DNA of 39,066 nt. Origin: an uncultured Flavobacteriales bacterium. GTDB taxonomy: Bacteria > Bacteroidota > Bacteroidia > Flavobacteriales_D > Crocinitomicaceae. The stretch covers positions 1-39,066 of the forward strand of contig CAJXMN010000016.1 of assembly GCA_913056215.1 (NCBI GenBank). The letters run 5' to 3'. Below are positions 1 through 39,066 of this stretch, piece by piece. Both the position numbers and the translations under genes were made by a program. The notes below the pieces were generated by a model. It had not been told where the DNA came from. It saw nothing but the letters and a program-made list of their open reading frames with translations, and searched no databases. Numbering within the stretch: position 1 is the stretch's first letter; every line of letters starts with the position of its first letter.

Positions 1-287
1 ATGCAAACGATTACTTTTATTCCTGCATTTGCCGCTTCCATTATGGCGTCTGCCGCGAAAGCTGGTGGTACAAAAATGATAGATACGTTCGCTGCTACTT
101 GATCAACAGCATCTCTAACCGTGTTGAAAACAGGCTTCCCTAAATGGTCCTGACCGCCTTTTCCCGGCGTGACACCTCCCACTACGTTGGTGCCAAAATC
201 AATCATTTGTTCAGCGTGGAATGTTCCTTCACTTCCCGTGAAGCCTTGTACAATTACTTTTGAATCTTTATTTACTAATACGCTCAT
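1..287 (-). CDS. sucD: Succinyl-CoA synthetase alpha subunit, N-terminal part (truncated by window edge)
   Basis: The reading frame begins with ATG at 287 and runs off the window at base 1, so only about the first 95 residues are present. The protein opens [18 protein letters not shown] and continues with [22 protein letters not shown] and [11 protein letters not shown]. These are the classical CoA-binding (Rossmann) segments of the alpha subunit. The enzyme interconverts succinyl-CoA and succinate with ADP or GDP phosphorylation in the TCA cycle and works as a heterodimer with SucC. The phosphorylated histidine lies further along and is outside the window. A TATTTTTG box on the minus strand (321-328) could be its -7 promoter element, but no good -33 partner is visible. 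The identification is firm from the motifs. Confidence 0.93.
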
Positions 288-564
288 GTTGCGAAAATTT
301 ATTTCTCAGTTAATGATGCCCAAAAATAGAATTTATCGCGGTCAAAGGCAAGATTCAGATCAAAAACTTTTTTATTTAAAGAGGAATTCATTTGTAGTCC
401 CAAGAGAACGGGTGAAATGTATACGTGGGGTCTTTTGTGGATCGACGAAAAGTAGGGGCGAAAAGAGGTTGCCAGTATGGTGTTGTTTATCGAAGATCGC
501 GAGGTATTGATCGAATATAAATGTTAAAAAATGAGAATTACTTTATCGGGTAATATTGTATATG

Positions 565-572
565 TATATTTG
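565..572 (+). promoter_or_regulatory. Candidate Bacteroidota -7 promoter box (TATATTTG)
   Basis: TATATTTG fits the Bacteroidota -7 consensus TANNTTTG exactly. The -33 partner is weak: TTTA at 542-545, 19 nt upstream, where TTTG or TTG is expected. Transcription would start near 578-580, just where a pair of hairpins begins, and well before the next gene. The consensus is established for Flavobacterium and Bacteroides; its use here is inferred. Confidence 0.45.
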
Positions 573-577
573 CACCA

Positions 578-677
578 TAGTTACTTTGTAACATTCAAAG
601 TAATTGGGTTTTATAGTTTTAGCATGGTTTAGCAAAAAGGAGGAATAAGTGTCCAGCATTTATTCCTCCTTTTTTTT
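578..677 (+). ncRNA. Candidate small RNA of about 100 nt
   Basis: Between sucD and the next gene lies a compact unit: a -7-like box (565-572), a perfect 8-bp hairpin (581-588 with 596-603, loop of 7, extendable by wobble and AT pairs to 578/606), a 30-nt AT-rich linker, and a 15-bp terminator hairpin ending in a T run (634-677). This is what a short independent transcript looks like. I do not recognise it as tmRNA, 6S, RNase P or SRP RNA; it is too short for most of these. Alternatively it is simply the leader of the downstream gene, with the second hairpin acting as an attenuator. The rest of the 427-bp gap (288-560) shows nothing I can name. Confidence 0.35.
634..677 (+). terminator. Strong intrinsic terminator hairpin
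   Basis: The arms 634-648 and 660-674 are perfectly complementary (15 bp including the A/T ends), with an 11-nt loop and a run of T at 670-677. It ends about 38 bp before the earliest start of the next gene. The A run on the left means it could also stop transcription arriving from the right. The left arm contains AAGGAGGA and the right arm TCCTCCTTT, so a Shine-Dalgarno-like sequence is locked in the stem. Confidence 0.7.
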
Positions 678-714
678 GTCTTTACTGAAGTTGTGCGGTA
701 TTTTGCAATGATGG

Positions 715-1752
715 GTGTGTCACTCAGACTCGTTATTTGAAGGTGGTATAGTACATGATTTAAAGAAATTAACATTTCACTATTTAAAAGAACTGCATGA
801 ATCTCTAAAATACAGCCGAGTTGCTCGTAACTTTGTCCTTGTGAAAACAAAAACATCAATAAACGCGCTTGTAGAACTCATGGATGATCCTGATGAGCGA
901 ATAGCTCTGGAGGTTGAAAACAAATTGCGCGAGCACGGTGTTGAATTGCTTCCAATGTTAGAACGGTTGTTTGAGGAGTCGTTGGATAACCCTGTCAAAG
1001 CTGAGCGGCTAGATCGATTATTAAAACAACTTCAATTTGAAGAACTCTGTAATAACTTTAAAAATTGGCTCTCATCTGTGGATAAAAATCTACTAGAAGG
1101 TGTCTTTTATGTATGTAAATTTCAATATCCTCATCTGACCGTGGAGGAGTTGCAAATGGAGTTCCTAAAATTAAAAGAGGCCGTATGGCTAGAGATTAAC
1201 CCGAAACAGACGAGTTTTGAACATGTAAAGGTACTCAATCGTGTCTTTTTTGATCATTTTGATTTTAAGCGAAGTGCTTCGTTTCCCGTTTCTCCATTTG
1301 ATCTTTTTGCGAATACTGTTTTTGAAACCCGCGAAGGTAGTGACCTTGCCTTAGGTTTAATTTATAGCATTGTGGCACAAGAACTGGATATTCCGATTTA
1401 CAGCGTTACTTCATATAAGCATACTGATCCTTTTTTACTCGCATACATCGATAGGCACGACATGTTAAGTTTACTGGACTGGGGAATTGACAATAACGGT
1501 GTGCTTTTTTATATTAGTGTTGCGAACAAAGGTGTTATAGTAGATCCGCAACGGCTGAAAAAAATCTATACTGAAAGAGGTCTAGAGCATCAGCGAGCGC
1601 TTTTTGAACCTGCTGCAAATACACAAATCATCAAAAAGTATTTATTGGAGTTAAAACGTGTCTGCGGCAATAATGCACAATTTAGGTATAAAATGGATGA
1701 TCTCTCACTACTTATCCAAATTTTTGATAGGTATGGCGCTTCTAATTCTTAA
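715..1752 (+). CDS. SirB1-like / transglutaminase-core-2 family protein
   Basis: A protein of up to 345 residues. The N-terminal third is helical and HEAT-like (ALVELMDDPDERIALEVE, then an acidic leucine-rich stretch). The C-terminal two thirds resemble the SirB1 family: LTVEELQMEFLKLKEAVW, HVKVLNRVFFD, then FANTVFETREGSDLALGLIY and IPIYSV. Members often sit in housekeeping regions and are called transglutaminase-like, but I see no clear catalytic cysteine, so enzyme activity is not claimed. The start is uncertain. The longest frame starts at GTG 715, while GTG 841 gives MKTKTSINALVELMDDPDE, which looks more like the family's usual N terminus. A TAACTTTG box lies at 828-835. It appears to be a single-gene unit downstream of a terminator. 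Family assignment is moderate; function is unknown. Confidence 0.7.
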   Translation: MCHSDSLFEGGIVHDLKKLTFHYLKELHESLKYSRVARNFVLVKTKTSINALVELMDDPDERIALEVENKLREHGVELLPMLERLFEESLDNPVKAERLDRLLKQLQFEELCNNFKNWLSSVDKNLLEGVFYVCKFQYPHLTVEELQMEFLKLKEAVWLEINPKQTSFEHVKVLNRVFFDHFDFKRSASFPVSPFDLFANTVFETREGSDLALGLIYSIVAQELDIPIYSVTSYKHTDPFLLAYIDRHDMLSLLDWGIDNNGVLFYISVANKGVIVDPQRLKKIYTERGLEHQRALFEPAANTQIIKKYLLELKRVCGNNAQFRYKMDDLSLLIQIFDRYGASNS

Positions 1753-1856
1753 ATGAATATGAAATTCGATCCTCAACGAAAATGAAGCATTAAAAGTTAC
1801 ACTGAGCCTTGGGATCACACAATAAATAGTTTGAATAAAGCACTAAAACTGGTGGC

Positions 1857-2669
1857 GTGAAAAAAATTACTGAATCCGATAGTCCGTATAACAACATTGA
1901 ACAAATGTCTACGGCTGAAATTTTAGAAAAAATGAATGCTGAAGATCATTTAGTACCTATAGCGGTAGAGAAAGTGCTTCCTGTACTTGAAACTTTTCTT
2001 GATCAGGCATTAGATCGTATGAAAGAAGGAGGGCGCTTGTTTTATATAGGTGCTGGTACCAGTGGTCGACTTGGAATTTTAGATGCGTCCGAATGTCCTC
2101 CTACTTTTGGTGTTGAACATGGCTTGGTCAATGGTTTAATTGCTGGAGGAGACGACGCTATACGGGTAGCAGTAGAACGTGCTGAGGACGACGTAAATCA
2201 AGGTTGGCAAGACTTGTTGAAAGAGGAAATCACTGCTAAAGATGTGTTAGTAGGAATAGCGGCTTCTGGAACAACACCCTATGTGGTTGGAGCGATTAAA
2301 AAAGCGCGAGAACATCATTTGCTAACTGCTGGAATAACTTGTAATCCTGGAAGTCCACTCGATGAGCAAGCCGAACATGCCCTAGTGCCTCTGGTGGGGC
2401 CAGAGTTTATCACGGGAAGCACACGATTAAAATCAGGGACTGCTCAAAAATTGTTATTAAATATGATTTCTACGCGTTTAATGATTGGCCTTGGGCATGT
2501 AGAAGGGAATAAAATGGTCGATATGCAGCTCAGTAACCAAAAATTGGTGGAGCGGGGGGCTCGGATGATTGCCGACCGATGTAATATCAGTGTTAACGAT
2601 GCGAGAATTTACCTAAAGAAGTATGGTTCTGTACGAAAAGCAGTGATTGCATTTGAAAAAAAGTTGTGA
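1857..2669 (+). CDS. murQ: N-acetylmuramic acid 6-phosphate etherase
   Basis: 270 residues starting at GTG 1857, slightly shorter than the enterobacterial enzyme (about 300). It is a SIS-domain lyase that cleaves the D-lactyl ether of MurNAc-6-phosphate to give GlcNAc-6-phosphate in cell-wall recycling in the cytoplasm. Diagnostic motifs are GAGTSGRLG (sugar-phosphate binding), DASECPPTFG carrying the catalytic glutamate, GIAASGTTPYV, and TGSTRLKSGTAQK. The C terminus keeps the small UBA-like helical part (NISVNDARIYLKKYG). No other recycling gene (murP, anmK, nagA) is visible nearby, so the pathway must be completed elsewhere. The gene converges with the next operon, with only 5 bp between the two stop codons and no obvious terminator. 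Confidence 0.95.
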   Translation: MKKITESDSPYNNIEQMSTAEILEKMNAEDHLVPIAVEKVLPVLETFLDQALDRMKEGGRLFYIGAGTSGRLGILDASECPPTFGVEHGLVNGLIAGGDDAIRVAVERAEDDVNQGWQDLLKEEITAKDVLVGIAASGTTPYVVGAIKKAREHHLLTAGITCNPGSPLDEQAEHALVPLVGPEFITGSTRLKSGTAQKLLLNMISTRLMIGLGHVEGNKMVDMQLSNQKLVERGARMIADRCNISVNDARIYLKKYGSVRKAVIAFEKKL

Positions 2670-2674
2670 GAGAA

Positions 2675-3727
2675 TCACTTGCGATGATCTGTTTTTAATA
2701 CAAAAAGAACTAAAATCAGTAGAACGAAAATAAGACCTAAGATGATCAGCTGGTAGTCAAGCCAAGGCAAATAGTCTTTTTTCTTTTCCCTTTCCGGTGG
2801 TAAAAAGGTCTTTTTTGGGTCGAGTGTATCTGTTTTTTCTGCCGCTGTCAATTCTTCTTCTAATTTATGTCTGTTGTTAATTACTTTTCCAAATAGTGTT
2901 CGGAAACTGGGGAGTAGATAGTTTTTCTCAGAAATTTCGTCAATAGTACGGTTGTATTTGTTAGTTAGTTCTTTATCGTTGCGGTAATAATGCCGCGCGA
3001 TGGCGTAACAAAGATAAGCATTACTCACATAGAAAGTGTTGTGCTGAAAGTCTCCAAACTCTTCAAAAGCTTCCGATAATATTCGATCCCTGTCGTCTTT
3101 TAAAAATACGAAAAGTCTTAAAGCAGAGTCTATATTTTTAGCTACGGCAGCAAGTGCTTTCATTTTTTTGCGATAGTTGGGCGATTCGCTAATGGCTTCC
3201 GGTCGATAAAGCATGTGAAAAATAGTGTCTTCTTCTGGTTTCCAGTTTTTGTTAGCATGCGCGATATATACTTGGCATAAACGAAGAGCAGCTTTCTTTA
3301 CACTCAAAACAGAATTGGTGTCTTCGGGAAGTGTTTTTTTATTAAAATCATACAATTCTTCAAACCGCTTTGTCTGTTGTAACGTCGTTCGATATAACTG
3401 TTGGGCATGAGGCTCCTGGAGTGTATCTGTATTCAACTTACTAAAAATGCTTAGCGCATATTCGAATGATTCGAGATGAACCTGTTCGTAGGCATAAAAG
3501 AGACTATCTTCAGCTCTCCACCTGGATTGAGGTATAGAAGTAGAAACATCAATACCATTCCTCATATATTTGGGAGGTTCAGATTGACGGTTATAACTTT
3601 TAATTGAGTAAAAATAGGTGTTTTGCTTACTGGGTGGTTCGGGGATAGATTCTTCCTGCGCACTGCACAGAAAAGAACTAAGTACCAGAAATAGCGTAAA
3701 ACCTATATAGAATTGATTTGTTTTCAT
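2675..3727 (-). CDS. Unknown exported protein with C-terminal membrane anchor
   Basis: 350 residues. An N-terminal signal peptide (FYIGFTLFLVLSSFLCSAQ) is followed by a large, mostly helical, charged region rich in Tyr, Phe and Leu. A hydrophobic segment near residues 322-343 (LIILGLIFVLLILVLFVL) and a short basic tail DHRK end the protein, so the bulk should face the periplasm. The spacing of helices (AYEQVHLESFEYALSIFSKLN and similar) suggests TPR-like repeats, but no consensus is clear. Its ATG overlaps the stop of the DUF4159 gene (ATGA), which implies translational coupling. The two may work together, at the envelope. I do not recognise the family and propose no function. Confidence 0.8.
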   Translation of the reverse strand: MKTNQFYIGFTLFLVLSSFLCSAQEESIPEPPSKQNTYFYSIKSYNRQSEPPKYMRNGIDVSTSIPQSRWRAEDSLFYAYEQVHLESFEYALSIFSKLNTDTLQEPHAQQLYRTTLQQTKRFEELYDFNKKTLPEDTNSVLSVKKAALRLCQVYIAHANKNWKPEEDTIFHMLYRPEAISESPNYRKKMKALAAVAKNIDSALRLFVFLKDDRDRILSEAFEEFGDFQHNTFYVSNAYLCYAIARHYYRNDKELTNKYNRTIDEISEKNYLLPSFRTLFGKVINNRHKLEEELTAAEKTDTLDPKKTFLPPEREKKKDYLPWLDYQLIILGLIFVLLILVLFVLKTDHRK

Positions 3728-4386
3728 TCATATCCACCTTTAAGTAATGAAAAAGATAAAATGTTAATCCCCATTTTTAATGCTTGTTCGTGTTTTCTGA
3801 CGGGGTCGTTGTGAACACTTGGATCTTCCCATCCATCGCCTAAATCAGACTCATAAGTATAGAGTAGTGCGAGTCGTCCTTCGATGATGATTCCAAGCGC
3901 CTGTGGACGCTTGTCGTCGTGTTCGTGAATTTTGGGTAATCCATTAAAATCATGTTGTTCATGAAAGATAGGGTGTTCGAAAGGCAATTCTATCAATTTC
4001 TGATTGGGAAAAACTTTTTTTATTTCGGGTCGTATAAATTCATCCATGCCATAATTGTCGTCGATATGTAGAAACCCTCCGGCTAATAAATAGTTTCTTA
4101 GGTTTTCGCGTTCAGCGTTGGAAAAAACGACATTTCCATGGCCAGTCATATGTACGAAGGGGTAGGTATACAGTAACGGACTACCTACCTCAACGTAGGG
4201 GACTTCTGAGTCGATGTCCGCATTCAGCTCCTTATTAGCTTGTTTTACAAGGTTAGGAACCGCTGTCGGATTGGCGTAATAATCACCTCCACCGTTGTAT
4301 TTCAAAACAGCTACTTGATAAGTCGATTGCCCAAATAGAAAGGTTTGTACCAGGAGCAGTAATGTGAGGGTAAACCATTTAGTCAT
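3724..4386 (-). CDS. DUF4159 domain protein, exported
   Basis: About 220 residues. A signal peptide (FTLTLLLLVQTFLFGQ) is followed by a single DUF4159 domain: VAVLKYNGGGDYYANPT, YPFVHMTGHGNVVFS, LRNYLLAGGFLHIDDN, ELPFEHPIFHEQHDF. The FLHIDDN and TGHGN segments are the family's signature, and the fold is thought to resemble class-I glutamine amidotransferases, though I see no classical Cys nucleophile. I chose ATG 4386; a TTG at 4398 would add four residues. The start lies 8 nt inside the end of rsmE, and the stop overlaps the next gene. Pairing of rsmE with DUF4159 is, to my knowledge, common in Bacteroidota. Function unknown; an envelope role is inferred from the signal peptide. Confidence 0.85.
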   Translation of the reverse strand: MTKWFTLTLLLLVQTFLFGQSTYQVAVLKYNGGGDYYANPTAVPNLVKQANKELNADIDSEVPYVEVGSPLLYTYPFVHMTGHGNVVFSNAERENLRNYLLAGGFLHIDDNYGMDEFIRPEIKKVFPNQKLIELPFEHPIFHEQHDFNGLPKIHEHDDKRPQALGIIIEGRLALLYTYESDLGDGWEDPSVHNDPVRKHEQALKMGINILSFSLLKGGYE

Positions 4387-5086
4387 TTGCTTTTTCAAAT
4401 TTTAATTTCGTAATGGCACACGCCATAATTCCAGCTGTTTCAGTTCTTAGTCGCGTTTTTCCAAGCGTAATGGGTTTAAAAGAGTTATCCGTCGCCAAAT
4501 GAATTTCTTCAGTGGAGAAATCACCTTCTGGACCTATGAGAATCAGAGGGTGATTCGTACGCAATGTTTCTTCGAGTGGATTCTTGGGTCCATCTTCGCA
4601 ATGTGCGATGAAACCGCCTTTGACGGTAGATATAAAATCTTTAAATGTTGTCAACGGATTTAATTGAGGTAAATATAAACGCTGTGACTGTTTCATGGCT
4701 GCTGTGAGCACTTTCTGATAGCGTTCCCATTTTATTTTTTTTCGTTCAGAATGTGCGCATAAAAGCGGTGTAATTTCATGAACACCAAGTTCGGTTGCCT
4801 TTTCTAAAAACCACTCGAATCGATCATTTGATTTGGTCGGAGCAATGGCAATGTGCGTGTGATGGCTGTCGGGTGCGTGATGGCTGTATTGTTGCTTAAC
4901 AATCTTGCAGGCTTTGGGATTTGCCTCTTCAATTGTTCCTTCGAGTATTTCACCGCGCCCGTTCAAAATAGCTACTGTATCTCCTTCCCGCATTCTCAAT
5001 ACCCGACAAGCATGCTTAGATTCTTGCGGAGGCAACGTCATTCGTTCAACCTTCAGTGATGATATGTCTACAAAAAAACTGCGCAT
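4379..5086 (-). CDS. rsmE: 16S rRNA (uracil-1498-N3)-methyltransferase
   Basis: 235 residues from ATG 5086 (a TTG at 5089 adds one). RsmE is a SPOUT-fold methyltransferase that uses S-adenosylmethionine to methylate U1498 of 16S rRNA in the assembled small subunit. Visible features are the N-terminal PUA-like segment (ESKHACRVLRMREGD), PTKSNDRFEWFLEKATELGV, and the C-terminal knot with LIGPEGDFSTEEI and LGKTRLRTETAGIMA. Length matches the family. The start codon shares one base with the holA stop (TGATG), so it is translated from the same operon transcript. Confidence 0.95.
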   Translation of the reverse strand: MRSFFVDISSLKVERMTLPPQESKHACRVLRMREGDTVAILNGRGEILEGTIEEANPKACKIVKQQYSHHAPDSHHTHIAIAPTKSNDRFEWFLEKATELGVHEITPLLCAHSERKKIKWERYQKVLTAAMKQSQRLYLPQLNPLTTFKDFISTVKGGFIAHCEDGPKNPLEETLRTNHPLILIGPEGDFSTEEIHLATDNSFKPITLGKTRLRTETAGIMACAITKLKFEKAND

Positions 5087-6084
5087 CAATGCATGAGTTG
5101 ATAAACGAGTTCGCGCAATAAGTCAGCATCACTGCCAGGTCCACGATCAATTCCTTTACTTTTTAAATCGTAAGTGTGCAGTAGAGCAATATTTTTAGCA
5201 ATTTTTTTTGGCTTGTAAATGTTCTTAGACTTCATTGTTTCTTTAACAGCGAACGGATTCATTTTAAGTTTTGACTGGATAACGCGATTGTCGTTCGTTC
5301 CTGCAAAATGAATTTTCATTAAACGCTCAAAAAAACCAAATAGCACAGGGATGATTTGAGTAATGTGTGCTGCTTTCGGATTCTGCTCAAAATAATTAAT
5401 GATCTTGTAAGCTTTTAGAATATCCCGTCGCGCAACAGCATTGGACAATTCAAAGCTGTTATAATCCTTTGAAATGCCAATATTCTCTTCAATATGTACT
5501 TCACTGATTTCTGTTCCTTTTTCCAGAACAATAGCTAATTTATCGAGTTCTTTGGCTATTTTACCCAAATCGTTACCGAGGAAATCAACCAATAACATCA
5601 TCGCCTTTTGATTGATGCCAAAACCTTTGCCTTTTAAGTAATTCAGGATCCAACCATCAACTTGGTTTTCGTAAAGCTTTTTGCTTTCAAATACAACCGC
5701 TTTTTTTTGGAGTAATTTATAGTATTTTTTGCGCCGATCGACTTTTTTATGTTTGTGGCAGATGATGAAAACCGTCGTTGCTGTCGGCGATTCAAAGTAA
5801 GGTTCCAGTGGTGTCCAATCGCGAACATCTTGTGCTTCTTTCAGCACGACCAATTGCCTTTCGGCCATCATCGGGTATTGTTTGACCTGCTCTTGCAAAC
5901 GTGTCAAATCGGCGTCTTTCCCATAGACGATGGTCTGATTAAAATCGCGTTCACTTTCAGCTAAAACATGATTCATAGCCGCTTCTGTGATGGCGTCAAT
6001 ATAGTAGGATTCCTCGCCATGTAAAAAATAAAGCGGTTGGGGTTGTCCTCCCTTGAGTTCTGCTATGATCTGTTTATAATCCAT
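5086..6084 (-). CDS. holA: DNA polymerase III delta subunit
   Basis: 332 residues, normal for HolA. The subunit opens the beta sliding clamp as part of the clamp loader. The N terminus shows QPLYFLHGEESYYID, followed by the degenerate AAA+ region (LVVLKEAQDVRDW, TVFIICHKHKKVDRR), then LVDFLGNDLGKIAKELDKL and the helical C-terminal collar. As in other delta subunits there is no intact Walker A motif. It starts 7 bp after the M42 peptidase stop and ends overlapping rsmE, so the operon mixes replication, rRNA modification and envelope genes. Confidence 0.93.
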   Translation of the reverse strand: MDYKQIIAELKGGQPQPLYFLHGEESYYIDAITEAAMNHVLAESERDFNQTIVYGKDADLTRLQEQVKQYPMMAERQLVVLKEAQDVRDWTPLEPYFESPTATTVFIICHKHKKVDRRKKYYKLLQKKAVVFESKKLYENQVDGWILNYLKGKGFGINQKAMMLLVDFLGNDLGKIAKELDKLAIVLEKGTEISEVHIEENIGISKDYNSFELSNAVARRDILKAYKIINYFEQNPKAAHITQIIPVLFGFFERLMKIHFAGTNDNRVIQSKLKMNPFAVKETMKSKNIYKPKKIAKNIALLHTYDLKSKGIDRGPGSDADLLRELVYQLMH

Positions 6085-6091
6085 TATTCAA

Positions 6092-7171
6092 TTAGCTGAA
6101 GTAGCGGAAATCTTGATTGTTTTTGATTGCTAAAATAGATTCATAGATCAACTGAATCGTATGTTTAACGTCTTCTTCATGCGTCATTTCTACCGTAGTA
6201 TGCATATACCGAATCGGGAGTGATATTAATGATGCTGGAACGCCTTCATTAGAGTATGCAAAGGCATCTGTATCTGTTCCCGTAGCACGCGATGCCGCTA
6301 ATCGTTGGAAAGGAATTTTGTGTTTTTCCGCGGCGCTGATAATGTGCTTTAATAAATTGTTTTGAACAGCAGGACCGTATGTTAGCACAGGACCTTTTCC
6401 TCCTTTAAAATCACCTTGCACTTTTTTGTCAATCAAGGGTGTGTTTGTATCGTGACATACATCGGTAACAATCGCGACGTCTGGCTTAATCTTATGCGCA
6501 ATCATCTGCGCACCACGCAAACCAATCTCTTCCTGAACAGCATTGACAATATAAAGTCCAAAAGGAAGGTCTTTCTTGTTTTCTTTGAGCATGCGTGCCA
6601 CCTGTGCTATCATGAAACCGCCGATTCTATTGTCGAGGGCACGACCTACATATCTTTTCTTGTTCAATATGGTGAACTCATCGTCAAAAGTGACAACACA
6701 ACCGACATGAACACCGAGTTCTTCTACTTCATCTTTAGAACTGCAGCCACAATCGAGCGTGATGTTTTTACTACTAGGCGTTGGATCTTTGTCATGGCGC
6801 GTATGAATAGCTGGCCAACCGAAAACTGCTTTTACAATTCCTTTTTCTGTGTGAATGTTGACGCGTTTAGAAGGAGCAATCATGTGATCTGAACCGCCAT
6901 TTCTTCTCACGTAAATGAACCCTTCGTCCGTAATATAGTGGACAAACCATGAAATTTCGTCTGCATGTGCCTCTATAACGACTTTATATTCGGCTTCAGG
7001 GTTAATGACTCCCGCGACACTTCCATAGTTATCGACAAAATAATCGTCGATATAGGGTTTGATATGGTCGAGCCACATTTTTTGACCGGATGTTTCAAAA
7101 CCGGTTGGTGCGGCATTGTTGATATAATTCTCTAAGAATGATAGACTTTCTTTGGTAATTGGTTTTGACAT
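6092..7171 (-). CDS. M42-family zinc aminopeptidase
   Basis: 359 residues, the usual M42 length. These cytosolic dodecameric (TET-like) aminopeptidases remove N-terminal residues from short peptides. Metal-site motifs are visible in order: VIEAHADEISW (His near residue 69), RALDNRIGG (bridging Asp), VQEEIGLRGAQ (general base and ligand Glu pair), IVTDVCHDT (Asp), and RYMHTTVEMTHEED (C-terminal His). The PDZ-like insertion lies between the first two. No signal peptide is present. It is the first gene of the five-gene minus-strand operon. Substrate preference cannot be read from the sequence. Confidence 0.92.
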   Translation of the reverse strand: MSKPITKESLSFLENYINNAAPTGFETSGQKMWLDHIKPYIDDYFVDNYGSVAGVINPEAEYKVVIEAHADEISWFVHYITDEGFIYVRRNGGSDHMIAPSKRVNIHTEKGIVKAVFGWPAIHTRHDKDPTPSSKNITLDCGCSSKDEVEELGVHVGCVVTFDDEFTILNKKRYVGRALDNRIGGFMIAQVARMLKENKKDLPFGLYIVNAVQEEIGLRGAQMIAHKIKPDVAIVTDVCHDTNTPLIDKKVQGDFKGGKGPVLTYGPAVQNNLLKHIISAAEKHKIPFQRLAASRATGTDTDAFAYSNEGVPASLISLPIRYMHTTVEMTHEEDVKHTIQLIYESILAIKNNQDFRYFS

Positions 7172-7246
7172 ATAATTTGAAAATTTTGAACTTCTAAAGA
7201 TAAGATTACTCGGTCAATTAGCAAGTGTATTAATTCTTATTTTTCG

Positions 7247-7328
7247 TTATCGCTCTTAGCGCTTCACAGGAATGCAAATTCGTTATCGCTGAAGGATGAA
7301 ATCACAAATTTTCTCTACTTTTATCGCT
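7247..7328 (+). repeat. Three copies of TTATCGCT spaced 36 and 38 bp
   Basis: TTATCGCT occurs at 7247-7254, 7283-7290 and 7321-7328, all in the same orientation. The first two copies extend to TTCGTTATCGCT (7243-7254 and 7279-7290). They lie in the 186-bp divergent gap between the M42 gene and the DUF368 gene. Regular spacing in a divergent promoter region fits tandem protein-binding sites, but the unit is short and could be chance. Confidence 0.35.
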
Positions 7329-7357
7329 GTATTTATGAATACGGTTAACTGATAAAA

Positions 7358-8296
7358 ATGGATAAAATAAAGAACGAGAAACGCACAATTACAGGATATT
7401 TAATGATAATGTTTCGTGGCATGGGAATGGGTGCTGCTGATGTCGTTCCTGGTGTGTCTGGTGGGACCATTGCTTTTATAACCGGAATTTACGAAGAACT
7501 GATCGGGAGCCTGAGTAATATTAATTTAAATGCTTTGCGCGTTCTATCTAAAGAAGGGATCCGTTCCTGCTGGCGTTATATAAATGGTAATTTCTTTGTT
7601 GCACTTTTTCTTGGAATAGGTATTAGTGTACTCTCGCTGGCAAAAATTTTGGTGTATTTACTTGAACATTACCCCGTTTTATTATGGTCTTTTTTCTTCG
7701 GGCTCGTTTTGAGTAGTGCCATATTCGTGTTGCGCTCCATGGATAAATGGAATTTTTACGCGTTCATTGCTATAATCGTCGGAACAACTGTCGCTGCACT
7801 GATTTCTTCTTTACAATCTACGGCAGATGGAGGAGCGTACTGGTATATTGTCCTGAGTGGAGCTATAGCAATTTGTGCCATGATTTTGCCTGGAATTAGC
7901 GGTGCATTCATTCTTGTTCTTCTTGGTTCTTATCATACAATCATCGGAGGTATTAAAGACTTCAATCTCACAATTATTGGATTGTTTGCGCTGGGATGCT
8001 TAATTGGTTTGTTATCATTCAGTCGATTGTTGAACTATCTCTTTGCACATTATAAAAACCTCGTACTTGCTCTATTAGCTGGGTTCTTATTTGGTTCGCT
8101 ATGGAAAATATGGCCCTGGAAAGAGCGGGTAGGGGAGTCACCTTTAATCGTTCATTCGGATGGACGGGAAGTTTGGATGGATCAAAATGTGTGGCCCGAA
8201 ATGGTTGCAACTGGTCAACTCTGGGGTGCTGTTGTACTTGCAGTTTCCGGTTTTCTTCTCGTATTTGTAGTCGAACGCTTTGGTGCTAAAAATTAA
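7358..8296 (+). CDS. DUF368 / PopT-type polyprenyl-phosphate flippase candidate
   Basis: 312 residues and about eight hydrophobic segments. The N-terminal family signature is clear: FRGMGMGAADVVPGVSGGTI, matched in the second half by ILPGISGAFILVLLGSYHTI, as expected for a family built from two inverted repeats with re-entrant loops. DUF368 proteins have been reported, with DedA proteins, to return undecaprenyl phosphate across the membrane for cell-wall and glycan synthesis. Assignment to that role here is by family. The stop codon is directly followed by aroE (3 bp), so the two are co-transcribed. The upstream gap holds the TTATCGCT repeats. Confidence 0.88.
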   Translation: MDKIKNEKRTITGYLMIMFRGMGMGAADVVPGVSGGTIAFITGIYEELIGSLSNINLNALRVLSKEGIRSCWRYINGNFFVALFLGIGISVLSLAKILVYLLEHYPVLLWSFFFGLVLSSAIFVLRSMDKWNFYAFIAIIVGTTVAALISSLQSTADGGAYWYIVLSGAIAICAMILPGISGAFILVLLGSYHTIIGGIKDFNLTIIGLFALGCLIGLLSFSRLLNYLFAHYKNLVLALLAGFLFGSLWKIWPWKERVGESPLIVHSDGREVWMDQNVWPEMVATGQLWGAVVLAVSGFLLVFVVERFGAKN

Positions 8297-8299
8297 TTG

Positions 8300-9043
8300 A
8301 TGATGGCTAAGAATAGATATGGTTTATTGGGAAAAAAATTAGGTCACTCTTTTTCTGCCTCTTTTTTTAATGACAAGTTTGCACGAGAGAATAATGATGC
8401 ACATTATGAGAATATTGAGTTAGAGGACGAAAAAGAGCTTGCGAAGTGGATGGAAGTTAAAGCTGATGAATTTGATGGCTTAAATGTGACCATTCCCTAT
8501 AAAAAAGCCGTACTCGAACTGGTTGATGAAATTGATCCTGTTGCTCGCTCCATTGGTGCTATTAACACAATTAAAATTCAGGAAAGACGTAAAATAGGAT
8601 ACAATACAGATGCTTATGGTTTTCAAAAGTCAATTCAACCATTTTTGACGAACCAACACGAAAAAGCACTAATTCTTGGAACTGGTGGTGCCTCTAATGC
8701 CGTTCAATACACGCTGGAAAATTTGGGTATTGAAGTTTTTTTTCTATCGAGAAATCCATCCTCAAACAGGCAATTTAGTTATGATGAAGCGAATGAAATT
8801 ATGACTGAACAATTCAAGTTAATTATTAATTGTACGCCGCTGGGAACATTCCCTAATATAGAGGAACGACCTCCATTCCCAATTGATTTTGTAGGTGATA
8901 AGCATCTCATTATTGACCTCATTTATAATCCGCCAATGACATCGTTTTTAAAAGTTGCTGCAACTAACGGAGCGAACACTTTGAATGGAAAGTCGATGCT
9001 GCAGCATCAGGCGTTAAAAGCTTGGGAAATCTGGAATGCATAA
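8300..9043 (+). CDS. aroE: Shikimate dehydrogenase
   Basis: About 247 residues, slightly short for AroE. The enzyme reduces 3-dehydroshikimate to shikimate with NADPH in aromatic amino acid synthesis. Motifs: YGLLGKKLGHSFSASFFN (substrate-binding Ser pair), LNVTIPYKKAV with the catalytic Lys, GYNTDAYGF, the nucleotide-binding LGTGGASNAVQ, INCTPLGTFP, and the C-terminal LNGKSMLQHQALKAW. Two in-frame ATG codons at 8300 and 8303 are both possible starts; the TTG at 8297 is less likely. It follows the DUF368 gene almost without a gap. Confidence 0.95.
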   Translation: MMAKNRYGLLGKKLGHSFSASFFNDKFARENNDAHYENIELEDEKELAKWMEVKADEFDGLNVTIPYKKAVLELVDEIDPVARSIGAINTIKIQERRKIGYNTDAYGFQKSIQPFLTNQHEKALILGTGGASNAVQYTLENLGIEVFFLSRNPSSNRQFSYDEANEIMTEQFKLIINCTPLGTFPNIEERPPFPIDFVGDKHLIIDLIYNPPMTSFLKVAATNGANTLNGKSMLQHQALKAWEIWNA

Positions 9044-9053
9044 GCTATCTTTG
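9022..9053 (+). promoter_or_regulatory. Candidate promoter TTG-N21-TATCTTTG
   Basis: TTG at 9022-9024 and TATCTTTG at 9046-9053 match the Bacteroidota -33/-7 pattern with an allowed 21-nt spacing. The predicted transcription start, near 9060, falls after the GTG at 9053, so it bears on the choice of start for the next gene. The -33 part overlaps the end of aroE. Confidence 0.45.
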
Positions 9054-9703
9054 TGGAAAGTCGTTCAATTTTGAATAATTTGAAAGCTTACATACGAGAA
9101 GGTGAACATCAGCGACAAGATTTTAAATTTCGCGTAGATGACTCTAAAAAAATTGCACGTACACTGGCTGCCTTCGCGAATACGGATGGCGGTAGATTAC
9201 TTATCGGTGTAAAAGATAATGGTAAGGTAGTTGGCGTGTATCCAGAGGAGGAGTTTCATGTAATTCAGGGAGCTGCAGATATGTTTTGTGATCCTGCCGT
9301 TACTTTTACTTCTGAAGTTTTACAGGACGAACACAAACTGGTGCTGCAAGTGACGGTGCCTAAAGCTGAAAAGCGTCCCGTACGAGCCAAAGATGATCAT
9401 GACAAGTGGAAAACATATGTCCGTCGTGACGATCATACGCTGCTGGCTAATAAGATTTTAGTGCGCGTTTGGAAAAGTCAAGGTAAAGAAGGAGGCAAAC
9501 CGCAGAAGTTTGATGCCGATGAGAAGCTTTTATTAAATACGATTGAAGAATTCGGTAAAATAACACTGAGTAAATTGTATCGCCAAACGAAATTAAAAAA
9601 ATCGTATATTGATAAATTACTGGTGTTGTTTGTATCATGGGGAATTGTTCAAATGGTCATTTCACGAGATGGTACGCATTATTCATTAGCTGAATATCAA
9701 TAA
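9053..9703 (+). CDS. AlbA_2 / Schlafen-like putative DNA-binding protein
   Basis: Up to 216 residues. The N-terminal half is an AlbA_2 (divergent AAA-4, Schlafen-like) domain: EGEHQRQDFKFRVDDSKKI, then LAAFANTDGGRLLIGVKDNG and VVGVYPEEEF. The C-terminal part (KFDADEKLLLNTIEEFGKIT onward) looks like a winged-helix domain. Such proteins are usually annotated as nucleic-acid-binding regulators; the target is unknown. GTG 9053 gives the longest frame. If the promoter at 9022-9053 is real, TTG 9071 (MNNLKAYIREGEHQ) is the better start, and it also fits the usual spacing to GEHQ. The gene sits between aroE and an oligopeptidase gene with no functional link visible. Confidence 0.8.
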   Translation: MESRSILNNLKAYIREGEHQRQDFKFRVDDSKKIARTLAAFANTDGGRLLIGVKDNGKVVGVYPEEEFHVIQGAADMFCDPAVTFTSEVLQDEHKLVLQVTVPKAEKRPVRAKDDHDKWKTYVRRDDHTLLANKILVRVWKSQGKEGGKPQKFDADEKLLLNTIEEFGKITLSKLYRQTKLKKSYIDKLLVLFVSWGIVQMVISRDGTHYSLAEYQ

Positions 9704-9731
9704 ATTAAATAAGTAGGTAGAAAAAAAGCAA

Positions 9732-11828
9732 ATGATGAATAAGAAAAGAGTAGAACCACCTGTCGCTTTAAAAACACCTCGAAGTTTTGAATGGAAAGGA
9801 AGAGAATGGTCTGATGATTATTTTTGGATGCGCCTTTCAGATAGCCAAAAAGAAAAAGGAACCAACGACCCCGAAACGAAAAAAGTACTCGATTACCTCG
9901 AAGCGGAAAATGAATTTCTACATCATCAACTTGAGAATACCGAACGGCTTCAAAAGCAGTTGTTTGATGAAATGAAAAGCCGCGTGGAACAACGATTCGA
10001 GACACCACCTGTAGAAAAGAACGGATACTATTATGCCACGCGTTTTGACGAAGGTCAAGATTACCCCCTCTATTTACGCTGGAAAAAGGATGAAGGTTCT
10101 GAAAATAAACAATTAGAGGTTTTGTTGAATGGACCTGAACTTGCCAAGGATGAAAATTACTTTCAAATTGCTGGACGATCTGTAAGTCCCGACAACAAAT
10201 GGTTAGCCTATGGTGTCGATACCGTTTCGAGACGTCAGTACAAGTTGTGTTTCAAACAGATCAAGAACGATGAAACGTTGGCATATACGATTCAAAACAC
10301 GACGGGAAATGCCGTGTGGGCCAATGATAATAAAACAATATTTTATACAGAGCAGGATACTGCAACGCTCCGCCCCTGTAAAGTGTTTAAGCATCATTTA
10401 GGTGAAGATCCGAAGGACGACGAATTGGTGTTTCACGAAAAAGACGAAACGTTTATCTGTGATGTTCGCAAATCAAAATCGGGGGATTATATTTTTATCG
10501 AAAGTTTTCAGAGCATCACGACTGAAACGCAATACATTCGGGCAGATTTTCCCGATGAAAATTGGAAGTCAATAGTCTCTCGTCAACGAGATCACGAGTA
10601 TAGTGTATTCCACTACAATGGACATTTTTATTACTTGTCCAATCTTGGAGCCACGAATTTTCAATTGATGCGTTCTCCGGTTGATGCTACAGATTTCGAT
10701 AGTTGGGAACTAGTGGTACCACACAACGAAGAGACGTTGATAGAAGAAGTTGATTTCTTTAATGATTTTCGGGTAATGCAGGTGCGAAAGAATGGTCTGA
10801 CACAATTAATCATTAAACACTTAAAATCGGGTCAGGAGCACGTCGTCGATCAAAATGATCCTGCTTATACCGTTGCTATAGGAGACAATCCGAATTTCAA
10901 TACATGCAAACTGCGTTTTGTCTACACCTCCATGACAACACCCATCTCCATTTATGAGTACGACATGAAGACTCAATCGAAAGTTTTGCTCAAGCAGAAA
11001 AAAGTCGTTGATCCTACTTTTAACGCTGACAATTACCAATCAGAGCGTGTTTTCGCTACGGCTGAAGATGGCACTGATATCCCCGTTTCGTTGGTGTATA
11101 ATAAAAACACTTCAATTGAGGCGTCTACACCACTGCTGTTGTATGGATATGGTTCGTATGGTATCAGTATGGATCCTTACTTTAGTTCTGTTCGGCTCAG
11201 TTTGCTGGATCGAGGGTTTGTTTTTGCGATTGCGCATGTCCGTGGAGGAGAAGACATGGGGCGGAAATGGTACGAGCAAGGTAAATTGCTTCAGAAAAGG
11301 AATACTTTCACTGATTTCATTACTGCTGCTGAAATGTTGGTGAAGCGCAACTACACGTCCACAGATCACTTATACGCGCAGGGAGGTAGTGCTGGAGGAT
11401 TGCTGATGGGAGCTGTGATGAACATGCGTCCCGACTTATTTAACGGTGTGTTGGCTGGTGTTCCTTTTGTGGATGTTATTAATACGATGATGGATGAATC
11501 AATTCCTTTAACAACGGGCGAGTTTGATGAATGGGGAAATCCTAAGGATCTGCAGTTTTTCGATTATATTCAATCGTATTCACCCTATGACAACGTCTGT
11601 GCTCAGGATTATCCTCATTTATTAATAACAACGGGATTTTGGGATAGTCAAGTGCAATATTGGGAACCCGCTAAGTGGATTGCGAAATTGCGTGAATATC
11701 GTACCAATGATAATTTACTCTTAATGTATTGTAATATGGAGGTAGGTCATGGAGGTGCGTCAGGAAGGTTCCAGCAATTCAAAGAAGTGGCTATGGAATA
11801 TGCTTTTCTCTTACACCTCGAAAAATAA
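9732..11828 (+). CDS. ptrB: Oligopeptidase B-like S9A serine peptidase
   Basis: 698 residues, the normal size for oligopeptidase B. It has an N-terminal seven-bladed propeller that filters substrates and a C-terminal alpha/beta hydrolase. Motifs: WSDDYFWMR near the N terminus, LLLYGYGSYGISMDP, FAIAHVRGGEDMGRKWYE, QGGSAGGLLMGAVMN with the nucleophile near Ser553, FWDSQVQYWEP with the catalytic Asp, and MEVGHGGASGR with the catalytic His. The enzyme cuts short peptides after basic residues. The lack of a signal peptide points to the cytoplasm. It starts at ATG 9732 or 9735. The specificity is by family. Confidence 0.9.
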   Translation: MMNKKRVEPPVALKTPRSFEWKGREWSDDYFWMRLSDSQKEKGTNDPETKKVLDYLEAENEFLHHQLENTERLQKQLFDEMKSRVEQRFETPPVEKNGYYYATRFDEGQDYPLYLRWKKDEGSENKQLEVLLNGPELAKDENYFQIAGRSVSPDNKWLAYGVDTVSRRQYKLCFKQIKNDETLAYTIQNTTGNAVWANDNKTIFYTEQDTATLRPCKVFKHHLGEDPKDDELVFHEKDETFICDVRKSKSGDYIFIESFQSITTETQYIRADFPDENWKSIVSRQRDHEYSVFHYNGHFYYLSNLGATNFQLMRSPVDATDFDSWELVVPHNEETLIEEVDFFNDFRVMQVRKNGLTQLIIKHLKSGQEHVVDQNDPAYTVAIGDNPNFNTCKLRFVYTSMTTPISIYEYDMKTQSKVLLKQKKVVDPTFNADNYQSERVFATAEDGTDIPVSLVYNKNTSIEASTPLLLYGYGSYGISMDPYFSSVRLSLLDRGFVFAIAHVRGGEDMGRKWYEQGKLLQKRNTFTDFITAAEMLVKRNYTSTDHLYAQGGSAGGLLMGAVMNMRPDLFNGVLAGVPFVDVINTMMDESIPLTTGEFDEWGNPKDLQFFDYIQSYSPYDNVCAQDYPHLLITTGFWDSQVQYWEPAKWIAKLREYRTNDNLLLMYCNMEVGHGGASGRFQQFKEVAMEYAFLLHLEK

Positions 11829-11854
11829 AAATAGAGATACGTAATAAATGTAGT

Positions 11855-11880
11855 AGCGGAGACCGATTTGGTTCCCCGCT
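11855..11880 (+). terminator. Imperfect hairpin between convergent genes
   Basis: AGCGGAGACC and GGTTCCCCGCT can pair with one mismatch and a bulge around a five-base loop. On the plus strand it is followed by an A run rather than a T run, so it is not a classical intrinsic terminator. It lies between the convergent oligopeptidase and mscS genes. Confidence 0.3.
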
Positions 11881-11919
11881 TCAAAAAAAAAATAATGTAA
11901 CGCTTATTTTTTGGTTAAA

Positions 11920-12768
11920 TTATTCTGATTTCTCAAGATGTAAGTCCATTTGAGGAAAGGGAATACTTAAACCTTCCGTTTCTTCAAATTTCTCATATAC
12001 TTTTTCATTCACGTAAAAATGAATATCCCAGTAATCTTCTTTTTTGGACCAGATACGTACCGTAAGGTTTACAGATGAATCACCAAGTGAACCCAGTTTA
12101 ACAAAAGGTTCTGGATCTTTAAAAACCTGTGGGTGACTATTTATGACTTCTAAGATCGTTTCTTTAGCTAACTTGAGATTTTCGCCATAAGCAAAACCAA
12201 ATGTGAAGTCAATTCGACGCGTATCCTGACGACTGAAATTTGTAATATTCCCTGTAGATAGGGGGCCGTTTGGTAGTATGATCGTTTTATTGTCGGGTGT
12301 GTGCAAAATGGTATGAAAGATTTGTATTTCTTTTACTGTACCACCTTCCCCTTGAGCCTGAATGTATTCATCGACTTTAATTGGTTTAAAGATGAGCAGC
12401 ATTACCCCACCGGCTAAATTACTTAGTGTACCCGAGAAAGCCATGCCAATAGCTAAACCAGCAGCACCAAGGATCGCTATGAATGAGGTCATCTCAATTC
12501 CCAACTGAGAGAACGCAGTGATCACTGTAAGTATTTTTACAATGCCGTTTACCAGTGATCCCATGAATGTAATCAAGCCTTGATCAGACTCGCGTTTTTC
12601 TAATACGTTTTTCGTTACTTTAGAGAAAAAGCGCGCTAAACGAAACCCTACAAAGAGAATAATTAGTGCGATAAGAACGCTGATCCCAAAATCAACCAAT
12701 ACATCTATGATTTCGCTTTGGCTATATCCTAGAATAAGGTCCTCTTTTGTTTCATTGGTGTTATCCAT
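11920..12768 (-). CDS. mscS: Small-conductance mechanosensitive channel, MscS family
   Basis: 282 residues, close to E. coli MscS. There are three N-terminal membrane segments (ISVLIALIILFVGFRLARFF, then IVKILTVITAFSQLGI). The pore helix is of the classical Gly/Ala-packed type, AILGAAGLAIGMAFSGTLSN, followed by LAGGVMLLIFKPIKVDEYI and the beta domain with NKTIILPNGPLSTGNITNFS. It acts in the inner membrane as a heptameric safety valve that opens on hypo-osmotic shock. A second, divergent MscS is encoded at 31488-32357. The gene stands alone and is divergent from ydcF. Confidence 0.94.
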   Translation of the reverse strand: MDNTNETKEDLILGYSQSEIIDVLVDFGISVLIALIILFVGFRLARFFSKVTKNVLEKRESDQGLITFMGSLVNGIVKILTVITAFSQLGIEMTSFIAILGAAGLAIGMAFSGTLSNLAGGVMLLIFKPIKVDEYIQAQGEGGTVKEIQIFHTILHTPDNKTIILPNGPLSTGNITNFSRQDTRRIDFTFGFAYGENLKLAKETILEVINSHPQVFKDPEPFVKLGSLGDSSVNLTVRIWSKKEDYWDIHFYVNEKVYEKFEETEGLSIPFPQMDLHLEKSE

Positions 12769-12854
12769 AATATGTGTTTTATTTATAAAAAGTTCTTAAA
12801 AATAATAAAACGTAAGTATTATTTAGTCATTTTTGTAACAACGCTGGTTCGCAA

Positions 12855-13622
12855 ATGTTTTTTGTTCTCTCCAAAATATCCTACTTTTTTATTAGCCCTT
12901 TCACATGGTTGATTTTAGTGATTGCTGGAATCTTATTCCTTAAAAAATCGCGCTGGAAGAAGCGAGTCAAATATGCAGCAGTTGTCATTGCATTGGTATT
13001 TAGTAATAGTTTTATCTTCAAGGAGGCCGTTCGATTATGGGAGGTGCCGGCTGTTTCGATTGATAAATTAGAGCATCATCAGGTTGGGATTGTATTGGGA
13101 GGCATGTTCGAATATGATAATGATACGGAACGATTGAGTATTCGTCGCGGAGGAGATCGGATTTGGCAGGCCATCGACCTATACAAGCTCAAAAAAATTG
13201 ATAAATTATTACTGAGCGGTGATCACGGGTTTGTTTCGGACCGCGGACTTCACGAGGCGCAACAATTGAAATCTGTACTTGTACGCTGGGGGATTCCTAA
13301 AAAGGATATTCTTATTGAAGAAAACTCGAAAAACACCTATCAAAATGCAAAATTCACAGCTCAGTTACTCAAAACGTCATATCCTCATTTTGATTCATTT
13401 GTACTGATCACTTCAGCAAAACATATGAAGCGGGCACAGGCATGCTTTGAACAGCAGAACCTCGCGGTAACTCCTTTTTCGACTGATCCTTTTGTGGGAA
13501 GTGAGCGTGCATATCACTGGGATGAATTCATCGTTCCCAACGTACGAAATTTTCAATATTGGTTTTCCTTAAACAAAGAGTTGTTAGGGTACGTTGTTTA
13601 TGATGCAATGGGTTATTTATGA
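12855..13622 (+). CDS. YdcF/ElyC-family membrane protein (DUF218)
   Basis: 255 residues with two N-terminal hydrophobic segments (FFISPFTWLILVIAGILFL and VKYAAVVIALVFSNSFIF), then a DUF218 domain facing the periplasm: VGIVLGGMFEYD, ERLSIRRGGDRIWQAIDLY, KLLLSGDHG, ILIEENSKNTYQNA, and VLITSAKHMKRAQACFE. The GG-rich first strand and ENSKNTYQNA are the DUF218 signatures. ElyC, the best-studied relative, affects cell-envelope and peptidoglycan synthesis. The ATG overlaps nothing upstream, but the stop overlaps the alkB-like gene (ATGA). The precise role is unknown. Confidence 0.87.
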   Translation: MFFVLSKISYFFISPFTWLILVIAGILFLKKSRWKKRVKYAAVVIALVFSNSFIFKEAVRLWEVPAVSIDKLEHHQVGIVLGGMFEYDNDTERLSIRRGGDRIWQAIDLYKLKKIDKLLLSGDHGFVSDRGLHEAQQLKSVLVRWGIPKKDILIEENSKNTYQNAKFTAQLLKTSYPHFDSFVLITSAKHMKRAQACFEQQNLAVTPFSTDPFVGSERAYHWDEFIVPNVRNFQYWFSLNKELLGYVVYDAMGYL

Positions 13623-14200
13623 AACATTATGAACTGAAAGATGGAGCGGTGGACTGGTTTCCTGATTTCCTGGATAGCAAATTGGCGGATAGTTATTTTG
13701 ATTATTGCTATCGTTGGTTAAAGTGGGATTCAGGTACAGTGAAGTTATTTGGTCGCGAGCACCTGATTCCACGTAAGCAGATTTACTTCGCCGATGATGG
13801 CATCACGTATGGTTATTCAGGTAAGCGACTCAAGCCTTCCCGGTGGGATGATAAAGTGCTCGCGATTAAAGAAAAGATTGAAGCTTTAACAGGTGACCAT
13901 TACAATGCTTGTTTGATGAACCTGTATCGCGATGGAAATGATAGCAATGGTTGGCACGCAGATGATGAGAAAGAGCTTGGGTCATGTCCAACGATTGCAT
14001 CTGTTTCTTTGGGGGTAGAACGTCCATTTCACCTCAAACATAAAGCGACTAAAGAAAAACAGACTTTTCATCTAACGCACGGCTCATTACTGGTGATGCG
14101 GGGCGCTCTTCAACATTGCTGGAAGCATCAAATTCCAAAAACCAAACGTGTACACAGTCCGCGAGTAAACCTCACCTTTCGTAAAGTATACGAGACTTAA
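13619..14200 (+). CDS. alkB: AlkB-like 2-oxoglutarate/Fe(II) dioxygenase
   Basis: 193 residues, similar to bacterial AlkB and the ALKBH2/3 group. It probably repairs alkylated bases by oxidative demethylation. The iron ligands are visible as WHADDE (His113, Asp115) and the His of CWKHQIPK (His170). PRVNLTFR supplies the arginines that bind 2-oxoglutarate and substrate. LMNLYRDGNDSNGWH and SLGVERPFHLKHK are typical family stretches. It is translationally coupled to ydcF. Its stop shares TTAA with the stop of the convergent Nudix gene, so no terminator separates them. I see no Ada-like regulator nearby. Confidence 0.9.
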   Translation: MKHYELKDGAVDWFPDFLDSKLADSYFDYCYRWLKWDSGTVKLFGREHLIPRKQIYFADDGITYGYSGKRLKPSRWDDKVLAIKEKIEALTGDHYNACLMNLYRDGNDSNGWHADDEKELGSCPTIASVSLGVERPFHLKHKATKEKQTFHLTHGSLLVMRGALQHCWKHQIPKTKRVHSPRVNLTFRKVYET

Positions 14201-14853
14201 TCATGATCTTGACTCTGTTTCCCTTTGGCTTTCAATAATACTTCTTTGAATTCGTGTAAAATGAGTGCAGTGGCTCCCCAAACAACACGCTTGTGAATGG
14301 CAAAGTGCGGGACATCTCGAAGAATTCTTTCATCCTGGAGATGGATATCCGTTTTTTGTAATGTGTCGCGCAGCAATAATTGTTTCAGATTAAAAGGTAG
14401 CATCTCATCCACTTCACGTGGATCAGGATAAAAATCTAAAACTCCGGAATATTCAAAAATATAGGGAAAAACATGGTATCCGCTCACTGGAATAAAAACG
14501 GGCGTGAGTTCTCCGATATGGCGCAAATGGTGCTTTTTTAAGCCTGTTTCTTCAACACATTCTCGTATTGCCGTCTGGATGAGGTCGCGTTCTCCTTTTT
14601 CGCGCTTACCACCTGGAAGACAGATCTGACCGCTATGAACACCGTTGTACGTTGGACGTTGAATGAGAATAGATGCAAGGCCTTCTGGTGATTTATAAAT
14701 AACGAGTGCCACCGCGCTTTCCCGAATATGACTGGCGTGTTTCAATGCTTCGGAAGAACGCCCCCTTCCTATAGGTGACATGGCTACATGAGCATCTTCA
14801 CCTGGAAGCTCCTCTATGAGAGTTTCCCGCAATGTATGTAGATCAACAGGCAT
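14197..14853 (-). CDS. Nudix hydrolase, probable CoA pyrophosphatase
   Basis: 218 residues. A complete Nudix box is present: GGKREKGERDLIQTAIRE followed by CVEETGL, fitting GX5EX7REXXEEXG. Just before it, ILIQRPTYNGVHSGQICLPG resembles the motif of the NUDT7-like CoA diphosphatase subgroup, which hydrolyses CoA to 3',5'-ADP and phosphopantetheine. It is cytosolic, with no signal peptide. The lipoprotein gene ends 2 bp before its start, so they form one unit. Subfamily assignment is moderately secure; substrate use is inferred. Confidence 0.9.
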   Translation of the reverse strand: MPVDLHTLRETLIEELPGEDAHVAMSPIGRGRSSEALKHASHIRESAVALVIYKSPEGLASILIQRPTYNGVHSGQICLPGGKREKGERDLIQTAIRECVEETGLKKHHLRHIGELTPVFIPVSGYHVFPYIFEYSGVLDFYPDPREVDEMLPFNLKQLLLRDTLQKTDIHLQDERILRDVPHFAIHKRVVWGATALILHEFKEVLLKAKGKQSQDHD

Positions 14854-14855
14854 GA

Positions 14856-15503
14856 CTATTGAATTCGTGTGCTTTTTAAAATTTCCAAAATGTCGCTATG
14901 GTAGAACTGAATATCATTATCATTTGCAATCACCTGTAAAATGTAGTATCCAGGTTTGCTTTTGATGACTCCAAACTGATAATAGAGATGGTTGGAATAA
15001 CTGGATTGTTGACCACGAACCGCTCCCATGTATATCGGATCTCCTTGAAACGTAGTGTCTATCGAATGAATAGACGTTGAAGCAGCACTGAGATTTTCTG
15101 TTCTCGAAGCGGTGATATAATCCAACAAAATTAATTCGTCTTTTTCATGGGTATTGTCTCTTTCATAGAATTTTCTGTAATAAGGCATATCGTCGTTCTT
15201 GATGAAATCTGCGGAGAAATGAAGCTTGTATTCATCACATGAAAAATTATTTTCATTAGATAGACTGAAATTCCTATTGTTTACCCGATAGAAACATTCC
15301 GGAAGATAAACATATATGCCGTGATTATCCCATTCCATCAGTTTTTCGGTAGCGTTGGAAGCGTCAAAATTTTCAAAACTAACCGGTAAATTTTTAGCTT
15401 CTTTTGTGTCACTGTCACATCCAGATGTAGTCAACATTAAACCAAGCACAAGCGAAAAAAAAGTACAAGTGTAAAACTGCAAATATTTCTTTGAGTTGTT
15501 CAT
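14856..15503 (-). CDS. Lipoprotein of unknown function
   Basis: 215 residues. The N terminus has a lipoprotein signal: a hydrophobic core (YTCTFFSLVLGLMLTTSG) and a lipobox ending at Cys29 (TTSGC), followed by DSD. The acid after the Cys is compatible with outer-membrane sorting in Bacteroidota. The mature part contains two further cysteines close together (PECFYRV, FSCDEYK) and ends in a domain with YYQFGVIKSKPGYYILQVIAN. I do not recognise the family. It is immediately upstream of the Nudix gene. A TATATTTG box on the minus strand (15527-15534) probably serves as the -7 element. Confidence 0.78.
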   Translation of the reverse strand: MNNSKKYLQFYTCTFFSLVLGLMLTTSGCDSDTKEAKNLPVSFENFDASNATEKLMEWDNHGIYVYLPECFYRVNNRNFSLSNENNFSCDEYKLHFSADFIKNDDMPYYRKFYERDNTHEKDELILLDYITASRTENLSAASTSIHSIDTTFQGDPIYMGAVRGQQSSYSNHLYYQFGVIKSKPGYYILQVIANDNDIQFYHSDILEILKSTRIQ

Positions 15504-15526
15504 AATATATTCGAATCAATACTATG

Positions 15527-15534
15527 CAAATATA
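15527..15534 (-). promoter_or_regulatory. Candidate -7 promoter box (TATATTTG) for the lipoprotein-Nudix unit
   Basis: Reading the minus strand, TATATTTG lies 24 bases before the lipoprotein ATG and would give a leader of about 15-20 nt. No clear TTG appears at the expected -33 distance, so support rests on the -7 box alone. Confidence 0.4.
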
Positions 15535-15602
15535 AGAAAGTAATAGGTGGAAATAAATAATGCTTTTATCAAACCATTTGATTAGAAATTGCAAAGGTCA
15601 GT

Positions 15603-15641
15603 AAAAATTAAAAAGAGCGACACCGCTACAGCATCGCTCTT
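15603..15641 (-). terminator. Intrinsic terminator of the S46 peptidase gene
   Basis: On the minus strand, AAGAGCGA (15641-15634) pairs perfectly with TCGCTCTT (15620-15613) around a 13-base loop, and a T-rich tract follows. It lies about 30 bp beyond the peptidase stop codon. Confidence 0.75.
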
Positions 15642-15670
15642 CAGATAATGATAAACTATAATTTGACGGT

Positions 15671-17830
15671 TTACTTTGCTACAATCTCCATCTCATTGAT
15701 GAGGTTTTGAGCGCCACCAAACTTGTCGATTACAAAAAGTATATAACGTATATCACAAGATATTGTACGTTGAATCTCATCCTCAAAGAAAATGTCGCCC
15801 GACATGGCTTCCCAGTTGCCGTCAAAAGCTGTACCAATCAATTCGCCATCAGCGTTGATCACGGGAGATCCTGAGTTCCCTCCTGTAATGTCGTTATTGC
15901 TAATAAAATTGACAACCATTTCACCCTTGTCATTTGCATAACGACCATAATTTTTTTCTTCATACAATGCTTTCAACTTCGGAGAAACATGGAATTCTGG
16001 ATTGTCCGGATCTTCTTTTCGAATACCTTCCTCTAGGGTGGTATAGATTGAATAAGTTGTATCCGCGTTAGGCGAATAGGGTAGGATATTTCCGTACGTC
16101 AAGCGCAATGTACTGTTCGCATTCGGATAGAATAATTTGTCCTCCTTCATTTTCCGATATCCGCGAATGAACATACGGTTAGCCCGTTTCAGATCAGTAG
16201 AAGCTTTCTGATACATTTCCTTTGATATAGCTGCCTTATGGGTGTTGTTTAAAGATTCAATTAACTTGAAAAGTGGGTCTTCTTGCAGCTCTTTTAAAGG
16301 AAAACTATCCGATTTTTCAACCAGTTTATCGAACTTTTTAAATTTCTTTTTCGAAGTAAACATTGATTTTCTCCGTAATTTCTTTACATAGCTATCGATT
16401 TTTCCATCTTTACCTAGTTCTTTGATCCGCTCAGGAAGGTACTTTTCATCAATATCTTCATAATAGGATTGGAGAAGTGTCGATAATGTGCGGTATTCAA
16501 TATCCATATTTGCGCGATCATAAAAATCGAGAAGTGTAGCTTTCCATTGCGTATACTTATTCTTAGCCCATTCCTCTTTACCTTCTTTCAATGCATCTGC
16601 AATCATCGTAAAACGATAAACGTTGAGGTTGAGATCTACGGAGTAGATCATTTCCTTTTGGTAGGCTTTGAGGTGCACAAATTCATTCATTGCGTCGTAC
16701 GCTGATTCAATTGTTGGCAGTACATCGGCATATTCAGGATGTTCTTCCGCGAATTGAGCAAAACTTTTTTCAATGGCACGTTTTTTTTCAGCCACTTTAT
16801 TCTTTTTAACTTGTTTGGTCTGACCAATAAAATATTTCCAGTAATTGGCAACTTGAGCGTATTTAGAAGCATAATTTAACCGAACTTCAGTACTTTTTTC
16901 CATCTCTTCTTTCATGATCTTGAGTTTTTTTGCTCGAAGCTCCACGCGTTTGGGCTGTTCTATATTCACAGCTTGTTCAACACCGAAGGAGGATAGGTAG
17001 CGATCAGTAGATCCAGGGAACCCCATGACCATCGCAAAGTCACCTTTGTCATAACCTTTAATGGATATGGGTAGAGCATATTTTGGTTGCAGTGGTTGAT
17101 TATCATCACTATAAGCAGCAGGTTGATTGTTTTGTCCAGCGTAAATGCGAAACATCGAAAAATCCCCAGTATGTCGCGGGTACATCCAGTTATCCGTGTC
17201 GTGACCGAATTTACCAATAGACTCGGGAGGAGCCCCCACTAAACGAACGTCTTTAAATTTTTCTGTAACAAAGAGATAGAATTCATTACCTTCAAAGAAG
17301 TCGCGAATAAAAGCATCGTAATGTGTACCTTCTATAGCCTCTCCAGTGATTTTACGAGATATACTAGCGATTTTCGCACTTCTCTCTTTTTCTGACATGT
17401 CATCCGTCAGGTTTCTGTTGATTTGTTCAGAAACGTCCTGAATACGAACAACGAATGTAGCAGATAAGCCTTCCACCGGAATTTCCTGATCGTGTGATTT
17501 AGCCCAAAACCCTTCTTCCAGATAATTGTTTTCTTCAGAAGAGGCATCTGCTATGGCATTATACCCACAATGATGATTGGTAAGAAGTAAACCTTTTTGA
17601 GAAATAACTTCTGCTGTACAGAAACCGCCAAAAGAAACGATTGCATCTTTAATTGATGCGTTGTTGATGCTGTAAATCTCTTCTTGAGTGAGATTCAACC
17701 CATGTTTTTTCATGTCTTCGTAGTTTCTACCCAGTAAGAATGGTAACCACATCCCCTCGTCGGCACGCAGCAACGGCGTTAATCCTAAACTTACGAGCAA
17801 TACAAAAGCAATTATTTGTTTATTCATCAT
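15671..17830 (-). CDS. S46-family dipeptidyl-peptidase, DPP7-like
   Basis: About 719 residues from ATG 17830; an ATG at 17827 is equally possible. Upstream ATG 17869 would put 13 residues before the signal peptide and lies over the likely promoter. A signal peptide (IIAFVLLVSLGLTPLLRADEG) sends it to the periplasm. S46 enzymes release dipeptides from peptide N termini. Motifs: GMWLPF near the N terminus, LLTNHHCGYNAI with the catalytic His, FGHDTDNWMYPRHTGDFS with the catalytic Asp region, and DITGGNSGSPV with Ser653. Eighteen residues after Ser comes Gly (FDGNWEAMSGD), the residue reported for DPP7, where DPP11 has Arg. This predicts preference for hydrophobic rather than acidic P1 residues. 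It has its own terminator. Confidence 0.93.
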   Translation of the reverse strand: MMNKQIIAFVLLVSLGLTPLLRADEGMWLPFLLGRNYEDMKKHGLNLTQEEIYSINNASIKDAIVSFGGFCTAEVISQKGLLLTNHHCGYNAIADASSEENNYLEEGFWAKSHDQEIPVEGLSATFVVRIQDVSEQINRNLTDDMSEKERSAKIASISRKITGEAIEGTHYDAFIRDFFEGNEFYLFVTEKFKDVRLVGAPPESIGKFGHDTDNWMYPRHTGDFSMFRIYAGQNNQPAAYSDDNQPLQPKYALPISIKGYDKGDFAMVMGFPGSTDRYLSSFGVEQAVNIEQPKRVELRAKKLKIMKEEMEKSTEVRLNYASKYAQVANYWKYFIGQTKQVKKNKVAEKKRAIEKSFAQFAEEHPEYADVLPTIESAYDAMNEFVHLKAYQKEMIYSVDLNLNVYRFTMIADALKEGKEEWAKNKYTQWKATLLDFYDRANMDIEYRTLSTLLQSYYEDIDEKYLPERIKELGKDGKIDSYVKKLRRKSMFTSKKKFKKFDKLVEKSDSFPLKELQEDPLFKLIESLNNTHKAAISKEMYQKASTDLKRANRMFIRGYRKMKEDKLFYPNANSTLRLTYGNILPYSPNADTTYSIYTTLEEGIRKEDPDNPEFHVSPKLKALYEEKNYGRYANDKGEMVVNFISNNDITGGNSGSPVINADGELIGTAFDGNWEAMSGDIFFEDEIQRTISCDIRYILFVIDKFGGAQNLINEMEIVAK

Positions 17831-17866
17831 TTTTAATTTTAAATTTAATTTGAAATTAGAACCCCA

Positions 17867-17874
17867 CAAAGTTA
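17867..17874 (-). promoter_or_regulatory. Candidate -7 promoter box (TAACTTTG) for the S46 gene
   Basis: TAACTTTG on the minus strand matches TANNTTTG and predicts a start near 17860, about 30 bp before ATG 17830. No TTG is found at the expected -33 position. If correct, it rules out the more upstream ATG at 17869. Confidence 0.4.
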
Positions 17875-18024
17875 GGAATACGCCGCGTAAAATAGAAGAT
17901 TTTGGACCAAACGTAATGAAGAATAAGAGGAGTAGTCAGAATTATTCGACGAACTTACGATTCTGGACTCTCAGTGATTCACGTTTGTTTTCATATAAAA
18001 TGTGAATAACAACTTTCAAATGAG

Positions 18025-18055
18025 TTGTGATTAATAAATGATAATTCTATATTTG
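18025..18055 (+). promoter_or_regulatory. Promoter of secDF (TTG-N20-TATATTTG)
   Basis: TTG at 18025-18027 and TATATTTG at 18048-18055 give a complete Bacteroidota promoter with 20-nt spacing. The start would be near 18062, leaving a 26-nt leader before ATG 18088. Confidence 0.65.
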
Positions 18056-18087
18056 CCAGCTATTAAATAACAAACGACGGTTTTACT

Positions 18088-21000
18088 ATGCGTAACAAAG
18101 GATTTTTTTGGTTTTTCACCATCTTGCTCATCGCGGTAAGTATTTATCAGATATCGTTTTCTTTTATAGGTAATAGTATAGAAGAAAAAGCGGAACAGCG
18201 CGCTCAGGAGCGAGTGGAAGAACTCAAAGCAAAAGCTGGGAATGAAGATGTAAAGTTGCCTAATGGGACTTATGTCAATTTCGAGAAAAATAATGAAGCA
18301 AAAGCACTGGCAAAGGCTGCTTATGTCAATGAACTGCTCAAAGAAAAGAATAACCAGGAGGTGTTTTTAGGAAATACCTTTAACGATATAAAAGAAAAAT
18401 CAGTTTCTCTCGGCCTCGATTTGAAAGGAGGTATGTCGGTTACCTTAGAGCTCTCTATGGCAGATTTAGTGAAGAATGCTGCTCTAAATCCACGTGACTT
18501 GCACTTCAAAAAACCTTATGAAGCGGCATTAGATACGTACAACGCAGAAGGTGGTGATTTTATTGATCTTTTTGTTCAGAAACACCAGGAACTTTACCCC
18601 GAGCGCAAATTGATTCGTGAATTTTCTACTCAAGAAGTACTTGCCGATCTCTCTAATAAAGCTTCCGATGAAGAAGTGACCGATTTTTTGAGAAATCTTT
18701 CGGAAGGTGCGTTAGATGGTGTGGAGACCATCATGGAAAACCGTATTAATCAATTTGGTGTAGCGCAACCCAACATAACTAAAGATGATAATCAAAACCG
18801 TTTATACATTGAATTACCAGGTGTAAAGGATCAAGCAACTGTTCGTGATCGCCTTCAGAGTACAGCGAATCTCGAGTTTTATTTAGCTGTTAAAGGACAA
18901 GAGATTGGCGGTTTTTTCAATGATTTACTCGTTCAAAGTAAAGAAGGAGTAGATGACGATGAATTTGAAGATTTGTTCAGCGATGAAGAGGATTCTTCAG
19001 CGGTAGATGCAGCACAGGACTCTACACAACTGAATGAAGAGGCAAACGATGTTGCTGTTGCTGATTCGATGGATACGACTAGTTCTATTGAAGATGAATT
19101 GGCTGCTGAAGAATCGGATGCTGAGGACACTTCTTCGGTTGAATTGACTGAGTTTGGACGGATGTTCCAGGTAAATATCGACAGTGATAATCAATTTAGA
19201 AATAGTCCGCGTCTTGGATTTGCAAAGTCAAGTGATACGGCCAAGATCAATAAGATCATCAACGATAAGGCCGAAGAATTGATGATGGATAACATCCGAT
19301 TCATGTGGGATGCTAATGCGATTGATAATCCAGATAGTGATACACTTTATTATACGCTTTATGCGCTAAAAGTACCTCAAGATCTAAAAGCGCGTGTAGG
19401 AGTAGATGATATTGAGAGTTCGCGCGTTTCGGTAGATCCTAATGATGGTAAAATTGGTGTGAGTGTTTCGATGTCAGGACGTGGCTCGGAAGAGTGGGCT
19501 GAAATGACTTCTGAAAATGTGGGTAATTTTATTGCAATTACCATGGATGATAAGGTGTTTAGCGCCCCTATCATCAATGGACCTATTACTGGAGGACAAA
19601 CATTGATTTCTGGAAACTTTACGTCTGAAGAGGCAAAATCATTGACGAACTTACTCAATGCAGGTGCTTTACCGGCTCCTTGTGTCATCGTTGATGAGGC
19701 TGTTGTCGGGCCAACGATTGGTGCTGAAAATTCGCGCTCTGGATTGATTTCTTTTGCAGTTGCTCTGGCGATTGTACTATTATACATGGTATTTTATTAC
19801 GGTCGCGCTGGTCTCATTGCTGATTTGGCATTGTTGATTAATATCGTACTTATCGTTGGTTTCTTAGCGGCATTTGGTGCTGTATTGACTTTGGCTGGTA
19901 TTGCAGGTATTGTTTTGACGATCGGTATGTCTGTGGATGCCAACGTTCTTATTTTCGAACGGATCCGTGAGGAAGTAGCAGAAGGCAAAGGCATGAAATT
20001 GTCGATCAAAGACGGCTACAAAAATGCACTGACTTCTATTGTCGATGCCAACGTAACGACTTTACTCGTAGCAATTGTACTCAAAACATTTGGTACAGGA
20101 CCTATCGAGAGTTTCGCTACTACGTTAATCATCGGTATTTTTACATCAGTTTTTGCTGCGGTGGTTATTACAAGATTGATTTTTGAATCACAAATTAGTC
20201 GTAAGAAGGTGTTTACATTCTCTACACCGATAACCAAAGGAGCGTTCAAAAGCTTGAACTTTCAGTTTCTCAAGAATCGCAAAAAGTTCTATATCGTATC
20301 GACTATTCTAGTAATTGCCGGAATTGTCGTGTTATCAACGCGTGGATTAAAACCAAGCGTTGAATTTGCTGGTGGAAGAACTTACGAAACGAAGTTTGAA
20401 CAGCCCGTTGCCCAAGATGTAGAAAAGATTAAATCGCTGTTGCGTGAAAATCTGGTCGAAGAAAATGGAGCTCCGGCTTCGGTTGAGGTAAAAATGCGTA
20501 ACTCAAATTATCGCGTAGAAATTTCAACGGATTACAAACAGAATGTACCCAATGCTCAGGGAGAAGTAGAGCAGGAGGTTTTAGCAGCCCTGGCAACAGT
20601 TGAGGGACAATATGGTGTAGCTGAGATTAAGAACAGTCGTTCGGTATCTCCTTCGATATCTGAAGAATTGAAGCAATCATCATTCATTTCGATAATCCTC
20701 TCCTTGATTATTATCTTTGTTTATATCCTGATCCGATTTGGAAAATGGCAGTACGGTCTCGGTGCACTTGTGGCTATGGGGCATGACGTCGTCATCGTTC
20801 TGGGACTTTTTGCATTGCTCCACGGTGTATTACCTTTTAATATGGAGATCGATCAAGCATTCATTGCCGCTATATTGACTGTTGTAGGTTACTCAATTAA
20901 CGATACAGTGGTTGTATTTGATAGGCTACGTGAATACTTAAATAAATATAGACGTAAGGATCGCAAGGAGATTATGAATTTAGCCTTGAACTCTACGTTA

Positions 21001-21192
21001 AGTCGAACAATAAACACCTCACTTTCGACATTCTTGGTGTTGTTGATCATCTTCCTGTTCGATGGAGGAGCGATAAAAGGATTTATATTTGCCTTGATGG
21101 TTGGTGTAATCGTTGGTACCTACTCGTCGGTTTGCGTAGCCACACCAATTGTTGCAGATCTCGTTAAAGGTGATAAAAATAAAGAAGAATAA
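18088..21192 (+). CDS. secDF: SecDF fusion, protein-export membrane protein
   Basis: 1034 residues. SecD and SecF are fused, as is usual in Bacteroidota. The complex uses the proton motive force to pull proteins out of the SecYEG channel. The SecD part begins with one membrane segment and the signature LGLDLKGGMSVTLEL, then the periplasmic P1 region, and a five-helix block from about residue 550 with GMSVDANVLIFERIREE. The SecF part (about 720 onward) has SVEFAGGRTYETKF, VGYSINDTVVVFDRLREY and a final helix block. Residues 288-351 form a low-complexity stretch dominated by Asp, Glu, Ser, Thr and Ala, inserted in the periplasmic head. The gene has a clear promoter and terminator, so it is a single-gene unit. 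Confidence 0.96.
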   Translation: MRNKGFFWFFTILLIAVSIYQISFSFIGNSIEEKAEQRAQERVEELKAKAGNEDVKLPNGTYVNFEKNNEAKALAKAAYVNELLKEKNNQEVFLGNTFNDIKEKSVSLGLDLKGGMSVTLELSMADLVKNAALNPRDLHFKKPYEAALDTYNAEGGDFIDLFVQKHQELYPERKLIREFSTQEVLADLSNKASDEEVTDFLRNLSEGALDGVETIMENRINQFGVAQPNITKDDNQNRLYIELPGVKDQATVRDRLQSTANLEFYLAVKGQEIGGFFNDLLVQSKEGVDDDEFEDLFSDEEDSSAVDAAQDSTQLNEEANDVAVADSMDTTSSIEDELAAEESDAEDTSSVELTEFGRMFQVNIDSDNQFRNSPRLGFAKSSDTAKINKIINDKAEELMMDNIRFMWDANAIDNPDSDTLYYTLYALKVPQDLKARVGVDDIESSRVSVDPNDGKIGVSVSMSGRGSEEWAEMTSENVGNFIAITMDDKVFSAPIINGPITGGQTLISGNFTSEEAKSLTNLLNAGALPAPCVIVDEAVVGPTIGAENSRSGLISFAVALAIVLLYMVFYYGRAGLIADLALLINIVLIVGFLAAFGAVLTLAGIAGIVLTIGMSVDANVLIFERIREEVAEGKGMKLSIKDGYKNALTSIVDANVTTLLVAIVLKTFGTGPIESFATTLIIGIFTSVFAAVVITRLIFESQISRKKVFTFSTPITKGAFKSLNFQFLKNRKKFYIVSTILVIAGIVVLSTRGLKPSVEFAGGRTYETKFEQPVAQDVEKIKSLLRENLVEENGAPASVEVKMRNSNYRVEISTDYKQNVPNAQGEVEQEVLAALATVEGQYGVAEIKNSRSVSPSISEELKQSSFISIILSLIIIFVYILIRFGKWQYGLGALVAMGHDVVIVLGLFALLHGVLPFNMEIDQAFIAAILTVVGYSINDTVVVFDRLREYLNKYRRKDRKEIMNLALNSTLSRTINTSLSTFLVLLIIFLFDGGAIKGFIFALMVGVIVGTYSSVCVATPIVADLVKGDKNKEE

Positions 21193-21211
21193 ACTTATTC
21201 AACTATTCAGA

Positions 21212-21244
21212 AAGTCGCATCTTTACGATGCGGCTTTTTTTTTG
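21212..21244 (+). terminator. Intrinsic terminator after secDF
   Basis: AAGTCGCATC (21212-21221) pairs with GATGCGGCTT (21227-21236) with one wobble around a five-base loop, followed by an uninterrupted T run. It is 20 bp beyond the secDF stop. Confidence 0.88.
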
Positions 21245-21306
21245 CCTTTTTTGTCGATCACTGTGAACTTTATGCTTTTCCTGTTGTCTTCAAAGAAAAG
21301 TTGTTT

Positions 21307-21741
21307 ATGCTGTTTGATACTTCAGTAAATGATAAGGATACAAGGCAATCGATAAAATCCTCGGTAGGCCGTCCCTATAATTTAGTGGATATGATGTTTC
21401 GGGGTGTAGGAAATATTGGTTGCTCACGCATGGAGGTAACGGCTTATTCAAAGCTCTTTAACGCAATTATGCAAAAAAAGAAACAAGCGGTTTTTGCAAA
21501 CATAGCCTTGCGACCAAAAGGGTTGATCGTTGTTTTAAGCATTCGAACGAGCAACTATTCCTGGGTGATCCCGTTTCATTATTTGTCGGTATTTAAAACA
21601 AAAGAGTTGGTCATTCACGGTCAAGGTGAATATTTAAAGTTTAAGCTACTCGGCGATCAGAATAAGCAATTTATTTCGAAGATCTTAAAACTTCAGGAAG
21701 CATATAATCAACAAGGTTACTATGGCGGAATAGAGGTGTAA
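21307..21741 (+). CDS. Conserved small protein of unknown function, possibly PH-like
   Basis: 144 residues from ATG 21307 (the frame also opens at TTG 21301). There is no signal peptide and no membrane segment, so it is cytosolic. The middle is an alternating beta pattern with recognisable conserved stretches: RMEVTAYSKLFNAIMQKKKQ, FANIALRPKGLIVVLSI, SWVIPFHYLSVFKT, VIHGQGEYLKFKL. To my recollection similar proteins are widespread in Flavobacteriia as uncharacterised or PH-domain-like proteins. The order of strands with a last helix (FISKILKLQEAY) is compatible with a PH fold, but this is inference. It stands alone between the secDF terminator and the lemA promoter. Confidence 0.75.
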   Translation: MLFDTSVNDKDTRQSIKSSVGRPYNLVDMMFRGVGNIGCSRMEVTAYSKLFNAIMQKKKQAVFANIALRPKGLIVVLSIRTSNYSWVIPFHYLSVFKTKELVIHGQGEYLKFKLLGDQNKQFISKILKLQEAYNQQGYYGGIEV

Positions 21742-21795
21742 GTAGCACTTTTCAACTTTTATTTGATGTTGTGGTTTCTTTTTTTTTCGTGAATC

Positions 21796-21824
21796 TTGCG
21801 TCTGCAATTATTTGACTACCTTTG
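21796..21824 (+). promoter_or_regulatory. Promoter of the lemA-M48 operon (TTG-N18-TACCTTTG)
   Basis: TTG at 21796-21798 and TACCTTTG at 21817-21824 match the Bacteroidota pattern with 18-nt spacing. The predicted leader before ATG 21847 is only about 15 nt. Confidence 0.6.
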
Positions 21825-21846
21825 ATAGGAATAAATTTTTAGTATT

Positions 21847-22410
21847 ATGACTGGTTTATGGATAGCTATCGCGATAGTGGTGATTTTAGTGATTTGGGTA
21901 ATTGTTATTTATAACACCCTTGTTCGATTGCGAGAAAATCGTGAAAATGCATTTGCTGACATCGACGTACAATTGAAACAACGTCACGACTTAGTTCCAC
22001 AACTTCTTGGTGCAGTTAAAGGTTACATGGAGCATGAGCGCGAAACTCTGGAAAACATCACCAAGGCGCGTCAAAATGCTGTCGATGCTTCCACTGTAAA
22101 TGATAAAATTGCTGCAGAAAAAGAATTGACGTCTGCTTTAAGCGGATTGAATATTCAAGTGGAAGCTTATCCAGATCTTAAAGCCAACGAAAACTTTATG
22201 CAGTTGCAAAATGAGTTGTCAGACATAGAGAACAAACTTGCGGCAGTGCGCAGATATTTCAATTCTTCGACTAAAGAACTGAACGTTTCCGTGCAAAAAT
22301 TCCCTAATGTGATTTTTGCAGGGATGTTTGGCTTTCAAGAGGAGCCTATGTTTGATTTGGGAGATTCGAAACGCGAAGCGATGGAAGAACCACCAGAAAT
22401 TAAGTTTTAG
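21847..22410 (+). CDS. lemA: LemA family protein
   Basis: 187 residues. One N-terminal membrane segment (IAIAIVVILVIWVIVIYNTL) is followed by a helical bundle with the family's markers: VRLRENRENAFADIDVQLKQ, RHDLVPQLLGAVKGYMEHE, then ENFMQLQNELSDIENKLAAV and RRYFNSSTKELN. The membrane topology places the short N terminus outside in most models. LemA genes are very often paired with an M48/HtpX-type protease, as here (23 bp downstream). The function is not established; a link to envelope stress or protease control is inferred from this pairing. Confidence 0.95.
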   Translation: MTGLWIAIAIVVILVIWVIVIYNTLVRLRENRENAFADIDVQLKQRHDLVPQLLGAVKGYMEHERETLENITKARQNAVDASTVNDKIAAEKELTSALSGLNIQVEAYPDLKANENFMQLQNELSDIENKLAAVRRYFNSSTKELNVSVQKFPNVIFAGMFGFQEEPMFDLGDSKREAMEEPPEIKF

Positions 22411-22433
22411 ACGACTGCAAATTTTATGTCATT

Positions 22434-23384
22434 ATGAAGTATATTGGTATCCAGCAACAGATAGCTGCAAATAATCGCAAGTCTGTATTACTGTTGATGG
22501 CTTTTCCGCTACTCGTTTTTTCAATGGCATATGCGGCTTTTTATTTCCTCAATTTTGATGAAGAGGGGGCTCCTGATGCCACAGCGATTTGGGATTTATT
22601 TTACCCCTATTTACCTTTTATTGGAATCGGCGTGATCATTTGGTTCTTGATTGCTTATTTCGCGAATGCTAAAATGATTAATGCAGCAGCTCGTTCTAAA
22701 ACGCTTACCCGTAAAGAAAACATGCGTGTTTATAATCTTACAGAGAATCTCTGTATGAGTGTAGGTATGCGTATGCCGCAATTGCGCATCATTGAAACAG
22801 ATGCGTTAAATGCTTTTGCCAGTGGAATCAATGAAAAAACGTTTACGGTCACGTTGACGCGCGGTATTGTTGAGAAGCTAGATGATGAAGAGCTCGAAGG
22901 TGTTATAGCACATGAGTTGATGCATATCAGGAATAATGATGTGCGACTATTAATCATCTCCATTGTTTTTGTAGGAATTTTCTCATTTCTCGTTCAGGTA
23001 GCCTTTCGAAGTATTCTGTACGGTAGTATTTCTGGTGGTCGAAAAAGAAATAACGATGGTAAAGGCATGATAGTTATTCTGGTTATAACCCTGGTAGCCT
23101 ATTTATTATCGATGCTATTTAAGTTTGCGCTGAGTAGGAAGCGCGAGTATCTTGCAGACGCTGGAGCTGTTCAGATGACGAGGAACTCTGAAGGAATGGC
23201 TCGAGCACTCGAAAAAATTTCTGGCAATCATCATGTTGATAAGGTGAAAAGTGAGGATGTTCAGCAATTATTTATAGAAAATGCTCCAGAAGATACGAGT
23301 GCCGGTTTCCTCGGTGGTTTAGGAGGTTTATTTTCTACACATCCTCCGATTGAAAAGCGCATCAAAGTGTTACGTCAATTTTAA
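22434..23384 (+). CDS. M48-family membrane metalloprotease, HtpX-like
   Basis: 316 residues. Two membrane segments near the N terminus (LLLMAFPLLVFSMAYAAFYF; FIGIGVIIWFLIAYFA) precede MRMPQLRIIETDALNAFASG and the zinc site HELMH in VIAHELMHIRNNDV. Two more hydrophobic segments follow, then the third ligand Glu in SRKREYLADAGA. The C terminus ends with FSTHPPIEKRIKVLRQF, typical of HtpX-type enzymes. It is expected to degrade or clip misfolded membrane proteins. It shares the lemA promoter. No terminator with a T run is visible in the 78-bp convergent gap after it. Confidence 0.93.
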   Translation: MKYIGIQQQIAANNRKSVLLLMAFPLLVFSMAYAAFYFLNFDEEGAPDATAIWDLFYPYLPFIGIGVIIWFLIAYFANAKMINAAARSKTLTRKENMRVYNLTENLCMSVGMRMPQLRIIETDALNAFASGINEKTFTVTLTRGIVEKLDDEELEGVIAHELMHIRNNDVRLLIISIVFVGIFSFLVQVAFRSILYGSISGGRKRNNDGKGMIVILVITLVAYLLSMLFKFALSRKREYLADAGAVQMTRNSEGMARALEKISGNHHVDKVKSEDVQQLFIENAPEDTSAGFLGGLGGLFSTHPPIEKRIKVLRQF

Positions 23385-23462
23385 TTATCCTTTTTTCGCT
23401 ACATTGCTTTTTGAATGCAGCGATCGTTCATCACGTTTGAAATCTTAACGAGCGATAAAGAA

Positions 23463-24077
23463 TTACTCGCTGGAAATGACTTTTCCATTGACGTATCGTT
23501 CTTTTAAAACAAGGTCCCCATTTTTATTATAAATAAAACTTTCTCCATGTATAATCCCGTTTTCATAAGGGATTTCTAAATAAACTGTGGTATCGTGAGG
23601 AGCTGGAAAATAGCGCTCACAAACTCCTGTAAATGGTTCGTCGTAGAGGTAGGCTATTGGTTTACCGTACTTGTTATCTTTTTTCTCAAGCTCTTCACAA
23701 GCACAGCGTTCTTGATTTCCTACCGAGGTACGTACCTCTTTTCCTCCTTTGTAAATACTGCGTCCGATTGTATCTCCTTTTAAGGATAAAAGAATGCGAT
23801 TTCCGTATAGTTGACCTTTGAAAAGTTGTCGCTTTTCGTACTTTTTATCACTGTTGGGATACTTGAGATAGCAACGTCCTGTATACAGGGAATCCTGACG
23901 ATAGAATTTGCCGTTGCGCTCTTCTAAATCTGCACAATGACAATCGGGGAGGTATTGATAGACTGAAAAATCGTCTTTTTTAATTCTTGCCTGAATTTCT
24001 TTCCATTGGGGCTGTTGATTGCAGGCAAAAAATAGGATTGCGCATAAAATGAAGGTATGTTGAAGGATGCTTTTCAT
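23463..24077 (-). CDS. Lipoprotein with duplicated CxC...TGxC module and MORN-like tail
   Basis: 204 residues from ATG 24077. The longer frame back to 24146 is rejected because a promoter lies there and the signal sequence starts at MKSILQH. The lipobox ends at FFACN (Cys19). The mature protein holds two tandem copies of one module. The first has DCHCADLEERNG, then YTGRCYLKYPN and LFKGQLYGN. The second has ERCACEELEKKD, then FTGVCERYFPA and YENGIIHGE. Each copy keeps three cysteines (CxC and TGxC). The C-terminal GESFIYNKNGDLVLKERYVNG is a MORN-like repeat of the sort seen in YwqK-type proteins. Function unknown; it probably faces the periplasm, or the cell surface. Confidence 0.82.
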   Translation of the reverse strand: MKSILQHTFILCAILFFACNQQPQWKEIQARIKKDDFSVYQYLPDCHCADLEERNGKFYRQDSLYTGRCYLKYPNSDKKYEKRQLFKGQLYGNRILLSLKGDTIGRSIYKGGKEVRTSVGNQERCACEELEKKDNKYGKPIAYLYDEPFTGVCERYFPAPHDTTVYLEIPYENGIIHGESFIYNKNGDLVLKERYVNGKVISSE

Positions 24078-24116
24078 AATATTTTTAACTTTGAACTTAA
24101 ACGCTGAATTTGCGGT

Positions 24117-24146
24117 CAAAAATATCAATTTTGTCCATGTAATCAA
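24117..24146 (-). promoter_or_regulatory. Promoter of the duplicated-module lipoprotein (TTG-N19-TATTTTTG)
   Basis: On the minus strand TTG (24146-24144) and TATTTTTG (24124-24117) match the Bacteroidota pattern with 19-nt spacing. The predicted start near 24110 leaves a 33-nt leader and supports ATG 24077 as the start codon. It sits back to back with the start of the WYL gene. Confidence 0.6.
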
Positions 24147-24157
24147 AAGTTACAGTT

Positions 24158-25183
24158 TTGCCTCATATAAAAAATGCGCTTATCCGTTATCGGGTGATTG
24201 ATAAGACCCTGAGAAATGCATATCATCCTTATCCTACGAAACAAGATATCCGATTCGCTTGTGAGGAAGCACTGTATGGAGACGCCTCAGGTAATAATAT
24301 TTGTGATTCAACCATTGAGAAAGATCTTTTCGCCATGCGTGAAGAACACGATGCTCCCATCAAATATAGTAAGAAGGAAAAAGGTTATTTTTATGAGGAT
24401 CCAGACTTTACAATCAATGAAATTCCTCTCTCGGAAGATGATGTTGAATCGATACAATTTGCGTTAAGTACCCTGTCGCAATTTCGGGATACAGCTATGT
24501 TTAAGCAGTTCGGCTTTGCACTGGATAAAATTGTTGATCGTGTAAACGTGGATCAGTCACGAAAGCAAGGTGATATTGAAGGATTTGTTCAGTTTGAACG
24601 AGGAGCTACTAAAACTGGGAGTGACCATTTGGCACCATTACTCAACACTATTAAAAATAGAAAGATCGTTTATTTTGACTATGAAAGTTTTATATCTCAA
24701 AATCGTAAAAAAAGAAAGGTTTCTCCGCTGTTGTTGAAAGAATATAATAATCGCTGGTATTTGATATCATACGATTATGTCAAGCAGGATATTATTACGT
24801 ATGGTTTAGATCGAATGTTTGAACTAGAAGCAACGGAACAAGAAGCACATGTACCAGAAAATTTTGACCCTGATCTATTTTTTAAATACTCAGTAGGTAT
24901 AACTGCGAGTAGGAATGCTACCCCACAAAAGATACTTTTCGAAGCCAATGCTATTGCATCGCGTTACATTGACTCTCAACCATTTCACGAGAGCCAGGAA
25001 ATAGTAGCAACTGCCGAAAATGGTTCTCAATTTTCATTATTTGTTGTGGTTTCTGAAGAATTGATTCGAAAACTTATAAGTTATGCCGGAGAAATAAAAG
25101 TACTCCAACCGAAAACGCTGGCGGATGAACTAAAAAAGCGTGCAGCTGAAATGATCGATCGATATCATAAAGAACACGATTGA
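24158..25183 (+). CDS. WYL-domain transcriptional regulator
   Basis: 341 residues, starting at TTG 24158 (MPHIKNALIRYRVID). This N terminus matches what I recall of Bacteroidota WYL proteins, and no better start is close. The first 80 residues resemble a winged helix (TKQDIRFACEEALYG, STIEKDLFAMREEHDAPIKY). The central WYL domain is seen in LAPLLNTIKNRKIVYFDYES, VSPLLLKEYNNRWYLISYD and ITYGLDRMFELEA. A WCX-type C-terminal domain ends the protein. WYL domains bind ligands, often nucleic acids or nucleotides, and many of the regulators are repressors. Divergent from the lipoprotein (80 bp) and upstream of the secreted vWA gene; its targets cannot be read from the sequence. Confidence 0.9.
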   Translation: MPHIKNALIRYRVIDKTLRNAYHPYPTKQDIRFACEEALYGDASGNNICDSTIEKDLFAMREEHDAPIKYSKKEKGYFYEDPDFTINEIPLSEDDVESIQFALSTLSQFRDTAMFKQFGFALDKIVDRVNVDQSRKQGDIEGFVQFERGATKTGSDHLAPLLNTIKNRKIVYFDYESFISQNRKKRKVSPLLLKEYNNRWYLISYDYVKQDIITYGLDRMFELEATEQEAHVPENFDPDLFFKYSVGITASRNATPQKILFEANAIASRYIDSQPFHESQEIVATAENGSQFSLFVVVSEELIRKLISYAGEIKVLQPKTLADELKKRAAEMIDRYHKEHD

Positions 25184-25196
25184 GCTTGTGCTCAAT
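25179..25196 (+). terminator. Small hairpin over the WYL stop codon
   Basis: ATTGAGC (25179-25185) and GCTCAAT (25190-25196) pair perfectly around TTGT. The stem includes the TGA stop. No T run follows, so it is at most a weak stop or an mRNA 3'-end structure. Confidence 0.3.
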
Positions 25197-25323
25197 GATT
25201 TAGGCTTATAAATTATTGTAAACCTTGAACTTTGCTGACTGATTCTACGTTTAGAAATAAATATGCTATTCGATTGAACCCCTTCTGAATTTAACTGTAC
25301 ACGGTAGTATAAAATCTGATGTT

Positions 25324-27159
25324 ATGGTGTATAAATTCGTTTTCATTTTCTCGTTTTTTTATTTTGGAATAGGTCTTTTACGGGCTCAAGAGGTCAGTGG
25401 GAACATGCGATCTTCAACTGAACAAGTTTTAGCTTACGGAAATGTTGATATTTATAAAGGAGAAGATAAAATTGCGGCAGTATTAACTGATGCAGAAGGG
25501 AATTTTAACGTCAAGTTGGATACAGGTATGTATCGCATTGAAGTGCAATATGCTGGTTATGAAAAACAAGTAGTAAATGCACGCGTTGATGCCTCGCGCT
25601 CGCTTAATTTTGAACTTCAGTCGGATAAGAGCTATAAGCATCCTGTTGGTGAGAAGGATCGTGGTTCCTCCTCATACTCCGAGGCGGACGAGCGGAAACG
25701 TTTGTTTTCTCATTCAAAAGAGAAGACTGAAATAACTTCCGTGTCATCTGTTGAGTATTCGAAATCTAAACATGTTAAAAAAGCGGATGGCGTGAGTTTG
25801 TCGGATAATAGAGTTGAGGCGGAATCGGGTGTTCTCACCGCGGGGGAAATCAACGATTTTCGCAAGTGGGAATTATGGTCAGATATAGTCAAAGATGAAT
25901 TACAAGATTATCAAACGTTTTGGAAAATTGAGCCACGTCAGCGATATATGGTTGAATTAACGAATCAAAACCAGCTTCCAATAGTAGATGCTACCGTGCA
26001 ATTGGTGAAACCCGATGGTTCCATTCTTTTCAAAAGCCGAACTGATAATACAGGGAAAGCCGAACTTTGGGGTAGTTTAATCCTTAATCAAGGCATCTAT
26101 TCTTCCTGTTCAGCATTCATTATACATAAAGGGAAAACGTTTCGTATACGCCATCTAACACCGTTTAGTGAGGGTGTCAATCAAAAATCGATTCAGGTCG
26201 ATTGCGAGCAGACGAAAACAGTTGATATTGCTTTTGCCGTTGATGCTACGGGATCGATGGGAGACGAGATTAAATTTTTAAGAAAAGAACTAAATAACGT
26301 AATCTACCAAACGAAAAATGCACATCCTGAATTGACATTTAATTTTGCAAACGTATTTTATCGCGATCAAAACGAGGCATATTTAACCAGAAAACGAGAT
26401 TTTAGTCCTGTCCTTTCGAAATCTGTTGATTTTATCTCAGCACAAAATGCAGCTGGTGGCGGTGATTATGAAGAAGCTGTGGAAGTGGCATTAGATGAAG
26501 CTATCAATGAACTTTCGTGGTCTGAAGAGGCCCGGTCACGTATACTGTTTCTCATACTTGATGCTCCACCACACAATAGTCCAGAAATACGTTCCAAATT
26601 GGACGCTCTCATGCGACAAGCCTCAGCAAATGGTATTCGTATTATTCCATTGGTGGCAAGCGGTATTAACAAAGATGCAGAGTATTTGCTGCGCTGCATA
26701 GCGCTTGCAACAAATGGGACTTATGCTTTTTTAACTGATCACAGCGGTATTGGAGGTAGTCACATTGCACCGACAACAGATGATTACGAAGTCGAGTTGC
26801 TTAGTGACCTTATGATTCGAGTAATAACTTCTTACATTTACTTACCTGATTGTGAAGCCCCTGTATCGGAAGATGAAATGGAAGATCTTGTACAGGATGA
26901 TCGGGATGAGAACGAACAAGATCAACTCGAATGGACGATATGGCCCAATCCAACGCGTGGCGTTTTAAATATCAAGGTAGACCGCGATATTGAAGAACTA
27001 TTTCTCACCGATTTGTCAGGTAAAATCCTGGAGCGATATACAGCTATTCGTAAAAATAGAGTGCTCAGAAGAGACCTTAGTCAATACGCAAGGGGATTAT
27101 ATCTCATTAAGTTTACATATGGAGATCAGGTCTATACGAAAAAAGCAGTACTTCAATGA
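25324..27159 (+). CDS. Secreted von Willebrand A protein with T9SS sorting domain
   Basis: 611 residues. In order: signal peptide (FVFIFSFFYFGIGLLRAQE); a CarboxypepD_reg-like beta domain, residues about 23-98 (VLTDAEGNFNVKLDTGMYRI); a Ser/Lys/Glu-rich linker to about 185; a second beta domain about 205-295 (VELTNQNQLPIVDATVQLV); a vWA domain about 300-500; an acidic linker; and a C-terminal sorting domain from residue 538 (WTIWPNPTRGVLNIKV to the end). The MIDAS is DATGSMGDE at Asp307, a DxTxS variant of DxSxS. The sorting domain predicts export by the type IX system, then cell-surface attachment or release. The binding target is unknown. It stands alone, 140 bp after the WYL gene. Confidence 0.88.
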   Translation: MVYKFVFIFSFFYFGIGLLRAQEVSGNMRSSTEQVLAYGNVDIYKGEDKIAAVLTDAEGNFNVKLDTGMYRIEVQYAGYEKQVVNARVDASRSLNFELQSDKSYKHPVGEKDRGSSSYSEADERKRLFSHSKEKTEITSVSSVEYSKSKHVKKADGVSLSDNRVEAESGVLTAGEINDFRKWELWSDIVKDELQDYQTFWKIEPRQRYMVELTNQNQLPIVDATVQLVKPDGSILFKSRTDNTGKAELWGSLILNQGIYSSCSAFIIHKGKTFRIRHLTPFSEGVNQKSIQVDCEQTKTVDIAFAVDATGSMGDEIKFLRKELNNVIYQTKNAHPELTFNFANVFYRDQNEAYLTRKRDFSPVLSKSVDFISAQNAAGGGDYEEAVEVALDEAINELSWSEEARSRILFLILDAPPHNSPEIRSKLDALMRQASANGIRIIPLVASGINKDAEYLLRCIALATNGTYAFLTDHSGIGGSHIAPTTDDYEVELLSDLMIRVITSYIYLPDCEAPVSEDEMEDLVQDDRDENEQDQLEWTIWPNPTRGVLNIKVDRDIEELFLTDLSGKILERYTAIRKNRVLRRDLSQYARGLYLIKFTYGDQVYTKKAVLQ

Positions 27160-27245
27160 GGGAGCTAATTCTTTAAACAGTACAAGAACCGAGGCGCGCC
27201 TTGGGCTTCACCTTTTACAAGGTTATCCTTTAAATTAAGACTTTA

Positions 27246-27275
27246 AAGTGGAGTTTTTGACATCATATTCCACTT
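27246..27275 (+). terminator. Weak hairpin between convergent genes
   Basis: AAGTGGA (27246-27252) pairs with TCCACTT (27269-27275) around a 16-base loop, and a short T run follows six bases later. It may terminate the vWA gene. The surrounding 181-bp convergent gap shows nothing else clear. Confidence 0.35.
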
Positions 27276-27340
27276 CGGACTTTTTGGCTATACAGTTTTA
27301 TGCCTGGCCTATATATTCATTGATGTCTACAAGCTGCCAT

Positions 27341-28285
27341 CTATTCACTCAGTAATGGAGCTATGTGTCGTTCCTTTTTGTCTGCATAGATATCTTTAAT
27401 CTTCAGTAAAATAGCAGTTTCTTCAACACCTCCAAAATCGGGGTTTTTTGCTGTGCCAAATGTGCGCATAGTAGGGGAGAGGTGCATGTAGATATTCATT
27501 AATGGTGGGATGATAGCACCACGCGATCTCACATATTGATTGAGCACTTTAAAACCTTCTTTAAAATCATAGCCATTAAGCAATTCTTTAAATTTTGCTT
27601 GATTGCTTTTTTGATCGATTGGATAGCGTGATTTTGCCAGATTATCGGGATCAGGGAAATAATGATGAAGAAAATAAAGTAAAAAATCCCTGCTTTCAAG
27701 GTCGTAATCTGGGTACATAGTGACTTTACCAAAAAAATATTCCAGGTTTGGATAAACGACCGTAAGTACTGCCAAACCATCCCAAATATTGTCAAGCGCG
27801 TAAAGTCCTTTTCTCGGATTTACTGAAGGTTGATAATTGGGTTGGACCCAACTTCTACCTAACTCAATAGTTTTTGGAAGATATTCTTCGCGAAATTCTT
27901 TCGAAAAACTAAAATAGTGCGAAGTACTCATCGGTATGAAGTCATCTTCATTATCCGTTAATATTTTTGCGCAATCGATGAAGCGATAACCACCAATCAC
28001 CTCTTCATCTTCAGGACTCCAGACGATGAGTTGTTCATAACAATGATCGTTAATATCGTATTGATCCAGATCCAGTGATTTTTTGGTACCACCTCCCGCC
28101 GAACGAAAGGATAATTCACGTAATCTTCCTATTTCATTAAGTGTATGAGGAGAATTGTGGTAATTAACAATGTAAATTTCATTGTTTCCCTTGCGGGTCG
28201 TACGTGCAAATCGTTCAGAAGTCAGCTCACTTTTTATTAATGAACGTTCTACTGGAGGGATAATTTTTTCAACTTTTTGTGTCAT
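27341..28285 (-). CDS. glsB: N-acyltransferase for amino-acid (glycine) lipids, GlsB-like
   Basis: 314 residues, GNAT-type fold of the OlsB/hemolysin-like group. Seen: YIVNYHNSPHTLNEIGRLRE, LRELSFRSAGGGT, VIGGYRFIDCAKIL, KTIELGRSWVQPNYQ, and LDNIWDGLAVLTV. In Bacteroides GlsB attaches a 3-hydroxy fatty acid to glycine, the first step of glycine lipids; OlsB does the same with ornithine. The substrate amino acid here is inferred from lineage, not from residues. It begins 1 bp after the end of the glsA-like gene, so the two enzymes are translated together. Confidence 0.88.
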   Translation of the reverse strand: MTQKVEKIIPPVERSLIKSELTSERFARTTRKGNNEIYIVNYHNSPHTLNEIGRLRELSFRSAGGGTKKSLDLDQYDINDHCYEQLIVWSPEDEEVIGGYRFIDCAKILTDNEDDFIPMSTSHYFSFSKEFREEYLPKTIELGRSWVQPNYQPSVNPRKGLYALDNIWDGLAVLTVVYPNLEYFFGKVTMYPDYDLESRDFLLYFLHHYFPDPDNLAKSRYPIDQKSNQAKFKELLNGYDFKEGFKVLNQYVRSRGAIIPPLMNIYMHLSPTMRTFGTAKNPDFGGVEETAILLKIKDIYADKKERHIAPLLSE

Positions 28286-28286
28286 G

Positions 28287-29105
28287 CTATTGCTTTAATT
28301 CGTACACTTTTTCTTTCACATATTGCGCCCACTCGTCTGGAGTTTTCGTTTGGTTAAATTGACCAGCATCAAGGGGCGCTCCAAATGTAATCGTTATTTC
28401 CTTGTCGTTTTGTTTGTATAATTCATTAACAAGATAAAGCATTTCAATGTTTGCCTTAATGCCAACTGTTTTGCGAAGTTTATATAAATTATAGAAAAAA
28501 TTAGTCAATTCTCCATCAATATGGACAGGGATAATTGTCTTTTTGTATTTGATTGAGCGAGTGACAAATGTTTTTCTCCATTTAAGGTCACCACCTTCCT
28601 GGCCTTGCTTTCTTGAAACCAACCCTGCAGGAAATATGCAAAGAAGCTCATTTCCTGCAAATGTCTCATCCACTTTTCGAAGTGAAGCAGCAGCATTTTT
28701 GCCATGTTTATTAATACCAACAAAGATGGGTTGTAGGTTTTCCAAATGAAGTAGAACATCGTTTACTACAAATTTGATATCCTGACGAATTTCGTGCAAA
28801 ACGGTAACCAATGCCATTGCATCCATACCTCCAAGCGGGTGCTCGATGGCATGAATTGCTCCTCCTTCTTTGGGAATGTGTTGCTCCCCCTTACTCGTTA
28901 CGCGAATGTTGAATTTCTTCATAACGGATAAACAAAATTCAATGGGTGAATCGTTGCGATGTTCGTAAACGAACTCATTGACATCTTTCTCGTGAAGAAT
29001 TTTTTGTAAATACGATACGATAAATCGCGGCATGCGTTTTAGCAAGTTTGGATTTTTATCGTGAATAACTTGTTTTACATCAATGATTTTGTTTTGACTT
29101 TTCAT
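28287..29105 (-). CDS. glsA: O-acyltransferase for amino-acid (glycine) lipids, GlsA-like
   Basis: 272 residues of the PlsC/lysophospholipid acyltransferase fold. The first catalytic block is AIEHPLGGMDAMALV, an HX5D rather than the usual HX4D spacing. The second is LCIFPAGLVSRKQG, and later KTIIPVHIDGE. GlsA adds the second fatty acid through an ester bond to the hydroxy group of the N-acyl glycine made by GlsB. No signal peptide or strong membrane helix is seen, so it should sit on the cytoplasmic face of the inner membrane. It follows the HU-SPOR gene by 18 bp and precedes glsB by 1 bp. Confidence 0.87.
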   Translation of the reverse strand: MKSQNKIIDVKQVIHDKNPNLLKRMPRFIVSYLQKILHEKDVNEFVYEHRNDSPIEFCLSVMKKFNIRVTSKGEQHIPKEGGAIHAIEHPLGGMDAMALVTVLHEIRQDIKFVVNDVLLHLENLQPIFVGINKHGKNAAASLRKVDETFAGNELLCIFPAGLVSRKQGQEGGDLKWRKTFVTRSIKYKKTIIPVHIDGELTNFFYNLYKLRKTVGIKANIEMLYLVNELYKQNDKEITITFGAPLDAGQFNQTKTPDEWAQYVKEKVYELKQ

Positions 29106-29123
29106 TGGTGTTTTTTCGTGGAA

Positions 29124-30416
29124 TCAATACTTATAAATCCAGGCACCAGGAGCCTTTTGACGCACGGTAATGACCGCTTTTTTAGCAGCCTGGGAACTAG
29201 GGAAGCTTTGTGCACTCACGTAGTGCATACCGTTTAGTTTGCCTATAATTTTTGCGTCGAGTCCCTTGCTTTTAAGGTTCGTCACTAATCCCTTGGCGTT
29301 GGCAAGTTGCTTAAATGTCCCTGCAATAAGATGATAGTTACCACTTGACGATTGGTTAAACTGAGATGACGCTGCATTTTTTGTATCGCTAGATTCGTTT
29401 GCTGTTTTTTTGGAATTTTGTTGGTCATCAGCTTCATCCTTACCTTTGTTATCATCTTCACTTTTGCTTTGATCTTCTTTCGATGCAGGTTGAGCATTGT
29501 CTTTTGACTTGCTCGCTTGTCCTTCGTCTTCGGAGGCATCCTTTTCGGTTTGTGAATCTCCTGAATTTTCAGCGATTTTTTTGTTTTTACCTTCTGCTGA
29601 GTCATCAAATTCATCCCATCCCATGTAGGATTCTACTTGATCATAATTGAAGTATACATAAGTGGCACCAGCTCCTGCGAGAATAACGATAATCAGAACA
29701 ACCCATAAAACGGGACTGGTCTTACGCTTTTTATCTTTTTGCTTCTTTCCAGCAGAAGATTTTTTAGTATCCTTTTGTTTTGACTTTTTTTCGGATGCTG
29801 ACTTTTTACTGGAAGCATCTTTACTTTTAGAGGCAACCTTATCTTTTTTATTAGCTTTCTTTGAAGTTACGTCTTTATGCGCACTATTCGAGCTTTTCTC
29901 TGCTGAAGCATCTTTTTGATGTTCATCTGTAGAAGGTTTTGTATCCGACGAAGCACTTTCTTTTTTCTCCTTGGAGGAAGATGTATCAGACACCTCATGA
30001 GTGTCATTTTTTTGATCGTCAGAAGAAGGTTTTTCTTTTGTGTGCTCCGTATTATCATCATTTTGAGTTGCTATAGGCTCATTTGAAGTGGAACTTTCTT
30101 GATTGAGACTCCCTTCGAATTCAATTTCTCCATCATTATTTTTAGAGAAGCTACCGAGCCCATAAATATCATAGCTTTCGCCTTTATCGAGTTCAAGTTG
30201 AACGTCTCTTACGTATTTAGCAACAGAATTCTGCGCTTCCTGGAGGTCCATATTGGATTTTTTGACAAGCAACTCATCCAGTTTTCCGTCATTGTATTTG
30301 AGGTACTCATTGAACATAAGATTACCTTGTTCTTTATCTTCAATCACAATAGCGCCAAAATCAGGAAGTATAACTTTGTCGTTTTGCTCCAGTAGTTGTC
30401 TTAGAAATTTGTCCAT
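29124..30416 (-). CDS. HU-like domain / SPOR domain membrane protein
   Basis: 430 residues. Residues 1-100 are an HU/CCDC81-like domain (LRQLLEQNDKVILPDFGAIV, YDIYGLGSFSKNNDGEIEF). Then comes a long low-complexity region of Ser, Lys, Asp, Glu and Thr, basic just before the membrane. One membrane segment follows at about 234-257 (VLWVVLIIVILAGAGATYVY), then a second acidic low-complexity region, and a C-terminal SPOR domain from about 358 (YHLIAGTFKQLANAKGLVTN). SPOR domains bind denuded peptidoglycan glycans at division sites, so the C terminus should be periplasmic and the HU-like part cytoplasmic. This architecture is typical of Bacteroidota. Whether the HU-like part binds DNA is unknown. 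It heads the glsA-glsB unit. Confidence 0.88.
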   Translation of the reverse strand: MDKFLRQLLEQNDKVILPDFGAIVIEDKEQGNLMFNEYLKYNDGKLDELLVKKSNMDLQEAQNSVAKYVRDVQLELDKGESYDIYGLGSFSKNNDGEIEFEGSLNQESSTSNEPIATQNDDNTEHTKEKPSSDDQKNDTHEVSDTSSSKEKKESASSDTKPSTDEHQKDASAEKSSNSAHKDVTSKKANKKDKVASKSKDASSKKSASEKKSKQKDTKKSSAGKKQKDKKRKTSPVLWVVLIIVILAGAGATYVYFNYDQVESYMGWDEFDDSAEGKNKKIAENSGDSQTEKDASEDEGQASKSKDNAQPASKEDQSKSEDDNKGKDEADDQQNSKKTANESSDTKNAASSQFNQSSSGNYHLIAGTFKQLANAKGLVTNLKSKGLDAKIIGKLNGMHYVSAQSFPSSQAAKKAVITVRQKAPGAWIYKY

Positions 30417-30451
30417 AACACAGAATTAAGCAAATAAATATAGGAAAAAGA

Positions 30452-31300
30452 TTAAAATTGTTCTTTAAAATTGAAAGTTTCCTTCAAACGAGGACCTTTT
30501 TCCGTCATTTTGAGCGTACAACACTCGTTTTGAACATCGTGCTCGAGAAAGAGCACATAAGATTCTTCCACCGCTTTTTTGAGAAATTTTTCTTTTTCAT
30601 CTAACGTTTTTAAAGGTCTCGTATCGTATCCCATTACGTAGGGCAGTGGAATATGACCAATCGAAGGAAGCAAATCAGCCATGAATACTAATGTTTTTCC
30701 TTGGTAACGGATGTGTGGAATCATTTGACTGTCGGTGTGTCCATCCACAAACAAAACGTCAAAATCAGGGAATACGTTTTTGGTATAGTCTCCGTTGCGC
30801 TCTATAAATTCGAGTTGACCGGACTCCTGGATGGGTAAAATATTTTCCTTTAGGAACGAAGCTTTTTCGCGATTATTGGGTTCAGTAGCCCATTTCCAAT
30901 GATTTTTGGTGCTCCAGTGCGTTGCATTCTTAAATAGCAATTCCAGCTTTTCACCATTTTTTTGAACCGCCCCCCCACAGTGATCAAAGTGAAGATGAGT
31001 AAGGAAGACATCGGTGATGTCATCGGGACTGAACCCTAGTTTTTTCAGGCTACCCAATAATGTGGCGTCACCGTGCAGGTAGTAATGCGAGAAGAATTTA
31101 TCGCTCTGCTTTTCTCCAATTCCAGTATCAATTAACACTAAACGATCATCGTATTCAACGAGCATACATCGCATAGACCAACTACACATGTTTTTTTCGT
31201 CGGGCTCGTTAGTTCTCGACCACAATGTTTTTGGTACAACGCCAAACATGGCTCCACCATCTAATTTGAAGTTTCCAGTTTCTAATGGATGAATTTTCAT
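30452..31300 (-). CDS. MBL-fold metallo-hydrolase
   Basis: 282 residues. The metallo-beta-lactamase fold is shown by LIDTGIGEKQSDKF, the zinc motif HLHFDHCGG (HxHxDH), a later His in VDGHTDSQMIPH, and a final His in VLFLEHDVQNEC. The overall order resembles the AHL-lactonase/AiiA-like group and methyl-parathion hydrolase relatives, but subgroup and substrate cannot be settled by eye. No signal peptide, so it is cytosolic. It ends 35 bp before the HU-SPOR gene and could share its transcript. Confidence 0.88.
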   Translation of the reverse strand: MKIHPLETGNFKLDGGAMFGVVPKTLWSRTNEPDEKNMCSWSMRCMLVEYDDRLVLIDTGIGEKQSDKFFSHYYLHGDATLLGSLKKLGFSPDDITDVFLTHLHFDHCGGAVQKNGEKLELLFKNATHWSTKNHWKWATEPNNREKASFLKENILPIQESGQLEFIERNGDYTKNVFPDFDVLFVDGHTDSQMIPHIRYQGKTLVFMADLLPSIGHIPLPYVMGYDTRPLKTLDEKEKFLKKAVEESYVLFLEHDVQNECCTLKMTEKGPRLKETFNFKEQF

Positions 31301-31487
31301 GATCTTGTTTTTTCGTGAAGTTATTATTTCTTATGGGAAGAAAACTGTTTTTTACCAATGGATCTTCAACTTTTTTTCAACATAAACCGTTCAGATGTCT
31401 TCATAAAGCCTTCATAGAAAAGCGTTACCAAAACCCAATAAAAGTGATTAACTTCGCACTGATTCATGTTTAATTAAAAGCGATGAA

Positions 31488-32357
31488 ATGAAAAGAGTAT
31501 TGAAATTAACAATATATGTGTTGGTCACGCTTGCTTTGTTTTACATCCATTATTCGGAATCCTATTTACATGATACTATTGAGCGCTATAGGTTGATACG
31601 GCTTGTTATAGGTTTTGCTATTTTTTATGCAGTAGTGAATTCAGCAGCACTGTTAATCAAATGGTCCTATTCTCGTAGGTTACATATTAAGGAAGGCCAA
31701 AAAAACAATGTACATTATGGTGTAGAAAATATTGCCAAACTCGTTATTACTGTGGGGTTTGCTACTACTGTTCTCAGTGCTCTTGGTATTCAGCTATGGG
31801 AGGTGATCACGTCGATAACCATAGTAGCAACAGCTTTAGCTATTTTGACAAAAGAGTACATTGCAGATTTTTTAGTGGGTATCCATTTGAGTTTTTCAAC
31901 CATGTTTGAGGTAGGGGACTTTGTCAAGGTAGATGAAAAAAAAGGTGAAGTACTTGGTATTAATATGTTGAAAACATTGATTAGAAATGAAGATGACGAC
32001 ATTGTTTTGTTGCCAAATACAAAAGTTTATTACAACGAAATCGTTAATTATACGCAAAGAGATATTCGTCAAATGAGTGTGGATTTTCAGCTGGGAAAGA
32101 CATACATATCGGCAACTGATCAACTGAAAAAGCGTATTGAACATTCTCTGAGTGACCTTGAGCAGTTTATTGAGGTGGATTCTTATGAATTGGAGGTGTT
32201 GAACGTAAAGAATGGTTTTTTTGATTTAAAATTTAATTATACACTGCGGGAAGTGAGCATGGATATTCATCGTATAGCCCGGAAATTAATTATTCAGGAG
32301 GTATATCAATTTATTTTGGATACAGATAAAGCAAAATTGAATGCTGGAGACCAATAG
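31488..32357 (+). CDS. Divergent MscS-family mechanosensitive channel
   Basis: 289 residues. Membrane segments: LKLTIYVLVTLALFYIHY, LIRLVIGFAIFYAVVNSAAL, LVITVGFATTVLSALGI and a pore-helix region ITIVATALAILTKEYIADFL. The beta domain follows with MFEVGDFVKVDEKKGEVLG and DDIVLLPNTKVYYNEIVNYT. In contrast with the MscS at 11920-12768, the pore helix lacks the Gly/Ala packing pattern (GAAGLAIGMAF there). This points to different gating or conductance. It starts at ATG 31488 and is followed by the palindrome cluster. Confidence 0.9.
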   Translation: MKRVLKLTIYVLVTLALFYIHYSESYLHDTIERYRLIRLVIGFAIFYAVVNSAALLIKWSYSRRLHIKEGQKNNVHYGVENIAKLVITVGFATTVLSALGIQLWEVITSITIVATALAILTKEYIADFLVGIHLSFSTMFEVGDFVKVDEKKGEVLGINMLKTLIRNEDDDIVLLPNTKVYYNEIVNYTQRDIRQMSVDFQLGKTYISATDQLKKRIEHSLSDLEQFIEVDSYELEVLNVKNGFFDLKFNYTLREVSMDIHRIARKLIIQEVYQFILDTDKAKLNAGDQ

Positions 32358-32379
32358 ACTTAATTAGTAATGATTGTTG

Positions 32380-32688
32380 TTTCGGCGATTGCATCGGCGA
32401 GGGATTTATCCCTAGCTGATGGAAGCGTAATCTATATGGTAGTGGCTGAAGCCACTTGAAGATTAATAGATCATTTAATAAAAAGCAAGCCGTTGAAACG
32501 TCCAGGAAGTTGGAAATGACATCTATTGCTTGCGGGATTGCCTGTCCGCCAGCAGGCGGGAATCCCGCAGCAATAGAATGCTCAATCAAAAAGCGTTGCA
32601 TCGCGATGTATCGAGACCGTCGAGATGCGATGCACTGATTCAACCGAAGTGAGCCCGTCCAGATAAGCGAAGCCGAAATACGTCGCTT
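32380..32688. repeat. Palindrome-rich (REP-like) repeat cluster
   Basis: A non-coding stretch, richer in GC than its surroundings, holding at least five inverted repeats. AGGGAT-TT-ATCCCT (32402-32415) sits inside CATCGGC/GCTGATG (32392-32398, 32417-32423). AGTGGCT-GA-AGCCACT spans 32443-32458. A large palindrome spans 32522-32577. TGCATCGC/GCGATGCA are at 32597-32604 and 32627-32634. AAGCGA/TCGCTT are at 32665-32670 and 32683-32688. TTTCGGC (32380-32386) and GCCGAAA (32672-32678) could mark the ends of one unit of about 300 bp. No transposase or plausible protein is encoded. It resembles REP/BIME-type dispersed elements; copies elsewhere cannot be seen here. Confidence 0.6.
32522..32577. repeat. 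56-bp GC-rich palindrome
   Basis: Arms 32522-32539 and 32561-32577 pair perfectly apart from one bulged T at 32530 (TCTATTGC, then TGCGGGATT on the left). Inside, CCGCC (32546-32550) and GGCGG (32555-32559) form a second stem round AGCA. The inner sequence CCTGTCCGCCAGCAGGCGGG resembles dispersed repeats I recall from Bacteroidota genomes. Confidence 0.7.
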
Positions 32689-32701
32689 TAATCAGGATCC
32701 A

Positions 32702-32737
32702 AAAAAAAGCGATTCCTTTAAAAGAATCGCTTTTTTT
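32702..32737. terminator. Bidirectional terminator between mscS-like gene and gltA
   Basis: AAAAAAAGCGATTC (32702-32715) is perfectly complementary to GAATCGCTTTTTTT (32724-32737) around an 8-base loop. The A and T tracts make it work in both directions. It ends 19 bp from the gltA stop codon. Confidence 0.85.
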
Positions 32738-32755
32738 AATAAGATATTGATTGGA

Positions 32756-34042
32756 TTATCTTTTTTCGATTGGAACGTAATCACGTTCTGTTTCTCCCGT
32801 ATAGATTTGACGAGGACGACCAATTGGTTCTTTATTTTCAACCATTTCTTTCCATTGTGCAATCCATCCAGGCAGTCTACCTAGTGCGAACATCACTGTA
32901 AACATCTCTGTGGGAATGTTCAAAGCTTTATAAATAATACCAGAGTAGAAATCAACGTTAGGATAAAGTCCACGCTCAACAAAGTAAGGATCTTCAAGCG
33001 CAATCTTTTCGAGTCGCTTCGCAATGTCTAATGAAGGATCTTCTACACCTAACTTTTCTAATACATCGTCACATGCCTTTTTAATAATCTTAGCACGAGG
33101 ATCAAAGTTTTTATATACACGGTGTCCAAAGCCCATAAGACGGAAAGGATCGTCTTTATCTTTCGCTTTTGCTACCCATTTTTCGAGATCTCCACCATCT
33201 TCCTTGATTTTATCAAGCATTTCAATTACTGCTTGATTGGCACCACCGTGAAGCGGCCCCCATAGTGCTGAAACACCAGCAGAAATTGAAGCGTATAAGT
33301 TTGCTTGAGAAGAACCAACAATCCGTACGGTTGAAGCCGAACAGTTTTGCTCGTGATCTGCATGTAGAATCAATAGTTTGTTTAATGCTTCTGCAACCAC
33401 AGGGTCTGGTTCATAATCCTCTGTGGGCATGGAGAACATCATGTTTAAGAAGTTCTCACAATAACCTAAATTGTTTTTAGGATAAACAAAAGGATGACGC
33501 ATTGCATTTTTGTAAGACATAGCCGCCAACGTAGGCAACTTTGCAATCAAACGATGAATAGTTAAATCAATAGCTTCTTTTGGACGATTAGGATCTTGAG
33601 ATTCTGGGTAAAATGTTGAGAGGCTACACACCATTGATGCCGTAACACCCATAGGATGAGCTTTGGCGGGGTAGGCCTCAAAAAATTGCTTCATGTCTTC
33701 GTGAACGAGTGTATGATTGGTAATACTCGCTTTAAAGTCAGCTAATTCTTTTTTGTTTGGAAGTTCGCCGTAGATTAATAAGAACGCTACTTCTAAAAAT
33801 GTTGCTTTTTCTGCCAACTGCTCAATGGGGTAGCCGCGATAACGAAGGATTCCATTCTCACCATCCAGGTAGGTAATTGCACTCGTTGTGCTCCCTGTGT
33901 TTTTGAAGCCTGGATCTATTGTAATGCATCCCGAAGTTCCTCGCAATTTTTTAATGTCAATTGCTTTTTCATTTTCAGCCCCTGTAACTACAGGGAATTC
34001 GTAGGACTTACCACCAATTTCAATCTTTGCAGTCTCGCTCAT
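32756..34042 (-). CDS. gltA: Citrate synthase (type II)
   Basis: 428 residues, the size of the hexameric bacterial type II enzyme. It condenses oxaloacetate and acetyl-CoA to citrate, the entry step of the TCA cycle. Visible: the N-terminal beta-rich cap, ILRYRGYPIEQLAEKATFLE, LILHADHEQNCSASTVR, WGPLHGGANQAVIEML with an active-site His, FGHRVYKNFDPRA with a second His and Arg, and the catalytic Asp in PNVDFYSG. The C terminus has WKEMVENKEPIGRPRQIYTG. It is transcribed alone between the bidirectional terminator and the DPP4 gene. Confidence 0.97.
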   Translation of the reverse strand: MSETAKIEIGGKSYEFPVVTGAENEKAIDIKKLRGTSGCITIDPGFKNTGSTTSAITYLDGENGILRYRGYPIEQLAEKATFLEVAFLLIYGELPNKKELADFKASITNHTLVHEDMKQFFEAYPAKAHPMGVTASMVCSLSTFYPESQDPNRPKEAIDLTIHRLIAKLPTLAAMSYKNAMRHPFVYPKNNLGYCENFLNMMFSMPTEDYEPDPVVAEALNKLLILHADHEQNCSASTVRIVGSSQANLYASISAGVSALWGPLHGGANQAVIEMLDKIKEDGGDLEKWVAKAKDKDDPFRLMGFGHRVYKNFDPRAKIIKKACDDVLEKLGVEDPSLDIAKRLEKIALEDPYFVERGLYPNVDFYSGIIYKALNIPTEMFTVMFALGRLPGWIAQWKEMVENKEPIGRPRQIYTGETERDYVPIEKR

Positions 34043-34215
34043 TTCTGTTTGTGTTTTTTAGTTAAAAATTCGGTTGTCTAAGATAGTAAAAACTTTGACA
34101 TCACCGCGGGAAATTCTCCCTTTTTATAAAAAAACACAAATCTGTTCTTTTTGTTTAACCAAAGCCTCTTACTGCTTATGCATTTAATGCTAGAAGAAAA
34201 CAATAGAAGGTATAT

Positions 34216-36408
34216 TTATAGATTATTCAACGTGTATTTGAGCATCATTTGGTATAGGTGATTTCGCGTATTTCCACCATAAATACCATGGTCTTTATTA
34301 GGGTATATGAATGAATCAAATTCTTTGTCAGCTTTTACTAAGGCTTTGGTCATTTCCATTGTGTTTTGGACGTGTACATTATCATCTCCGGAACCATGGA
34401 TAATGAAATAATTGCTTTTGAGTTTCTTGACGTGATTAATTGGTGAGTTGGTGTCGTATCCCTCAGCATTTTCCTGTGGTGTTCGCATAAATCGTTCCGT
34501 ATAGATATTGTCATAATAGCGCCAGTTAGTAACCGGTGCAACTGCAATCCCCATTTTAAATACATCGGCTCCTTTAGTCATAGCTAATGATGCCATGTAA
34601 CCACCATAACTCCATCCCATAACACCAATGCGTGTACTGTCAATGAAGGGTTTACGCCCCAAGTGTTTTGCTACATGAATTAAGTCTTCTGTTTCGTACT
34701 TTCCAAGCTGTAAATAAGTACTTTTTTTAAAGGTAGCCCCTCTATACATTGTACCTCGCGTGTCGACACTTACTACGATATACCCCTTTTGTGCGAGCAG
34801 TTGGTGATAAGCAAAGTTTCCACTGCCGTATTTATCTTCGACCATATTAGATCCGGGGCCACAATATACATGGAAGTAGAGCGGGTACTTTTTAGTCGAA
34901 TCAAATTTCGGTGGTTTGATCATCCATGCGTTGAGATCGTATTGAGCACCAGGAACTTTAAAAAAGGTTTTGGGTTGAAAGTTATATTGTTGTAAAGCCA
35001 TATTTAAATACTCGTTGTCCTCGAGTATTTCTATTAAGGTGCCATCAGCCTTGTGTAGAGAGAATACGGCCGGCGTATTGGCATTGCTCCAGCGATTAAC
35101 GAAATATTTCATACCTTTTGAAAATGTGGCGTCATTGGTACCTTTATTGTCGCTGATTTTTATTTTGTCTGAACCATCTAACTGAATAGAATAGAGTGCT
35201 TTGTATGGAGCTCCTTCTTCCGCCGAAATATAATAGATGGTTTCCGTTTCCTCATTGATGCCTTTAAATTCAACCACGTCCCAGTCACCATCGGTGATTT
35301 GTTGCTGTGACCCGTCGATTCCAATTTTGTAGATATGGTTGTAACCATCCTTTTCACTCGTGCGAATAAAATGCGCACCATCCTTCAAAAAGTAAAGGTT
35401 GTCGTCAATTTCGACATAGGCATCGTCTTGTTCTTCATAAATTACTTCCGATTTTAGTTTCCTCTGATCGACGTCAATCCAATGATATTTTAAATGATTT
35501 TGATGACGGTTGAGGGTAAGGGCCATGAGTTTATTTTTCACATTCGAATATTTAATGCGTGGAATGTATTCGTAATCACCAATATCTACTTTGCGTTTTT
35601 TTCCGTTTTTGACGCGAGCCACATATAGGCACACTTTTGAATTATCTTCTCCAGCTTTGGGGTACTTGAAGGTGTAAGGACTGGGATATAGTGCGTTGTA
35701 ATACATCATGGTGAATTCCTTGACGTCAGATTCATTGAACTTTAAAAAAGCGATGTGTTCACTGTTGGGAGACCATTCATATGCTTTTGTGTAAGCGAAC
35801 TCTTCTTCGTATACCCAGTCTGTGGTTCCATTAATGATGTTATTCATTTCGCCATCTTCTGTGATCGCTTTAATTTTACCAGAGGATATCGTTTTAACGT
35901 ATAAATTGTTTTGATGGATGAAGGCGACTTTTTTTCCATCAGGAGAGTATGAAGCTAGCGTTTGAGGACTCAATTCTGGTGCAAGCGGACTTAATTCTTC
36001 TGTTTCCCGGTCAAATAAAAAATACTCAGCGAAAAAACTACGACGGTAACGTTTCTGCCGGTTAGTGGTCAACAAAATTTTTGATTCATCGTCGTTGAAT
36101 TCATAACCATCCACTTGAAGGGCTTCATCTTTATAATCAAGTAGTGTTCCATCAAGTAGCAATTCACCCATCTCGTCCATGGCTGTGAACGCGTATTTCA
36201 TAATTGATTTGCGTCCGTTAATTTGCGTAAAGCGGGTAAAGTGTTCTCCGTCATTCATAGAACGAAAACCGCTCACCTTACTTCCGTAAAATTCGTATTC
36301 TTTCCAGATTTTTTCGACAGTAATCGAGTCCTTTTTGTTGTTTAACTGACCAAATACGAAAAGGGTTGTGAACATTAGAAAAACTGTGAGTGATATCGCT
36401 TTATTCAT
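34216..36408 (-). CDS. Dipeptidyl-peptidase IV-like S9B peptidase
   Basis: 730 residues from ATG 36408; ATG 36417 would add three. A signal peptide (AISLTVFLMFTTLFVFGQ) sends it to the periplasm. DPP4 removes N-terminal X-Pro (or X-Ala) dipeptides. The Glu-Glu motif that holds the substrate amino terminus is present in TDWVYEEEFAYTKAYEWSP. The hydrolase domain shows VYCGPGSNMV, IGVMGWSYGGYMASLAMTKG with Ser600, HGSGDDNVHVQNT with Asp, and YPNKDHGIYGGN with His. All residues needed for activity are present. With the DPP7-like S46 enzyme it would complete a periplasmic dipeptide-producing set. It has a 293-bp divergent gap to the next gene. Confidence 0.94.
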   Translation of the reverse strand: MNKAISLTVFLMFTTLFVFGQLNNKKDSITVEKIWKEYEFYGSKVSGFRSMNDGEHFTRFTQINGRKSIMKYAFTAMDEMGELLLDGTLLDYKDEALQVDGYEFNDDESKILLTTNRQKRYRRSFFAEYFLFDRETEELSPLAPELSPQTLASYSPDGKKVAFIHQNNLYVKTISSGKIKAITEDGEMNNIINGTTDWVYEEEFAYTKAYEWSPNSEHIAFLKFNESDVKEFTMMYYNALYPSPYTFKYPKAGEDNSKVCLYVARVKNGKKRKVDIGDYEYIPRIKYSNVKNKLMALTLNRHQNHLKYHWIDVDQRKLKSEVIYEEQDDAYVEIDDNLYFLKDGAHFIRTSEKDGYNHIYKIGIDGSQQQITDGDWDVVEFKGINEETETIYYISAEEGAPYKALYSIQLDGSDKIKISDNKGTNDATFSKGMKYFVNRWSNANTPAVFSLHKADGTLIEILEDNEYLNMALQQYNFQPKTFFKVPGAQYDLNAWMIKPPKFDSTKKYPLYFHVYCGPGSNMVEDKYGSGNFAYHQLLAQKGYIVVSVDTRGTMYRGATFKKSTYLQLGKYETEDLIHVAKHLGRKPFIDSTRIGVMGWSYGGYMASLAMTKGADVFKMGIAVAPVTNWRYYDNIYTERFMRTPQENAEGYDTNSPINHVKKLKSNYFIIHGSGDDNVHVQNTMEMTKALVKADKEFDSFIYPNKDHGIYGGNTRNHLYQMMLKYTLNNL

Positions 36409-36515
36409 GAGAATCATTTGTTTTTAGAGCGAATATATAAAGAAAAAAAGGATTTATTCTGTACTGTTTTTAACGATAAAACAACAATTGTTAATAATTC
36501 AATAATACGGAGTCG

Positions 36516-36554
36516 CACAAAATGACTTAATTTTGCAATGAAAATCATTTTGTG
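36516..36554. promoter_or_regulatory. 10-bp inverted repeat in divergent intergenic region
   Basis: CACAAAATGA (36516-36525) and TCATTTTGTG (36545-36554) are perfect inverted copies with a 19-bp spacer. They lie between the divergent DPP4 and lamin-tail genes, about 110 bp upstream of ATG 36408 on its strand. It could be an operator for a dimeric regulator or an RNA hairpin. I saw no exact TANNTTTG box for either gene. Confidence 0.4.
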
Positions 36555-36710
36555 TTCACCTTGACGAGTAATGCACTCTGAAACCACAAAAAGATACAAA
36601 ACAAAAGCATGAAGAACTGTTAGAAATAGTGAACTTTAAATGTCTGTTAGGGCTAGCGTGATTTATCTTTTGGTGATCGAATATGTAAAAAAATCAATAA
36701 TTATAATAGT

Positions 36711-37754
36711 ATGAAACAATTATTACTTTCAGTAGGATTGTTGCTAGGTGCAACGATTAATGCTCAAGAATGTTCCGAGTTGTTTATCTCAGAGTATGTC
36801 GAAGGATGGTCCAACAATAAAGCGGTTGAGATTTATAACCCAACAGGTCAGTCTATTGATCTGAGTAACTATTTAATTCAACGTTATTCCAATGGAAGTA
36901 CCTCTGCTACTACGCAAAATTCGGTACAATTGACAGGTACTATTGAGGCCTATGATGTTCACGTAGCTGTGATCGATAAGAGAGACCCTGCCGGGACAGG
37001 TCAAGAAGCCCCCGTTTGGGACTCACTTCAGGCGCGAGCGGATGAGTTTTATTGTCCGGATTATGGTGTGTCAAATGCGCTTTATCACAATGGGAATGAT
37101 GCTATAATGTTGTCCAAAGGATCGTTGAACGATTTGAATAATGTTGAAGTCATTGACGTATTTGGAAAGATTGGGGAAGATCCCGATAATGGAAACTGTA
37201 ATACCAACGACTATTCAACGTGCGGATGGACGACAGAAGATCCATATGTTGCACCAGCAGGAGAGGTGGTAACAACAGATCATTCATTAATACGTAAATC
37301 TACGATCCAAGAAGGTATTTCTGATTTGAGTGCTGTTTTCAGTAATCCGTTCAATCCATTGCAGGATTGGGATTCTATTCCTCCTGTCATTCCTATGGTT
37401 GATTCCAATGGAGATACCGTTTATCAGCAAGATGGTGTAACGCCACGCATTGAAGGAAACTGGAAGTCTTTGGGATCACACGAATGTGATTGTAATGCAA
37501 ACAGTTTAAATACGGCTGCTTTGGTGAGCGTTAGCATTCATCCGAACCCATCTAATGACGGGGTGTTCGAATTTGCAGGAGAACAAACGATTACGCAAGC
37601 GGTTGTTTATACCACACTTGGTGAAGTTGTTCTTGAGAAGAAGAGTGTTCAAGGTATATCTTCCCTTAAAATAACTCCTAATAGCGGTGTTTATCTCGTG
37701 AAGATTCGCACTGCTAAAGGAGGAGTCACAACGAAACGTGTCGTGATCAATTAA
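36711..37754 (+). CDS. Secreted lamin-tail-domain protein with T9SS sorting domain
   Basis: 347 residues. A signal peptide (LLLSVGLLLGATINAQ) is followed by a lamin tail domain, residues about 20-150 (LFISEYVEGWSNNKAVEIYN, QSIDLSNYLIQRY, NGNDAIMLSKGS, VIDVFGKIGED). A Cys-containing acidic middle follows, and the C-terminal sorting domain begins around residue 275 (VSIHPNPSNDGVFEF to VYLVKIRTAKGGVTTKRVVI). It is predicted to be exported by the type IX system. Lamin-tail proteins in Bacteroidota often lie beside TonB receptors or secreted nucleases and phosphatases, and here a TonB receptor follows. Its role is inferred to be extracellular binding; no enzyme motif is seen. Confidence 0.9.
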   Translation: MKQLLLSVGLLLGATINAQECSELFISEYVEGWSNNKAVEIYNPTGQSIDLSNYLIQRYSNGSTSATTQNSVQLTGTIEAYDVHVAVIDKRDPAGTGQEAPVWDSLQARADEFYCPDYGVSNALYHNGNDAIMLSKGSLNDLNNVEVIDVFGKIGEDPDNGNCNTNDYSTCGWTTEDPYVAPAGEVVTTDHSLIRKSTIQEGISDLSAVFSNPFNPLQDWDSIPPVIPMVDSNGDTVYQQDGVTPRIEGNWKSLGSHECDCNANSLNTAALVSVSIHPNPSNDGVFEFAGEQTITQAVVYTTLGEVVLEKKSVQGISSLKITPNSGVYLVKIRTAKGGVTTKRVVIN

Positions 37755-37772
37755 TTAAATATTATAAACAAC

Positions 37773-37797
37773 GGGGAGCAAAGGCTCCCCTTTTTTT
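37773..37797 (+). terminator. Terminator hairpin just before the TonB receptor start
   Basis: GGGGAGC (37773-37779) and GCTCCCC (37784-37790) pair perfectly around AAAG and are followed by seven T (37791-37797). The T run ends 5 bases before ATG 37803, so the hairpin either terminates most transcripts from the lamin-tail gene or hides the translation start of the receptor. Confidence 0.85.
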
Positions 37798-37802
37798 CTA
37801 CT

Positions 37803-39066
37803 ATGTCAGTCATTAATAAAATATTTCTGCTGTTTTTAACAGGGATCTCATTTTTGGGGAGTGCTCAGCAAGGAACACTTCAAGGAAAGGTTGTTGATTT
37901 AGCTACAGATGAGCCAGTTATAGGTGCTTATGTCTATATATCTGATGAATTTCGCTCCAAAGCAAAATTAGATGGTACCTACAAGATTAGCGGCATTCCT
38001 TATGGGGAATATGTAGTCAAAGTTTCGATGTTCTCCTATGATACCATTGAAGTGAATGTCAAAATCGATCAACCCATAGTTAATAAAGATCTGTCCATGG
38101 GTAGTACCCAGGAAATGGAAGAGGTTCAAGTGATCGGTCAGTTGGCTGTTGATCGCCAAACCCCAGTTGCGGTGAGTACAGTTTCTGCTCGGGAAATTGA
38201 TGAAGAGCTGGGGTCTCAAGATCTTCCGATGATTCTCAATTCAACCCCTGGTGTTCACGCTACACAACAGGGTGGAGGAGATGGTGATGCTCGCATCAGT
38301 ATACGCGGTTTTAGTCAGCGAAATGTGGGTGTGATGATCGATGGTGTTCCCGTTAACGATATGGAAAATGGCTGGGTATATTGGAGTAATTGGTTTGGTT
38401 TGGATCAAATCACCAGTCAGATCCAGGTTCAGCGTGGTCTTGGTGCCACTAAACTAGCGATGCCATCAGTTGGAGGAACAATGAACATTATAACCCAACC
38501 CACAGGTGGCGAGCGTATGATCAAGGTTAATCAAGAATATGGAACGGGTAATTTTCTGCGCACCTCTTTTTCCTATAAATCGGGGAAATTAAAAAACGGT
38601 TGGGGTGTACTATTTTCAGGTTCTTACAAACAAGGAGATGGATGGGTTGATGGACTCTACACGCGCGGTGCTTTTTATTATTTGAAGGTTCAAAAGCGCG
38701 CTGGAAAACATCTGTTATCTTTCACGGCGTTTGGTGCGCCTCAAGAACATGCGCAACGATCCTTTAAACAGTCTATCGCATACTGGGATTCAGACTTCGC
38801 AAGAGATTTGGGTGTTCCCGTCAATCAAAATGAATCGAATATTGATAACGGAATTCGTCACAATCAACATTTCGGTTATCAAACCATGCCGAACGGAGAA
38901 GAGGAAGTTCGTGCCGGACGAAGAAATTTTTATCACAAACCACAATTGACATTGAAAGATTTTTGGCGGGTAAATGATAAGTTTTCTATTTCAAATATGG
39001 CCTATATGTCAATTGGGCGAGGTGGTGGAGAACGCCTACGTAACACGGGCGCCATTATTCGGGATG
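37803..39066 (+). CDS. TonB-dependent outer-membrane receptor, N-terminal part (truncated by window edge)
   Basis: The open frame from ATG 37803 runs to the end of the window without a stop, giving 421 residues. In order: signal peptide (KIFLLFLTGISFLGSAQQ); a CarboxypepD_reg-like domain, about 22-105 (LQGKVVDLATDEPVIGAYVY, SKAKLDGTYKISGIPYGEY); a plug domain, about 115-235 (TPVAVSTVSAREIDEELGSQ, ILNSTPGVHATQQGGGDG, ISIRGFSQRNVGVMIDGVPV, LGATKLAMPSVGGTMNIIT); then the first barrel strands (FSYKSGKLKNGWGVLFSGSY). It would import a ligand such as a siderophore, glycan or peptide using TonB energy. The ligand cannot be told. It lacks any evident promoter of its own and follows a terminator hairpin directly. 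Confidence 0.92.
   Translation, partial: MSVINKIFLLFLTGISFLGSAQQGTLQGKVVDLATDEPVIGAYVYISDEFRSKAKLDGTYKISGIPYGEYVVKVSMFSYDTIEVNVKIDQPIVNKDLSMGSTQEMEEVQVIGQLAVDRQTPVAVSTVSAREIDEELGSQDLPMILNSTPGVHATQQGGGDGDARISIRGFSQRNVGVMIDGVPVNDMENGWVYWSNWFGLDQITSQIQVQRGLGATKLAMPSVGGTMNIITQPTGGERMIKVNQEYGTGNFLRTSFSYKSGKLKNGWGVLFSGSYKQGDGWVDGLYTRGAFYYLKVQKRAGKHLLSFTAFGAPQEHAQRSFKQSIAYWDSDFARDLGVPVNQNESNIDNGIRHNQHFGYQTMPNGEEEVRAGRRNFYHKPQLTLKDFWRVNDKFSISNMAYMSIGRGGGERLRNTGAIIRD

Follow-up and report, generated by a model that had tools for sequence, protein, structure and literature searches.

A hairpin with a T tract in front of a TonB-dependent receptor gene is probably a real but partial intrinsic terminator, which lies between genes 1 and 2 of a four-gene operon and would set the ratio of the gene 1 product, a secreted lamin-tail-domain protein, to the products of genes 2-4. 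RNA polymerase would start at a promoter before the lamin-tail gene. A fraction of the polymerases would stop at the hairpin and leave a short lamin-tail mRNA, and the remaining ones would read through into the genes of the receptor, a secreted endonuclease I and a 5'-nucleotidase-domain protein. The secreted lamin-tail protein would then be in excess over the receptor and the enzymes. We favour this reading because of the operon order, the conservation of the hairpin, the absence of hairpins at the next two junctions, the enrichment of a promoter box only before gene 1 and the hairpin of one family (f13), which lies inside the receptor gene and has to be crossed. The termination efficiency at the junction could be near 0 or near 100%.

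The window, i.e., the whole stretch of 39,066 nucleotides that was analysed, is the complete contig C16 of a 3.2-Mb genome (G000) in 192 contigs, and its closest named relatives are Brumimicrobium, Fluviicola and other Crocinitomicaceae. The features concerned are as follows.

36664..36672, + strand: TATCTTTTG, imperfect TAnnTTTG -7 box whose spacer has one extra base, a weak candidate for the operon promoter (from the sequence)
36711..37754, + strand: gene 1, lamin-tail-domain protein of 347 aa with a signal peptide and a T9SS type A sorting tail (ORF; Pfam LTD 5.5e-14, Por_Secre_tail 1.3e-7)
37773-37779, + strand: 5' arm of the lamin-tail/receptor junction stem, GGGGAGC (from the sequence)
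37780-37783, + strand: loop, AAAG (from the sequence)
37784-37790, + strand: 3' arm of the stem, GCTCCCC (from the sequence)
37791-37797, + strand: T7 tract, completing the putative intrinsic terminator (from the sequence)
37798-37802, + strand: five-base spacer CTACT, with A at -3 of the receptor ATG (from the sequence)
37803..39066, + strand: gene 2, TonB-dependent receptor (CarbopepD_reg_2 and Plug), cut by the contig end (ORF, Pfam)

The junction hairpin

The stem begins 18 nt after the lamin-tail stop codon (TAA, 37752-37754) and consists of seven pairs, six of them G-C, with a folding energy of -13.6 kcal/mol. Together with the T7 tract it occupies positions 37773-37797, and five bases separate the end of the tract from the receptor ATG at 37803. 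These positions agree exactly with the original prediction of a 7-bp GC-rich hairpin and seven T ending five bases before the ATG, and the arrangement, a GC-rich stem with a T tract directly after it, is that of an intrinsic terminator. The hairpin with its T tail is far above chance. Seven hairpins of at least this kind of strength and with a T-rich tail were found on both strands of the window, representing five distinct stems (two of them, including the junction hairpin, were counted on both strands), compared with a mean of 0.3 and a maximum of 2 in 20 dinucleotide shuffles of the window. A looser scan found seven hairpins against 6.6 expected, so that weak matches in the window are attributable to chance. 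The fold of the whole segment 37745-37860 gave a z-score of only -1.27, and the search of 36400-38100 against Rfam returned no family near its gathering score, all matches being far below. In 439 kb of the same genome, a hairpin was located 0-40 nt before the start codon at 3 of 227 co-directional junctions, one of them with a T-poor tail; the window junction is absent from this count since the contig ends within the receptor frame.

Operon organisation and promoters

The comparison comprised 111 lamin-tail loci, namely the window (L001) and two sets of relatives with 30 loci (including the window a second time) and 80 loci. Many of these represent the same genome twice; 91 junctions were left after identical ones had been removed. 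The lamin-tail gene is followed by a receptor gene of the same orientation in 109 of the 111 loci, the other two (L037 and L101) ending too early, and the hairpin is therefore situated between co-directional genes of one conserved operon. Its order is lamin-tail protein, TonB receptor, T9SS-secreted endonuclease I-domain protein and 5'-nucleotidase C-terminal-domain protein. Where the downstream DNA exceeds 5.6 kb (61 loci), the endonuclease I gene was present in all loci and the nucleotidase domain in 56. Two side observations concern this locus. The assembly of the window genome is broken inside the receptor gene (end of C16) and inside the nuclease gene, whose parts stand at the ends of contigs C174 and C140. 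Furthermore, in the window (36711-39066) and in L042 (6001-12831), a hairpin-bearing locus of Brumimicrobium oceani, the four-gene set adjoins divergent genes for a DPP-IV-like peptidase and citrate synthase.

Hairpins were also sought at the two following junctions, from the stop codon to 15 nt past the start projected by homology, as gene starts in the relatives were. None was detected at the receptor-nuclease junction (0/67; four starts were projected too far upstream, and these junctions are hairpin-free by gene calls too) or at the nuclease-nucleotidase junction (0/56; that of L078 was left out). Hairpins with a poor T tail occur after the nuclease stop codon, near or within the first nucleotidase codons, in L049, L050, L051, L056, L057 and L063; where checked, they lie within about 60 nt of the stop, and the 15-nt scan stopped short of them, so that hairpins within the reading frame may occur at the later junctions. 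They were rejected as junction terminators, as they are inside the nucleotidase frame by homology (checked in L049, L050, L051 and L056) and the called start is too late. Likewise, the first downstream "gap" of L056 is a receptor frame broken in two.

The sigma-A box of Bacteroidota is reported as TAnnTTTG (PMC6847099, PMC9723704). Within 160 nt before gene 1 it was found in 13 of 42 hairpin loci, a modest enrichment over shuffles (mean 4.9, maximum 12) among related loci that are not independent. No box was found in the same distance before the receptor in these 42 loci. In the 49 other loci, with L039 counted here, the box was present before gene 1 in 42 (shuffles 8.1) and before the receptor in 5 (shuffles 3.5). 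A stretch inside gene 1 also exceeded the shuffles (19/91 vs 5.2), and the enrichment alone is thus no proof of a promoter. In the window, strict TAnnTTTG is absent before gene 1; only the imperfect box TATCTTTTG is present about 40 nt upstream of the lamin-tail ATG. On the sequence evidence, the distribution of the box favours a single promoter before gene 1.

In a rival arrangement, the hairpin would terminate the gene 1 message completely, and genes 2-4 would have a promoter of their own, placed in the 3' end of the lamin-tail gene or overlapping the hairpin. The strong stem with its T7, the AT-rich stretch upstream of the stem and the similar appearance of the closest gene-end terminators of the clade would fit such an arrangement, and leaderless mRNAs exist, making up 5.5% in Flavobacterium psychrophilum as reported in PMC9723704. 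However, read-through would be needed even from a promoter upstream of the hairpin, and one inside the T tract would yield an almost leaderless message. Moreover, the lack of TAnnTTTG before the receptor (a scan for the sigma-A motif only) lies below the shuffle mean of 4.2, some relatives without the hairpin have 0-1 nt between stop and start, and family f13 has its hairpin within the receptor gene itself. We therefore regard a separate promoter as unlikely. The original prediction that the junction leaves no room for a promoter holds downstream of the hairpin; it was overstated for the 3' end of the lamin-tail gene, where a promoter may lie even though the scan for the sigma-A motif revealed none.

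Conservation of the hairpin among relatives

A hairpin with a T-rich tail was present in 43 of the 91 distinct junctions (42 by the first criterion, and L039, added with a larger loop). It begins at a median of 15 nt after the lamin-tail stop and ends at a median of 20 nt (range 8-30) before the receptor start. The stem letters differ between lineages; these 43 hairpins were selected for their pairing, which therefore cannot serve as a test on its own. In most of them the stem is followed by a T tract. An alignment of the genus junctions with MAFFT misplaced the stems and was left out of the counting, and an apparent weakness of the junction stems relative to reference terminators (median -13.8 vs -16.3) was dropped, as the A/T pairs of the T tract were not handled alike in both sets. 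A T-G wobble with T in the 5' arm and G in the 3' arm is kept in the stems of L026, L031, L079, L093, L111, L117 and others, and it would weaken the hairpin when read on the opposite strand.

With one gene caller and one criterion (hairpin 0-30 nt before the start, 81 sequences), the hairpin was found at 25 of 67 lamin-tail/receptor junctions vs 4 of 214 other co-directional junctions, bearing in mind the non-independence of relatives. In a quickly built tree of the lamin-tail proteins, the presence of the hairpin changed eight times, at least six of the changes being forced by well-supported branches, vs about 30 in shuffles. The hairpin is clade-stable, and the lineages without it mostly have closely packed genes: the estimated gap was at most 31 nt in 43 of the 48 hairpin-less junctions, a dozen of them with 0-1 nt, which makes one transcript likely there. 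Wider gaps were noted for L038, L040, L106, L107 and L118. The first of these belongs to G008, the ninth congener, which is without the hairpin and has a gap of 112 nt. The hairpin is hence dispensable, given this congener and the eight changes on the tree. When the initial 120 nt of the receptor were scanned as well, only one weak hairpin was added among the 48 hairpin-less loci.

The original prediction was that receptor expression depends on read-through out of the lamin-tail gene, the proportion of the two products being set by the hairpin. This is supported circumstantially by the conserved operon order, the touching or close genes of the hairpin-less relatives, the box enriched only before gene 1, the two hairpin-free junctions that follow and the need to cross the hairpin in family f13. 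Partial termination is a category of its own in the F. psychrophilum transcript map, with 67 of 1511 regions, as given in PMC9723704.

The hairpin inside the receptor codons

The survey was extended to other families and genera of the order, with 19 additional junctions. In five of these, a hairpin was located between the stop and start codons; one of the five overlaps a start that is doubtful. Scanning to 130 nt past the stop codon raised the count to 12 of 19 (the T tail of L187 is poor and the start of L194 uncertain), compared with 8 of 269 control stretches within receptor genes. In family f13 (L204-L209, one locus from each genome; L210, a second copy, was left out) the hairpin and a T6 tract are within the signal-peptide codons of the receptor, about codons 7-18 and about 34-77 nt past the lamin-tail stop codon, in all six loci analysed. 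A hairpin that matched or exceeded the native strength arose in 0 of 400 synonymous reshuffles for five loci and in 1 of 400 for the sixth, and the paired letters vary on both arms (CTATCTCTG/CAGGGATAG in L204, CTATTCCTG/CAGGAATAG in L206). To judge from these sequences, the f13 hairpin is the strongest sign of selected RNA structure at the lamin-tail/receptor boundary. Since it lies inside the receptor frame, any full receptor mRNA of this family must cross it.

The same location would suit a translation-coupled valve, in which ribosomes at the receptor start, or a trans-acting factor such as NusG or a paralogue, set the passage of polymerase to the receptor, nuclease and nucleotidase genes. 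We hold this to be very unlikely, also as the reason why the hairpin is kept across Flavobacteriales where the lamin-tail and receptor genes meet, be it just upstream of the receptor start or in the first receptor codons. The f13 result makes both the partial terminator and the valve slightly more probable and a separate promoter slightly less so.

A conditional attenuator was also considered: when the cell needs nucleic acid or phosphate, termination would be relieved by a ligand, by a protein or through the state of translation. The genes of the operon suggest nutrient scavenging, and nucleases of Flavobacterium johnsoniae with LTD and endonuclease I domains are reported to be induced in the absence of phosphate (PMC8115612). 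In addition, translating ribosomes would melt the f13 hairpin in the receptor codons, and two NusG-domain proteins are encoded in each of the 10 genomes of the window genus. Against this, the stem comes after a complete gene and not in a leader, no Rfam family matched at the junction, and alternative pairing of the arms did not exceed that of shuffles. When pairing of either arm with the 150 nt upstream was evaluated in 42 loci, the mean z-scores were -0.17, -0.14 and -0.17, and 4, 2 and 4 loci fell below -2, among them the 3' arm of the window at -2.6. The antitermination event proposed originally as a conditional switch thus found no support in the arm pairing or in Rfam, and an attenuator of this kind seems improbable to us.

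The receptor start codon

The original prediction took ATG 37803 as the true receptor start. It is the first ATG, GTG or TTG of the receptor frame in the window, and starting there gives the signal peptide MSVINKIFLLFLTGISFLGSAQ (judged by eye). However, the orthologues of eight congeneric hairpin loci (L012-L019) begin slightly downstream, at non-ATG codons in all cases (GTG in seven, TTG in one), 18-25 nt beyond the stem. In the tblastn alignment these starts map to codon 3 of the window protein in seven loci and to codon 4 in L012. Codon 3 of the window receptor is GTC, and the window ATG is about two codons upstream of the congener starts and 12 nt after the stem. The downstream start that had been named as contrary evidence therefore occurs in part, with the hairpin kept: the five-base spacing is a local extreme of the window, and the hairpin itself is not local.

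The further remark that the receptor lacks a normal leader becomes irrelevant if its message comes from upstream; the median leader of F. psychrophilum is 24 nt according to PMC9723704. In Flavobacterium, messages tend to be unpaired near the start codon, and A at -3 favours initiation in F. johnsoniae, as described in PMC6847099. A hairpin within 20 nt of the ATG may therefore dampen translation of the receptor too, and the A at -3 in the window would help its initiation.

Comparison with known systems and probable role

The closest parallel to partial termination at this junction is found in the ABC-importer operons of cellulolytic Clostridia, in which, as PMC9045158 reports, a stem-loop and U tract stand directly after the first gene and before the genes of the membrane transporter, and the first product, the binding protein, is made in excess. 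Termination at these stem-loops ranged from 20.7 to 96.1%, and the two tested ones with long U tails exceeded 90%; by this measure, the T7 tract of the window predicts little receptor. In contrast to the Clostridia, the operon studied here belongs to another phylum and serves a TonB receptor, its hairpin is 12 nt before the start codon or, in f13, inside the receptor codons, and termination was measured there and is predicted here from the sequence. Stoichiometry set by a terminator is already established for the Clostridia importers. If the reading is true, the principle extends from ABC importers to the TonB-receptor uptake operons of this phylum. The lineages would also offer a natural experiment, as sister groups carry the same operon with a terminator before the receptor, with one in the signal-peptide codons or with touching genes, as in L023 and L027.

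The combination of a TonB receptor, a surface or secreted protein and degradative enzymes resembles the SusC/SusD loci of Bacteroidota (see also PMC8115612); unlike in those loci, the partner is a lamin-tail T9SS protein instead of SusD, and the enzymes are a nuclease and a nucleotidase. The lamin-tail protein weakly resembles the N-terminal part of the nuclease ExeM, far below the cut-off. Judging from the encoded domains, the operon likely serves the use of external DNA or nucleotides, i.e., scavenging, and the four-gene set is a candidate operon for this function. Our literature search for the set of lamin-tail, receptor, endonuclease I and nucleotidase genes found no paper.

Similar stems elsewhere in the genomes

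In 12 genomes, the pattern AGGTCG...CGRCCT followed by T was found at 0 to 5 sites each. Outside the lamin-tail/receptor junction it has 25 matches, 20 of which were examined: a called gene ends 18-49 nt before the stem in 18 of them, an opposite-strand gene follows in 9, and one (L177) is 23 nt before a co-directional start. These stems look like ordinary gene-end terminators. A junction-specific role of the AGGTCG and GGGGAG stems had been suggested by the presence of GGTCG in 18 of 43 junction stems vs 0 of 83 neighbouring terminators; the idea was rejected because the 83 reference terminators represent the same few orthologous gene ends and AGGTCG is found at ordinary gene ends genome-wide.

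The gene-end stems also bear on the view that the junction hairpin terminates nothing and serves mainly to stabilise the lamin-tail mRNA or to mark its 3' end once a full-length operon transcript has been cleaved. Such a role would likewise explain a hairpin at the first junction, and selective RNA processing is described for other systems (PMC10667835, PMC10311766), yet the T tract after most stems is not needed for stability alone, and the same sequence is used at gene ends, 9 of 20 before an opposite-strand gene. We see little likelihood in processing without termination.

The GGGGAG stem with a T tail was detected in 9 of the 10 genomes of the window genus. Apart from the lamin-tail junction, a pattern search located it just before the tRNA-Trp gene of the tuf-trnW-secE-nusG cluster in 6 of the 10 genomes and at two further sites in G009; tuf and SecE were checked with Pfam in the window genome only. 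The tuf/trnW junction is similar to that of the partial terminator proposed here in that the GGGGAG...CTCCCC hairpin with its T tract follows the stop codon of the preceding gene at a distance of 20-23 nt, with a few bases left before the next gene; it differs in that the genes are housekeeping genes and the next one is a tRNA gene. In the window genome this hairpin (L148, G000:C6:1-20000) is at about 9397-9424 on the minus strand between tuf and tRNA-Trp, with secE following, and its T tract ends two bases before the tRNA-Trp identified by ARAGORN.
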